A stretch of 64,000 nucleotides of DNA from Hahellaceae bacterium (GTDB taxonomy: Bacteria > Pseudomonadota > Gammaproteobacteria > Pseudomonadales > Oleiphilaceae), in the NCBI GenBank assembly GCA_016744695.1, contig JADGDV010000013.1:25223-89222 (forward strand), written 5' to 3'. Shown piece after piece: positions 1-64,000 of this stretch. The notes under the pieces were generated by a model, which saw only the letters and a list, made by a program, of their open reading frames with translations, did not search any database and had not been told where the DNA came from. How positions within the stretch are numbered: position 1 is the stretch's first letter; each line of letters opens with the position of its first letter. The translations under genes were made by a program, and so were the position numbers.

Positions 1-276
1 TATCCAATAACCTACAAACTCATCCCAAACAATGCCTCCATGATCATGCACACCCAGCGTTTTTGAAGCCCTATCACAAAGCCACACACCTAAAGCAAAC
101 GTCACAACAATAAACCCTAGATACAGCCAAATAGACAAATACTGAAGCGGTAAATAAAATAACACCGCAGCCGCCGTACCGAAGGTTCCAGGGGCTTTAG
201 GGGCACAGCCACTACCAAGACCAAAAGCCAAAAAATTCACAGGATCTTTCAAAAAACCTTGAGGCAACTTTGCCAT
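1..276 (-). CDS. pgpA: Phosphatidylglycerophosphatase A (partial, C-terminus beyond window edge)
   Basis: Minus-strand frame reads MAKLPQGFLKDPVNFLAFGLGSGCAPKAPGTFGTAAA...VHDHGGIVWDEFVGYWI, with the PgpA-like GSGCAPKAPGTFGT and D(E)FVGYW motifs; directly downstream of thiL as in the conserved nusB-thiL-pgpA order. Confidence 0.88.
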   Translation of the reverse strand, partial: MAKLPQGFLKDPVNFLAFGLGSGCAPKAPGTFGTAAAVLFYLPLQYLSIWLYLGFIVVTFALGVWLCDRASKTLGVHDHGGIVWDEFVGYWI

Positions 277-306
277 TTACATCCACCTTACTGTCACATT
301 AAATAA

Positions 307-1308
307 TTAAAAGTGTTGATACCCTTTTGGGGATACCTGTCGCTCACTACCGCTTTCATCAACCACTATAATCCCTGGTGACGCTGTCACCTCCCCTATA
401 ATCACGACCTCATCAAGCAAGCTATTCTCCCTCATCACCCCAACTAAAGAGGCAGGAACACAAAAGCAAAGCTCATAATCATCACCTGCTGTCAAAGCCA
501 AAGACATGGCCCCTCCCTTTTTTTCAGCCAACAATTCAGCCGATATAGGAATACTACTCTCATAGATCAGCCCTCCCACCTGAGAGGATTCAGCAATATG
601 GTTAAAATCAGCAAGCAAGCCGTCAGAAATATCTATAGCAGCCGATGCAATCCCTCTAATAGCTAGCCCTTCTGAAATTTTAGGCTGAGGATAATAATAC
701 CGATTCAAAAAATGCTGAATATTTACATTCAAATCATCCGCAAAGTCATCAAGGTGAAGATAATCTAATGCCGCACCCGCATCACCCAATGAACCCGTAA
801 TACAAATAAGGTCTCCTGGATTTGCACCCGATCGCTTAATAGCCATTTCCGATGGGGTAAGCCCATGAACCTGGATAGAAACAGTTAGGGGACCTTTAGT
901 GGTATCACCACCAATTAATCGCACGCCGCACTCATTAGCAATTCGAGATAAGCCTTTAGAGAAGCCTTCAAGCCATTCTTCATTATTGTCAGGCAAGGTG
1001 ATGGCTAGAGTAAAAGCAACAGGGTTCGCCCCCATCGCAGCCAAATCACTCAAGCTTACAGCTAAGCTACGATAGCCCAATTTATCTGGGACAATATCTT
1101 CAGGAAAGTGTACACCGCAAACAAGGGTGTCTATAGATAAACAGGTTTCATACCCTGCAGGTGAACGCAAAATAGCACAATCATCACCGATACCAAGCGC
1201 GACAAGGGAATCATCAGAAAAAGGCTCTCCAACTCTCCCCACGCCATTAAAAAAACGAGAAATTAAACTAAACTCATCACTCGAGTGCCTCATTCTCGCT
1301 TTCCGCAC
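307..1308 (-). CDS. thiL: Thiamine-monophosphate kinase
   Basis: ORF 333 aa; GIGDDCAIL, SIDTLVCGVHFP and GDDYELCF motifs; next to nusB. True start may be the internal Met (MRHSSDEF, about 1293). Confidence 0.95.
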   Translation of the reverse strand: MRKARMRHSSDEFSLISRFFNGVGRVGEPFSDDSLVALGIGDDCAILRSPAGYETCLSIDTLVCGVHFPEDIVPDKLGYRSLAVSLSDLAAMGANPVAFTLAITLPDNNEEWLEGFSKGLSRIANECGVRLIGGDTTKGPLTVSIQVHGLTPSEMAIKRSGANPGDLICITGSLGDAGAALDYLHLDDFADDLNVNIQHFLNRYYYPQPKISEGLAIRGIASAAIDISDGLLADFNHIAESSQVGGLIYESSIPISAELLAEKKGGAMSLALTAGDDYELCFCVPASLVGVMRENSLLDEVVIIGEVTASPGIIVVDESGSERQVSPKGYQHF

Positions 1309-1312
1309 ATTT

Positions 1313-1816
1313 TTACGAACGACCGCGTGTTCCGCGAGTCTCTTCCGGGCGCAACCGTGGCGCTAACTTATCAAGCACACTATTTATGTACTTATGGCCA
1401 TCCGTTCCACCAAATTTCTTAGCTAACTCTACCGCCTCATTAATAACCACACGATAAGGCACATCAACACGATGCATCATTTCGTAGGTACCCATTCGTA
1501 ATAAAGTCATTTCTATAGGGTCTACATCCGCGGATGCACGGTCAAGCAGGGGCTCGATCTGACGATTTAAATCAGATAGGTTACTTGGAACCCCTTTAAG
1601 TAGCTCTCGAAAGTATGATACATCAACCTTACCCATATCATTATCAGCAGCAAACTCCGCCTCTATCTGAGAAACATTAGCCCCAGATAACTGCCATTGA
1701 TAAAGAGCCTGCAAGGCCAATGTACGAGACTTGCGACGCTGTGCAATACCAGGCTTCCCTGGATTACCGCCTTTTCCCGGTGTTGACTCTTGTTTATTGG
1801 TTGGCTGATCTGTCAC
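1313..1816 (-). CDS. nusB: Transcription antitermination factor NusB
   Basis: RRKSRTLALQALYQWQLSG ... YRVVINEAVELAKKFGGTDGHKYINSVLDKLA is typical NusB. Confidence 0.96.
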   Translation of the reverse strand: MTDQPTNKQESTPGKGGNPGKPGIAQRRKSRTLALQALYQWQLSGANVSQIEAEFAADNDMGKVDVSYFRELLKGVPSNLSDLNRQIEPLLDRASADVDPIEMTLLRMGTYEMMHRVDVPYRVVINEAVELAKKFGGTDGHKYINSVLDKLAPRLRPEETRGTRGRS

Positions 1817-1821
1817 TGGGA

Positions 1822-2298
1822 TTACGCTCCCATATCATTAAATAAACTAACCATCTCTAAAGCAGAAAGTGCAGCTTCTCCGCCTTTGTTACCAGCCTTA
1901 GTGCCTGAACGCTCAATAGCCTGCTCAATAGTATCAACTGTAAGCACACCAAAAACGACAGGAAGATCCAAGTTCAAGGATACCGCACCTAACCCCTTCA
2001 CACACTCACCTGCAACATATTCAAAATGAGGCGTTCCACCACGAATAACTGCACCCAATGCAATAACTGCATCGTAATTACCTGTTTTAGCTACACGCTG
2101 AACTGCTAATGGAATTTCAAATGCACCCGGAACTCGATAGATTTCGATATCCTGCTCAGCAATACCGTGACGCTTTAATGTATCAATCGCACCTTCAAGC
2201 AGGCTTTCTACAACAAAGCTATTGAAACGACCAACAACAATCGCGTAACGACCACTACAATTTCGAAAGTCACCTTCGAATGTTTTTATAGACGACAT
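1822..2298 (-). CDS. ribH: 6,7-dimethyl-8-ribityllumazine synthase
   Basis: [56 protein letters not shown] motifs. Confidence 0.97.
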
Positions 2299-2346
2299 TT
2301 AAATCTCCAACATTAACTATGTGGCTAGCCACTTAAATTCTTAAAA

Positions 2347-3459
2347 TCAAGACTCGTAAGGAATACACTCAACCACTTCCAGATCAAAACCTGAAATAGC
2401 CGAGAATTTCATTGGCGCACTAAGCAATTGCATTTTACGCACACCCAAGTCGTTTAATATCTGAGACCCAGTACCTACAGTCTGGTAAACACCAGAGCTT
2501 GCTTGGGCTGAGCTTCTAGGCTTTTTAGGTGCAAAAAACTCAGTAACACGTGCCTCAAGGTCTACATCTGAATTAGCGCCTAATAAGACAACAACGCCCG
2601 CGCCTTCTGATGCCACTTTCTCAAGCGCACGATGCAAGGGCCAACTTGATGATCCCTGCTTCCTAGCACCCAATAAATCTCTCAAGGTATCAGCCATGTG
2701 CACCCTAACAGTAACAGGGCTATCTGGATTAATATCACCCTTAACCATCGCTAAATGAGTATCACCCTGAATGGTATCTTTGTAAGTAACTAGTTTGAAC
2801 TCACCGTATTCAGTATCTAAAGCATATTCATCAACTCTATCAACGGTTTTTTCATTTAATGCTCGATAATGTATAAGATCTGCAATCGTACCAATTTTTA
2901 AATTATGCTCTTTAGCAAAAATCTCAAGATCGGGGCGACGGGCCATAGTGCCGTCTTCATTCATTATTTCAACAATCGCAGCAGCGGGCTCAAAGCCTGC
3001 CATTCTAGCCAAATCACACCCCGCCTCAGTGTGCCCCGCACGACTAAGAACACCACCTGGTTGAGCCATTAGTGGGAATATGTGACCTGGCTGAACAATT
3101 TCTTCGGCCTTGGTAGTACGGCCAACTGCAACACGAATAGTATGCGCTCTGTCTGCCGCAGAAATACCCGTAGTTACACCTTCTGCCGCTTCAATAGAAA
3201 TTGTGAAATTGGTTTGAAACTGAGCCTGATTCGAATGAACCATTAAAGGCAAACCCAAAAACTCACAACGCTCTTGCGTTAATGTTAAGCAGATTAAACC
3301 TCGAGCATGCTTCGCCATGAAGTTAATATCTTCAGGACGCACCTGCTCTGCAGCAATAATCAGATCGCCTTCATTCTCACGATCCTCATCATCCATCAGA
3401 ACAACCATTTTACCCTGACGAATATCTTCAATAATCTCTTCTATGCTATTGAGCTCCAT
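2347..3459 (-). CDS. ribBA: RibBA-type protein: 3,4-dihydroxy-2-butanone-4-phosphate synthase with degenerate GTP cyclohydrolase II-like domain
   Basis: Intact RibB half (MDDEDRENEGDLIIAAE, HTEAGCDLARMAG); C-terminal half resembles RibA but lacks the expected cysteine cluster (TVRVHMADTLRDLLGARKQGSSSWPL). Confidence 0.93.
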   Translation of the reverse strand: MELNSIEEIIEDIRQGKMVVLMDDEDRENEGDLIIAAEQVRPEDINFMAKHARGLICLTLTQERCEFLGLPLMVHSNQAQFQTNFTISIEAAEGVTTGISAADRAHTIRVAVGRTTKAEEIVQPGHIFPLMAQPGGVLSRAGHTEAGCDLARMAGFEPAAAIVEIMNEDGTMARRPDLEIFAKEHNLKIGTIADLIHYRALNEKTVDRVDEYALDTEYGEFKLVTYKDTIQGDTHLAMVKGDINPDSPVTVRVHMADTLRDLLGARKQGSSSWPLHRALEKVASEGAGVVVLLGANSDVDLEARVTEFFAPKKPRSSAQASSGVYQTVGTGSQILNDLGVRKMQLLSAPMKFSAISGFDLEVVECIPYES

Positions 3460-3552
3460 TGAGCGACCTTTTCAAAAAGTTGAACATTTTAAGACCATTT
3501 TGTTAAGCCTGTGGCTTATCAGTGAAGTCTAACCGCTTATACCGTTTCGTGC

Positions 3553-4212
3553 CTACATAAAACCATTAGTCGCTAAAAAAGACAGGTTGATTTTCGAACC
3601 TTGAGGCGAGTCAGTTGAATCTTGGCACGACAAAAGCCGCTCCAAGTAGCGTGCAACTAAATCTACCTCCAAATGTACTTTACATCCCTGTTTATAACTT
3701 TCAATAACGGTTTCTGCCGCCGTATGAGGAACCACATTCAATACGAACTGATTTTTTTCAACCGAGTTTACAGTTAAGCTTACGCCATCAACCGTTATTG
3801 AACCTTTTTCAGCAATATACTTAGCCAATGCCTCTGGCGCCTGAATAACAAAACGTATTGAACGTCCATCATCATATCGCTCAAGTACAACACCCACGCC
3901 ATCAACATGACCACTCACCATATGCCCGCCAAGACGCGTATTGAGCGTAAGGGCTTTTTCAAGATTTACCCGCGAACCCACACTGTAATCAGTCATTCGG
4001 GTATGAGCCATAGTTTCATTGGAAACATCAGCCCAAAAACCATGAGACTCTAGATTAGTCACCGTTAAACAAACACCATTTACAGCGATGCTATCACCGA
4101 GCTTTACATCTGAGTAATCAAGCTGCTCTGATGTAATGAACAGTCGACTATCTCCACCTTGTGAACGAATAATGCCAATTTGGCCTACTGCTTCAATAAT
4201 ACCGGTAAACAT
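3553..4212 (-). CDS. ribE: Riboflavin synthase alpha chain
   Basis: MFTGIIEAVGQI start, two repeated lumazine-binding barrels (GDSIAVNGVCLTV / GSITVDGVSLTVN). Confidence 0.96.
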   Translation of the reverse strand: MFTGIIEAVGQIGIIRSQGGDSRLFITSEQLDYSDVKLGDSIAVNGVCLTVTNLESHGFWADVSNETMAHTRMTDYSVGSRVNLEKALTLNTRLGGHMVSGHVDGVGVVLERYDDGRSIRFVIQAPEALAKYIAEKGSITVDGVSLTVNSVEKNQFVLNVVPHTAAETVIESYKQGCKVHLEVDLVARYLERLLSCQDSTDSPQGSKINLSFLATNGFM

Positions 4213-4217
4213 CTACG

Positions 4218-5378
4218 CTACCCTCGTGGCCTTAGTGACGACTCTAATTGATAAATTAAACGAATATCATCACCAATCACTCTAATATCACTTACTTTCA
4301 TCGGTATTTGCTGTGCCATGGTATCGAATGGCAAACCTAATAATGGGCGAGCATTACTCCCCAACAGCTTTGGAGCCATGTAAACCCACAGCTCATCTAC
4401 CAACTCCTGAGAGACAAACGCACCAGCCAGCGTAGCACCAGCTTCGACTAAAACTTCATTACACCCTTGTGCAGCCAGCCAGCTTAACAGTAATTTAAGA
4501 TCAACACGCCCACTCGCTACAAAACCAGCGCTTGAAGGAAATGACTTAAATTCAACACGATCAAGCTTTATTTCCGACTCATCAAGAGCCTTGTTACTCG
4601 CCATTGCAATGATCGTCTTACCGGGCAACTGCAATAGCTTTGAATCTAGTGATATATCACCATCAGAATCAACAACAACACGCAGCGGTTGTTGCTCTGC
4701 CAAACCAAACTCTTCACTCCTTACCGTTAAAGAGGGGTTGTCATAATTAACCGTGCCTGAGCCTGTCACAATAGCTGAGCTTCGCGCCCTTAGACGCTGA
4801 ACATCTTGTCGAGCAGCGCCGCCTGTAATCCACTGACTTTCGCCCGATGCCATCGCTGTTCGACCATCAACACTCATGGCCAGTTTGACTCTAACTAACG
4901 GATAACCAGTTCGCATCCGCTTAATAAAACCTGGATTAATCGCTTCGGCTTCTGCCTGAAGCACGCCACACTCGACGTTTATTCCTGCATCCCGAAGAGT
5001 CTGAAAACCATTACCGGCCACTAAAGGATTAGGGTCCTGCATTGCTGCAACAACTCTTTTAACTTTAGCTGCAATAAGCGCATCAACGCAGGGCGGGGTT
5101 TTGCCCGTGTGACTACAAGGCTCCAGTGTCACATAAGCAGTCGCGCCTTCTGCGAGAGAACCCGCATCACGAAGCGCATTCACTTCAGCGTGACCTTCGC
5201 CCGCCTTTACATGCCACCCACGCCCAACAACCAAACCTTCATCAGATGATTCATTGCTAACAATGACACAACCAACACGAGGGTTAGGGTCTGTAGTATA
5301 AAGCCCTTTATATGCCAGCTTTATCGCTTCAGCCATATAGCGCTGATCTTGAGATGCAAAGGTTAAACTATTAGTCAT
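4218..5378 (-). CDS. ribD: Bifunctional diaminohydroxyphosphoribosylaminopyrimidine deaminase / 5-amino-6-(5-phosphoribosylamino)uracil reductase
   Basis: Deaminase zinc motif [18 protein letters not shown]; reductase half [14 protein letters not shown]; overlaps nrdR by 8 bp. Confidence 0.96.
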
Positions 5379-5835
5379 CCTGTCCCGGTCTTGTTAAGCG
5401 GTCAATCTCTTCCTTGAATTCATTAATATCCTGAAAGCTACGATAAACTGAAGCAAAACGAACATAGGCTACTTCATCCAACTTTTGCAGTTCAGTCATA
5501 ACTTCTTCACCCAGGATTCGCGATTTTAGCTCACGTTCACCTGTGGCCCGAAGACGGTGCTTGATGCGATTAATAGACTGCTCTATTTCTTCCGTGCTGA
5601 CAGGGCGCTTTTCAAGTGCTTTGGAGATACCGGCAATGAGTTTTTCTTCATCAAAAGGCTGTCGAGTTCCATCATGCTTTACAATTTTAGGCATGACTAA
5701 TTCAGCAGATTCATACGTCGTAAAACGCTCCCTGCAAGACAAGCATTCACGACGACGCCTAACCTGGCCGCCACCGGCGACCAGTCGGGAATCAATTACT
5801 TTTGTATCTTCAGCACTACAAAATGGACAATGCAT
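5371..5835 (-). CDS. nrdR: Transcriptional repressor NrdR
   Basis: [39 protein letters not shown] zinc ribbon plus ATP-cone. Confidence 0.97.
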
Positions 5836-5876
5836 TATTGCACCCTGTGAAGAGAAAGATCGTCAGCAACGACTAG

Positions 5877-7145
5877 TTAGTTAGCATAAACCGGAAAATT
5901 TGCACAAAGCGAGGTTACTTTTTCTTTTACGCTGGCAATAACATCTTCATTGTTAATGTCATCCAGAATGTCGCAAATCCACTCTGTTAACTCACGCACT
6001 TCAGTTTCTTTAAAGCCACGACGAGTCACTGCCGGCGTACCAATACGTAAGCCACTGGTAACAAAAGGAGATCTTGGGTCATTAGGCACGGCATTTTTGT
6101 TAACCGTAATATTAGCGCGACCTAATGCGGCATCAGCATCTTTACCCGTAATATCCTTTTTGATCAGATCAACAAGGAATAAATGGTCATCGGTTCCGTT
6201 AGATACGATATCAACACCACGCTCAATAAATACCGCAGCCATTGCTTTAGCATTATCTGCAACCTGCTGCTGATACACTTTAAACTCTTCAGTCATTGCT
6301 TCTTTAAAGCAAATAGCTTTAGCAGCAATAACATGCATTAAAGGACCACCCTGACTTTCAGGAAAAACAGCAAAGTTTAATTTCTTTTCTAGCGCTTCAT
6401 CGGCTCTAGCCAGAATCAAACCGCCACGTGGTCCACCCAATGTTTTATGAGTAGTGGTAGTAGTAACATCAGCGATATTAACTGGACTTGGGTAAACACC
6501 CGCAGCAATTAAGCCTGCAACGTGCGCCATATCAACAAATAAGTAAGCGCCCACTTCGTCGGCAATATCACGAAAACGCTGCCAATCAACAACACGAGAA
6601 TAAGCAGAGAAACCAGCAACGATCATCTTAGGCTTATGCTCACGCGCTAATTCAGCAACCTGCTCATAGTCAATCTCACCTGTTTCAGCATTCAATCCAT
6701 ATTGAATCGCATTATAGATACGACCAGAAAAGCTAACCGATGCACCGTGAGTTAAATGACCACCATGCGCCAAACTCATACCTAAAATAGTATCACCAGG
6801 CTTACATAAAGCCATGTAAACAGCCGCATTAGCTTGAGAACCAGAGTGAGGTTGAACGTTTGCATAGTCGGCGCCAAACAATTCTTTAGCACGATCAATA
6901 GCTAGCTGCTCAATAACATCTACATGCTCGCAACCACCATAGTAACGCTTACCAGGATAACCTTCGGCGTACTTGTTTGTTAAAACAGAACCCTGCGCTT
7001 CCATTACTCTAGGGCTGGTATAGTTCTCTGAAGCAATCAGTTCAATATGTTCTTCCTGACGCTTGGCTTCTGCTTCAATTGCAGAAAAAACTTCGTCATC
7101 AAATCCAGCAATAGTCATATCACGAGTAAACATCTGTCGCCCCAA
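5877..7145 (-). CDS. glyA: Serine hydroxymethyltransferase
   Basis: [58 protein letters not shown]-lysine motif. Confidence 0.98.
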
Positions 7146-7342
7146 CCCTTATTTTCTAAAAAACTTAATGGATAGAACCCCGCAGAAAGCGAGACCCAAT
7201 AAAAAGGCGATATTTTAACCTAAACTTCGTCATACATCACTAAGCAGCATCGATTTATTGCCATTCATTCAATTATCAGCTAGTTTTTGCACCCACTTAC
7301 TCATTTTTGCTTACATTTTTAAAACAAACAGGATTCAACTCA

Positions 7343-9004
7343 ATGGCTCAATACGTATACAGCATGAATAGGGTGGGAAAGGTTGTCCCCCCGAAAAGAG
7401 AAATCCTCAAAGATATTTCACTATCCTTTTTCCCTGGCGCTAAAATTGGTGTTTTAGGCCTCAACGGTTCAGGTAAGTCCACACTATTACGCATTATGGC
7501 CGGTGTAGATACCGATTTTCACGGCGAAGCACGACCACAGCCAGGCATCAACATTGGCTATCTCCCCCAAGAACCTGAGCTCGATGAAACCAAAGATGTA
7601 CGAGGCAATATCGAAGAGGGCGTAAAAGCCGTTAAAGATGCCCTAGTTCGTATTGAAGAAGTCTATGCCGCTTACGCAGAACCAGATGCCGATTTTGATG
7701 CTTTAGCTGCTGAACAAGGTAAACTTGAAGCTATTATTCAGGCGTCTGACGGGCATAATCTTGAACGCACCCTAGAAGTCGCTGCAGATGCGTTGAGACT
7801 CCCCCCATGGGATGCTGACGTAAGTAATTTATCAGGCGGAGAAAAACGTCGAGTGGCACTTTGCCGCCTATTACTCTCAAAGCCCGATATGCTATTACTC
7901 GACGAACCCACCAACCATCTTGATGCAGAAAGTGTGGCTTGGCTTGAGCGCTTCCTCCATGATTATACTGGCACCGTTGTAGCCATCACTCACGATAGAT
8001 ATTTCCTTGATAACGTTGCGGGCTGGATACTGGAGCTCGACAGAGGCTATGGCATTCCACATGAAGGCAATTACTCGCAATGGCTAGAAGCTAAAGATCA
8101 GCGACTAGATCAACAAAATAAACAAGAAGCAGCCCATCAGAAAGCTATAAAATCTGAGCTTGAATGGGTGCGAAGTGGCACTAAAGGACGTCATACCAAG
8201 AGCAAAGCACGCCTACAACGTTTTGAAGATCTAAATTCTCAGGAATTTCAGAAGCGTAACGAGACCATGGAGATTTATATCCCACCAGGGCCTCGTTTGG
8301 GCGACCTAGTAATAGAAGCCAATAACATAGAAAAAAGCTTTGGTGATAAACTCTTGTTTAAAGACCTTACCTTCAAAATACCTCCCGGCAGTATTGTGGG
8401 CGTTATTGGTGGTAACGGCGCAGGTAAATCGACACTCTTCAAAATGGTTGCAGGACTTGAATCACCCGAGCATGGCGATATAAAAATCGGTGAAACGGTG
8501 GAAGTTGCCTATGTTGACCAAACCAGAAACCTTGAAAGCGATAATACCGTTTGGGAAGAACTCAGTGGTGGGCAAGATATATTGCAAATTGGTAATTACC
8601 AAACACAATCTAGAGCGTATGTTAGCCGTTTTAATTTCAGAGGCACCGACCAGCAAAAACGTGTAGGAGATCTTTCTGGAGGTGAACGAAATCGCCTACA
8701 CCTAGCTAAACTACTAAAGCAGGGAGCCAACCTTCTACTGCTCGATGAACCAACCAACGACCTTGATGTAGAAACCCTGAGAGCACTGGAAGAAGCTATT
8801 TTGGCATTTCCTGGCTGCGCCATTGTTATCTCTCACGATCGATGGTTCCTTGACCGAATTGCCACCCACATTCTAGCGTTTGAAGGTGATAGCGAAGTGG
8901 TCTGGCATGAAGGCAATTTCTCTGATTATGATGAAGACCTTAAAAAACGCAAAGGGGAGTCAGCACGAACGCCTAAGCGAATGAAATATAGGAAATTAGC
9001 TTAA
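7343..9004 (+). CDS. ettA: ABC-F family energy-dependent translational throttle protein EttA
   Basis: Two ABC cassettes (GLNGSGKSTLLRIMAG; GGNGAGKSTLFKM) with LSGGE signatures. Start placed at internal ATG 7343 (MAQYVYSMNRVGKVVPPKREILKDIS); the ORF track start 7307 is an upstream extension. Confidence 0.95.
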   Translation: MAQYVYSMNRVGKVVPPKREILKDISLSFFPGAKIGVLGLNGSGKSTLLRIMAGVDTDFHGEARPQPGINIGYLPQEPELDETKDVRGNIEEGVKAVKDALVRIEEVYAAYAEPDADFDALAAEQGKLEAIIQASDGHNLERTLEVAADALRLPPWDADVSNLSGGEKRRVALCRLLLSKPDMLLLDEPTNHLDAESVAWLERFLHDYTGTVVAITHDRYFLDNVAGWILELDRGYGIPHEGNYSQWLEAKDQRLDQQNKQEAAHQKAIKSELEWVRSGTKGRHTKSKARLQRFEDLNSQEFQKRNETMEIYIPPGPRLGDLVIEANNIEKSFGDKLLFKDLTFKIPPGSIVGVIGGNGAGKSTLFKMVAGLESPEHGDIKIGETVEVAYVDQTRNLESDNTVWEELSGGQDILQIGNYQTQSRAYVSRFNFRGTDQQKRVGDLSGGERNRLHLAKLLKQGANLLLLDEPTNDLDVETLRALEEAILAFPGCAIVISHDRWFLDRIATHILAFEGDSEVVWHEGNFSDYDEDLKKRKGESARTPKRMKYRKLA

Positions 9005-9011
9005 GTTTTAA

Positions 9012-9044
9012 CCTGTGATAGTGCGAAGACTGCATTATCACAGG
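9012..9044 (+). terminator. Hairpin downstream of ettA (possible terminator, no clear T-tract)
   Basis: CCTGTGATAGTGC gaagact GCATTATCACAGG, 13-bp stem including one G-T pair, right after the ettA stop. Confidence 0.5.
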
Positions 9045-9130
9045 GCGCTCCAATATCGTTTATACCTAGCCATCCCCCAAATAAAAGCTATAGTTAACGT
9101 AAGCATTAAAATCATTCGTTAGGGGGAACT

Positions 9131-9526
9131 GTGAGCCATAACAATACAACCGAAGACAAGCGTCACTTTAGTCGCATATTATTTGATGCTTCTTGCACCC
9201 TTATTCAAAACAATAAAGAGTGGAAGACAGAGCTACTTGATATTTCGCTACGCGGAATCTTGGTAAAACGCCCTGACGACCTAGACGCTGATTTTAATAA
9301 ACCTTTCGAAGCCGTCATTTCATTATCTGAAGCAGGCGACTCAATTATTATGTCAATTAAACTGATGCACAAAGAGGCTAATCACTTAGGCTTTGAGTGT
9401 GAATATATTGATATTGATAGCATCACCCATCTCAAGCGTTTAGTAGAGCTCAATTTGGGTGATCATGACCTTCTAAACAGAGAGTTAAGCGCATTAACGA
9501 TTTATCATCTCGAACCAGAGAGTTAA
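9131..9526 (+). CDS. PilZ domain-containing protein (GTG start)
   Basis: 131 aa, KRHFSRILFDASCTL..ELLDISLRGILVKRP..LGFECEYIDIDSITHLKRLVELNLGD; GTG start preceded by AGGGGGAA ribosome-binding site. Confidence 0.85.
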   Translation: MSHNNTTEDKRHFSRILFDASCTLIQNNKEWKTELLDISLRGILVKRPDDLDADFNKPFEAVISLSEAGDSIIMSIKLMHKEANHLGFECEYIDIDSITHLKRLVELNLGDHDLLNRELSALTIYHLEPES

Positions 9527-9567
9527 CTCACCGCTCTTTTGTAGCCGTGATTCCCTGCGCCTTAAAT

Positions 9568-10932
9568 TCAGGTAATAATATTCAAAGCCTCAGACAATTT
9601 ATTTACAACAATAATTTCCATTCCATCAATTGATTTCTTAGGCGCATTGGCTTTGGGCACAATAGCCTTTTTGAAGCCATGCTTTGCCGCTTCATAAACT
9701 CGCTCCTGACCACTAGGCACAGGACGAATTTCTCCCGAAAGACCGACCTCTCCAAAAATGACCATATCCTGAGGCAAGCAAATATCCCTAAAGCTTGAGA
9801 CAACCGCTAACAGCGTAGCTAAATCGGCACTTGTTTCACTGACTCTAACACCACCTACCACATTAACGAATACATCCTGGTCGCCACAATGCAAGTTACC
9901 GTGGCGATGCAATACAGCCAAAAGCATTGCCAAACGGTTCTGGTCCAAACCAATCGCGACCCGCTTAGGGTAATCCATTTGGCTATCATCAACCAAGGCT
10001 TGTAGCTCGATTAAAAGCGGGCGAGTTCCTTCCCAAATAACGGTCACACAACTTCCTGGCATCGGCTCTTCTGAACGATTCAAAAAAATAGCACTCGGGT
10101 TAGTTACTTCTTTCAAACCGGTTTCAAGCATAGCAAACACACCTAGCTCGTTAACCGCACCAAACCGATTTTTAATACCACGCAAGGTACGAAAACGGCT
10201 ATCGTTAGACCCTTCAAGCATGATTGAGCAATCAATCATGTGCTCCAACACCTTAGGACCAGCCAAAGAACCATCTTTAGTTACATGTCCAACCAAAAGA
10301 AGTACCATCCCCGTCTGCTTAGCATAACGAGTCAACATAGCAGCACTCTCTCGAACCTGAGAAACACTTCCTGGAGAAGATTCAATTCCCTCCATATGCA
10401 CCACCTGAATACTGTCTACCACCAAAACCTTAGGCTGAATTTTATCCGCAGCGGCAATTATCGATTCAACATTCGTTTCAGAAAGCATTTGTAGATTATT
10501 AGTTTTAACCCCTAAACGCGTGGCTCTCATGGCAACCTGCTGCAAAGATTCTTCACCGGTTATATAAAGAGCGGGCATTGCACCAGCCAAATAACACATT
10601 GTTTGAAGCAGCAGCGTGCTTTTCCCCGCGCCAGGGCTTCCCCCAACAAGGATTGCAGAGCCTGGAACCAGCCCTCCACCTAACACTCGGTCAAATTCAC
10701 CTATACCGGAAGTAAAACGGGTCTGATCTTGTAAGTCGATAGAATCCAAAGATTGTATTTCGGATAATTTCCCCGCATAACCATCAAAGCGAGCGCCTTT
10801 GGAGGGAGCTGTCTTTCCGACTCTAAACTCACTGATCGTATTCCACTCTTTACATTCAGCGCACTGCCCTTGCCATTTACCGTACTCGCTTCCGCAATCC
10901 GTACATACATAAGCGGTCTTTACTTTTGCCAT
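9568..10932 (-). CDS. radA: DNA repair protein RadA
   Basis: N-terminal zinc finger CTDCGSEYGKWQGQCAECKEWNT, Walker A GGSPGAGKSTLLLQ, RadA KNRFG motif, Lon-like C-terminal domain. Confidence 0.97.
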   Translation of the reverse strand: MAKVKTAYVCTDCGSEYGKWQGQCAECKEWNTISEFRVGKTAPSKGARFDGYAGKLSEIQSLDSIDLQDQTRFTSGIGEFDRVLGGGLVPGSAILVGGSPGAGKSTLLLQTMCYLAGAMPALYITGEESLQQVAMRATRLGVKTNNLQMLSETNVESIIAAADKIQPKVLVVDSIQVVHMEGIESSPGSVSQVRESAAMLTRYAKQTGMVLLLVGHVTKDGSLAGPKVLEHMIDCSIMLEGSNDSRFRTLRGIKNRFGAVNELGVFAMLETGLKEVTNPSAIFLNRSEEPMPGSCVTVIWEGTRPLLIELQALVDDSQMDYPKRVAIGLDQNRLAMLLAVLHRHGNLHCGDQDVFVNVVGGVRVSETSADLATLLAVVSSFRDICLPQDMVIFGEVGLSGEIRPVPSGQERVYEAAKHGFKKAIVPKANAPKKSIDGMEIIVVNKLSEALNIIT

Positions 10933-11092
10933 AACAATTCCACGTTTTATCGAACCACCAATTGCACCAAAATGGCTCGATTATTATTTCTATTTTCTGG
11001 TACTCTTTCACTATCTGCCGTAAAGAGCAAAATGCTTTAGTCATATAATAACAACAACCCTTTCACTGAATAGTATAGGAGTTTTACCCTCT

Positions 11093-12370
11093 ATGAAACT
11101 AGAAACACTGGCTATCCATGCAGGTTATACCCCAGACCCAACCACCAAAGCTGTTGCCGTCCCTTTATTTCAAACAACCTCTTATGCTTTTGACAACACC
11201 CAGCATGGCGCAGACCTGTTTGACTTAAAAGTTCCGGGTAATATTTACAGTCGCATAATGAACCCAACTAATGACGTTCTCGAACAACGACTAACACAGA
11301 TGGAAGGTGGTATTGGAGCCTTGTCGATGGCATCGGGTATGGCGGCAATCACCGCGTCTATTCAGGCTATTTGTGAGGTAGGCGAAAACATTATTAGTGT
11401 TAGCCAACTCTACGGCGGCACATACAACTTATTTGCCCACACGTTCCCTAAGCAAGGGATTGAGGTTCGATTTGCAGACGGTGATAACCCTGCTTCTTTC
11501 GCGAGTTTAATTGATTCAAAAACAAAAGCTATTTTTTGCGAATCTATTGGTAACCCTTTAGGTAATATTATTGATATCAAGGCACTTGCAGATGTTGCGC
11601 ATCAGCATGGTGTACCTCTGATTGTAGATAATACCGTTGCCACTCCGGTTCTTTGCAGACCCTTTGAGCACGGTGCAGATATTATTGTTCACTCATTAAC
11701 AAAATACATCGGCGGACACGGAACGACTATTGGCGGTATTATTGTTGATTCAGGTAAGTTCCCTTGGGCTGAGCATAAAGAACGCTTTGCTGTGATGAAT
11801 GAACCGGATCCTTCTTATCATGGAGTAGTCTATTCAGAAGCGCTTGGAGACGCAGCCTACATTGGTCGCTGTCGTGTTGTTCCACTAAGAAACATGGGAG
11901 CGGCACTCTCGCCATTCAATGCAATGATGATAATGCAAGGCCTCGAAACACTTTCGCTGCGTATGGAACGACATTGCGAGAACGCTCAAAAGGTGGCTGA
12001 GTTCTTAAACCAAAGAGAAGAAGTTGAATGGGTTAACTATGCAGGGCTCGAAAGTAGTAAATACCATAAACTAGCAAAAGACTACATGAACGGGACACCA
12101 TCAAGCATTCTTTCTTTTGGCATTAAAGGCGGAGTTGCAGCAGGCTCTAAATTTATTGATGCGCTAGAATTAGTCGTTAGATTGGTAAATATTGGCGATG
12201 CAAAATCACTAGCCTGTCACCCCGCATCAACCACTCACAGACAGTTAAATGAAGAAGAGTTAAAAAGTGCTGGAGTTTCTACCGATATGGTAAGGCTTTC
12301 GGTTGGTATAGAGCATGTAGACGATATTCTTGAGGATATTACTCAGTCTTTAGAAGCTTCTCAGAGGTAA
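11093..12370 (+). CDS. metY: O-acetylhomoserine aminocarboxypropyltransferase/cysteine synthase (MetY-type PLP enzyme)
   Basis: METLAIHAGYTPDPTTKAVAVPLFQTTSYAF; HSLTKYIGGHGTTIGGI PLP-lysine; HPASTTHRQL. Confidence 0.92.
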   Translation: MKLETLAIHAGYTPDPTTKAVAVPLFQTTSYAFDNTQHGADLFDLKVPGNIYSRIMNPTNDVLEQRLTQMEGGIGALSMASGMAAITASIQAICEVGENIISVSQLYGGTYNLFAHTFPKQGIEVRFADGDNPASFASLIDSKTKAIFCESIGNPLGNIIDIKALADVAHQHGVPLIVDNTVATPVLCRPFEHGADIIVHSLTKYIGGHGTTIGGIIVDSGKFPWAEHKERFAVMNEPDPSYHGVVYSEALGDAAYIGRCRVVPLRNMGAALSPFNAMMIMQGLETLSLRMERHCENAQKVAEFLNQREEVEWVNYAGLESSKYHKLAKDYMNGTPSSILSFGIKGGVAAGSKFIDALELVVRLVNIGDAKSLACHPASTTHRQLNEEELKSAGVSTDMVRLSVGIEHVDDILEDITQSLEASQR

Positions 12371-12380
12371 AATACCAAAA

Positions 12381-12472
12381 TGGCACACTCAAGTAGGGTG
12401 TGCCATGCGCGCCGTTTTTATAATTGGGCACGGGCATTTTAAACATCTTTCGGTGCGCATGGCGCACCCTAC
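12381..12472. repeat. REP-like inverted-repeat element between metY and hemE
   Basis: Arms GTAGGGTGTGCCATGCGCGCCG (12393-12414) and CGGTGCGCATGGCGCACCCTAC (12451-12472) are inverted repeats matching at 20 of 22 positions; nested hairpins TGGCACAC..GTGTGCCA (12381-12404) and GGTGCGC-ATG-GCGCACC (12452-12468). Confidence 0.85.
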
Positions 12473-12479
12473 ATATTAT

Positions 12480-13544
12480 TTACTGGTGGTACTTCGCACT
12501 AAACTCATGTACAGCTTCAACAAATACCTTAGCCCGCTCTGGGTCAACAAATTGATGAATTCCATGCCCAAGGTTAAATACGTGCCCAGGGTTCGATCCA
12601 TAAGCCTTTAAAATACTTTCTACTTCTTTTCTAATGGTCGCAGGTGAAGCATAAAGCACACTTGGATCCATATTACCTTGCAGAGCAACTCTATCACCCA
12701 CCTGACTTCTTGCGTGCCCAATTTCCGTCGTCCAATCCAGACCTAGCGCATCTACACCGGTATTAGCCATCTGCTGTAACCACTGACCACCACCCTTTGT
12801 AAACATAATAACAGGCACTTTTCGTCCGTCATGCTCACGTATTAAACCATCTACAATTTTCTGCATATACTGCAATGAAAACGTTTGGTAAGCCGCATGA
12901 CTTAAATTACCACCCCATGTATCAAAAATCTGAACAGCCTGAGCCCCTGCTTTAATTTGCTCATTCAAGTAGTCAATAACAGACAACGCTAGTTTATCCA
13001 ACAACTTATGCATTACTTCAGGCTTGTCATACATCATCGCCTTAACGTGTCTAAAGTCTTTAGACGAGCCACCTTCAACCATATACGTTGCTAGCGTCCA
13101 AGGACTGCCAGAAAAACCAATTAAAGGCACACGACCATTTAGCTCACGACGTATTGTAGTCACCGCATTTAAAACATAATCTAAATCAGAGCTTGTTTTA
13201 ACCACAGGTAACGCATCAACATCAGCCTCTGTGCGAACAATCTTTTTAAAACGTGGACCTTCACCCGTTTCGAAGTAAAGCCCCAAACCCATTGCGTCTG
13301 GAATAGTCAGAATATCAGAGAATAAAATTGCCGCATCTAAAGGGAAACGTTCAAGAGGTTGAATAGTTACTTCACATGCAAACTCTGCATTCTTGCATAA
13401 GCTTAAAAAATCACCTGCCTTGCTACGTAACGCTCTATATTCAGGCAAATACCGACCAGCCTGACGCATCATCCATACAGGCGTTACATCCACAGGCTCT
13501 CTTAATAATGCTCTTAGAAAGCGATCATTTTTTAGTTCAGCCAT
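12480..13544 (-). CDS. hemE: Uroporphyrinogen decarboxylase
   Basis: [45 protein letters not shown]. Confidence 0.98.
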
Positions 13545-13633
13545 GCAATTTCTCTCTATAAAAATTATTAAAGGCTGGATAATACCCGCCTTTAAAGTGA
13601 ATTCGGTTGTTAAATGTCAATAATTAGCAAGAT

Positions 13634-13659
13634 AGAAAAAAGCACAGCGATTGCTGTGC
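13634..13659 (-). terminator. Rho-independent terminator downstream of gltD
   Basis: Minus-strand reading GCACAGCAATCGCTGTGC followed by TTTTTT; sits between the hemE start and gltD stop. Confidence 0.85.
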
Positions 13660-13699
13660 CTTTCTTCTATCTAAAAACATGTAACTTTTCAGTTTTTAT

Positions 13700-15121
<1,422 letters not shown>

Positions 15122-15169
15122 TTAAAAGCCTCTTTAACCTTCACACGCAACTAAATATCGCCGTCTGCC

Positions 15170-18100
15170 TTATTCTGGCTGGGCTCTTGTACTGTCTAGC
15201 AAGTTTTTAAGGCTCGCCGCTTTTGGCTTCACTAGCCAAAAACGAACAATATAATCATCAAAGTTATCAATGATATGCTGAGCCCACTCACTGCCTGTTT
15301 CAGCAACGTGTTCTTCAATTACACCCCGTAAGTGATTACGGTACGGTTCCATATGCCCGCTTGAAATACGATGAATCTCAACGAGCTCATGGTTATATTG
15401 ATCTACAAAACCATTCTTCCGATCAAGAACGTAGGCAAAACCACCGGTCATGCCTGCACCAAAGTTATAACCCGTCTCACCAAGAACAGTAACCAAGCCA
15501 CCTGTCATGTACTCACAACCGTGATCTCCCACACCTTCTACAACAGCGTGAGCGCCTGAATTTCGAACGCCAAATCGCTCCCCTGCAGTACCTGCAGCAA
15601 AGAGTTTTCCGCCCGTAGCACCATAAAGACAAGTATTACCCGCTATAGCAGTATCTTGTGTTTTAAACGAGCTGCACTGTGGAGGGCGAACAACCAACTT
15701 ACCACCGGTCATTCCTTTACCAACATAGTCGTTTGCATCGCCCTCAAGGTACATATGCAAACCACCAGCATTCCAAACACCGAAACTCTGGCCAACCGTT
15801 CCTGTAAGATCTAACTGAATAGGCGAACCACTCATTCCTTGGTTGCCATGCTGCTTAGCAATTTCACCAGACAATCTAGCACCAACAGAACGATCACAGT
15901 TAGTTACTTTATATGTGAACTTACCACCAGACTTGGATTCAATAGAAGACATGGCATCAGCCATCATTTTCTCTGCTAATAAACCCTTATCAAAAGGTTC
16001 ATTTCTCTCAACTTGGCAAGTATGAGGCTTATCTGCCGGAATATAATCATTGCCAAGCATTGGTGTCAGATCAAGGCCCTGCTGCTTACTTGTCTTGCCT
16101 GGCAGTACTTCTAACAGATCCGTACGCCCAACAAGCTCTTCCAAAGAACTAACGCCTAGTTTAGCCATCCATTCACGCGTCTCTTCAGCAACAAATTTGA
16201 AGAAATTCATAACCATTTCAACGGTGCCAATAAAGTGCTCATCACGTAAGCTCTGATTTTGTGTCGCGATACCTGTTGCACAGTTATTAAGATGGCAAAT
16301 ACGCAAGTACTTACAACCTAAAGCAACCATAGGCATTGTGCCAAACCCAAAGCTTTCTGCACCAAAAATAGCGGCCTTTACAACATCCAGACCGGTTTTT
16401 AAACCACCGTCTGTTTGTAGTCGAATTTTTCCACGAAGATCATTACCACGTAGTGCCTGATGAGCCTCAGTTAAACCCAACTCCCATGGAGATCCAGCAT
16501 TACGTACAGAGGTCAATGGACTTGCTGCGGTGCCACCATCATAACCAGAAATAGTGATCAAATCAGCGTAAGCCTTTGCTACACCAGCAGCGATTGTTCC
16601 AACACCGGGTTCAGATACCAACTTAACAGATACCAAGGCGCTTGGGTTTACCTGTTTTAAATCGAAAATTAGCTGAGCTAAATCTTCAATTGAATATATG
16701 TCGTGATGAGGCGGTGGTGATATCAGTGTCACACCGGGTACAGAGAAGCGCAGGGTCGCAATCAGGTCATTAACCTTACCGCCTGGAAGCTGCCCACCTT
16801 CACCTGGCTTAGCACCCTGGGCTACTTTAATTTGTATAACATCAGCACTACTCAAGTAGTGAGGTGTTACGCCAAATCGGCCAGATGCAACTTGCTTAAT
16901 TTTAGAGCGTTTGTTAGTTCCGTATCGAGCAGGGTCTTCGCCCCCCTCACCTGAGTTTGAACGTCCACCCAAGGTATTCATTGCAACGGCTAGAGCTTCA
17001 TGAGCTTCTGGTGATAACGCACCCAGAGACATTGCCGCAGAATCGAATCGTGCAACAATTTTCTCCATCGGCTCTACATCACTGAGTTCAATAGCTGTCT
17101 GCTTGTCACTAAGCTTTAATAAGTCTCGAATCGTAGCAACCGGACGCTCATTTACCAGCTTGGCATACTCATGGTAAACACCATAGTCACCGGTCTGAAC
17201 CGCCTTTTGTATCGTGTTAACAACGTCAGGATTATAAGCATGATACTCACTTCCGTGAACATATTTCAGCAATCCACCTTGAGAAATAGGCTTCCGCTTC
17301 TTCCATGCGTCGTTAGCTAATAGCTGCTGTTCAAACTGAAAATCTTCAAAGTTAGCGCCTTTAATTCGACACGCCACACCTTTAAAACAAAGTTCTTCTA
17401 CCTCATCGGCCAAACCTACGGCTTCAAATAACTGAGCACCACGATAGGAGGCAATAGTAGAAATACCCATCTTGGAAAGAATCTTCATCAGACCTTTGCC
17501 AATCCCTCTACGGTAATTGTTTTTGGCCTCAACAGGGTCAATCAGCATCTCACCCGTATTAATCAGGTCATTAAGCACCTGATAAGCAAGATAAGGATAT
17601 ACAGCGGTTGCACCAAAACCAAAGAGTACAGCGAAATGATGCGGATCACGCACATAGCCACTTTCAACTACGATGTTTGAATCACAACGTAATCCGGTTT
17701 TAACTAAATGATGGTGAACAGCACCCGTTGCCATAAAGGCATTAATTGGCAACTTGCCTTCGGTGATGTTTTTATCACTTAGCATTAAAATAACATTGCC
17801 ATCTCGGACGGCGCTTTCAGCTTCATTACAAACCGCTTTAATCGCCTGCTCTAAACCTTGCTCTGCACTATAACTTAGCTCTATACGCGCTACGTCAAAA
17901 CCAGAAATTTCTTTAGTTGATAAACACTTAAATTTAGCAGGAGATAATACGGGGGTTCCTAAGATAACACGCCTTGCATGTTCGGGTGTCTCTTCAAATA
18001 TATTCTGTTCAACACCAATGCAAGTTTCTAAAGACATTACAATGGATTCACGTAATGGGTCGATAGGCGGGTTAGTTACCTGAGCGAACTTCTGACGAAA

Positions 18101-19618
18101 ATAATCAGACACAGAACGAACACGTTCTGATAAAACGGCCATTGGGGTGTCATCCCCCATAGAACCAACCGCTTCCTGACCAGCTTCGGCCAGTGGTCGT
18201 AGCACCTGATCACGCTCTTCAAAAGTAACTTGGAACATTTTCATATGAGATTTCAACTCATCTTGTTCCATCACGTTATATTCAAATCTCGACTTACCCA
18301 ATGTAGCTTCAAGACGTGTTGCATTATCCCTTAACCATTGCTTATAAGGGTGCGCCGTCTTAAGCACTCCGTCGATATCTTCAGTATTTAAAATTTTTCC
18401 GGTTTGTGTATCAATAGCCAAAATCTGACCAGGCCCTACACGCCCCTTTGCAACCACATCTTCTGGCAAGTAGCCATAGGTGCCAATTTCAGATGCAAGA
18501 GTGATATAGCCGTTCTTAGTAATAACCCAGCGAGATGGGCGTAAGCCGTTACGATCCAGTAAACATACCGCGTAACGACCGTCAGTCATTACAACGCCTG
18601 CGGGTCCATCCCATGGTTCCATGTGCATAGAATTATATTCGTGAAAGGCACGAAGATCCGCATCCATTGTATCAACATTCTGCCAAGCTGGCGGAATCAT
18701 CATTCTTACTGCACGGAACAGGTCAACTCCGCCTGCCAGTAATATCTCAAGCATGTTATCCATACTTGATGAATCTGACCCCGTTAAGTTAACAAGAGGA
18801 CTTAGCGACTGAAGATCAGGTATATCATCCGTTTTAAATTTAGAAGTTCGTGCCAAAGCCCAATTACGATTACCTTCAACCGTATTAATTTCACCATTGT
18901 GAGCCAGCATTCTGAAAGGCTGAGCCAAAGGCCAGCGTGGGGCTGTATTAGTAGAGAAACGCTGGTGAAATACACAAATAGCCGTCTCAAAAAGCTCGTC
19001 ACCCAAGTCAGTATAAAAACTTGGAAGATCAACAGGCATCATTAAGCCTTTATAAGACAACACTTTCTCAGAAAGACTACATACATAAAACTCACCATCT
19101 GAAATAAGCTCTATTTCTGCTTTACGACGAGCTAGAAATAACTTAATTGAGAGTTCTTTTTCAGAAAGCTCTGCACCAGAGATAAACACTTGCTCTATAC
19201 CAGGCAAGCAATCAATGGCCATTGGACCCAGGCAAGACTCGTCGGTAGGGACAACACGCCAGCCAACAACACTTAAACCTTCGTTAACAAGGTGCTTTTC
19301 TAGCACTTTTTTAGAAGCTACCGCTTTTTCAGGATCTTGATTTAAGAACACCATCCCGATGCCGTAACGCGCACCTAAATCTACACCAAAGCTCTCTTTT
19401 GCAACATGACGCAGAAATGTATCAGGCTTTTGCATAAGCAAGCCACAGCCATCACCTGTTTTACCATCTGCAGCGATACCGCCTCTATGGGTCATGCAAG
19501 TCAAAGATTCTATGGATGTCGTAAGCAAATCATGACTTGCTTGTCCTTCCATATGGGCAATCAAGCCAAATCCACAGTTATCCTTGAAATCATCAGGATG
19601 ATACAAACCTGTCATCAT
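15170..19618 (-). CDS. gltB: Glutamate synthase large subunit
   Basis: 1482 aa; Ntn amidotransferase with propeptide cleavage at [13 protein letters not shown]/Fe-S region [23 protein letters not shown] repeats at C-terminus. Confidence 0.97.
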
Positions 19619-19764
19619 ATTTCACACTCTCGCGTTTATTCTTTACTAATCAAAAGCTTACAAAAAACAAAATACTCGGCAAGCTTCTAAACGTCAAAAT
19701 TGGGGGTGGCTATTTTACACGCCTAGGGGGAGTCACACAAATTTATCGAAATTTTATATTAGAG

Positions 19765-19805
19765 CTACCTGACAACGATCAATAAAATCGTTTAAAGTCA
19801 GGTAG
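19765..19805. other. Long hairpin in gltB leader / damX 3' region
   Basis: CTACCTGAC AACGAT caataaa ATCGTT taaa GTCAGGTAG: two perfect stem segments (6 bp and 9 bp) separated by a 4-nt bulge. Confidence 0.6.
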
Positions 19806-19820
19806 TAAGAAAAAATAACA

Positions 19821-19846
19821 CTGCAGAGTAATTATTTACTCTGCAG
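19821..19846 (-). terminator. Hairpin overlapping the damX stop codon, probable terminator
   Basis: CTGCAGAGTAA-TTAT-TTACTCTGCAG, perfect 11-bp stem; on the minus strand followed by TGTTATTTTTTC; its 5' arm encodes the last damX codons. Confidence 0.75.
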
Positions 19847-21427
19847 TCCTTTAACACTTCTCAGCCAAGGCTTTTGCTTTTTAATTACCACCGGTAATGA
19901 GGACATCGCCTTTCTTGCAGCCTCTTTATCGGTGTAGACACCCGAAATAACAACAAACCAAGCCCCGCCTTTATACGTTGACTCTATATATAAAAGGCTG
20001 GCCGAAGCACTTGCCTTATCAATATACTTTATAGCTGTCTTTTCATTTCTACTTCCCAAAACCTGGATAGTATAAGCAGAAGAAGCCTGCTTATTAATCC
20101 AAGCTTCTGACCTAAACCCTGAGTGCCTACTTTCAGTTTTATCAACCACTTCGACCGCCACCTTTTCAGGCTCACTTTCAGTTACAAGGGTCTTTTCCTG
20201 AACGACGATTTTCTCAACACTTACAGGCATAACAACATCAGAAGCAGATATTTCACCCTTATCTTTAGGAACCTCAACCTCAACTACATCTATAGCGGCT
20301 TCTTCAACAGTATTATTAAGACCTTCCTTTGATTCTTCTGGCAATACAATCGAAGGCGTGCCATAAACATCTTCCACTGGCTTAATTTCGCCATCAGGTG
20401 TGTATGACGGTATAAGAGGCTCATTTTCATGAGCAACAATCTCCGCTAGTTTATCTCTAGCATTAAGGACACTAGGATCTACAGTAAGGTTATCTTGCAA
20501 CTCAACAGGTGAAATATTTTCGGAAGACACAAAAAACAAATTGTACTGATAAGCAACCACTAAAAATGAAAATAGCAAAGCAACAGAAATACCGGCTAAC
20601 ACCCAGCCAAGTCCCTTAGGGTTTCTTTTTTTCCTTTCAGAAGTGCCAAACACATCAAGTAAAACTGCTGGAGCAATTCGATTGATTCTGCCAGGACAGC
20701 CTTTTCCAAGCTCATGAAGCGCAGACCTTTGTGCACCTGAGAAGTCTAACTCTCCACTGGCTCCCGCCCTAACCAACCTCAAATTCACATAGGCGGCAGC
20801 ATCGTCAAGAGAGAAAGGTTTAAGTTGTATTTGGTGTATCCAGCCACAGTTATCAGGATCAACACCCTCCAAAGTCATACTATGAAGAACACTCTTTCGG
20901 CCAGAAATAAGCAAGCATACTCCCGCATCACCGCCTAACGGCTTAAAAGTCGAGATAAGTAACTGAAAACTTTCTTTGTTTGTTTTATGCGCATCATCAA
21001 CAACTAGAAGGGTACGCTTACCTTCAGTAATTTCCTGGGAAAAATGTTGTGTAACTTTATCCATTGAGCGATCTGTGGGCTCGCCATCAACCTGGTGAAT
21101 ATTGAATTTTTTACACAATTCAGATACAAGTTTTCTAGGGGTTGATATAAGCGAGGGGTTTAAACTAACGACATCAACATCATCTACTTGTCTTGCCAAC
21201 TCACTAATTAAGGTGGTTTTGCCACTCCCAGTGTCACCCGTTAGTAGCAATACCATATCACCAAAGTTTACAAGATGACGAAGCGTCTCAAGGTTGTGTT
21301 GCCGTTGTGCACCTTGAAAAAACAAGTGAGTAACATCACCAAAAGGCTCAAGTTTTAGATGATATTTATTTCTCAACTGATCATTCAGGGATTGCTGATA
21401 TTCACTTTCCTTGGTAACAGAATTCAT
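19832..21427 (-). CDS. damX: AAA ATPase with C-terminal SPOR domain (DamX-like)
   Basis: ExeA-like ATPase LLTGDTGSGKTTLISELA Walker A and TLLVVDDAHK Walker B; TM LLFSFLVVAYQYNLFF; SPOR YTIQVLGSRNEKTAIKYI..WFVVISGVYTDKEAARKAMSSLP; locus aroKB-damX-gltBD. Confidence 0.85.
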   Translation of the reverse strand: MNSVTKESEYQQSLNDQLRNKYHLKLEPFGDVTHLFFQGAQRQHNLETLRHLVNFGDMVLLLTGDTGSGKTTLISELARQVDDVDVVSLNPSLISTPRKLVSELCKKFNIHQVDGEPTDRSMDKVTQHFSQEITEGKRTLLVVDDAHKTNKESFQLLISTFKPLGGDAGVCLLISGRKSVLHSMTLEGVDPDNCGWIHQIQLKPFSLDDAAAYVNLRLVRAGASGELDFSGAQRSALHELGKGCPGRINRIAPAVLLDVFGTSERKKRNPKGLGWVLAGISVALLFSFLVVAYQYNLFFVSSENISPVELQDNLTVDPSVLNARDKLAEIVAHENEPLIPSYTPDGEIKPVEDVYGTPSIVLPEESKEGLNNTVEEAAIDVVEVEVPKDKGEISASDVVMPVSVEKIVVQEKTLVTESEPEKVAVEVVDKTESRHSGFRSEAWINKQASSAYTIQVLGSRNEKTAIKYIDKASASASLLYIESTYKGGAWFVVISGVYTDKEAARKAMSSLPVVIKKQKPWLRSVKGLQSK

Positions 21428-21483
21428 TTTTCTGATATATTCCTATGAGCTCAACAACTAGACTTTAAAGTTAAACAACCGCA

Positions 21484-22566
21484 CTAAATAGTAGAGAGTG
21501 TCTCATCAAAACTAGACACATCAAATTCATCAGTTACTATCGCGTCACCAATTTTTGACATAAGAACCAAGCGTACACGTCCATCAATTACTTTTTTATC
21601 TACAGCCATTAAAGATTTAAATAAGTCTATCGTCATTTCTTCAGGTGATGTCACAGGTAAATCCACCCGTTTCAATAAAGTAGTAATGCGCTGTACATCC
21701 TCTTTCTCTATCCAACCCTGCCGGTAAGATAAGTCTGCAGCCATTACCATCCCTGTTGAAACGGCCTCACCATGCAACCACACACCATAGCCCATATGAG
21801 TTTCAATAGCATGACCAAAGGTATGACCAAGATTCAAAATTGCACGAACCCCACCCTCTTTTTCATCCTCACTCACAACCGAAGCCTTACATTGACAAGA
21901 AACTTCTATCGCATAAGTGACCGCTTCAGGGTCAAGTGCATATAAGCGATCTATATTAGATTCAAGCCATTCAAAAAAGCTTACATCACGAATAAGCCCG
22001 TATTTCACAACTTCAGCTATTCCAGCAGAAACTTCCTGCTGAGGCAAAGTGTTCAGAGTTTCAATATCAATGATCACGGCTTTCGGCTGATGAAACGCAC
22101 CAATCATATTCTTGCCTAAAGAATGATTTACCCCTGTTTTTCCACCAACCGAAGAGTCTACCTGTGAAAGCAGAGTTGTGGGGATCTGAATAAATTCAAC
22201 ACCTCGCTGATAACAAGCCGCAGCAAAACCAGTCATATCACCAACGACCCCTCCACCAAGGGCAACCATCGTCGTTTTTCTGGTGTGTCGTCTCTCAAGC
22301 AATTGATCAAATATTTTGTTCAGTGTCTCTAGGTTTTTATAACACTCACCGTCAGGTAAAATAGTCACAGATACATCAAAAGCCTTAAACAAGGTTTTCA
22401 CTCGCTCAAGGTAAAGAGGGGCCACCGTGTCATTAGTAACAATCATAACCTGGCTACCAACCACGTAAGGGGCAACCAAATTAGTATCATCAATTAATCC
22501 TGCACCAATAAAAATAGGATAACTTCGTTCACCAAGTGCTACTGTTAACTGTTTCATTTCAACCAA
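21484..22566 (-). CDS. aroB: 3-dehydroquinate synthase
   Basis: [48 protein letters not shown]. Confidence 0.98.
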
Positions 22567-22597
22567 ACAACCTTTTAATTACTAATATACCGCCCTA

Positions 22598-23134
22598 CTA
22601 ATCTTGAGCAAGTACCTGATCCAGAATCTGTCTAACAACCGCTTTGGGGTTTTTTTTATCCGTTAGGATAATAACATTAGCCACTTCAGAGTATAGTGGA
22701 TCTCTGATTTCAAAAATGTCAGTTAGCGCCTTTAGAGGGTTATCATTTTGTAGTAGTGGCCTATTACGATCACGCCTTGTCCGCTCAAACTGCTGCTCTA
22801 CCGATGTTTTTAAATAAACCACCTGAGCTCCAATTTTAAGATGAGAGCGATTGTTAGGGTTAAGAACCGCACCACCTCCCGTAGCCAATACAATGCCATC
22901 AGTCTGACTTAGATCTGCTATCACACCACACTCACGTTCACGAAACCCGGCCTCGCCTTCCACATCAAATATCCATGGAATATTCGCTCCGCTACGAGAC
23001 TCAATTTCACTGTCTGAATCACAAAAAGAAAACCCTAGCTCGCGAGAAAGCAGTTTGCCAATTGTTGTTTTACCAGCCCCCATAGGGCCAACTAGCACAA
23101 CTCTTTTTGCATTATTTTTTAATAAACTAAGCAT
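22598..23134 (-). CDS. aroK: Shikimate kinase
   Basis: [45 protein letters not shown]. Confidence 0.97.
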
Positions 23135-23209
23135 GTAAACCTATAAATGGATCTGACTTTAATGAGGCGAGAGCATAACACAAGGCATTATATTCAGAAT
23201 ACCCCAGAC

Positions 23210-23244
23210 AAAAAAAAGCCATCACCTAATGGTGATGGCTTTTT
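23210..23244 (-). terminator. Rho-independent terminator downstream of pilQ
   Basis: AAAAAGCCATCACC-TAAT-GGTGATGGCTTTTT, 14-bp perfect stem with flanking A/T tracts, separates pilMNOPQ from aroKB. Confidence 0.92.
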
Positions 23245-23261
23245 GTTCAATACACTAAAAC

Positions 23262-25373
23262 TTAATTTTCAATCAATCCACGCTTAAGTATTTTAGGTGT
23301 AATAAATATCAATAACTCAGCACGCTCATCAACTTTTTCAGTCTTTTTAAACAGAGCACCAAGATAAGGGATATCACCTAAATAAGGCGTTTTAGTAATT
23401 GTGGTCGAAACTTCAGACTGGAATATCCCGCCTAAAACTACGGTCTCACCATTACCAACCAACACCTGGGTTTGGATCTCATTAGTTTCTATACTTGGGA
23501 TACCCGCAGTAACCTCACCACGATTGTCTTGATTAATACTAAGATCCATAATCACCTTACCATCAGGGGTGATCTGTGGAGTAACTTCCAACTTCAAAAC
23601 AGCCTCTTTAAATGAAACAGAAGTTGCACCACTTGAAGATGCTTCCTGATAGGGGATTTCCTCACCCGACTTTATCATAGCGGTTTGTCGGTCAGCCGTT
23701 ACTACTTTAGGCTGAGAAACAATCTCCCCCCGCCCATCAGACTCTAGTGCAGAAAGCTCCATTTGAAGCAGTACATGATCATTAGCAAACCCTAAAGCAA
23801 AAGACGATGCACCCGCCTTAGTGATACCTAAATCAACTACATTGGCTCCAGGAAAGGTAATTGTCTCGCCTTGAGAAATCTGAGAGGTGGTCTCAAAGCT
23901 ACCACCGCCAAACGCGGTATGGTTATCACCTGTGTCAGTAATAGCCCCACCCCACTGAACACCTAGATCACTTGCAATATTGGTTCTTGCACGAACAATT
24001 CTTGCTTCAATCAATACTTGCCTAACAGGAATATCCCAAGTAGCGATCAATCGACGAATTTGCTCTTGCTTGTCAGCCGTCTCTCTTACGCTAATGGTAT
24101 TTGTTCTTTCATCTGAAGAAATAAAGCCTCGGCCAGAAATTAACTCACTATCAGCCTTAAGCAATGAAACGATATCCTCTGCCTTTGCATAGTTTATTTG
24201 GATCACTTCGAGTCGCACTGGCGCTAAAGCAGCAACCTGTTTATTGGTTTCCAGCTCTAATTTTTCTCTCGCTGCAATTTCATCAGCTGGCGCAACTAAC
24301 AGAACATTGCCGATTTTACGCTTATCTAAACCCTTTGTTTTAAGTACAAGTTCAAGCGCTTGGTCCCAAGGAACATTTTGTAACCTTAAAGTAATACGAC
24401 CACCTACTGTATCACTGGCTACCAAATTAAGACCTGTAAAGTCAGCGATCAACTGCAGCACTGAGCGTACTTCTATATCCTGAAAGTTCAAAGAGAGCTT
24501 CTCACCAGTGTACGGAAACTTATCTTGCTTGCGTCTTTCAACTTCATCAGCAGTCAATTCTTCAACACTGATCGTAAATTGGTTGTCAGCCTGATAAGCA
24601 AGGTAATCATAATTCCCTTCTGGCTTGATGGTTACAACAACACCCTCATCACTCTGCATTGCGTCAATTCGTTTAACCGGTGTAGCGAAGTCAACCACAT
24701 CTAAACGTCGCTGCAATGCTTCAGGTAGCTCTGCACCAGGCAAAAACAACTTGATCAGACCACCTTCTTCTGACATATCAACATCAATTTTTGGTGTCGA
24801 GAATGACAAGACAACTTGGCCATCTCCTTTCTCGCCTCGACGAAAATCAATATCAGTAACCTTTGGAGTCATACCTATTTGAGGAGATGAGACCTTTGGC
24901 TGAGCTGAAGAAGATCCTGAGATCGCCGTCTGAGGTACTTCAGAAGAACCAATTAATAGAATTATCTTATTCCCATCAACTGTCGATGCATAAGGAACAA
25001 GCTCAACCAAGTTCACAATAAGGCGCGTCCTATCTTTAGCGCCAACTACCGTCAAACCCTGAGCATTACCCATACCCAAACTATGGTATTTTGTGCTAAG
25101 CGCATTACTAACACCTTTAAGGTCAATAGCAATTCTAGCGGGTTTTTCAATCGTATACCCTTTTGGCTCTGGCGGCACCCCGTCAAAACTTAATGTAACT
25201 TCAGTTCTATCTCCCGTTAGAGAAGCAAAACTTACATCATTTAAAACTACAGCTCTCGCCTGCATTGATAACAATGCCAGACAAAGCGTTCCTAATAGCA
25301 ACAGCGCCCGATAATACATGTTATTTTTCGACCTCAATTGTTTATTATCGATTTCAGCATAATAATTATTCAT
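23262..25373 (-). CDS. pilQ: Type IV pilus secretin PilQ
   Basis: AMIN domains, KLSLNFQDIEVRSVLQLIADFTGLNLVASDTV, secretin VVLGGIFQSEVSTTITKTPYLGDIPYLGALFKK. Confidence 0.96.
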   Translation of the reverse strand: MNNYYAEIDNKQLRSKNNMYYRALLLLGTLCLALLSMQARAVVLNDVSFASLTGDRTEVTLSFDGVPPEPKGYTIEKPARIAIDLKGVSNALSTKYHSLGMGNAQGLTVVGAKDRTRLIVNLVELVPYASTVDGNKIILLIGSSEVPQTAISGSSSAQPKVSSPQIGMTPKVTDIDFRRGEKGDGQVVLSFSTPKIDVDMSEEGGLIKLFLPGAELPEALQRRLDVVDFATPVKRIDAMQSDEGVVVTIKPEGNYDYLAYQADNQFTISVEELTADEVERRKQDKFPYTGEKLSLNFQDIEVRSVLQLIADFTGLNLVASDTVGGRITLRLQNVPWDQALELVLKTKGLDKRKIGNVLLVAPADEIAAREKLELETNKQVAALAPVRLEVIQINYAKAEDIVSLLKADSELISGRGFISSDERTNTISVRETADKQEQIRRLIATWDIPVRQVLIEARIVRARTNIASDLGVQWGGAITDTGDNHTAFGGGSFETTSQISQGETITFPGANVVDLGITKAGASSFALGFANDHVLLQMELSALESDGRGEIVSQPKVVTADRQTAMIKSGEEIPYQEASSSGATSVSFKEAVLKLEVTPQITPDGKVIMDLSINQDNRGEVTAGIPSIETNEIQTQVLVGNGETVVLGGIFQSEVSTTITKTPYLGDIPYLGALFKKTEKVDERAELLIFITPKILKRGLIEN

Positions 25374-25388
25374 TTTGCCCCCTTCATA

Positions 25389-25928
25389 TTACTGATCATC
25401 CAGTGCGATAGAACGGGGTCTTTCCAACCAGCCGCCACGACCATTTGGTACAATTTCTATCAGTTCAAGTTGGCTATCGTCAATCATAACAATACGCCCA
25501 TGATTTTTCCCCATAAACTGCCCCAGCTTCACTCGATGAATACCGCCATCATTATCACTAATTAAAGCCCATAATGTATTCTCTTCCTGACGCTGTAAGG
25601 TCCCTACCATTTTAAGCCCCCCTAACCCGAAGGTTTCAAGTAGCTCTTTGGGTCTGTCAAAATTGGGTTTCACACTATTCTCAGGCTTATCTTCAATGAC
25701 AGCACTTAACACCACATCAACCGGTGGAGTAAATGGCGCACGTCGATTGGCCGCACTATAGGTAAAGGACTGATAGGCTTTAAACTCAGGCAACGGTTCG
25801 ACCTTTCCACGAGGCTTCGCCTTTGTTGCATCCATAAACTGATCTATGTCTGAGAACCCGTTTCCACCACTACACCCAGTGAGGGCAAGCGTAACAGATA
25901 ATACTATAAGCAGGCTTTTTAGTTTCAC
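25389..25928 (-). CDS. pilP: Type IV pilus inner-membrane lipoprotein PilP
   Basis: Lipobox LALTGC; RRAPFTPPV; LKMVGTL motif; overlaps pilO stop/start. Confidence 0.93.
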   Translation of the reverse strand: MKLKSLLIVLSVTLALTGCSGGNGFSDIDQFMDATKAKPRGKVEPLPEFKAYQSFTYSAANRRAPFTPPVDVVLSAVIEDKPENSVKPNFDRPKELLETFGLGGLKMVGTLQRQEENTLWALISDNDGGIHRVKLGQFMGKNHGRIVMIDDSQLELIEIVPNGRGGWLERPRSIALDDQ

Positions 25929-26542
25929 TTACCTTTCCTCCCTGCTTTATATCGATAGGTTTTAGCCTCAATAGACATACTTAACACCTCGTTTGCCATT
26001 GACGGCGAAATAGAGAAGTCATGAAGCGTTACAATTCTAGGCAAACTAGCCACCCCACTAACAAACGAGGAAATATCGTGATACGTTCCCGAGACTTCAA
26101 TCTGGATAGGCAACTCAATATAAAATTCTTTCTTGAGCTCTGGTTTTAGCTTAATGGATTTAAACTCCAAACCACTACCAATACCTGTATTTGTAATATC
26201 TTCTAGCAAACCTGGCACTTCTGTGTCTGTGGGTAGCTGTTTTAATAAAGCACCAAATGATTCTTCCATTTCAAGCATTTGCAACTTATAAGCAGCCAAG
26301 TTGGCGACCTTATAAGCCTTCGACTCATATTGCTGCCGAAGATCAGACTCTTTAGAAGTAACCTGCTCTAGCTGAGAAAACTGATCTTTAATTAAAAACC
26401 AATATCCTCCACCAACCACTAATGTAATGACAATTAAAAATACAATCGCTTTTATTGGTCCGGGCCAAGAGCCTGCATTATTAAAATCCAGCTCATTGAC
26501 GTCGAAACCTTTTAGACTTTCGAGGGATTCAGCAAAACTCAC
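25925..26542 (-). CDS. pilO: Type IV pilus assembly protein PilO
   Basis: Single TM after N-terminus, LLKQLPTDTEVPGLLEDIT; operon position between pilN and pilP. Confidence 0.94.
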   Translation of the reverse strand: MSFAESLESLKGFDVNELDFNNAGSWPGPIKAIVFLIVITLVVGGGYWFLIKDQFSQLEQVTSKESDLRQQYESKAYKVANLAAYKLQMLEMEESFGALLKQLPTDTEVPGLLEDITNTGIGSGLEFKSIKLKPELKKEFYIELPIQIEVSGTYHDISSFVSGVASLPRIVTLHDFSISPSMANEVLSMSIEAKTYRYKAGRKGK

Positions 26543-27101
26543 TTATTCTTCTCCTTCTTATCTTCTGGAGTTTGTTGAGCCACCGTCATGGTAAATTCAC
26601 TGGCCGGCTCCCCCCTCGCTACAGCTTTAACCGCTGTTAAATTAGGCTCTCCAAACCATTCTGAAGCTTCGAAGTTCCGCATCAATCCAGCAATTCTGTT
26701 ATTTGACTCTGCCAAGCCAACAAAGCTTAATTGCTCACCCTCTTTATTCAACTTGCTATAGTAAAGCCCATCAGGGAGTGTTCTTACTAACTCATCAAAC
26801 ACTCTAACAATAACAGGGCGTGTTCCTTGAAGGTTCTGAATAACTTTCATTCGAGCCAGGAGCTCTTTTTTCTGTTTCTTCAGCCCTTCAATTTCTTTTA
26901 TCTTTTTATCCAGCGCTTTCATGGAAGTTTGAAGGTAGTTGTTACGAGACTCTTGATACTCAATCTCTGAACTCATATTACCCTGCCAGAGAAAAACAAT
27001 TCCCACTGCAATAATAAGTACACCAACAAGCACCGCAATAAATTGCTTCTGCCTTTCTACACGCAGCTCTTCGCGCCAAGGCCTAAGGTTAATCTTTGCC
27101 A

Positions 27102-27102
<1 letters not shown>
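26539..27102 (-). CDS. pilN: Type IV pilus assembly protein PilN
   Basis: MAKINLRPWREELRVERQKQF signature start. Confidence 0.95.
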
Positions 27103-28181
<1,079 letters not shown>

Positions 28182-28349
28182 CTATAAATTCTAGCAAGTT
28201 ATAATTCTTAATTAGCGCAGAATCTGAAGTTGCGCTGCAGAGTTAAACAATTCTTAACTAAACCCATTAACAAAAAACACGTATAATGGAAGCAATTTAA
28301 AGCAATTTCTTAAATAATAGACATAAATTCATCACTTGTCAGGAAAAAC

Positions 28350-30833
28350 ATGTTGCGATTTGTTAGTTTTTATCGTTTTTTAGGCTGGAGTTTGGTCACA
28401 ACCCTTTGTGGAACAGGCTTAATATTTGCCTCTTTTTATCTTTACCTTACCCCTAACCTGCCAAATGTCGAACAACTTAAGAACACTCAATTACAGATAC
28501 CATTGCGCATTTTTTCTGCTGACAATAAATTAATAGCAGAGTTTGGCGAAAAGCGCAGGTCTCCTATTACCATAGACCAAGTTCCCGAAAAACTCACTAA
28601 AGCTTTTATTGCAGCAGAAGACAATCGTTTCTACCAACACCACGGTGTTGATATTAAAGGACTTTTGCGCGCAGCAACCCAGCTCATTGCCACAGGAAGA
28701 ATCAAATCAGGTGGCAGCACCATCACCATGCAGGTTGCAAAAAACTTCTTTTTGTCACGAGAAAAAACATTTTCACGTAAATTTAACGAGATACTCCTAG
28801 CACTTCAGATTGAGCAAGAACTAAGCAAATCAGAGATTCTCGAGCTCTATTTTAATAAAATTTATCTGGGAAATAGAGCCTACGGCATTGAGGCTGCGGC
28901 AAAAGTTTATTATGGAAAAAGTATTGCAGAGCTAAATCTTGCACAAATGGCTATGATTGCAGGCTTGCCAAAAGCCCCATCCCGATACAACCCCATAGCA
29001 AATCCCTCTCGCGCACTACTCCGAAGAAACTGGATATTAGGTCGCATGCTAAGCCTGGAATTTATTAATAAAGAGCAATATGACACAGCACTTTCAGCGA
29101 TAATAAGCGCTAAGTATCATGGATCAACACCCGAAACAGAAGCACCTTATCTTGCAGAAATGACACGAAAAACACTTGTTGACCAATACGGTGACAAAGC
29201 TTATTCGGATGGGTTTAATGTTTATTTAACTGTTAATAGCAGACTTCAGGAGGCGGCCAACAGCGCGATTAGAGAAGGGCTTGAGAGCTACGATAAACGT
29301 CATGGATACCGAGGCCCTGAAGGAAAAGTCCCCACGGAACAGATCAATAACATAAGCTATATCAATTCAGCTATAAACAACCTCACCAACTATGGAAACT
29401 TAACCGTTGCTGTTGTCATAAGCGTTAGCGATTCCAAAGCAACACTGTTCACCCAAAAACACGGAGAAATCACACTAACACTTAATGACATTAAGTGGGC
29501 TAAACCGTACATCAGCGTTAACCGGCTAGGAAAAGAACCAAAGACCATCTCCAACACCCTTAAAACAGGTGATATTATTCGGATTAAGCCAAGCAATATT
29601 GCCATCCCGAATGATGAAAACGCTGGCTGGCAACTGGCTCAAGTCCCTAAAGCTCAAGGTACTCTAGTGTCGATTACGCCAAATAGCGGCGAAATTAAAG
29701 CGCTTGTAGGCGGCTATGATTTCGCACAGAGCAAATACAATCGGGCGTTACAGGCCGAACGGCAGCCTGGTTCCAACTTCAAACCTTTTATTTATCTTGC
29801 AGCGCTTGAGAAGGGATCAACAGCAGCAACACTTATTAATGACGCGCCCATTGTTTTTGAAGACAAAAATCTAGAAGCCTCATGGCGCCCGGAGAACTCT
29901 AGTGGGAAATTTTACGGCCCCACAAGACTAAGAACAGCCTTATACAAATCACGAAATCTAGTTTCCATTCGCCTTCTTAAGAAAACGGGCATACGCGCTA
30001 CACGTAATTTTGTAAGCCGTTTCGGCTTTGATAGCGAAAAACTACCCAACGATCTATCGCTTGCCCTTGGCAGTGCAGTTGTGACTCCTATGGACGTTGC
30101 CACAGGTTATAGCATTCTTGCTAATGGAGGGTACGCAATTAAACCTTATTTTATCGAGAGAATAGAAAGTCGCACAGGAGAGGTACTCTTTAAGGCAAGA
30201 CCGTCCCTAGCTCCAAATGCTATAAATCAACGTGAAAAGAGTGTCCCCACAACACTGCCGAGCACAATCTCCGAGGAGCTCGAACTACCCGAGATTCAAG
30301 AACCAGAAATGCCGAAATACTATGCAGCCGAAAAGATAATGGATAATCGAACCGTTTATATCATGCATAGCATATTGAGAGATGTGATAAAAAAAGGCAC
30401 TGGGCGAAGAGCTCAGAGACTTAAGCGCTCAGATCTGGCAGGCAAAACAGGCACCACCAACGACCAAAAAGATGCATGGTTCTCAGGGTTCAACACTGAT
30501 ACAGAGACAACCGTATGGGTTGGGTTTGATCAACCAAAAACCTTAGGGAGAAGGGAGTATGGCGCAAGTGCGGCACTTCCTATCTGGATTGATTATATGA
30601 GGGTAGCCCTCAATAACACGCCAAGGGCAGTCATGAGGCAACCCGAAGGAATAGTCACAGTGAAAATAAATTCAGAAACAGGGAAGCTGGCCGCAGCAAG
30701 TGATACCAATGGCATTTTCGAAATTTTTCGAAAGGAAAATATACCTTTAGCCGACGATATGACGACAGAATCTCAGCAAACGAAACAACAAGAACAGGAT
30801 GAAGACGATATATCTACTGAAGATATATTTTAA
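28350..30833 (+). CDS. mrcA: Penicillin-binding protein 1A (bifunctional)
   Basis: GT51 motif AFIAAEDNRFYQHHGVD, transpeptidase RQPGSNFKPF (SxxK region), SGKFYGP, AGKTGTTNDQKDAWF; divergent from pilM. Confidence 0.96.
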   Translation: MLRFVSFYRFLGWSLVTTLCGTGLIFASFYLYLTPNLPNVEQLKNTQLQIPLRIFSADNKLIAEFGEKRRSPITIDQVPEKLTKAFIAAEDNRFYQHHGVDIKGLLRAATQLIATGRIKSGGSTITMQVAKNFFLSREKTFSRKFNEILLALQIEQELSKSEILELYFNKIYLGNRAYGIEAAAKVYYGKSIAELNLAQMAMIAGLPKAPSRYNPIANPSRALLRRNWILGRMLSLEFINKEQYDTALSAIISAKYHGSTPETEAPYLAEMTRKTLVDQYGDKAYSDGFNVYLTVNSRLQEAANSAIREGLESYDKRHGYRGPEGKVPTEQINNISYINSAINNLTNYGNLTVAVVISVSDSKATLFTQKHGEITLTLNDIKWAKPYISVNRLGKEPKTISNTLKTGDIIRIKPSNIAIPNDENAGWQLAQVPKAQGTLVSITPNSGEIKALVGGYDFAQSKYNRALQAERQPGSNFKPFIYLAALEKGSTAATLINDAPIVFEDKNLEASWRPENSSGKFYGPTRLRTALYKSRNLVSIRLLKKTGIRATRNFVSRFGFDSEKLPNDLSLALGSAVVTPMDVATGYSILANGGYAIKPYFIERIESRTGEVLFKARPSLAPNAINQREKSVPTTLPSTISEELELPEIQEPEMPKYYAAEKIMDNRTVYIMHSILRDVIKKGTGRRAQRLKRSDLAGKTGTTNDQKDAWFSGFNTDTETTVWVGFDQPKTLGRREYGASAALPIWIDYMRVALNNTPRAVMRQPEGIVTVKINSETGKLAAASDTNGIFEIFRKENIPLADDMTTESQQTKQQEQDEDDISTEDIF

Positions 30834-31708
30834 AGCTCATCGCCATAGCCGCAAGGAAGCGCTATATCTAAACCAATAGGCAAATGATCTGATACAGGGT
30901 ACATAACAACCCCTGCTTTTAATACCTCTAAGGAAGCGCTAACCAATATATGGTCCAGCGCTTTACCAGGCCTCCAGCTTGGAAAACTATGCGCCGCATC
31001 CGGCAGTGAAACCAAACCCATACCTTTTAATGGCGAATTTTCAAGAAGCTGCTCTGCATGAGTATTCATATCCCCCATTAACACTACATGACGATAACCA
31101 GATAACAACTCCCGAATGAAACCCAGCTGTTTATTTTGAGCTTTAAGGCTTAGTGATAAATGCATAACGACCAGAACTAAAGGATCATCTTCTTTGCCAT
31201 ATTTAATGACAATAGCCCCTCTCCCAGGAATAAGCCCTGGCAAACGGTACTCCTCAACACTTAAGGGCCGGAGTCGGCTCAAAAAGCCATTACTATGCTG
31301 TGCTACGCGCCCCAAGTCTCGGTTTAACTGCTGATACCAAAAAGGAAAACCTCCCGCCTCAGCCAAATATTGAACCTGATTAACAAACCCACTGCGGAGA
31401 CTACCACCATCAACCTCTTGTAGCGCAACGGCATCATAGTGCTGCAATAACATCGCTATTTTATTAAGATTTTCAGTGCGCGCTTTATGAGGTAAGAAAT
31501 GCTGCCAACTACGCGTCAGATAATGTTTGTAGGAAGATGTTGAAATGCCAACCTGAATATTAAACGTCAACAAGCGAATATGTTGACGAGAATTAAATGC
31601 TGCACCGCAATCCAGACCAGAACAAAGCCCCCGTACTTTTGTAGCACCACTATCAGAACGGGCGCTCCGCCGGAGACTATCAATTCTAGACCTGAGTTCA
31701 CGGTACAT
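30830..31708 (-). CDS. Endonuclease/exonuclease/phosphatase (EEP) superfamily protein
   Basis: LLTFNIQVG, VALQEVDGG, VVLMGDMNTHAEQ, VSDHLPI catalytic motifs. Confidence 0.88.
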   Translation of the reverse strand: MYRELRSRIDSLRRSARSDSGATKVRGLCSGLDCGAAFNSRQHIRLLTFNIQVGISTSSYKHYLTRSWQHFLPHKARTENLNKIAMLLQHYDAVALQEVDGGSLRSGFVNQVQYLAEAGGFPFWYQQLNRDLGRVAQHSNGFLSRLRPLSVEEYRLPGLIPGRGAIVIKYGKEDDPLVLVVMHLSLSLKAQNKQLGFIRELLSGYRHVVLMGDMNTHAEQLLENSPLKGMGLVSLPDAAHSFPSWRPGKALDHILVSASLEVLKAGVVMYPVSDHLPIGLDIALPCGYGDEL

Positions 31709-31742
31709 AAATATATATAACCCTTTACCTTAGAAGGCAAGA

Positions 31743-32429
31743 CTACTTAGAAGTAGCTCCTTTTTCTTTCGCTATAAGAAAATCAACCACCTTTAGCATA
31801 TTTTCATTACTGCCTGCTTCAGACGCACTCACTCTGTACTTACCATTTACAATTAGAGCAGGAACACCTGTAGCGCGATAACTTCTTCCACGCGCATTAG
31901 CTTGATCAACCATTGATTTTACACTAAATGAATTATAAGCCTTTTTAAAATCTTTAGGATCAACGCCGTAATTTGCAAAGAACTTAGCTAATTCACTTTC
32001 GCTACCTAGCGGCTTTCTATCTCTTATAATGGCATCAAACAAAGGCTGATGCATCTTTTCTTGGATCCCTAAAACCTCGGCAGCATAAAATGCCTGGGCA
32101 TGAACGACCCAAGCCTTGCCAAATGTGGCTGGGGACAACCAAAAATCAACATCATCAGCTAAGCCTTCAGACCAGTGATGCACCATTGGGTTAAATTTAT
32201 AGCAGTGTGGACAGCCATACCAAAACAGCTCAACTACCTCAACCTTACTTGCATCACGGGTACGCACAGCATAAGGCAGCACTTTATAATGCTTTCCAGC
32301 TACCCACTCAACGCTCTCAGATTCTTTAGCCCCTTCAGCCAAAACAGCACTAGAGATAAATGAAAAAGGCAGAACAACCACCACAAAAAACAACTTAACT
32401 AACAACCGATTAATCGACAACCGCCTCAT
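31743..32429 (-). CDS. dsbA: Thiol:disulfide interchange protein DsbA
   Basis: Signal peptide, VVELFWYGCPHCYKFNP active site, GVPALIVNGKYRV cis-Pro loop. Confidence 0.94.
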   Translation of the reverse strand: MRRLSINRLLVKLFFVVVVLPFSFISSAVLAEGAKESESVEWVAGKHYKVLPYAVRTRDASKVEVVELFWYGCPHCYKFNPMVHHWSEGLADDVDFWLSPATFGKAWVVHAQAFYAAEVLGIQEKMHQPLFDAIIRDRKPLGSESELAKFFANYGVDPKDFKKAYNSFSVKSMVDQANARGRSYRATGVPALIVNGKYRVSASEAGSNENMLKVVDFLIAKEKGATSK

Positions 32430-32547
32430 ATATTCGCTCTCTTATTTATTTTTTACAACAAACCCACGCCGTACTTAAACAGCATAACTTTGTAGATATT
32501 AGCATTTTTATTAACCTGTACAATTAAATTTTGGCAATGTGCAGGCA

Positions 32548-32573
32548 CAAAAAAACCCCTAATAAGGGGTTTT
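32548..32573 (-). terminator. Rho-independent terminator downstream of cytochrome c4
   Basis: AAAACCCCT-AATA-AGGGGTTTT; minus-strand reading ends in a T-tract. Confidence 0.88.
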
Positions 32574-32593
32574 AATTGTTAGGCTAATGCAAC

Positions 32594-33199
32594 CTAGTGT
32601 AGACCTGAAATATAACTGGCCACCGCCTCAATCTCAGAATCACTCAACTTTGCAGCAATATCGCGCATCATACTTGCGTCGCCATCATTAGTACGCTCGC
32701 CAGAGCGAAACTTCTTGAGCTGAGTTGCTATATACATAGCCTGCTGCCCAGCAAGTGCCGGGAATGCAGCGGGCTCATTACCCATTCCGCTAGGACCATG
32801 ACACGCAGTACAGGCTGCTGCACCCGTCGCCATGTTGCCCGCTCGATACATGGACTGACCTTTTTCAACCAAATCAGCGTTAGCCTGACCTGTCGTTGTT
32901 TTCTTAGATGCAAAATAAGCAGCAATATCTTGAAAATCCTGATCATTTAAATTATCAAGCAGTCCTGTCATTTCAGGAACGAGTCGATCGCCCTTCTTAA
33001 TGTCATTCATCTGCTTAACAAGGTACTTCTCACCCTGGCCAGCCAGTTTTGGGAAAGTAGGCACCATGCTATTACCATCAGCACCATGACAAGCACCACA
33101 TGCAGCCGACTTCTGCTGCCCAGCCGCTGCGTCACCTTCTGCTTGAGCCATGCCAGAAAACCCTATGACTAAAACCAGACCTGCTAAAATATTTTTCAT
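32594..33199 (-). CDS. Diheme cytochrome c4
   Basis: Signal peptide plus two CxxCH motifs (CGACH, CTACH), c4 architecture. Confidence 0.94.
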   Translation of the reverse strand: MKNILAGLVLVIGFSGMAQAEGDAAAGQQKSAACGACHGADGNSMVPTFPKLAGQGEKYLVKQMNDIKKGDRLVPEMTGLLDNLNDQDFQDIAAYFASKKTTTGQANADLVEKGQSMYRAGNMATGAAACTACHGPSGMGNEPAAFPALAGQQAMYIATQLKKFRSGERTNDGDASMMRDIAAKLSDSEIEAVASYISGLH

Positions 33200-33386
33200 G
33201 TCAGCCCTACTCTCTCTTGTTAGTTCTTAAAAAATCAATGCGACATTATACACTATGAGGCTTCTGTTTAAAGTATTGATAACATTTACAGTTAAAAATG
33301 ACATCTCACGCACACTATGCTCGAAGCAAACGGTAATTAACTATATAATCTGATGATTAATCACTCATCATATAAATGATACCCCC

Positions 33387-34007
33387 ATGACCGATAAGAA
33401 ACCGAAAGTCTCATATAATAGCGCCCGCTTCATGCTGAGCGCTCCTGATTTAGCTCGATGCCCTGCAGATACAGGCTATGAAATTGCCTTTGCAGGCCGC
33501 TCCAATGCTGGCAAGTCTTCAGCTATTAACACTATTACCGTCAATTCAAAGCTGGCTCGCACCAGTAAAACCCCAGGCCGAACACAACTCATTAACTTTT
33601 TCACGCTTAACGTCAAAGGCTGCAGACTGGTTGATTTACCAGGATACGGTTACGCCAAAGTATCTAAAGAAGTTAAAACGGAATGGCAGGAGAATATGGA
33701 TGAATACCTTCATGCAAGAAATAGCCTTAAAGGCTTAATGCTTGTAATGGATATTCGAAAGCCTTTGTCTGACTTTGATACGATGATGCTTGAATGGGCT
33801 GAAGCCAGCCAACTCCCTATCTCTATATTGCTCACCAAGGGCGATAAGCTCCGCCCTGGCGCAGCAAAAAACATGCTAGCAAAAGTGAAAACAGAGCTAA
33901 AAACCTTTGAATATCTAAGCTCTGTTATTCTATTTTCAAGTCTTAAAAAAGTAGGCGTTGAAAACGCCCGAAACCAGCTAGATCAATGGCTAATGCCATT
34001 AGAGTAA
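33387..34007 (+). CDS. engB: Ribosome biogenesis GTP-binding protein YihA/YsxC (EngB)
   Basis: [49 protein letters not shown]; upstream of cytochrome c4 as commonly seen. Confidence 0.97.
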
Positions 34008-34011
34008 TGGC

Positions 34012-34674
34012 TTAAGCCTCCGAGAGGGGGCGGGGGCGGTATTTATCCTGCAGCACTCTAATTTCTTCAAGATAGTTATCGGTAAGGTAAGGCACAGTAA
34101 AAGAAAGCACTTGATAAATACCCTGCTTAAGCATGCTTTTATCAATTATTTCATCAGCCTCGCCTGCATGAGCTGTTTTGAGATAAGCCATCCAGTTAGT
34201 TACCGCCAACCATACGTTCAAAGCCATTGACTCCAAGTGTTCATCATCCAGCTCGACTAATACACCATCCAACCCTTTCTGCAAACCTTTCAAGATTTTC
34301 TTTATGGCATTTAAGCAACGAAAGGTAAAAGCTCGGTAATCTTTTCTTAATCTCTCATCGCTTCCCAGTAGAAACTCTAGATCACGATGAAAAAACCGAT
34401 AAGCCCACAAACCTTCAAAAACAGCTTCCAAATAACCCACTAAGTGATCTAGGGTCAGCGCCTGATCATCAGGAATATGCAAATAATGATCAACCAACAA
34501 CTCATACTGCACAAAAATCTCATAGATAATGTCGGATTTATTTCTAAAGTGATAATACAAATTACCTGGCGACATGTTTAACTCAGCCGCAATATGATTC
34601 GTGGTTATATTTCGCTCACCCTTCTCATTAAAAAGATCAAGACTTGCCAAAATTATTTTATCTTTTGTTTTCAT
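34012..34674 (-). CDS. TetR/AcrR family transcriptional regulator
   Basis: KTKDKIILASLDLFNEKGERNITTNHIAAELNMSPGNLYYHFRNKSDIIYEIF HTH. Confidence 0.94.
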   Translation of the reverse strand: MKTKDKIILASLDLFNEKGERNITTNHIAAELNMSPGNLYYHFRNKSDIIYEIFVQYELLVDHYLHIPDDQALTLDHLVGYLEAVFEGLWAYRFFHRDLEFLLGSDERLRKDYRAFTFRCLNAIKKILKGLQKGLDGVLVELDDEHLESMALNVWLAVTNWMAYLKTAHAGEADEIIDKSMLKQGIYQVLSFTVPYLTDNYLEEIRVLQDKYRPRPLSEA

Positions 34675-34796
34675 ATAAGGTTAACCAAAAATCCCTGAAT
34701 ATCTATTGTTTACAACGACACATTATAAAATGTCTTACCAAAAAGAATACATCTAAATTTTATTTCTCATAACAGGGCAATAAAAAGTGTTGACCA

Positions 34797-34816
34797 ATTA
34801 GAGCATATACTCTAAT
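34797..34816. promoter_or_regulatory. Candidate operator palindrome between tetR-family gene and aldehyde dehydrogenase
   Basis: ATTAGAG-CATATA-CTCTAAT, perfect 7-bp arms in the 209-bp divergent intergenic region. Confidence 0.5.
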
Positions 34817-34883
34817 CTTAGAAATACAAACTGAAATTATTACCTACACCTAACACAGAAAACACGTTATTTGGAGATAAGCC

Positions 34884-36329
34884 ATGGTCACTAATGTTGT
34901 TCAGCTTACCGAGAGCAAAAAACACATTCAGCATATGAGTCGAGTATTCGATGATCAGAAAAGTGCTTATCGAAAAAATCCGATGCCGACCATAGAGCAA
35001 CGAATAGAAAACCTACAGACACTTAAAGATATCCTGCTAAAAAATCAAGACCGTTTTATTGCATCGATAAATTCAGACTTTAGCAGTCGCTCAGCCGATG
35101 AAACTTTATTAGCCGAAATAATGCCCGCTATACAAGGCATCAACTATGCGATAAAGAATCTTTCAAAATGGATGAAGCCATCTAAACGCCATGTGAGCTT
35201 ATTATTCCAGCCTGCCAGCAATAGAGTTGAATACCAACCTCTTGGTGTTGTGGGTGTTATCGTTCCTTGGAATTATCCATTATTTCTTGCAGTAGGACCT
35301 CTTACGGGAGCTTTAGCCGCAGGCAACCGCGTAATGATTAAGATGTCTGAGTACACACCAGAAACATCTCAGTTATTTAAAGATATTATCGAAGAATTTT
35401 TCCCTGAAAATTTAATCAGCGTAACAACCGGCGAAGCAGATGTAGCCATCGAGTTTGCTAAAAAGCCTTGGGGACATTTAATATTTACTGGATCTACAGC
35501 TGTTGGTCGCCATGTAATGCGTGCGGCAGCAGAGAATTTAACACCAGTAACACTAGAGCTAGGAGGTAAGTCACCAGCCATTATTTCAGCTGATGTACCA
35601 ATGAATGATGCAGCTGAACGTATTGTATTCGGTAAAGCCTTTAATGTTGGTCAAACTTGCGTAGCACCTGATTACGTTCTTTGCCCATCTGATCGCATTG
35701 AGCAATTTGTAGAATCATTCAAAACTAATTTTGCAACAATGTACCCATCTATTGCAGATAACAAAGACTTCAGCAGCATAATTGACGCGCGCCAAAAAGC
35801 ACGCCTAGAACACTATTTAGAGGATGCTAAGAATAAAGGGGCGACGGTTATTCAGATAAACCCTAAGAGCGAAAAGTTCCCTGAAGGCGTTCGCAAAATG
35901 CCTATACACTTAGTCTTGAATGCCAACGACACAATGCTGGTGATGCAAGAAGAGATTTTCGGTCCAATTTTACCCGTCGTGCCATACAGCCAACTTGATG
36001 AAGCAATAAACTACATCAACGACAGACCACACCCTCTGGCACTTTATTACTTTGGTTACGATAAAGATGCTCAGCAGCATGTATTAGAAAATACGCACTC
36101 TGGCGGCGTATGCATTAACGATACGCTTATGCACGTAGCCCAAGATGACATGCCCTTTGGTGGTGTAGGTACCTCTGGCATGGGACACTACCATGGAGAG
36201 GAGGGTTTCCGCACATTTTCTAACGCAAAAGGTGTGTTTGCTAAACAGAAAATTAACAGCGGCAAAGCAATACACCCACCACACGGCAGCTTACTTCACA
36301 AAGCAGTCTACTCCCTCTTTATTCGTTAA
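34884..36329 (+). CDS. Coniferyl aldehyde dehydrogenase-type NAD(P)-dependent aldehyde dehydrogenase
   Basis: PLGVVGVIVPWNYPLFLAVGPLTGALAAGNRVMIKMSE; VTLELGGKSPAII; FNVGQTCVAPDYVL. Confidence 0.9.
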   Translation: MVTNVVQLTESKKHIQHMSRVFDDQKSAYRKNPMPTIEQRIENLQTLKDILLKNQDRFIASINSDFSSRSADETLLAEIMPAIQGINYAIKNLSKWMKPSKRHVSLLFQPASNRVEYQPLGVVGVIVPWNYPLFLAVGPLTGALAAGNRVMIKMSEYTPETSQLFKDIIEEFFPENLISVTTGEADVAIEFAKKPWGHLIFTGSTAVGRHVMRAAAENLTPVTLELGGKSPAIISADVPMNDAAERIVFGKAFNVGQTCVAPDYVLCPSDRIEQFVESFKTNFATMYPSIADNKDFSSIIDARQKARLEHYLEDAKNKGATVIQINPKSEKFPEGVRKMPIHLVLNANDTMLVMQEEIFGPILPVVPYSQLDEAINYINDRPHPLALYYFGYDKDAQQHVLENTHSGGVCINDTLMHVAQDDMPFGGVGTSGMGHYHGEEGFRTFSNAKGVFAKQKINSGKAIHPPHGSLLHKAVYSLFIR

Positions 36330-36343
36330 TAATCGTCAAATTA

Positions 36344-36379
36344 AGAGCCCCTTCCATTTTGGATTTGTACTGGGGCTCT
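36344..36379 (+). terminator. Possible terminator hairpin downstream of aldehyde dehydrogenase
   Basis: AGAGCCCC ... GGGGCTCT (8-bp stem, 20-nt loop), followed by AATTTGG. Confidence 0.5.
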
Positions 36380-36426
36380 AATTTGGTTAATATTCCGCCC
36401 AAAATCTAGATTCACCTTTGGGCTGA

Positions 36427-37193
<767 letters not shown>

Positions 37194-37237
37194 ACAGTCT
37201 CCCCTCCAAAAAAGAGTGAGATCAGCCAGGGATTGGA

Positions 37238-38920
37238 ATGATGAAAGCTAGATTATTACCACTTACCACACTACTGCTAGCTCTATTCTTAGTGACGGGG
37301 TGCGCGAGCACTCCGCCAATCACATCTACAGCAGCCATTGCAACCGCTCACCCTCTTGCTACACAAGCAGGGTTCCGAGCACTAGACCAAGGAGGGAATG
37401 CCTTTGATGCGGCCGTTGCTGCAGCTTCCGTATTATCTGTCGTTGAGCCCTATAGTGCAGGCCTTGGTGGTGGAGGGTTCTGGTTACTTCAAGACAAAAA
37501 CGGAAAATCAGTCGTTATTGATGCCCGAGAAAAAGCACCAGAACACGCTCACAGAAATATGTACATCAACAAAAGCGGCGAACTGCTTCCAGATCACCCC
37601 TCAATCAATGGGCCAATGGCTGCGGCTATCCCGGGTCAAGCTGCGGCTTTTGCTCACATATCAAAACATTACGGAATCCGCCCTTTAGCAGCAAACCTTT
37701 CCGACGCCGTTCGGTTCGCAAATGAAGGTTTTCGGGTCGACAAAAAATACCAAATACAAGCAGGCTACCGCTTGGAAGCCCTCAAACAACACCCCTACTC
37801 TAAAAAAATATTTTTAGAAAATGGAGAGGTACCGTCTAAGAATTTTATCGTTAAGCAACCCAAGTTAGCAGGCACTCTTCGTTTACTTGGCAGGAAAGGA
37901 CACGAGGGGTTTTACACAGGGTTATTTGCTGAAAATCTTGTAGCCGATATCAATGCGAGTGGCGGCTTGTGGACACTTGAAGACCTTAATGAGTACCAAG
38001 TTATTGAACGCCCCCCGATAGTTTTTAAATATAAAGGCAGCACCATTATAAGCCCACCGCCACCATCATCTGGAGGGGTTGCTCTACAGCAAATGCTTAA
38101 TATTTTTGAGCGGTTTGACACCAGTGAAATAAGTAAGGTTAAAAGAACTCATCTTATTACAGAGATTATGCGCCGAGCATACCGAGACAGAGCAGAATGG
38201 CTAGGGGATACAGATTTTGTTGAGGTTCCTTTTAAGCAACTGACCTCTAACCCCTACCTAAACTACCTAGCAAGTACAATTGACCTAACAAAGGCTACGC
38301 CAAGCAATCAGTTATCACCCGCTGGATACGGAGACGAAGGCACACATACAACTCATTTATCAATAGTCGACAAGTGGGGAAATAAAGTCTCCGCCACACT
38401 CAGTATCAACCTCCCCTTTGGATCAGCATTTACGTCTTCATCTACTGGCGTACTACTTAATAACGAGATGGATGATTTCTCAATTAAGCCAGGCACACCA
38501 AATGCCTACGGTCTAGTAGGAAATGACCAGAATGCCATTGCCCCAAAGAAGCGTCCATTATCCAGCATGACCCCAATAATTATAGAATCTCCTGAATCTT
38601 CGGCTATTATTGGCACCCCCGGCGGTAGTCGAATTATTACGATGGTTTTACTGGGAGTACTAGATTACATGGATCAAAAAACCGCCGACGAATGGGTGAA
38701 CACCCCTCGATTTCATCATCAGTACCTCCCTGACGTCATTCAACATGAACCTGATACGTTTACCAAAAATGAAGTACGATCCTTAAAAGGAATGGGGCAT
38801 ACGCTCAAAGAGGTTATGCATGAATACGGCAATATGCAGGTAATTCACATCAATAAATTAACAGGCGCCATTGAAGCGGCATCAGATCCTAGAGGGAAAG
38901 GTCAAGCCATTGTTCGCTAG
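37238..38920 (+). CDS. ggt: Gamma-glutamyltransferase (lipobox-bearing)
   Basis: Lipobox LVTGC; DQGGNAFDAAVAAASVLSVVEPYSAGLGGGGFWL; autoprocessing site GTHTTHLSIVD; IIGTPGGSRI. Confidence 0.94.
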   Translation: MMKARLLPLTTLLLALFLVTGCASTPPITSTAAIATAHPLATQAGFRALDQGGNAFDAAVAAASVLSVVEPYSAGLGGGGFWLLQDKNGKSVVIDAREKAPEHAHRNMYINKSGELLPDHPSINGPMAAAIPGQAAAFAHISKHYGIRPLAANLSDAVRFANEGFRVDKKYQIQAGYRLEALKQHPYSKKIFLENGEVPSKNFIVKQPKLAGTLRLLGRKGHEGFYTGLFAENLVADINASGGLWTLEDLNEYQVIERPPIVFKYKGSTIISPPPPSSGGVALQQMLNIFERFDTSEISKVKRTHLITEIMRRAYRDRAEWLGDTDFVEVPFKQLTSNPYLNYLASTIDLTKATPSNQLSPAGYGDEGTHTTHLSIVDKWGNKVSATLSINLPFGSAFTSSSTGVLLNNEMDDFSIKPGTPNAYGLVGNDQNAIAPKKRPLSSMTPIIIESPESSAIIGTPGGSRIITMVLLGVLDYMDQKTADEWVNTPRFHHQYLPDVIQHEPDTFTKNEVRSLKGMGHTLKEVMHEYGNMQVIHINKLTGAIEAASDPRGKGQAIVR

Positions 38921-39063
38921 GCACTATAATATTTAACATTAGAGCAACTTCATTACAAAAGACAAAAACTAACCCTTCTATCCCATTATTTTTACAAGTC
39001 TTTATTTTTGTCTACACTATAACTAATAATCAATCATAATTATCTTTTGGGGAGCAAATACAA

Positions 39064-39618
39064 ATGGCAGATGCAGATAGAGATGAATCTGATGAGCATG
39101 ATGATTTATCAGAAGAGCAGCGTATTTCTCTATTGGAAAAAAGCGTCACCACGAATAAGGTAGTCCTCCTTATTTTAGCGCTCATCCTGATTGTAGGGAT
39201 ATCGGTTACACTGACGGTGATGATTATTTCTGGGATGAGTGACGAAGAGTCTCTGGTTGGACAAGAGGCGTTTGTGCAAGTTCAACAAGAAATAACATTA
39301 CTAAACCAACAAATTGCAGAACAGAAAAATACTATTACCAAGCTCGAGCAAGAATACACAGGCTTAAAAGGCCTACTTGAAAATAGCAGCGCACCTACAT
39401 TTCAAAAGGTTTTATTGCAGCAAGAAAAAAGCTACCAAGATTTCATTAAATCAATGCAATCTGGTATGTATGACCTAGCTCATATGGTGCCTGGATCACG
39501 TACCTGGCTTGAGTTATATAATGAGCAAATGAATAAAGCAGTGCAATTAAGCCAAAAAAGAGAACGAGAACTTAAACGCCTTCAAACGGGAGAAGTACTT
39601 ATCGAGCCTGACTTTTAA
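39064..39618 (+). CDS. Hypothetical membrane protein with C-terminal coiled coil
   Basis: Acidic N-terminus, single TM VLLILALILIVGISVTLTVMII, Gln/Glu-rich coiled coil; complete ORF with GGGG ribosome-binding region. Confidence 0.75.
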   Translation: MADADRDESDEHDDLSEEQRISLLEKSVTTNKVVLLILALILIVGISVTLTVMIISGMSDEESLVGQEAFVQVQQEITLLNQQIAEQKNTITKLEQEYTGLKGLLENSSAPTFQKVLLQQEKSYQDFIKSMQSGMYDLAHMVPGSRTWLELYNEQMNKAVQLSQKRERELKRLQTGEVLIEPDF

Positions 39619-39628
39619 CATCAGGCTC
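39604..39628. terminator. Hairpin overlapping the stop codon of ORF 39064-39618
   Basis: GAGCCTGA-cttttaaca-TCAGGCTC between convergent genes. Confidence 0.5.
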
Positions 39629-39648
39629 AATGAGTCAACGCTTTGTCA

Positions 39649-40944
39649 TCACATTAGTGGAGGTAACGGAATTTCCATTCCATTCACGTTAATGATCATA
39701 TTCTCAAGCGTGGCTTCTGTTTTATAGACGCCACCTTCTTTCACGATGAATTTCTGCGCTATAAGAGCATCTAATTGATTCTGCATCTCAGGTGTTCCGC
39801 CCTCGACTAGCAAGGCAGGAATCGAAAGTGTCAAATTGCCCTTAGTTGTTTGCAGTAACACCCCTGGTCCTGCGTCAGTTGCAACATCAGACTCTGGCTG
39901 CTCTAAGTGAAGCTGGCCATTAACATCTCCTTTTGGCGTGTTCACAAACAACTCAGAAATATCTATTTTAAGCCCTTTGTTCAATAAATTCGTCACATCT
40001 TGCCCAATGCGAGCAAACTGTTCCATTTGCGCCATAGCTTGCTGCTGAGGATCGCTTATCTGCGCGGTCTCCTCCAGCTTATCAAGGGTTTCCATTAACG
40101 CATCAAATTCTTCTACGGCTAAATCACGTAAGCTGAAAGTCAATTTTTGATTTTTAAACTCATCGTCATTAAGCTTAACGCTATCAAAAGCCATATTAAA
40201 ACTTGAGTTAATACGACCCGCTGATGCCTCTTCTGTTAGAGAGCTAAATTTCAATGATTTAAGGTCAAATTTCTGCCCATTCTCAGCGCCACTAATAGAG
40301 CCCAGTGTCATAGACATATCACTGGTCCATAAATAATCAGTCAACTGACTACCCGTTTGCACCATAGACAGCTTGCCAATATTTAAAACATCACCACCTT
40401 CGCCCTTTACACTCATACCTGGCCAGCTTATGTTAGCCTTAACCTTCTTATGGTTTGACGGCACATCAACTGTCATTTGAAAAACCGCAATAGATGCAGT
40501 TTCGCCACTATCTTCTTTGGTAAAGTTAACTTCTGGGGTGCTTGCAACAATAGAGGCGTCACCCAAAAGGTTCACCTTAGTTACAATTTCAACAGGAGGT
40601 TTATCACCCAAAAACTCTTTAAACTCAGCTTTTGTAGCCTCGTCCAAAACCACGTGCGTAATTGCACTAACTGAATAAATACCATGTGACATATGGGTAT
40701 TTAGCTTTACTTCCTGAGGCAGTTCTTCATCAAGTTCAGTTCCGTCGATTTTTATGATCGTAACGACATCCGCACCTAAATAACCCTTTTCGTAACTCTC
40801 AGAAACAGCAGTAATGCCTGTCTGCATATTCAAAGATTCAATAGCCTGATAATATTGAGTCTCTGCTTCGGTGCCACTTAGATACGGCCCTCCAAGAGCA
40901 ACAACACCTAAGCCAACCAAACCTACACCTACCCATTTATTCAT
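39649..40944 (-). CDS. YdgA/DUF945 family protein
   Basis: N-terminal MNKWVGVGLVGLGVVALGGPYLSGTEAETQYYQAIESLN typical of YdgA-like proteins. Confidence 0.85.
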   Translation of the reverse strand: MNKWVGVGLVGLGVVALGGPYLSGTEAETQYYQAIESLNMQTGITAVSESYEKGYLGADVVTIIKIDGTELDEELPQEVKLNTHMSHGIYSVSAITHVVLDEATKAEFKEFLGDKPPVEIVTKVNLLGDASIVASTPEVNFTKEDSGETASIAVFQMTVDVPSNHKKVKANISWPGMSVKGEGGDVLNIGKLSMVQTGSQLTDYLWTSDMSMTLGSISGAENGQKFDLKSLKFSSLTEEASAGRINSSFNMAFDSVKLNDDEFKNQKLTFSLRDLAVEEFDALMETLDKLEETAQISDPQQQAMAQMEQFARIGQDVTNLLNKGLKIDISELFVNTPKGDVNGQLHLEQPESDVATDAGPGVLLQTTKGNLTLSIPALLVEGGTPEMQNQLDALIAQKFIVKEGGVYKTEATLENMIINVNGMEIPLPPLM

Positions 40945-40981
40945 TTACATCTCCGTCTTCATATTTTTATTTAAACCGCTA

Positions 40982-41320
40982 TTATTGTTTATTGCATGTC
41001 ACGTCTATATTTAGCCTAACAATAGATCTGTTCATATTTGCAGAAATCATCTTTTTGACCCCAGGATTAATCTTCTCCCTTCTGGTAGTAGGCAATTCTG
41101 GGCCATTTTTAAACACAACCTGGCACTCAACCACCTCCTGCTCTTTATTTTCAATAAAGACCATTCCACGAAGACCAACAAGACTGCTTTCAACTAAAAT
41201 ATCGAGTTTATTAAGCTCCTCATTAACAAACACAGGGGTGGCCGAAACAGGAAAAGAAGCCCCGATAACCAAGAGTGAGGCAACAAACAAACGAGCCAAA
41301 AACCTTTTTATAATATACAT
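40982..41320 (-). CDS. Small exported hypothetical protein
   Basis: Signal peptide (LFVASLLVIGASFPVSATP), 112 aa, VECQVVFKNGPELPTTRREKINPG. Confidence 0.7.
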   Translation of the reverse strand: MYIIKRFLARLFVASLLVIGASFPVSATPVFVNEELNKLDILVESSLVGLRGMVFIENKEQEVVECQVVFKNGPELPTTRREKINPGVKKMISANMNRSIVRLNIDVTCNKQ

Positions 41321-41354
41321 AATTTATCCTACTTTATATTTTTTAGGTGACTCT

Positions 41355-42404
41355 TTAGTCTTTAATATCTGGCCCCATAATAATCGCAATCCATTTAGTA
41401 TCATCACTACTTTCAAAAGCCATTTTTAATAACATGGTCAAGGGTACAGACAATAACATACCTACCGGACCCATAACCCAGCCCCAAAATACCAGGGACA
41501 AGAACACAATCAGCGTCGAAAGCCCAAGTCCCTTCCCCATATACCTAGGCTCTATAACATTTCCCATTATAATATTAGCTAGCAAATAACCTAAACCAAC
41601 AAACAGCGATGACAAAGGCCCTAATTGAATGAGCGCCAATAACATCGCAGGCACCGCGGCAATAATAGAGCCAATATTCGGCACAAAGTTAAAAAGGAAA
41701 GCAACCAATCCCCACAGCAAAGCATAATCAACGCCTATAGCTAGCAGCCAGCAATAAATGAGCGACCCTGTCATTAAGCTAATCACGGTCTTAATCGTCA
41801 TATAGCGTTTCACATTATCTAGAAACTGTGAGATATGCGCCATATGCAAGCTATCTTCACCAAACGCATGTTTTAACTTATGAGGAAGGCTCGAACCTTC
41901 AAATAACATAAAGATAACCGTAAGAATAATCATAAAAGAGTTAGAAAGTACCCCCCCTAAGCCTCCTAGCGTACTTGCGGCTACTTTCAGGATCACTCCT
42001 GGGTCAAAGTGCTGTTTAAGAACATCTGCAGGTACATCAACCCCCCACCCGTTCAGCGTGTTGATAAAATCATGAAATATAACCTGTAAACGCTCTTGAT
42101 AAAGCGGAATATCTTTTGAGAAGTCGGAAACAGAAGAGGCAATAATCGTAATAAACACAACTTGCACGCCTGTTATGCCCACAACAACAATCAAAAGCGA
42201 AAGCCAATCAGGCACACCTTTACGTAGCAGAAGCATAAAGGGTGGAGCACAGATAATTGCAAAAAAACCCGATAGTAAAAATGTAACCATCAAAGATTCC
42301 GCAGACTTAACGCCTGCTACAACCACAATAAATGCAGCGAATATGATAAGTAAACGCCCTGCACTAGAGAACCCAGAATGCCCCTGCATATTAATTCCAC
42401 TCAA
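41355..42404 (-). CDS. AI-2E transporter/PerM family permease
   Basis: Multi-TM; FLFNFVPNIGSIIAAVPAMLLALIQLG and NVIEPRYMGKGLGLSTLIVFLSLVFWGWVMGPVGMLLSVPLT. Confidence 0.92.
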   Translation of the reverse strand: MSGINMQGHSGFSSAGRLLIIFAAFIVVVAGVKSAESLMVTFLLSGFFAIICAPPFMLLLRKGVPDWLSLLIVVVGITGVQVVFITIIASSVSDFSKDIPLYQERLQVIFHDFINTLNGWGVDVPADVLKQHFDPGVILKVAASTLGGLGGVLSNSFMIILTVIFMLFEGSSLPHKLKHAFGEDSLHMAHISQFLDNVKRYMTIKTVISLMTGSLIYCWLLAIGVDYALLWGLVAFLFNFVPNIGSIIAAVPAMLLALIQLGPLSSLFVGLGYLLANIIMGNVIEPRYMGKGLGLSTLIVFLSLVFWGWVMGPVGMLLSVPLTMLLKMAFESSDDTKWIAIIMGPDIKD

Positions 42405-42443
42405 TTCTGTGAGCTTGACGCCCAGTTAACATAACAATAAAAC

Positions 42444-44654
42444 CTAAACAGCAGACAGCGTCTCCAGCAAGGTTTGTTGCACACAAATACGTTCTTCGCC
42501 CTCTTCAGGCTGAATTTGTGTATACCCACCATCGGACTGCAACAACCAACTTTGGCAATTATCCTTAAGATAGGTTTCTAACTCATTTTTTACACGTAAA
42601 GATAATTTTTTATCCTCTATAGGGAAGCAGGTTTCCACTCGGTGTACGAGGTTACGAACCATCCAGTCAGCGCTAGCACCGTAAACCTCAGGGTTACCAT
42701 CATTTTCAAAATAATAAACGCGCGTATGCTCCAGAAAACGACCAATCACAGAGCGCACCGTTATATTTTCAGAAACGCCAGGAATACCTGGTCGCAAACA
42801 ACAAATGCCACGAATCACTAACTCAATTTTCACTCCAGCCTGAGACGCTTTTAGCAAAGCTTTCATTATTTTAGGGTCAGTAAGCGAGTTCACTTTAATC
42901 AATATATATGCAGTTTTCCCTTCCTCTGCATTTGTTGCCTCTCTCTCTATCAGTTCCATCATCTTACTGTGCAAAGTGAAGGGAGCGTGATATAACTTTT
43001 TAATTTTTAGCGCTTTACCCATTCCTGTTAGCTGTTGGAATATTTTATGCACATCTTTTGTTAACGCCTCATCACAGGTCATGAAACTATAATCAGTATA
43101 AAGGCGAGCATTTCCGGCATGATAATTTCCAGTGCCTAAATGAACATAACGCTTAAACCCACCTTCTTCTCGGCGCACAATTAAGATCATTTTTGCATGG
43201 GTTTTATAACCCACTACACCATAAACAACCACAACACCGGCTTCTTGAAGTCTGCTGGCCAGTTCTAAGTTCTCCGCTTCATCAAATCGTGCCCGCAGCT
43301 CTATAACCACAGTAACTTCTTTGCCTCGACGAGCAGCATCAACCAATGCCACAACTATTTCCGAGTCAGCACCACTTCGGTAGAGTGTCTGTTTAATAGC
43401 CGCGACACTTGGATCTTTAGCCGCTTGCCTCAATAAATCAACAACAGGGGTAAAGCTTTGATAAGGATGAAGCAACAAAATATCTTTTTGACGAACGGCT
43501 TCGAATATATCCTGTTTGCTATTCAGTGTTTTAGGAATACCCGGCGTAAAGCTCGGATAAACAAGATCATTACGGTTAATCACGGCCCCAAGATTCATTA
43601 AGCGAGTTAGGTTAACCGGCCCTCGCACTCTATAAAGCTCTCGCTCTGACAAGCCAAACTCTTTTAGCAAAAAGCTAACTAATTCTTCAGGGCAGTTATC
43701 TGCAACTTCCAGACGAACAGCATCACCAAAACGTCGGCTCAACAACTCCCCTCGTAATGCAGAGGCTAAATCTTCCATATCATCATGTGCTAACACAAGG
43801 TCAGCATTACGCGTCAATCTAAACTGGTAACAGCCTTTTACAACCATGCCTGGAAATAAACTGTCTGTATGATTGTGAATAATAGAAGATAGAAAAACAA
43901 GGTTATCGCCGCCATCACAAATCTCATCAGGCAATCGAACCATACGAGGTAATGAACGTGGTGCAGGAACAATCCCCATCCCCGTTTCACGGCCAAAAGC
44001 GTCCTTTCCTTCCAACTCAACAATAAAGTTTAAGCTCTTATTAACCAAACGAGGGAATGGGTGTGAAGGGTCAAGACCAATAGGGTTAATAACCGGCAGA
44101 ATTTCTTTTTCGAAGTAATTAGCAACCCACTCTGTTTGCTTGTCACTCCATTCTCTACGTCTCAGGAATCGGATATTTTCTCGCTGCAAAGCAGGAATAA
44201 GTTCTTCGTTTAGTACTCTATACTGTTCATCCACAAATGCATGTGTAATCGTATCAATTTTTTCGAGCACCTGATCTGGCGTTAAGCCATCAGGGCCAAC
44301 CGTTTCACGTCCATATTTAATTTGGTGCTTAAGCCCGGCTACTCTGATCTCAAAAAACTCGTCCATATTGCTACTAAAAATACAGCAAAACATCATGCGA
44401 TTAAGTAGAGGATGATTTTCATCAACTGTTTGTCTTAAAACGCGATAGTTGAACTGTAGGTGGCTAAGTTCTCGATTAATATAATAATCATGAGAATTAA
44501 GATCAAACCCCTCAACCGATGATGCCGCATCCGCCTCTGGTGTACTTACTGTCGTATTTGCAACGTCGGCATCTATGGCAGGTTTATTAACGGCCGCCCT
44601 CGGGGTCGTTACTTTTGACGTTGTTGTTTTTGAAACTATCTTATTTACCGTCAT
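42444..44654 (-). CDS. ppk1: Polyphosphate kinase 1
   Basis: [78 protein letters not shown]. Confidence 0.97.
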
Positions 44655-44678
44655 CTATCACCTCAATTATTTTGTTAC

Positions 44679-45731
<1,053 letters not shown>

Positions 45732-45884
45732 TCACTGCCTCAAGCATAACAAAGTTCTACACATATTATTACTGACATGTGACAACTGGACTACTTTGAG
45801 AACGTAATAAAAGGGAAAACATCAAGGGAAGTTAATTAGCATGAGCCTAGCCTAGTTTATGACGGTGGCAGCTACACTCAAGAA

Positions 45885-45906
45885 AGAAAAAGGCTTTTAA
45901 TAAGCC
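45885..45906 (-). terminator. Rho-independent terminator overlapping the stop of the DUF3592-like gene
   Basis: Minus-strand reading GGCTT-ATTAA-AAGCC followed by TTTTTC. Confidence 0.7.
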
Positions 45907-46682
45907 GCGTAAGCTATATCAATTAAAAACACCGATGCAATAATAGCCATGCCACTCATCAAACACCCTGCACCAAAAATCTGAGAACCAAAAATGCGTC
46001 GCTTTTGGGTTTTATCATCAATCATCGCTCTCCAGTGATTGAATGCTGACGGCTCCAAAATCAACACACGCATACGACCTCTTCCATCAAGCTCATAACG
46101 CGCTTTACTGCTTTCATCTCTATTACAATAATAAGCAACCATAATAAAAAGGCAAAAGGTCAAAATAATAGAAGAAAAGCAGATATGAGCAATCGTTAAA
46201 CCAACCGATGAAAATACAGCACCAATGACTAGCCCAACAGACAGTACCGCAAGCATGAGAATTAAAGATACCGTTGAGCGACTAACACGCCCCTGACCCC
46301 TTCTTGACCGACAGAACCTTAAATCAACAGCATCGCCTATATGATACTGGTCAGACGATTGACCGCTTATCATAGTAAAACGAACCGCCTCACCATTGGA
46401 CAAGTACTCTATTACGGGATAAAGACTATATTGCTTGTCACTAGAATATAAGGATTCAGAAGAGACATGCTCCGGTTTATTAGCCAGCGTTGTTTGCTGA
46501 GTTAAATTTGAATAACCATGTAACGAAGATTGTTGAATAGAAACGACATTGCCCTTAACGATATAACCGCTCGTTAAAAAGCGCACATAATCCCGTAGCA
46601 TAAACCAACCTGCAGCTAGCAGAGTTAGCCCCATCGCAAGAGTGAAAACATCCATTGTTATATCCCTTCTTGTAATACTCAA
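45897..46682 (-). CDS. DUF3592-like membrane protein
   Basis: YPVIEYLSNGEAVRFTMISGQSSDQYHIGDAVDLRFCRSRRGQGRV pattern with flanking TM segments. Confidence 0.65.
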   Translation of the reverse strand: MSITRRDITMDVFTLAMGLTLLAAGWFMLRDYVRFLTSGYIVKGNVVSIQQSSLHGYSNLTQQTTLANKPEHVSSESLYSSDKQYSLYPVIEYLSNGEAVRFTMISGQSSDQYHIGDAVDLRFCRSRRGQGRVSRSTVSLILMLAVLSVGLVIGAVFSSVGLTIAHICFSSIILTFCLFIMVAYYCNRDESSKARYELDGRGRMRVLILEPSAFNHWRAMIDDKTQKRRIFGSQIFGAGCLMSGMAIIASVFLIDIAYAAY

Positions 46683-46842
46683 AACCCTTATTAAAGCAGG
46701 TTAGATGTACCACTGAAGCCACTTCATGCGGCCTCTTCTTATTATATGGTCGAGAGTATAAATAAGCGGCTCACCTTACACAAGATTTTGTGATGGGTTT
46801 CTCGGAATAAATGTCTACTAACAACAGAAGTAGCGCTGAGGG

Positions 46843-47883
46843 TTAACCACCATTGATGCGGTCAAGCGCTTTAACCCGGCGAGTTTCAATATCGGAGAAA
46901 TGATGACTTCGAAGCTGCTCTATCTGTTCGACTAGGTCTTGCTGACTTAGCCCCGAACTATCTAATTGCGCTTTTTCTATTCGGTACTGCTTAAGTCGTA
47001 ACTCCCACTCCCCTCGCTTCTGGTCAAGCTCGGCTAAACGCACAGCCGCTTCTTCACCGAACTCCTGAGACCTTAACTGGTGAATTTCTGCGGGTGATGC
47101 ATTTTGTTTTTCAAGCTTCGTTTCTTCAACAAGGTAGCGTTGATATTGTGTTACTTCGGCACGCTGCTGGCGAATATCCTCAGGCAAAGTGTCCTCTAAT
47201 TGCGCTAACTGCTCTTTTCTTTCCTCTTCAGTTAAAGCCTTATCGTGTAATACACTCAAACGATTTAGCGTATAACGATCAACCGCCTCATCTTCAGAAA
47301 AGAATGCATCCACTACCTCCGCACTTAGATGAGTACGACGCGCATCAAATATTGCTTCTAAGCGGCTAGCCAACATCGGTAACTGACTACCATTAAAAGA
47401 AGCTGGGTTAAACTCTCCTATTTGCTGCTCTAACTCATACAATTGTGTTTTATATGACAAGTAGTCTTCGAGAATCGTTAGCGCCTGAGATCTTGCAGGC
47501 TCCTCAAGCTGGGTCATAATAGCATCGTGAATTCTTGCTGTTATTTCAGCAATAGACTCTTCCCCCACTGTCGCCATAAAATAATCAAAGTAGCGCTTAA
47601 TGCCCTGTTCAACAATTAAGTCACCATTTTCATCTACCCGAAAACCCCCGTCCACCTCAGTACCTCTTAACGATGCAGGTAACTCAGAATCTGACAAATC
47701 TATTTTATTGGCCTCTTGTACTAGCTGAGCCCCTAGGCTTGCGCTGTTATTGGTGGGCGATACAAGTGATTTAGAAGAGTCTTGATTAAACGTGACCTTT
47801 TTTGGCGGCACTTCGTTTTTCCAAAAGAATACGGCAAGCAGAACAATAGCGGAAACAAGAACGATCCATTTAAGGTGCTTCAT
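46843..47883 (-). CDS. lifO: Lipase secretion chaperone (LifO)
   Basis: N-terminal TM anchor, LRGTEVDGGFRVDENGDLIVEQGIKRYFDYFMATVGE (Lif RxxFDY motif), helix-rich Gln/Glu C-terminal body. Confidence 0.9.
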   Translation of the reverse strand: MKHLKWIVLVSAIVLLAVFFWKNEVPPKKVTFNQDSSKSLVSPTNNSASLGAQLVQEANKIDLSDSELPASLRGTEVDGGFRVDENGDLIVEQGIKRYFDYFMATVGEESIAEITARIHDAIMTQLEEPARSQALTILEDYLSYKTQLYELEQQIGEFNPASFNGSQLPMLASRLEAIFDARRTHLSAEVVDAFFSEDEAVDRYTLNRLSVLHDKALTEEERKEQLAQLEDTLPEDIRQQRAEVTQYQRYLVEETKLEKQNASPAEIHQLRSQEFGEEAAVRLAELDQKRGEWELRLKQYRIEKAQLDSSGLSQQDLVEQIEQLRSHHFSDIETRRVKALDRINGG

Positions 47884-47959
47884 TAATAATCCTATTTTTT
47901 ATTTTTATAACTTCGGAACGATGGTGCTAGAAGAGTAACTATAAAGAATAATCAAGAAC

Positions 47960-47984
47960 TAAAAAAGGGTGCACGTCGCACCCT
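47960..47984 (-). terminator. Rho-independent terminator between the SutA-like gene and lifO
   Basis: Minus-strand reading AGGGTGC-GACGT-GCACCCTTTTTTAG. Confidence 0.9.
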
Positions 47985-48023
47985 GAAGAGACAGTTTTAT
48001 GGAAATGTAAACACTAAAGCCGT

Positions 48024-48239
48024 TTAGATAGGGGTGGATCCATAGCTCATGGACGGCTTGCGTGGAGGGTCAGCGCGAACATTATTATCAATTTTGGTCA
48101 CTTCCCCGCCACCATTTAAAAACAACTCTACATCAGATAGCAACTGAGAGCGCACTTCTGCTCGCTCCTCTATCGACAAAGCTTCAACTTCTTCTTTTTT
48201 TGACTTGCCCTTTTTTGCTTTAACTGGAGCATCAATCAT
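48024..48239 (-). CDS. sutA: SutA-like RNA polymerase-binding regulator (short form)
   Basis: 71 aa; C-terminus LLSDVELFLNGGGEVTKIDNNVRADPPRKPSMSYGSTPI resembles the Pseudomonas SutA C-terminal region (FLxxGGxVxxIxxNVxADPPxKPxxxYGSxPI, from memory); GGGGAAA ribosome-binding site. Confidence 0.75.
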   Translation of the reverse strand: MIDAPVKAKKGKSKKEEVEALSIEERAEVRSQLLSDVELFLNGGGEVTKIDNNVRADPPRKPSMSYGSTPI

Positions 48240-48483
48240 ATATTTTCCCCTTTATGCTGACATTTTCTTATTTTAGTTTTTTAATACAACATAAATAAAC
48301 GCTGCGATTAAAAATTTTACTTTATATTAGTCTACCTTAACGTCAATACCACTAGATCCTAACTGATTGTTTGTGTTTTTTTGTATCTATTTAACTATAT
48401 ACAACAATCTGTTGGCTTAATTATATAAACCATACAGTTACATCATTAAGGTAAAATATTGAATTAAATGACATTTTAGTCAT

Positions 48484-49035
48484 TTATCTTTTCAAGCATG
48501 CACTCAGCTTTGCCTGCATCGCACTCAAACCCTTCTCTCTTGCATATCGAACATTACGCTCAGGGATTTTTTCAGGGTTTTGAATATCCTGTAATGCACG
48601 CTCAATGCTCTCTTCACGAATCAAATGCAAGGTAGGATAAGGGGAACGATTTGTATAATTAGCAGGGTCATCTGTTGAACTGTCAGCAAAACAATAATCG
48701 GGGTGAAAGCTCGCTAACTGATAAACCCCCTCATAACCCTGGTCGGCCATTAAATTATCAGCAATAGCCACTAACTCCAAAAAGACCTGAAATTCACTGA
48801 ACCCCTCAGGGTAAATTAATAAGGTTGTTTCAGTCGAAGGGGTATTATCAAGGTGTTTACACTCAGAGATCAGAGTCACTAGCATGTCTTCTAAGGTCTG
48901 AGTGCAAACAACATAACGAATCGAATTGTTGACCATTTCCTTTTTGGCAAAGGGGCAAAAGTTATCTCCAATAACGACGGTAGAAACCCACTCTCTAGTT
49001 TGGGAGATAATCACTTCATCAGTACACATTTTCAT
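48484..49035 (-). CDS. DUF1415 family protein
   Basis: VVIGDNFCPFAKKEMVNNSIRYVVC; YPTLHLIREESIERAL; IPERNVRYAREKG. Confidence 0.85.
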   Translation of the reverse strand: MKMCTDEVIISQTREWVSTVVIGDNFCPFAKKEMVNNSIRYVVCTQTLEDMLVTLISECKHLDNTPSTETTLLIYPEGFSEFQVFLELVAIADNLMADQGYEGVYQLASFHPDYCFADSSTDDPANYTNRSPYPTLHLIREESIERALQDIQNPEKIPERNVRYAREKGLSAMQAKLSACLKR

Positions 49036-49039
49036 TCCA

Positions 49040-49360
49040 TTAATACAAAAACAAAGTCACAGCAACGGTTATCGCATAAGCCACGATACACCAGTTTAAT
49101 CGGGCAATATTTTTAGCTATTCGGTTTTTATTATGTGTACGCAAATAAGCAAGCAAGCCAAAAGCAGTGACAACCAACGTTATTTCTGAGAAAAACACGC
49201 CGATGACGAAAGCAGCTTTAGTATCCCCCCCCCACAACTGAAAATAGGCAAGCAAGGTAATTAAGGTGCCTAACAATGCAAACAGCGTAGGCGCCATAGA
49301 GACAATAGGCCAAACTATTTGCTTAGCCGGTTGGTTTGGTGCAGTATTTTCCTGAATCAT
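49040..49360 (-). CDS. Small hypothetical membrane protein
   Basis: 106 aa with three predicted hydrophobic segments; 4 nt upstream of the DUF1415 gene. Confidence 0.65.
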   Translation of the reverse strand: MIQENTAPNQPAKQIVWPIVSMAPTLFALLGTLITLLAYFQLWGGDTKAAFVIGVFFSEITLVVTAFGLLAYLRTHNKNRIAKNIARLNWCIVAYAITVAVTLFLY

Positions 49361-49449
49361 TGATCACTCTCTTCTTTAAAAGGCTGACATTATTTTAAAA
49401 GAAGAAGACAGCATTACTTTTGACACAGATTAGGAAAGCACCAAGCACT

Positions 49450-51681
49450 TTAACTAAAAGTAGAGTATAAACGTAGCAGCGACTTCACTCCCGTTACAAG
49501 CACGCTATTTAATTCTTTTTTTCCTGTTAGTTTAAGCTCAGATATGACCAAAACGGCCGATCTCTTTTGCAGCACCCTGCGAATAAGCACGGACACTTCA
49601 AGTTCGCTACAGCCCCCCACCAAAACCTTATTCTGCACAGCCCAAACAAGCAACACCCAAACAGACAAACTACAACTCTCATAGATTCTTTGATGTTCAG
49701 AAAAGGCATGTAAATCGAGGCAGTCCTGTTCACTCAATGGTATCTTTGTTTGATAACTCTCACGTAACAACGAGATAACGACAGAGGAATCAAGGTCATT
49801 AAATACATCATTCAAATCAAAGATAAACTGTTCATAAAATCGTTTTTGAGCCTTGTTGCATAGGGTCTCTCCTTTATCAGATATGGCAGAAAACATGATA
49901 ACTGAATGCGCTCCACTCGCTGCTTCACGCTGTAATCCAAGCCGTAAAGGATAAAAGCCATTGCTACTCCAAAAACTGAGCAACTCAGACGTTGCACCAA
50001 AACTCGCTCCTACGTAATCCAAGCATGCTTTTTTTGCATCATCCTTAATCGCACCAATCAAATACGTGCCTAAACCCTGCTGATGCAGCTCAGGGTGAAC
50101 GGCAATACGCATAATACGATCACCCTGTAACCCTGTTGCCTCTTTAAAACCACTAAAACTTGATAAAGCCTGAGGAATTAAGTGTCCACGAGGACGACGC
50201 TGCCCCTGCCAAATAAGCTCTCCCAGCTCAGAATCTAAACCACCTTCCCGTCCAACTAGCGCGACAGCAATTACGTTCGAACTCTGCCCTTCATCATTAG
50301 AACGATCAAAAAGAGCAGCAATACGGATGGAAGGGCTATCAAGTAACATTCTTAAATCATCTGGGCTTGTTCGGTAATGAGCCAACACTAACAAGCCAAA
50401 CAATTGATTAAGAAGAGGTTCATTTTGAGACAGAGAGTCCTGGTTAATCCACTGAAACGCTATAGAATCCATCATTGCCCCGACCTGCAAGCAAGGATCT
50501 ACAGGGGACGCATTCAATAACAACGCATCAAAAACAAACCGTTCCAAAGGATCATTCTCAGACCAGCGAATAGGCGCCTTAAGATGCAAGGAATTCCATT
50601 GAGGGGTGATTCGGTCTAACACTTTGGTGAATCGCACAGCAAAACCTCGGCCAGTCCCTTCATAACCATGAATCGTTGAGGCAAATACAATACGAGAATA
50701 ACGCTTTAATAAACACTCAAGCATTGGCGCGGGGATTGCCGCAGCCTCATCAACCATAACGAGGTCTGCATCAGGTGAACTAGTAATTAATTCATCTGTC
50801 GCAATAAATTCAACTTCAGCCAGTGCCTCATGATCACTGAGGTAACAGTGAAACATCAGACCATCTCGCTTGCCTAAGGGGAGTAGTGCTTCCAAGCGAG
50901 AAAATGCACTTTCTACCGCTTCGGGGTAAGGCGCTGTGAGTATTATCTTTTGAGCACCCTTTTTAATTAATTTGGCCGCAGCAATCCCTAGCGCCGCACT
51001 TTTACCTCGACCCCGATCAGAGTTTATAACTAAAGGCCGACGACGATGACCTGTCACCACTTTACATACAGCCTCAACGGCTTTTTGTTGATCCTGAGTG
51101 ATGCAATCATCACTTATATCACTCATATCGAATATGGGTTCAGGTATTTTATCACTGTACTCAGAGTTCGAAACAGACTTACCTTGCTCTATGACAAGGG
51201 TACTATTTTCATGGGTAACTGCATGCTTTATACGCTGAATAAACCGTCGATTTAAGCTTTCCCTCTGATAGGGCAGCGAGGTGATCCGTTCATAATCAGG
51301 ATCATCATATGAAGACCATTGTTCAAGTGGCGGTACTATCAAAATAAATAAACCACCTGCTTTTAGAGTACCACTAATCGCCCCAAACCCATCAGGGTGA
51401 AAACCTGCATAAGCATCCATCACAATGAAATCGCACTCGCTGCCTAAGTGATGCAGTGCTTTCTTTGCATGGGTAAATATTACAGGTACAGACAGTTGGG
51501 TAATAACAGGTCTATCAGTCAGCCAAACAACGGACTCACTAACGTAGTTATTCAACACCTCACAAGCCAGAGACTCACCCCAAAGCCTATCACCGGATAA
51601 AACCAAAAGACGCCGGTGCCGAGCCAAAACGGCTTGTTGCTTTATATTAGTAATGGCTTGTAAGTAGCGATCATTATTCAA
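49450..51681 (-). CDS. tmcA: tRNA(Met) cytidine acetyltransferase TmcA
   Basis: NSDRGRGKSAALGIAAA Walker A, DEAAAIPAPMLECLL, STIHGYEGTGRGF, GNAT segment RIAVHPELHQQGLGTYLIGAI. Confidence 0.96.
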   Translation of the reverse strand: MNNDRYLQAITNIKQQAVLARHRRLLVLSGDRLWGESLACEVLNNYVSESVVWLTDRPVITQLSVPVIFTHAKKALHHLGSECDFIVMDAYAGFHPDGFGAISGTLKAGGLFILIVPPLEQWSSYDDPDYERITSLPYQRESLNRRFIQRIKHAVTHENSTLVIEQGKSVSNSEYSDKIPEPIFDMSDISDDCITQDQQKAVEAVCKVVTGHRRRPLVINSDRGRGKSAALGIAAAKLIKKGAQKIILTAPYPEAVESAFSRLEALLPLGKRDGLMFHCYLSDHEALAEVEFIATDELITSSPDADLVMVDEAAAIPAPMLECLLKRYSRIVFASTIHGYEGTGRGFAVRFTKVLDRITPQWNSLHLKAPIRWSENDPLERFVFDALLLNASPVDPCLQVGAMMDSIAFQWINQDSLSQNEPLLNQLFGLLVLAHYRTSPDDLRMLLDSPSIRIAALFDRSNDEGQSSNVIAVALVGREGGLDSELGELIWQGQRRPRGHLIPQALSSFSGFKEATGLQGDRIMRIAVHPELHQQGLGTYLIGAIKDDAKKACLDYVGASFGATSELLSFWSSNGFYPLRLGLQREAASGAHSVIMFSAISDKGETLCNKAQKRFYEQFIFDLNDVFNDLDSSVVISLLRESYQTKIPLSEQDCLDLHAFSEHQRIYESCSLSVWVLLVWAVQNKVLVGGCSELEVSVLIRRVLQKRSAVLVISELKLTGKKELNSVLVTGVKSLLRLYSTFS

Positions 51682-51732
51682 ACGTTTCTTCTCTAATAAA
51701 ATGACGAATGATAGGTCGGATAGACACTTTAT

Positions 51733-52593
51733 TTATTGCGTAAGCCCGTGCTGTTTTAACACCTCTATAAAGGTCTCAGGCTCTGGTCGTACTCTATAGT
51801 TATCCGTCAGATCGGCAAAAATAATCACGCCTTCTTTATCGGTAATAAGTACCGTTGGCATAACTGTGTCAGTATCATATCCCAGCACTTCCAACCCTTT
51901 TGGTGTACCGTTTTCTGCGTCTACCCCCAGTATCTTAGCGGCTTTGTTATCTACATCAACCAAAAATTTTAACGGTACCTTAAACTTCTCCGCGAGCCCA
52001 CGCGTATTTTCGTGGGACTGAGGACTTATCAGCGCAACGGTCGCACCTAAATCGGCCAATGCCTTATATTGCGCTGCCACTTCTTTGATTTGAGCCATAC
52101 ATAGCGGGCACCAATTTCCACGATAAAAAATCAACAGTGAAGGCTGACCAACAAATACATCTGAAGATACGGCATTACCCGACTCATCTTCCAGTTCAAA
52201 CGCTGGCAGTGTCTCACCTGGCACTAAAAACTTAGCTTCTTCACGCTGAAAATGTGAATACCAGTAAACATATAATGCTGTACCTAAGACACCCACACCG
52301 GCACTATAAGCCAATTGCAGAGTTAATTCCTCGCTCTTCCAACCTAGCCCAAGGGTTAGTGCGAAACCACCCCATGTAAATAGTTGAAAAACAGTGAGAT
52401 TAGAACTTGTTCTAACCACATCAGATAAAAACAAACGAACAAAGAAGAACATCATGGGCCAAATGGCGATGCCTACACCTGCCCAACCACTCATAACACC
52501 CGACTCCCACACGCCCACACAGGCATGAACTGAAACAAGTATTAGCAGGGTGACATAAACAGAAATAAAAATTGATTTAAGCAAATTAGTCAT
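51733..52593 (-). CDS. Membrane-anchored peroxiredoxin/redoxin-domain protein
   Basis: N-terminal TM helices followed by LPAFELEDESGNAVSSDVFVGQPSLLIFYRGNWCPLCMAQIKEVA. Confidence 0.85.
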   Translation of the reverse strand: MTNLLKSIFISVYVTLLILVSVHACVGVWESGVMSGWAGVGIAIWPMMFFFVRLFLSDVVRTSSNLTVFQLFTWGGFALTLGLGWKSEELTLQLAYSAGVGVLGTALYVYWYSHFQREEAKFLVPGETLPAFELEDESGNAVSSDVFVGQPSLLIFYRGNWCPLCMAQIKEVAAQYKALADLGATVALISPQSHENTRGLAEKFKVPLKFLVDVDNKAAKILGVDAENGTPKGLEVLGYDTDTVMPTVLITDKEGVIIFADLTDNYRVRPEPETFIEVLKQHGLTQ

Positions 52594-52909
52594 TGTGATA
52601 TCTCTTATTAGTCCAAAATTGTGAGTGCAGTTTCAATCATCTGCCAGCGCTTTATGTTTATTGAATGTTAACGGCCTCATTAACTTCTCCATTGTTATAA
52701 AACATTCCAAAAATATACAGGAACGATCATTCCAATACAGTGTATTATTAAATAACATTCGACCCAATAAGATGAATCATGGCGCACTATTTTAAGATAT
52801 GGATACTGATTCATGTTATTAATCTAACCCACAAGGTATTAATGAAGACCAACTTATTAAGTCAATTACTCGTTTTTGCGTGCAAGCGGTAACCAGCAAG
52901 GAATAATTT

Positions 52910-54571
52910 ATGACAGATCATTATTTTGCAAACACTCACACTGTCGAGAACCAGCCACCAGAGTTAGAAAACTACAATTTATTTGAGCAGGACAACGCCC
53001 TAAAAGAAGCCGTTGAACGCGAAGGGGCCAACTGGGCTAGGCAAGACATTTCTTCATTTGGAGAAAAGGTAGGACAAGCGAGCTACATAGAGCTAGGCTT
53101 TCAAGCCAATGAAAACAAACCCGTGCTTCATAGCCACAACCGGTTTGGACAACGCATTGACCTCGTTAAGTTTCACCCCGCTTACCATGAGCTAATGAAG
53201 ACATCTGTTGAGAATGGGCTGCATTCATCCCCTTGGACAAATCCAAAACAAGGTGCTCATGTTGCCCGTAGCGCAAAGTTCTACCTTCAGAGTCAAATAG
53301 AAGCTGCTCACTGCTGCCCTATCACAATGACCTTTGCAGCCATTCCCGCATTACGCACACAACCGAATCTAGCGAAAATATGGGAACCGCTAATTACCTC
53401 ACAACATTATAATCCAGCAAATACCCCTCCTAACCAAAAACAGGGCATTACCATCGGTATGGCAATGACCGAAAAGCAAGGGGGCTCTGATGTTAGGGCC
53501 AACACAACTAAAGCCCACCCCGTTGGTCAAGGTGGCTCTGGTGAACTTTATGAGCTTGTTGGTCATAAATATTTTGTATCTGCTCCGATGTGTGATGCAT
53601 TTTTAATGCTTGCCCAAACCCCAGCGGGGCTATCTTGCTTTCTGGTACCTAGATGGCTTGCGGATGGGAATAAAAACCCACTTCAATTTCTTAGACTCAA
53701 AGATAAAATGGGTAACGTTGCTAATGCATCTAGCGAAACGGAGCTGCGTGGAGCCTTAGGGTATATGGTCGGTGAAGAAGGTCGTGGAGTGAAAACCATT
53801 ATTGAAATGGTTTCTCTTACTCGCTTTGACTGCATGGTTGGGTCCTCAGCAGGGCAGCGACTCGCTGTCGCCCATGCGACTCATCATTGCCACTATCGAT
53901 CAGCCTTCGGAGCCAAGCTTGATCAACAACCCTTGATGCAAAATGTATTAGCAGACCTAGCACTAGAACAAGAAGGCTCCCTTGCTTTTACTATGCGCAT
54001 GGCTCGCTCGTTAGACAATCAACACGATGAGTCAGAGCAATTATTAATGCGTTTAGGTACCGCTGTTGGTAAATACTGGATTTGCAAACGCACCCCTAAT
54101 CACGCCTATGAGTCAATGGAGTGTATTGGTGGTAGTGGCGTTATGGAAAGCAGTATTTTTCCACGGTTATTTCGTGAATCACCCATTAACTCTATTTGGG
54201 AAGGCAGTGGCAATGTTCAGTGCCTCGACGTATTGCGCGCTATATCAAAAACACCGTCTGTTATTGATGTTTTTTTTAATGAAGTTGATAAAGCAAAAGG
54301 CTCAAACAATACCCTTGATAATTTTGTGCTTAAGTTAAAAAGTGAGTTCACAGACCTCAGCGACATTGAATACCGAGCACGTAACATTGTCGATCGCCTC
54401 GCATTAGCTATACAAGGGTCCTTATTAGTGCGTAACAGCAGCAATATGATAAGTGACTTGTTTTGTTCTTCTCGTTTACACCATAATGGCGGCCATAATA
54501 TTGGCACTATGCCAAAAAGTAAGGTTTGCACACAGATTATTGAACGCGCCAGACCGATGATAAAGACATAA
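52910..54571 (+). CDS. AidB-like acyl-CoA dehydrogenase family protein
   Basis: GMAMTEKQGGSDVRANTTKA, FSAP-type KYFVSAPMCDAFL, YESMECIGGSGVMESSIFPRLFRESPINSIWEGSGNVQCLDVLRA. Confidence 0.92.
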   Translation: MTDHYFANTHTVENQPPELENYNLFEQDNALKEAVEREGANWARQDISSFGEKVGQASYIELGFQANENKPVLHSHNRFGQRIDLVKFHPAYHELMKTSVENGLHSSPWTNPKQGAHVARSAKFYLQSQIEAAHCCPITMTFAAIPALRTQPNLAKIWEPLITSQHYNPANTPPNQKQGITIGMAMTEKQGGSDVRANTTKAHPVGQGGSGELYELVGHKYFVSAPMCDAFLMLAQTPAGLSCFLVPRWLADGNKNPLQFLRLKDKMGNVANASSETELRGALGYMVGEEGRGVKTIIEMVSLTRFDCMVGSSAGQRLAVAHATHHCHYRSAFGAKLDQQPLMQNVLADLALEQEGSLAFTMRMARSLDNQHDESEQLLMRLGTAVGKYWICKRTPNHAYESMECIGGSGVMESSIFPRLFRESPINSIWEGSGNVQCLDVLRAISKTPSVIDVFFNEVDKAKGSNNTLDNFVLKLKSEFTDLSDIEYRARNIVDRLALAIQGSLLVRNSSNMISDLFCSSRLHHNGGHNIGTMPKSKVCTQIIERARPMIKT

Positions 54572-54628
54572 TCCTCTGCATAGCATTACTGTTTTTTAAC
54601 TTGAAAGACACACAAAAAGCGACCCGAT

Positions 54629-55669
54629 ATGAACGACAACCAAAGACAGCAAAACCGCAGTAAATTCACCTTCGCCTTTGCCGCATTTGCACTTGGAATG
54701 CTGATATCAGCAACCATTATCAACGCCAACAAAGGCCCGTCAATCGATGACGCAAGCGGACTTATCAACTTTAAAGGTTCTAACTATACACTGAATGACT
54801 TACCGACCAGTGTCGCCATGCCCTATTATGAAATGGAGCATGAACACTTTGAAAAACAACGTGCCTTTCTAGGAGAAGCAGTTATTCAACTTGTTGCCGC
54901 AGAACAGGCAAAAAAAGAAAATATCAGTGAAGAAGCGGCTATGGAAAAACTATTAGCCGTTTCGCCTGCCTCTGAAGAAGAAGTAAGCACATTCTTTGAA
55001 GCAAACAAAGATCGCATCGGTAAGCCTTTTTATGAAATAAAGGCTGATATTGCTCAATACCTCACGCAACAAAAAGAGAGAGAAAAACGCCTTTCTTTAC
55101 TAGAAGAATTAGAGCTTAAAGGTGATTTCTCACTGCTAATTAAAGCGCCAGCATCGCCTACAGTGTTTATCGATACAGAAGGCTACCCAAGCACAGGCAA
55201 CCCTAAGGCAAAAATAAACATTGTTGAATTTGCAGATTATCAATGCCCTCACTGTAAAGAAGCAAGCCAACAATTACACGCCTTGCTAGAAGAATACAAA
55301 GACCAAATACAACTCACTTATATGGACTTCCCTATTAACCGCTCAGGTATCTCGCGTAAAGTGTCTGAGGGTGCGGTATGCGCTGACCAGCAAGGTAAAT
55401 TTTGGGAATATAATAACCAGGCATTTGAAGAACAAGTTCAGCTAAGTGACAACTCGCCTCACACTATCGCTAAAACACTTCAGCTTGATCTTGCGCAGTT
55501 TGACCAATGTATTGCAGACTCTGCCACCGCTAAAAAAGTAAAAGCTTCAGAACTTCAAGCAATTAACTTAGGCGTGAGAGGTACACCAGCGATCTATATT
55601 AATGGGAGAAAACTGGAAGGGCATTACCTTGACAAGGCATTGAGAAAAGCAGTGGTAGAACTGCTTTAA
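54629..55669 (+). CDS. DsbA-family thioredoxin-like protein with N-terminal SurA/peptidyl-prolyl isomerase-like helical region
   Basis: N-terminal TM; INIVEFADYQCPHCKEASQQLHALLEEYKDQIQLTYMDFPI; GVRGTPAIYINGRKLEG cis-Pro loop. Confidence 0.85.
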   Translation: MNDNQRQQNRSKFTFAFAAFALGMLISATIINANKGPSIDDASGLINFKGSNYTLNDLPTSVAMPYYEMEHEHFEKQRAFLGEAVIQLVAAEQAKKENISEEAAMEKLLAVSPASEEEVSTFFEANKDRIGKPFYEIKADIAQYLTQQKEREKRLSLLEELELKGDFSLLIKAPASPTVFIDTEGYPSTGNPKAKINIVEFADYQCPHCKEASQQLHALLEEYKDQIQLTYMDFPINRSGISRKVSEGAVCADQQGKFWEYNNQAFEEQVQLSDNSPHTIAKTLQLDLAQFDQCIADSATAKKVKASELQAINLGVRGTPAIYINGRKLEGHYLDKALRKAVVELL

Positions 55670-55709
55670 CACCCTAAATGTAAGTTATTATAAGTACCCA
55701 GCATGACTG

Positions 55710-56681
55710 TTAATTAGATGTTATTAGCTCATACACGTAATCAACCATATTAGCACTCAACATATCCCTAGCTCTTTGCTCTACCTGCCCCTTATCTGTC
55801 GCTGAGACCTTAAGGGGCCAACGTTTTTTAGCAATAACCTCATCATATTTCATCAAACTAATCTCGGTTGAACCACGTAACCAATACCAACCCTGCTTTT
55901 TTTGTATTTCCTCAGTATCCATGGTCGCTTTAAGTTGATAAAAAGAGCCTTCATCAAGCGTAATTCCAAGCGCACTGACGGCACTTTCTAAACTCTGCTG
56001 TAACTGTACTGAATCAGCTACAACATTAAAATGTAAAGCAACCAAAGCCTCACGCAGTAGCGCCTCAAGCTTAGCTTGATCATAGTGGGCAGGTATACCT
56101 TTTCCACTGACTACGCCAAGGTTACGATTAAGATTACTTCGTTGATTCTCAATCTCTCTTGCTTGCTTAAGAACGGCTAATGCTGCAATGGGGTTTGGAG
56201 CTCTTTGCCCTGCATAAATCACCCGCTCTTCAATTTTCCGATCCGCACTGCGAACCCCTTCACGGAAACGTCGCTCTGCCGGCGCTTTTTCCAAAACAGC
56301 CAAAGCGAAGGATCGCCCATCATCCGACTGCCAAGTTTCCACCACTTGGGCACCTTCAAGCACATGCTTTGCTTCCGTTGAAACATACCTTGCGAGACTC
56401 TGCTTATTAGTCGTCACGCGTCCAGATTGGCCAGTTGTTATCTGTGCTTCTGAAAAATCAAGAGATTGATCTTTAATAGCTACTTCAAAGATCTTAGCCA
56501 GATTAGCCAGCGCCCTATCATTAGCTCCATTGCGACTATCGGCCTCACCAACAGCACTGAGATAACGCTTTTGGGAATAATTTTCTGCGGGCTGGTCAAG
56601 CCACGACGGCTGGCTTGAAGTTAAACTACAGGCCGCTAATAAAAGACTTAAAAGCAATGTTGTTATGATTTTTATATTCAT
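55710..56681 (-). CDS. LPP20-like lipoprotein (gene 4 of lipoprotein operon)
   Basis: Lipobox LLLAAC/S; SQPSWLDQPAENYSQKRYLSAVGEADSRNGANDRALANLAKIFEV pattern of LPP20 proteins. Confidence 0.8.
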   Translation of the reverse strand: MNIKIITTLLLSLLLAACSLTSSQPSWLDQPAENYSQKRYLSAVGEADSRNGANDRALANLAKIFEVAIKDQSLDFSEAQITTGQSGRVTTNKQSLARYVSTEAKHVLEGAQVVETWQSDDGRSFALAVLEKAPAERRFREGVRSADRKIEERVIYAGQRAPNPIAALAVLKQAREIENQRSNLNRNLGVVSGKGIPAHYDQAKLEALLREALVALHFNVVADSVQLQQSLESAVSALGITLDEGSFYQLKATMDTEEIQKKQGWYWLRGSTEISLMKYDEVIAKKRWPLKVSATDKGQVEQRARDMLSANMVDYVYELITSN

Positions 56682-56705
56682 TATTATTCAACCCTGAAAA
56701 CTCAG

Positions 56706-57989
56706 CTAAAAATATGAGTAGAATGTTCTACGACTTGCAGAAGAAATAAACAGTACTATTTTATCACCCGCGCGGGCAGTGAACTCGGTCTTTTCTGACG
56801 TTGATGTTACAAAATTGTTTACAGGTAACGGGTATTTACCCGTCGGCACTAAAAACCTGGAAACCTGAATAGTTGATGGCAACATATTCCAACTACGAAT
56901 ATCTGCAGACTCCGTTAATAATGTAGCTAAATTCATTAGCAACCCCAAACTACTATTTTGACCATTCGCCTGCTTAACCATTTCAGCTTTCGCAACCATA
57001 CGAGCCAATGTCATTGTATATATTTGTGCAAAATTATCAGCAAGATCTTCTCTTGCTAGCGCCTCTATATCTTCAAGAGTTTGAGTAATATAATGCTTTC
57101 CATCAAAGTTAACGTTTAATGGCCTTTTCACATAATCTGACTCTGGATACGTGGGCACAGCAAGAGAAACAACTTGCTCTAAAGATGGCACCCACACACT
57201 CAATGACTTTTCACGTTTACTGGTTACTATACCATCCCAGTAAATCACAATAATTTCTGCGGAGTCTGGAGGCAAGGTCGTTGCAACCATATTAAACCGC
57301 TGATTATATTTTTTATAATCAGCATCAAGCCCTAGATCTCGGCTCAAATTAAGAAGACTATATTTCAACGCGGCGGGAAGATGAATGTTGCGCACAGTCA
57401 TTATTTTTTCAGCCTTACGATAGCTGATCATTGCATCGTCTAACTCCCCCCCTAATTCATAAACCAAACCAGCAATATAATGACTACTTGCAAGCTGTCC
57501 ACTGGGGCCACTTGCGCTTGCCAACTCATCCATTACAACACTAGCCTGCAAGACCTCAACCCTTGCTGCATCAAGATCATTTTGCATCAAATAATTAATC
57601 GACATTAACTCATGCAACAATACCCGCTCACTGGCGCTACCATCGTAGCTTGTTAGTGTTTCATTAATAGTGGTAGCCCACACACTTTCACTCACACTTA
57701 CGGCCTGAAGAGCATTAAGTATTTCTTTTGCCAATTGAAGGTCCTTGTTAGCATCAGAGAAATTTCCCCTAATACTTTTCAATAAACCTACATTTAACAA
57801 ATATTGCGCACGATCACGGTCTGAGGCATCAATTTCTTGCAATGCAAGCAATGTTTTTTCAGCGCCTAAGCCTTCAAGTCCTTCCGCTAGAGAATTCACT
57901 TCCGTTTGATGCATGGCGCAAGCCTGCAAAAAAAATGGTAATAAAAAAAAGAGTACGCTCTTTAATTTTAATGGCATAAAATCAAACAA
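56706..57989 (-). CDS. COG3014-like lipoprotein with TPR-type region (gene 3 of lipoprotein operon)
   Basis: Lipobox FLQAC/A; TPR-like repeats (VGLLKSIRGNFSDANKDLQLAKEI; AGLVYELGGELDDAMISYRKAEKI); IIVIYWDGIVTSKREKSLSVWVP. Confidence 0.78.
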   Translation of the reverse strand: MFDFMPLKLKSVLFFLLPFFLQACAMHQTEVNSLAEGLEGLGAEKTLLALQEIDASDRDRAQYLLNVGLLKSIRGNFSDANKDLQLAKEILNALQAVSVSESVWATTINETLTSYDGSASERVLLHELMSINYLMQNDLDAARVEVLQASVVMDELASASGPSGQLASSHYIAGLVYELGGELDDAMISYRKAEKIMTVRNIHLPAALKYSLLNLSRDLGLDADYKKYNQRFNMVATTLPPDSAEIIVIYWDGIVTSKREKSLSVWVPSLEQVVSLAVPTYPESDYVKRPLNVNFDGKHYITQTLEDIEALAREDLADNFAQIYTMTLARMVAKAEMVKQANGQNSSLGLLMNLATLLTESADIRSWNMLPSTIQVSRFLVPTGKYPLPVNNFVTSTSEKTEFTARAGDKIVLFISSASRRTFYSYF

Positions 57990-58580
57990 CTAGTAACGAA
58001 CCTTCGCATTTTCAACCAACTTCTTGATTTTCTTCTGCCCAAGCCACACTTTGCGGTTATCGGCCATACTGATTAGTGTCAGATCAACTTGGTAGTAACG
58101 CACCTGTTCTTTGCCATCAACATCCACGATAGTATTTATCTGACCCTTCAACATAAAATCTGCGCCAACTTCTTTACCTGCTTCATTACGTGTTTTTTCA
58201 GATGAGTTAAGGTCTTGATCTTTTCTTTCTTCACGTATTTCACCACGCTCAGTACTAGACGCTACGAATTCAACCCGCCCAGAATTAATTAACGCTCTTT
58301 CCATATCAGCAACAAAGGTATTTACATTAATGTGTTCATGACTAAGGTTTCGCACAGATCCCACAATCACTGCTGGTGCATGACCTTTTTTGCTAACAAA
58401 ATTTGAAATCCAGGGACGAGAAAGAACATCTGTAATCATCTCCTCGGCCACTAACCGAGAGTCCGTATCGTTCCAGTTTCCACTGAGGTCGATAGTCTCA
58501 TTAACATCCATACGTGTAACCTGTGTGCCACACCCTGCTATTAACAAACTTGATAAAATGACTGCCAAGTAAATTCTCAT
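57990..58580 (-). CDS. LpoB-like penicillin-binding protein activator lipoprotein (gene 2 of lipoprotein operon)
   Basis: Lipobox LIAGC/G; TRMDVNETIDLSGNWNDTDSRLVAEEMI..; GADFMLKGQINTIVD; YYQVDLTLISMADNRKVWLGQKKIKK. Confidence 0.82.
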   Translation of the reverse strand: MRIYLAVILSSLLIAGCGTQVTRMDVNETIDLSGNWNDTDSRLVAEEMITDVLSRPWISNFVSKKGHAPAVIVGSVRNLSHEHINVNTFVADMERALINSGRVEFVASSTERGEIREERKDQDLNSSEKTRNEAGKEVGADFMLKGQINTIVDVDGKEQVRYYQVDLTLISMADNRKVWLGQKKIKKLVENAKVRY

Positions 58581-58582
58581 TG

Positions 58583-59128
58583 TTATTTCTTCTCCATAAA
58601 GCGATCAAAATTGGTGCTAGCGTTTTCTTTATAATACTTTTTAAAAGCATCACTCAAGGACGTTGCCGTTTTCAGCGTAGCCTCAACAGCATCTAAGTCT
58701 AGCTCTGCAAAGGCATAAATATCATTAGTATCGTCATCTTTCCAATGCCCAAGTATTCGAGCACCACTTAACGCTAACTGAGTTGTACTACGTATTTCTC
58801 GTTCAACATTAAGGTCAGCTTCGCCGCCAGAACTTGCGGTGTAATCTTTACTCACGGCGTCAATATAGGTAGACAAAACCCGAGCGACTTCAGCTCGTGC
58901 ACGATTATCAGCCGTTGATTTTTGCAAAGAGACATCTCCCATCGCCGGAGCCATACCTACACCATGTATCAAACGGCCCTCATTATTCTCAACAGCCTGA
59001 CTACCTTCGTTAACCCAATCAGGCGCACCACTGATACCCATATCACTATCAATAGTAGTCTTGCTGGAGCAAGCACCCAGCACCAGTGTAAAAAGTACTA
59101 TATATAAAAAACTCATGAACTTAGTCAT
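58583..59128 (-). CDS. LPP20 family lipoprotein (gene 1 of lipoprotein operon)
   Basis: Lipobox VLGAC/S; GAPDWVNEGSQAVENNEGRLIHGVGMAPAMGDVSLQKSTADNRARAEVARVLSTYI. Confidence 0.83.
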   Translation of the reverse strand: MTKFMSFLYIVLFTLVLGACSSKTTIDSDMGISGAPDWVNEGSQAVENNEGRLIHGVGMAPAMGDVSLQKSTADNRARAEVARVLSTYIDAVSKDYTASSGGEADLNVEREIRSTTQLALSGARILGHWKDDDTNDIYAFAELDLDAVEATLKTATSLSDAFKKYYKENASTNFDRFMEKK

Positions 59129-59319
59129 ACATCAAACTCCCCGATTAAATTACTGTTACTAAGCATACTCAATATTATTAACCTAGGCGAACAAAGTCAT
59201 AAAAATAGATTAAAGAAGTCTACAATTCGTCTCAGTCAAACTCACCCTTTACAGCCCTCTGGTTATCTTATGCATGACAGTTTATACTGTGCATCACTAA
59301 AAACTTACACCTAAATATT

Positions 59320-61062
59320 ATGTCCTATCGAGCCTATAGCAGAAGTCAGTCGTTAACACTCGAAGATAATCCTATGCCGCATAACTCCATAAAAAACAAG
59401 AAAAAACTGGCCTTTGCCAGCATTAAAAGCATGTATAGGGTATTCACTGTACCCGAGGCACCTGACTCAACGCTCAGCCAAATTGATAAAAATATTTCCA
59501 GAAACCTAGCAGGTTTCTTACAAGACCATATTGTTGCTGTCGAAAAAGATTTAACAGAGGTAGAAAAAGACTTTTCTGACTCAAAAATACCTGATAAGCC
59601 CATATTTGTTTCAGAACAAACTCAATTTCTTCTCGATAAATTGGTTGCCCAATCGGTTCACACCGCATCCCCCAGTTTTGTGGGTCATATGACCTCTGCA
59701 CTCCCTTACTTTATGCTTCCTCTATCCAAGATTATGATTGCGCTCAATCAAAACCTTGTTAAAACGGAAACATCCAAGGCGTTTACCCCTATGGAGCGCC
59801 AAGTTACAGGCATGCTGCATCGCCTTGTTTACGAGCAAGACAGTGAATTCTATAAGCACTGGATGCACAACACTCATTTTGCATTAGGCTCCATGGGCTC
59901 TGGCGGCACCATTGCCAATGTAACAGCACTCTGGACAGCCAGAAATTTAGCATTTCCAGCAGAAGGGAGCTTTAGAGGCGTTAATCAACAAGGTCTCTTT
60001 AAAGCACTTCGTTACTACGGCTATGAAGGCGCCGCTATTCTAGTTTCAAAGCGAGGTCACTACTCTCTCAGCAAAACAGCCGATATTTTGGGAATTGGCC
60101 GTGAAAACCTCATAGCCATAGAAACTGATAACGACAACCGTATTCAGTTAGACCTATTAAGAGAGCAATGCATTAAGCTGCAGCATGAGAAAATTAAAGT
60201 AATCTCAATCGTAGGCATTGCAGGCACCACTGAAACAGGAAACATAGACCCACTAGAAGAAATTGCAGAAATTGCCCGAGAATTCAAAGCACATTTCCAT
60301 GTAGATGCTGCATGGGGTGGGCCTACTCTATTTTCTCGTGAGCATAAACATCTGTTAAAAGGCATAGAGAAAGCAGACTCTGTCACACTAGATGCCCATA
60401 AACAATTATATGTCCCTATGGGGTCAGGCTTGGTTATATTCAAAGACCCAGCCAAACTAAGCGCTATTGAACATCATGCCCAGTATGTAGTACGCAAAGG
60501 TTCTAAAGACCTAGGTAGCACAACATTAGAAGGTTCTAGACCCGGCATGTCGATGCTTATTCATTCCGGCCTTAGAATTATAGGCAAAGAAGGTTATGAA
60601 ATTCTCATCGATCAGGGCATTGAAAAAGCCAGAGACTTTGCTGAATTAATTAATAACAATGATGATTTTGAATTAATCACCAAGCCCGAACTTAATATTC
60701 TAACCTACCGTTATTGCCCCCAATGGCTTCAGGACGAGCTAAGCATCGCCGAGCCAGAACACGCTGAGCGCATTAATACGCACATCAATCGAATCACCAA
60801 ATATATTCAAAAAACTCAACGAGAGCTTGGGCGAGCATTTGTTTCCAGAACATTACTAGAACCCCAGCACCACAACAACTTCCCTTGCGTTGTATTCAGA
60901 GTAGTTTTGGCAAACCCCTTAACCACGATGGACATTCTCGAAGAAATTTTGATTGAGCAGAGCAAAATAGCTGAAGATGATAAGATTTCAAGCGAAATCA
61001 ATGCATTTAAAAAGCTTTGCAAGCACTCTGAGCCTGAAAACAAGAAACAAGTAAACCAGTAG
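59320..61062 (+). CDS. panP: PLP-dependent decarboxylase, PanP-like (aspartate 1-decarboxylase)
   Basis: SPSFVGHMTSALPYFMLPLSKIMIALNQNLVKTETSKAFTPMERQVTGMLHRLVYEQ; FHVDAAWGG; SVTLDAHKQLYVPMGSG PLP-lysine. Real start may be internal Met at 59374. Confidence 0.85.
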   Translation: MSYRAYSRSQSLTLEDNPMPHNSIKNKKKLAFASIKSMYRVFTVPEAPDSTLSQIDKNISRNLAGFLQDHIVAVEKDLTEVEKDFSDSKIPDKPIFVSEQTQFLLDKLVAQSVHTASPSFVGHMTSALPYFMLPLSKIMIALNQNLVKTETSKAFTPMERQVTGMLHRLVYEQDSEFYKHWMHNTHFALGSMGSGGTIANVTALWTARNLAFPAEGSFRGVNQQGLFKALRYYGYEGAAILVSKRGHYSLSKTADILGIGRENLIAIETDNDNRIQLDLLREQCIKLQHEKIKVISIVGIAGTTETGNIDPLEEIAEIAREFKAHFHVDAAWGGPTLFSREHKHLLKGIEKADSVTLDAHKQLYVPMGSGLVIFKDPAKLSAIEHHAQYVVRKGSKDLGSTTLEGSRPGMSMLIHSGLRIIGKEGYEILIDQGIEKARDFAELINNNDDFELITKPELNILTYRYCPQWLQDELSIAEPEHAERINTHINRITKYIQKTQRELGRAFVSRTLLEPQHHNNFPCVVFRVVLANPLTTMDILEEILIEQSKIAEDDKISSEINAFKKLCKHSEPENKKQVNQ

Positions 61063-61064
61063 TA

Positions 61065-61559
61065 ATGCAAGTCAAAGAGTCAATAATACAAAAGCTAAAA
61101 CTTGAACCTCACATTGAAGGCGGTTACTTTAAACGGACATTCGAATCGCCTATCCACACCCAAGCTAATCAGGCGGCAATGAGCTCCATTTTTTATATGC
61201 TCACAAATGAAATGCCCATTGGTTATTTACACAAGAACAAATCAGATATCATTCATTTCTTTCATTCTGGCTCACCGATTAAATACTATATTGTGGATGC
61301 AGAAGGCACATTAAGTATAAAAATACTGGGCCCCGATCTTCACCAAGGCCACCAATTCCAACTAATGGTTAAAGGAGGAGACTGGAAGGCGAGCCAGCTA
61401 ATACAAGAAGGGAATTCTTTGAAAGACTTCGGACTCATTAGCGAAGCTGTTTGTCCTGGATTTGAATATAAAGATATGCAACTTGCAACAATAGAAACAC
61501 TTGTAAAACGGTATCCAAGCTTAGTCAAGCAACTCGAACACCTGATAAAAAGTCAATAA
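61065..61559 (+). CDS. DUF985 cupin family protein
   Basis: LKLEPHIEGGYFKRTFESP; SIFYMLTNEMPIGYLHKNKSDIIHFFHSGSPIKYYIV; VCPGFEYKDMQLA. Confidence 0.9.
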   Translation: MQVKESIIQKLKLEPHIEGGYFKRTFESPIHTQANQAAMSSIFYMLTNEMPIGYLHKNKSDIIHFFHSGSPIKYYIVDAEGTLSIKILGPDLHQGHQFQLMVKGGDWKASQLIQEGNSLKDFGLISEAVCPGFEYKDMQLATIETLVKRYPSLVKQLEHLIKSQ

Positions 61560-61819
61560 AGCGCAGATTCATCCTCAAGCACGTCTTTTATTATATTTAA
61601 GAACATTTTATCTGCATCACTATGGTTTTCAGGAATTCTAACGATGGTTTCAGAGCTAATTGCTTCCGCCATCTTAAGATCAGCATCGGACTCATTTTTA
61701 ACTCGTCGCGCAATCTCCATGCACTTACTTGCCACGGTAGGATCGCTCAATACTTTCTTAATGAAAACACTTAACTCTGAAATCACCCTTGCTTGACGAC
61801 TTTCTTCTGCACTACTCAT
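61553..61819 (-). CDS. Small hypothetical protein
   Basis: 88 aa, charged, complete ORF convergent with and overlapping the DUF985 gene by 7 bp. Confidence 0.6.
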   Translation of the reverse strand: MSSAEESRQARVISELSVFIKKVLSDPTVASKCMEIARRVKNESDADLKMAEAISSETIVRIPENHSDADKMFLNIIKDVLEDESALY

Positions 61820-61890
61820 GCGTACATTCCCTAAAATTTGTTTATTTTACAATACCCTTCGCTTCTTACAGGATACCATAACAGCAATTA

Positions 61891-62799
61891 TTAGAAGGTT
61901 CCACACACTTGATTGCGTCCACCTTCCTTTGCTTTATACAGGTTTTTATCGGCAGCCTCTAACAAGCCGTCGGGGGTTTGACCTTCCGTTTTTTCTGCAA
62001 CCCCTAGACTCACCGATACGGTATTTCCAACCAGAGCGTGAGCATGGGGTATCGCTTCATCATTAACCACCTTCCGTAGACGCTCAGCAACTAACATCGC
62101 GCCTTCAATTGAGGTATTGGGTAGCAAAACAATAAACTCTTCACCACCGTATCTAGCAACAACATCTGCGGGCCTCAAGATGCAAGAGCCCATTGCCTGA
62201 GCGACTCGACGAAGGCAATCATCACCATCTACATGACCGTAATTATCGTTGTATGCCTTAAATGAATCGATATCAATCATTACAACGGAGAGCGTTGAAC
62301 CCTCCCGACTAGCACGCCCCCACTCCCGCCCATAATTCATAATAAACCCACGGCGGTTAGTTAGTTCTGTCAACGCATCAACATGCGCTAACCGAGATAA
62401 TTCTTCATTAACCTTCTGGAGCTGCTCTTGTATTGACGCAATCCGTCCCATTGCCTGAACCATTGACTGCAAGACAGGGCCGTTTACAGGTTTGGCGAGG
62501 TAAGCATCGCCACCCGCCTTAATACCTTTAACGAAATGCTGGTCCGATGAATTTGAACTAAGAAAGACAATAGGCAGCCACTCATTAGCCAGCCTCGCAC
62601 GCATCCGACGAGTGACCTCAAAGCCATCGATTCCCGGCAGTTCAATATCCATTAAAACAAGGTCTATATGCTCCTGATCAAATAATTCAAGTGCAATCTC
62701 CCCTGTCTCGGCCATTAATACTTTATGCCCCACCTCTTCAACATAAGCCGCAACAAGGTGGCGAATAGCCTTACTATCTTCTACTAACAATACATTCAT
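61891..62799 (-). CDS. Response regulator-GGDEF diguanylate cyclase (PleD/WspR-like)
   Basis: REC domain NVLLVEDSKAIRHLV..DLVLMDIELPGIDGFEVTRRMR; GGDEF domain with catalytic ARYGGEEFIVLLP. Confidence 0.95.
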   Translation of the reverse strand: MNVLLVEDSKAIRHLVAAYVEEVGHKVLMAETGEIALELFDQEHIDLVLMDIELPGIDGFEVTRRMRARLANEWLPIVFLSSNSSDQHFVKGIKAGGDAYLAKPVNGPVLQSMVQAMGRIASIQEQLQKVNEELSRLAHVDALTELTNRRGFIMNYGREWGRASREGSTLSVVMIDIDSFKAYNDNYGHVDGDDCLRRVAQAMGSCILRPADVVARYGGEEFIVLLPNTSIEGAMLVAERLRKVVNDEAIPHAHALVGNTVSVSLGVAEKTEGQTPDGLLEAADKNLYKAKEGGRNQVCGTF

Positions 62800-63060
62800 G
62801 AAGCAACTTGCCCGTATACGGCTACTTTTTTATTAAGTTAATAATACTATAGCTAATACTATAACTAATGCCATTAGTGTGATATCGACTAAATCAAAAT
62901 AAGAGAGATCAATTTAAAAAGACGACTTCCACTCCGTTATTAGCCTACATTCATTAATTGGGCGTAAGTACAGAATTATCTTTGATATTATTAAATATCA
63001 GGTCAAGTCTGCAAAAACGATAATAAGACCTGTTTATAGCAAGGTTCCCGCTATTAATTA

Positions 63061-63111
63061 TTTACAATTCACCTAATCTCAACTATCACTTAAGGTTGAT
63101 GGAATTGTAAA
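63061..63111. other. Long inverted repeat upstream of membrane GGDEF gene
   Basis: TTTACAATTC (63061-63070) and GAATTGTAAA (63102-63111), perfect 10-bp arms 31 nt apart. Confidence 0.6.
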
Positions 63112-63118
63112 CGTATGA

Positions 63119-64000
63119 CACAGAGACAGTACAATCGACATAAATAAACCTATCACTCAAGTAAATGGAAGCTCAAACAGCATTCAGGAAAGAGTTAACT
63201 CAAGAATCGTAGCAACACAACAAAATGACGAGCAGCGAGTTGTTGGGTTTTTGCGTTTTTTATCTCTGGGTGCGATTTTTTTCCTAGTCGCCATAGGAAC
63301 AAAGTCACACCTTTCAGACCACCACTTTCATGGCAATATTCTTTTTTTCTTTGGTCTTATTACAGTCACAAACCTTATTAATTTTCAATTAAGAGGTAAT
63401 GCTCCTTTTTTTCAAAATGCCTTTATGTATATGGTCGGCATTCTTTTCCTTTATTTAACGGCCTCAGGAGGTGAAAGTAATACAGGGCCCCTCTGGTTTT
63501 ATGTATTCCCTCCTATGGGTTTTTATGTCATGGGGCTCAGGTACGGTTTAACGCTATCTATTGGAGCGCTCATTGCTGTCTTCTTTATTTTTTACTTTCC
63601 TGAGCTACCCTTTGTGACTACAGAATATAATCCTGATTTTAAAATTCGGTTTCTATCAACCTTCTCATTCGTTACCGCTTGCGCTTATATGCTAGATGAC
63701 TCAAGAAGGTCAGCCAGAGATGAGCTCATTGCAATGGCTTCTCTTTATGAGCAAGCAGCAAGAACCGATGAATTAACAAAGCTATCTAATCGAAGGGATA
63801 TGAAGGAATGCATGGAGAAAGAGCTTTACCGCCATCAACGCAGTAATAGCTATTTTTCTATTATTTTGATGGATATTGATCACTTTAAACACGTCAATGA
63901 CACTTACGGGCATGATGCAGGCGATTCCGTATTAAAAGATTTCGCGTCGCTACTTAAGCCTCTTTCAAGGAAAGTAGATATCATATCTCGCTGGGGCGGT
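63119..64000 (+). CDS. Membrane-associated GGDEF diguanylate cyclase (partial; start uncertain, C-terminus beyond window)
   Basis: Open frame from 63119 after TGA at 63116; multi-TM MASE-like region (LSLGAIFFLVAIG...NILFFFGLITVTNLINF...FMYMVGILFLYLTASGG) then RTDELTKLSNRRDMKECMEKELYRHQR..FSIILMDIDHFKHVNDTYGHDAGDSVLKDFASLL..DIISRWGG, cut within GGDEF. Not in the supplied ORF track. Confidence 0.85.

Follow-up and report, generated by a model that had tools for sequence, protein, structure and literature searches.

A conserved outer-membrane lipoprotein operon pairs a short-tether LpoB-like protein with a COG3014-type TPR protein

Within the window, the stretch of 64,000 nucleotides of Hahellaceae DNA analyzed here, four consecutive lipoprotein genes occupy the minus strand from 55710 to 59128 in the order LPPa–LpoB–COG3014–LPPb (Table 1). 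According to the open reading frame listing they are separated by gaps of 2, 0 and 24 nt, and each product begins with a signal peptide and a lipobox (LGAC-S in LPPa, IAGC-G in the LpoB-like protein, LQAC-A in the COG3014 protein and LAAC-S in LPPb), with Asp at position +2 in none of them. On all of these points the reading frames match exactly what a preliminary description of the locus had stated. The COG3014 frame can be opened at a TTG (56706-57989, 427 aa), which makes the TTG at 57989 a possible alternative start; however, this codon gains merely four residues, and the in-frame ATG at 57977 (423 aa) is therefore the more likely one. A ribosome-binding-like GGGGAG lies 9 nt 5′ of the LPPa ATG, and a pattern scan of 59129..59319 found no consensus sigma-70 promoter. 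The 3′ end of the operon adjoins a convergent gene (54629-55669) for a DsbA-like thiol-disulphide protein with a CPHC motif and an N-terminal hydrophobic stretch.

Table 1. Features of the lipoprotein operon and its upstream region (positions are those of the window).
Feature	Position	Strand	Details
LPPa, small Lpp20-like lipoprotein of the LPP20 family, 181 aa	58583..59128	-	Cys20, codon 59071-59069
Short-tether LpoB-like lipoprotein, 196 aa	57990..58580	-	Cys17; PF13036
COG3014-type TPR lipoprotein, 423 aa (from ATG)	56706..57977	-	Cys20; helices 22-230, beta/helical 239-422
LPPb, two-domain HP1454-like lipoprotein, 323 aa	55710..56681	-	Cys18; LPP20 domain 25-130 and C-terminal alpha/beta domain
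Intergenic region separating the operon from the divergent gene at 59320	59129..59319	.	Read directly

The LpoB-like protein matches Pfam family PF13036 (E 5e-45, 154 bits versus a cut-off of 22.3), and a search of the window's genome returned it as the single match to that family. It scores below the NCBIfam LpoB equivalog TIGR02722 (97.4 bits versus a cut-off of 110.55) and is therefore not called an E. coli-type LpoB under the NCBI rule. E. coli LpoB spans the distance to PBP1b with an N-terminus that is disordered, rich in proline and up to 145 Å long (PMC4632607). Direct alignment of the two proteins places 19 residues between the lipidated Cys and the Trp aligned with E. coli W80 in the window's protein, versus 60 in E. 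coli, and by this alignment the window's LpoB has no long, flexible, periplasm-spanning N-terminal linker.

The two outer genes are related to LPP20. LPPb matches LPP20 (PF02169) with E 2e-14 and 54 bits, versus a cut-off of 25.9, and in its AlphaFold2 model (pLDDT 89.2) the LPP20 domain is followed by a second alpha/beta domain; among PDB folds the best match is H. pylori HP1454 (4kzs, E 3.6e-8), to which the sequence profile also leads (E 3e-5). LPPa, for which 28 orthologues were collected in synteny, reaches 23.3 bits against PF02169, under the curated cut-off of 25.9, and its family profile leads to H. pylori Lpp20 (5ok8, E 2e-5). Thus, of the family calls made in the preliminary description, the LpoB-like protein and LPPb were borne out directly in Pfam, whereas the kinship of LPPa emerges through the profile match to Lpp20. 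Both LPPa and LPPb are nearer to Lpp20 and HP1454 than to any demonstrated flagellar part.

The remaining protein, which we take to belong to the family named COG3014, scores above cut-off with none of the curated Pfam or NCBIfam models, and a literature search returned no papers naming COG3014. Its AlphaFold2 model (mean pLDDT 91.4, pTM 0.91) predicts a helical TPR array from residue 22 to 230 followed by a C-terminal beta-rich domain with a long helix, so that the TPR-like character suggested earlier is now matched by a confidently predicted array. Foldseek aligned this model with generic TPR proteins only among PDB entries, and direct PDB sequence searches with COG3014 and with LpoB gave nothing informative. 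The predicted fold would suit a scaffold role. A profile from 51 orthologues brings together the COG3014 protein in its short form (427 aa), its long form (570 aa) and both of the gene orders described below.

A search of GTDB species genomes with the COG3014 profile yielded 93 relatives, from which 80 loci were kept and re-annotated. The complete quartet was found in 42 of the 80, distributed among Gamma-, Beta- and other proteobacterial genomes, the triplet LpoB-COG3014-LPPb in 31, and other arrangements in 7 (five of them at contig ends), proportions that are biased towards the quartet because the query was of the quartet type. Records with re-annotated loci include Spongiibacteraceae, Marinobacter, Zooshikella, Psychromonas, Moritella and Thalassotalea, and also Thiotrichaceae, Gallionellaceae, Mariprofundaceae and MAGs named as deltaproteobacteria. 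Since synteny is kept in dozens of distant genomes, the four-gene arrangement is not due to chance. Indeed, the conserved unit and the poorly described system that had been proposed from the window alone prove to be a real, widespread module that reaches distant lineages and not close relatives only. Of 52 COG3014-bearing genomes in the window's own order, 14 have the quartet type, and the rest carry either COG3014-YcfL-LpoB, with YcfL confirmed as PF07233 for four loci, or a COG3014 gene whose product is longer, at about 570 aa, followed by LpoB and LPPb; LPPa and LPPb are thus dispensable in the lineages with the YcfL arrangement. A search of plasmid and other named records for the operon returned mainly enterobacterial records and one Aeromonas record.

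Several further genes were seen around these loci. Four proteins some 420-430 aa long, each with a partial LpoB-like match, are encoded near COG3014-LpoB loci (L049:4687-5958, L297:1343-2605, L298:1182-2441 and L300:5963-7258), the first of which also matches CsgG and FlgT_M in Pfam; they are a possible further partner of the YcfL-type operon. Three quartet genomes encode a second short-tether LpoB with COG3014 not adjacent (L223:107-745, L224:4606-5277, L225:4541-5137). In several Thiotrichaceae-like genomes clpS-clpA stands 3′ of the triplet (L134:10022-12706, L151:9538-12141), an assignment confirmed in part by Pfam for two loci.

The core of the module is the pair LpoB and COG3014, which are near-obligate partners. 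Among 229 gammaproteobacterial genomes, 48 had a strong LpoB, 47 had COG3014 and 45 had both; that is, COG3014 was present in 45 of 48 LpoB genomes versus 2 of 181 others, and the two genes lay within 2 kb of one another in 42 of 44 same-contig cases. Similarly, COG3014 accompanied LpoB in 59 of 59 strong-LpoB genomes of the window's order and in every genome of the Psychromonas order with LpoB at E <= 1e-40. The Fisher p values for this pairing (1e-41 and 4e-12) are descriptive only, as they ignore shared ancestry. Seven of these 59 genomes had seemed to lack COG3014 in a single-sequence search but proved to be no exceptions, the profile having found COG3014 within the few kb fetched.

Within the Psychromonas order the presence of COG3014 coincides with the length of the LpoB tether. 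All 36 COG3014-linked loci have a tether of 23-25 residues, counted from the Cys to the reference alignment column, whereas all 13 loci without COG3014 have a linker of 37-116 residues that is usually proline-rich. The split, 13 linker versus 36 short loci, is perfect, but it represents one or two evolutionary events and not 49, because the linker LpoBs fall into one long-branched group and a second small group in the tree; an independent-contrast test of linker against COG3014 accordingly had only 1-2 pairs and nil statistical power. Two genomes, G423 and G443, have LpoBs of both kinds, one with a linker and the other short-tethered and COG3014-linked, each at its own locus (L289/L271 and L290/L270). 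The two LpoB types also share a genomic slot, which reads hinT-ycfL-lpoB-thiK-nagZ in E. coli, hinT-COG3014-(132-aa lipoprotein, presumed YcfL)-lpoB in Aeromonas, hinT-COG3014-ycfL-lpoB-thiK in L293 (likely Vibrio) and hinT-lpoB-COG3014-LPPb in Psychromonas. Because both types occupy one locus, it is plausible that COG3014 was lost while LpoB gained its linker; alternatively, one LpoB may have been replaced by another at the hinT–thiK–nagZ site.

A candidate target of LpoB is present in the window's genome, namely a PBP1b containing a UB2H domain (G000:C67:165028-165279, E 6.7e-20). This is weak evidence, because most genomes without LpoB also have a UB2H PBP1b: although the order sample has one in each of its 14 quartet genomes, UB2H is not associated with LpoB (50 of 59 LpoB genomes versus 72 of 87 without it, p 0.82), and nine LpoB genomes are without UB2H. 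Many weak UB2H matches fell in reading frames some 1150-1190 aa long and were left out of account as belonging to a different protein. In the window's genome the PBP1b gene is immediately followed by a gene (L171:4634-5140, on the same contig) for a lipoprotein with a disordered linker and TPRs, which we take to be LpoP-like, and a gene of this kind also lies beside PBP1b in at least four other quartet genomes; the stretches fetched from two further genomes ended before this position. PBP1b may therefore already be served by an activator of its own, and the quartet could be a second regulator or act elsewhere than on PBP1b. The activation of PBP1b by E. coli LpoB, cited in the preliminary description, is consequently unsafe to transfer directly to the window's protein, given both its short tether and this LpoP-like neighbor.

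We tentatively propose that the products of the operon form a complex at the outer membrane, with COG3014 positioning the short-tether LpoB towards a peptidoglycan enzyme, most likely PBP1b. COG3014 and LpoB would bind one another as the core of this complex, and COG3014 would stand off the outer membrane, keeping the LpoB effector domain at a set distance from which it could act on the enzyme below, most likely the UB2H synthase PBP1b. LPPa and LPPb would be accessory outer-membrane partners that replace YcfL, and in enterobacteria, where COG3014 would have been lost, the long proline-rich linker of LpoB would do the reaching alone. The near-obligate pairing, the adjacency, the tether split and the shared slot all argue for a COG3014–LpoB complex, and an arm formed by COG3014 has a precedent in LpoA, a rigid TPR-bearing outer-membrane activator. 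The choice of target is supported by V. cholerae, where lpoB, like mrcB, is synthetically lethal with mrcA/lpoA (PMC4063736) and is described as sharing an operon with ycfL (PMC6883915). Six genomes positive for ToxS, our marker for Vibrionaceae, each have a single LpoB that is short-tethered and COG3014-linked, and V. cholerae itself probably has an LpoB of this type. In the window's organism, too, we infer PBP1b to be the likeliest target, with a confidence that is moderate because of the LpoP-like gene beside PBP1b and the lack of association between UB2H and LpoB; these two points, together with the genomes bearing both LpoB types and the one or two events behind the tether split, count against the proposal as a whole.

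The same two points lend weight to a different, only slightly less likely reading, in which the complex serves not PBP1b but another envelope task, for instance the control of peptidoglycan hydrolases, outer-membrane attachment or vesiculation, with LpoB being a TolB-N/LpoB-fold domain recruited to another partner. Here evidence from Helicobacter and Campylobacter is pertinent: H. pylori HP1457 is a reported LpoB homologue, the TPR lipoprotein HP0018 is linked to HP1457 in other Helicobacter, and deletion of HP0018, which co-precipitates AmiA and MltD, causes hypervesiculation and less helical cells (PMC11394524). Similarly, the C. jejuni genes cj0089-cj0091 encode a TPR lipoprotein, a small lipoprotein and an HP1457 homologue; Cj0089, homologous to HP0018, and Cj0091, homologous to LpoB, are thus encoded in one operon (PMC3100323). 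However, HP0018 and Cj0089 are only putative members of COG3014, and the V. cholerae genetics place LpoB in the PBP1B pathway.

Far less room is left for the idea that four independent lipoproteins share an operon for coordinated expression without forming a complex. The dispensability of LPPa and LPPb in other lineages would fit such an improbable arrangement, but the COG3014-LpoB pair has persisted in lineages far apart, with two gene orders and several third partners among them. That the four are FlgP/FlgT-like disk lipoproteins with an accessory function in flagella or motility appears very improbable, even though the LPP20-family similarity is real, FlgP and FapH are interaction partners of H. 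pylori Lpp20 and HP1454 in two-hybrid and co-IP experiments (PMC11756786), and FlgH is present in the window's genome. LpoB was not associated with FlgH among 146 genomes (p 0.85), a FlgH match was absent from 5 of the 14 quartet genomes, two of which are 98-99% complete, and deletion of hp1456 leaves flagellation and motility in H. pylori unchanged (PMC11756786). Among the neighbors that were annotated beside the fetched loci, no flagellar genes were recognized. A purely flagellar role was therefore disfavored, given the missing co-occurrence with FlgH and the quartets in genomes without a FlgH match.

The current model of cell-wall synthase activation by outer-membrane lipoproteins is built on E. 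coli LpoB with its long linker. If a short-tether LpoB with COG3014 is instead the usual state, the unstudied COG3014 protein would make up one half of a cell-wall regulator of wide occurrence, and the linker of E. coli would be a special solution. The strongest form of our proposal, which we regard as rather doubtful, is that in most LpoB bacteria the short-tethered activator cannot reach the inner membrane alone, that COG3014 (with LPP20-type proteins or YcfL) is the missing half of the PBP1b activator, and that the E. coli linker is a derived exception.

Among known systems the module is a variant of the LpoB kind and not a separate category; the points likely to be unexpected to specialists are the COG3014-LpoB pairing and the linker trade-off. 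E. coli LpoB (YcfM) shares with it the PF13036 domain, the outer-membrane lipoprotein form and, in relatives, the same genomic slot, but its sequence is very distant (blastp E 0.008 at about 20% identity), some 60 residues separate its Cys from the globular domain, and its neighbor is YcfL and not COG3014 or LPP20 proteins. The COG3014-YcfL(DUF1425)-LpoB operons of Vibrionaceae-like genomes, Aeromonas and many Pseudomonadales have the same core of COG3014 and short-tether LpoB, although COG3014 comes first, YcfL (PF07233) replaces LPPa and LPPb, and the LpoBs lie on another branch of the tree. LpoP, the Pseudomonas-type activator of PBP1b, has its candidate counterpart in the gene that immediately follows PBP1b in the window's genome, at a locus separate from the quartet and with TPRs and a linker. 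LpoA, an outer-membrane activator with a rigid, elongated TPR part (PMC4632607), resembles COG3014 by analogy only. Finally, among solved structures those of Lpp20 and HP1454, from the H. pylori hp1454-hp1457 cluster, come closest to LPPa and LPPb, and Helicobacter and Campylobacter combine proteins called LpoB homologues (HP1457, Cj0091) with TPR lipoproteins that may be related to COG3014 (HP0018, Cj0089), the H. pylori TPR gene differing in that it stands apart from the hp1454-hp1457 cluster.
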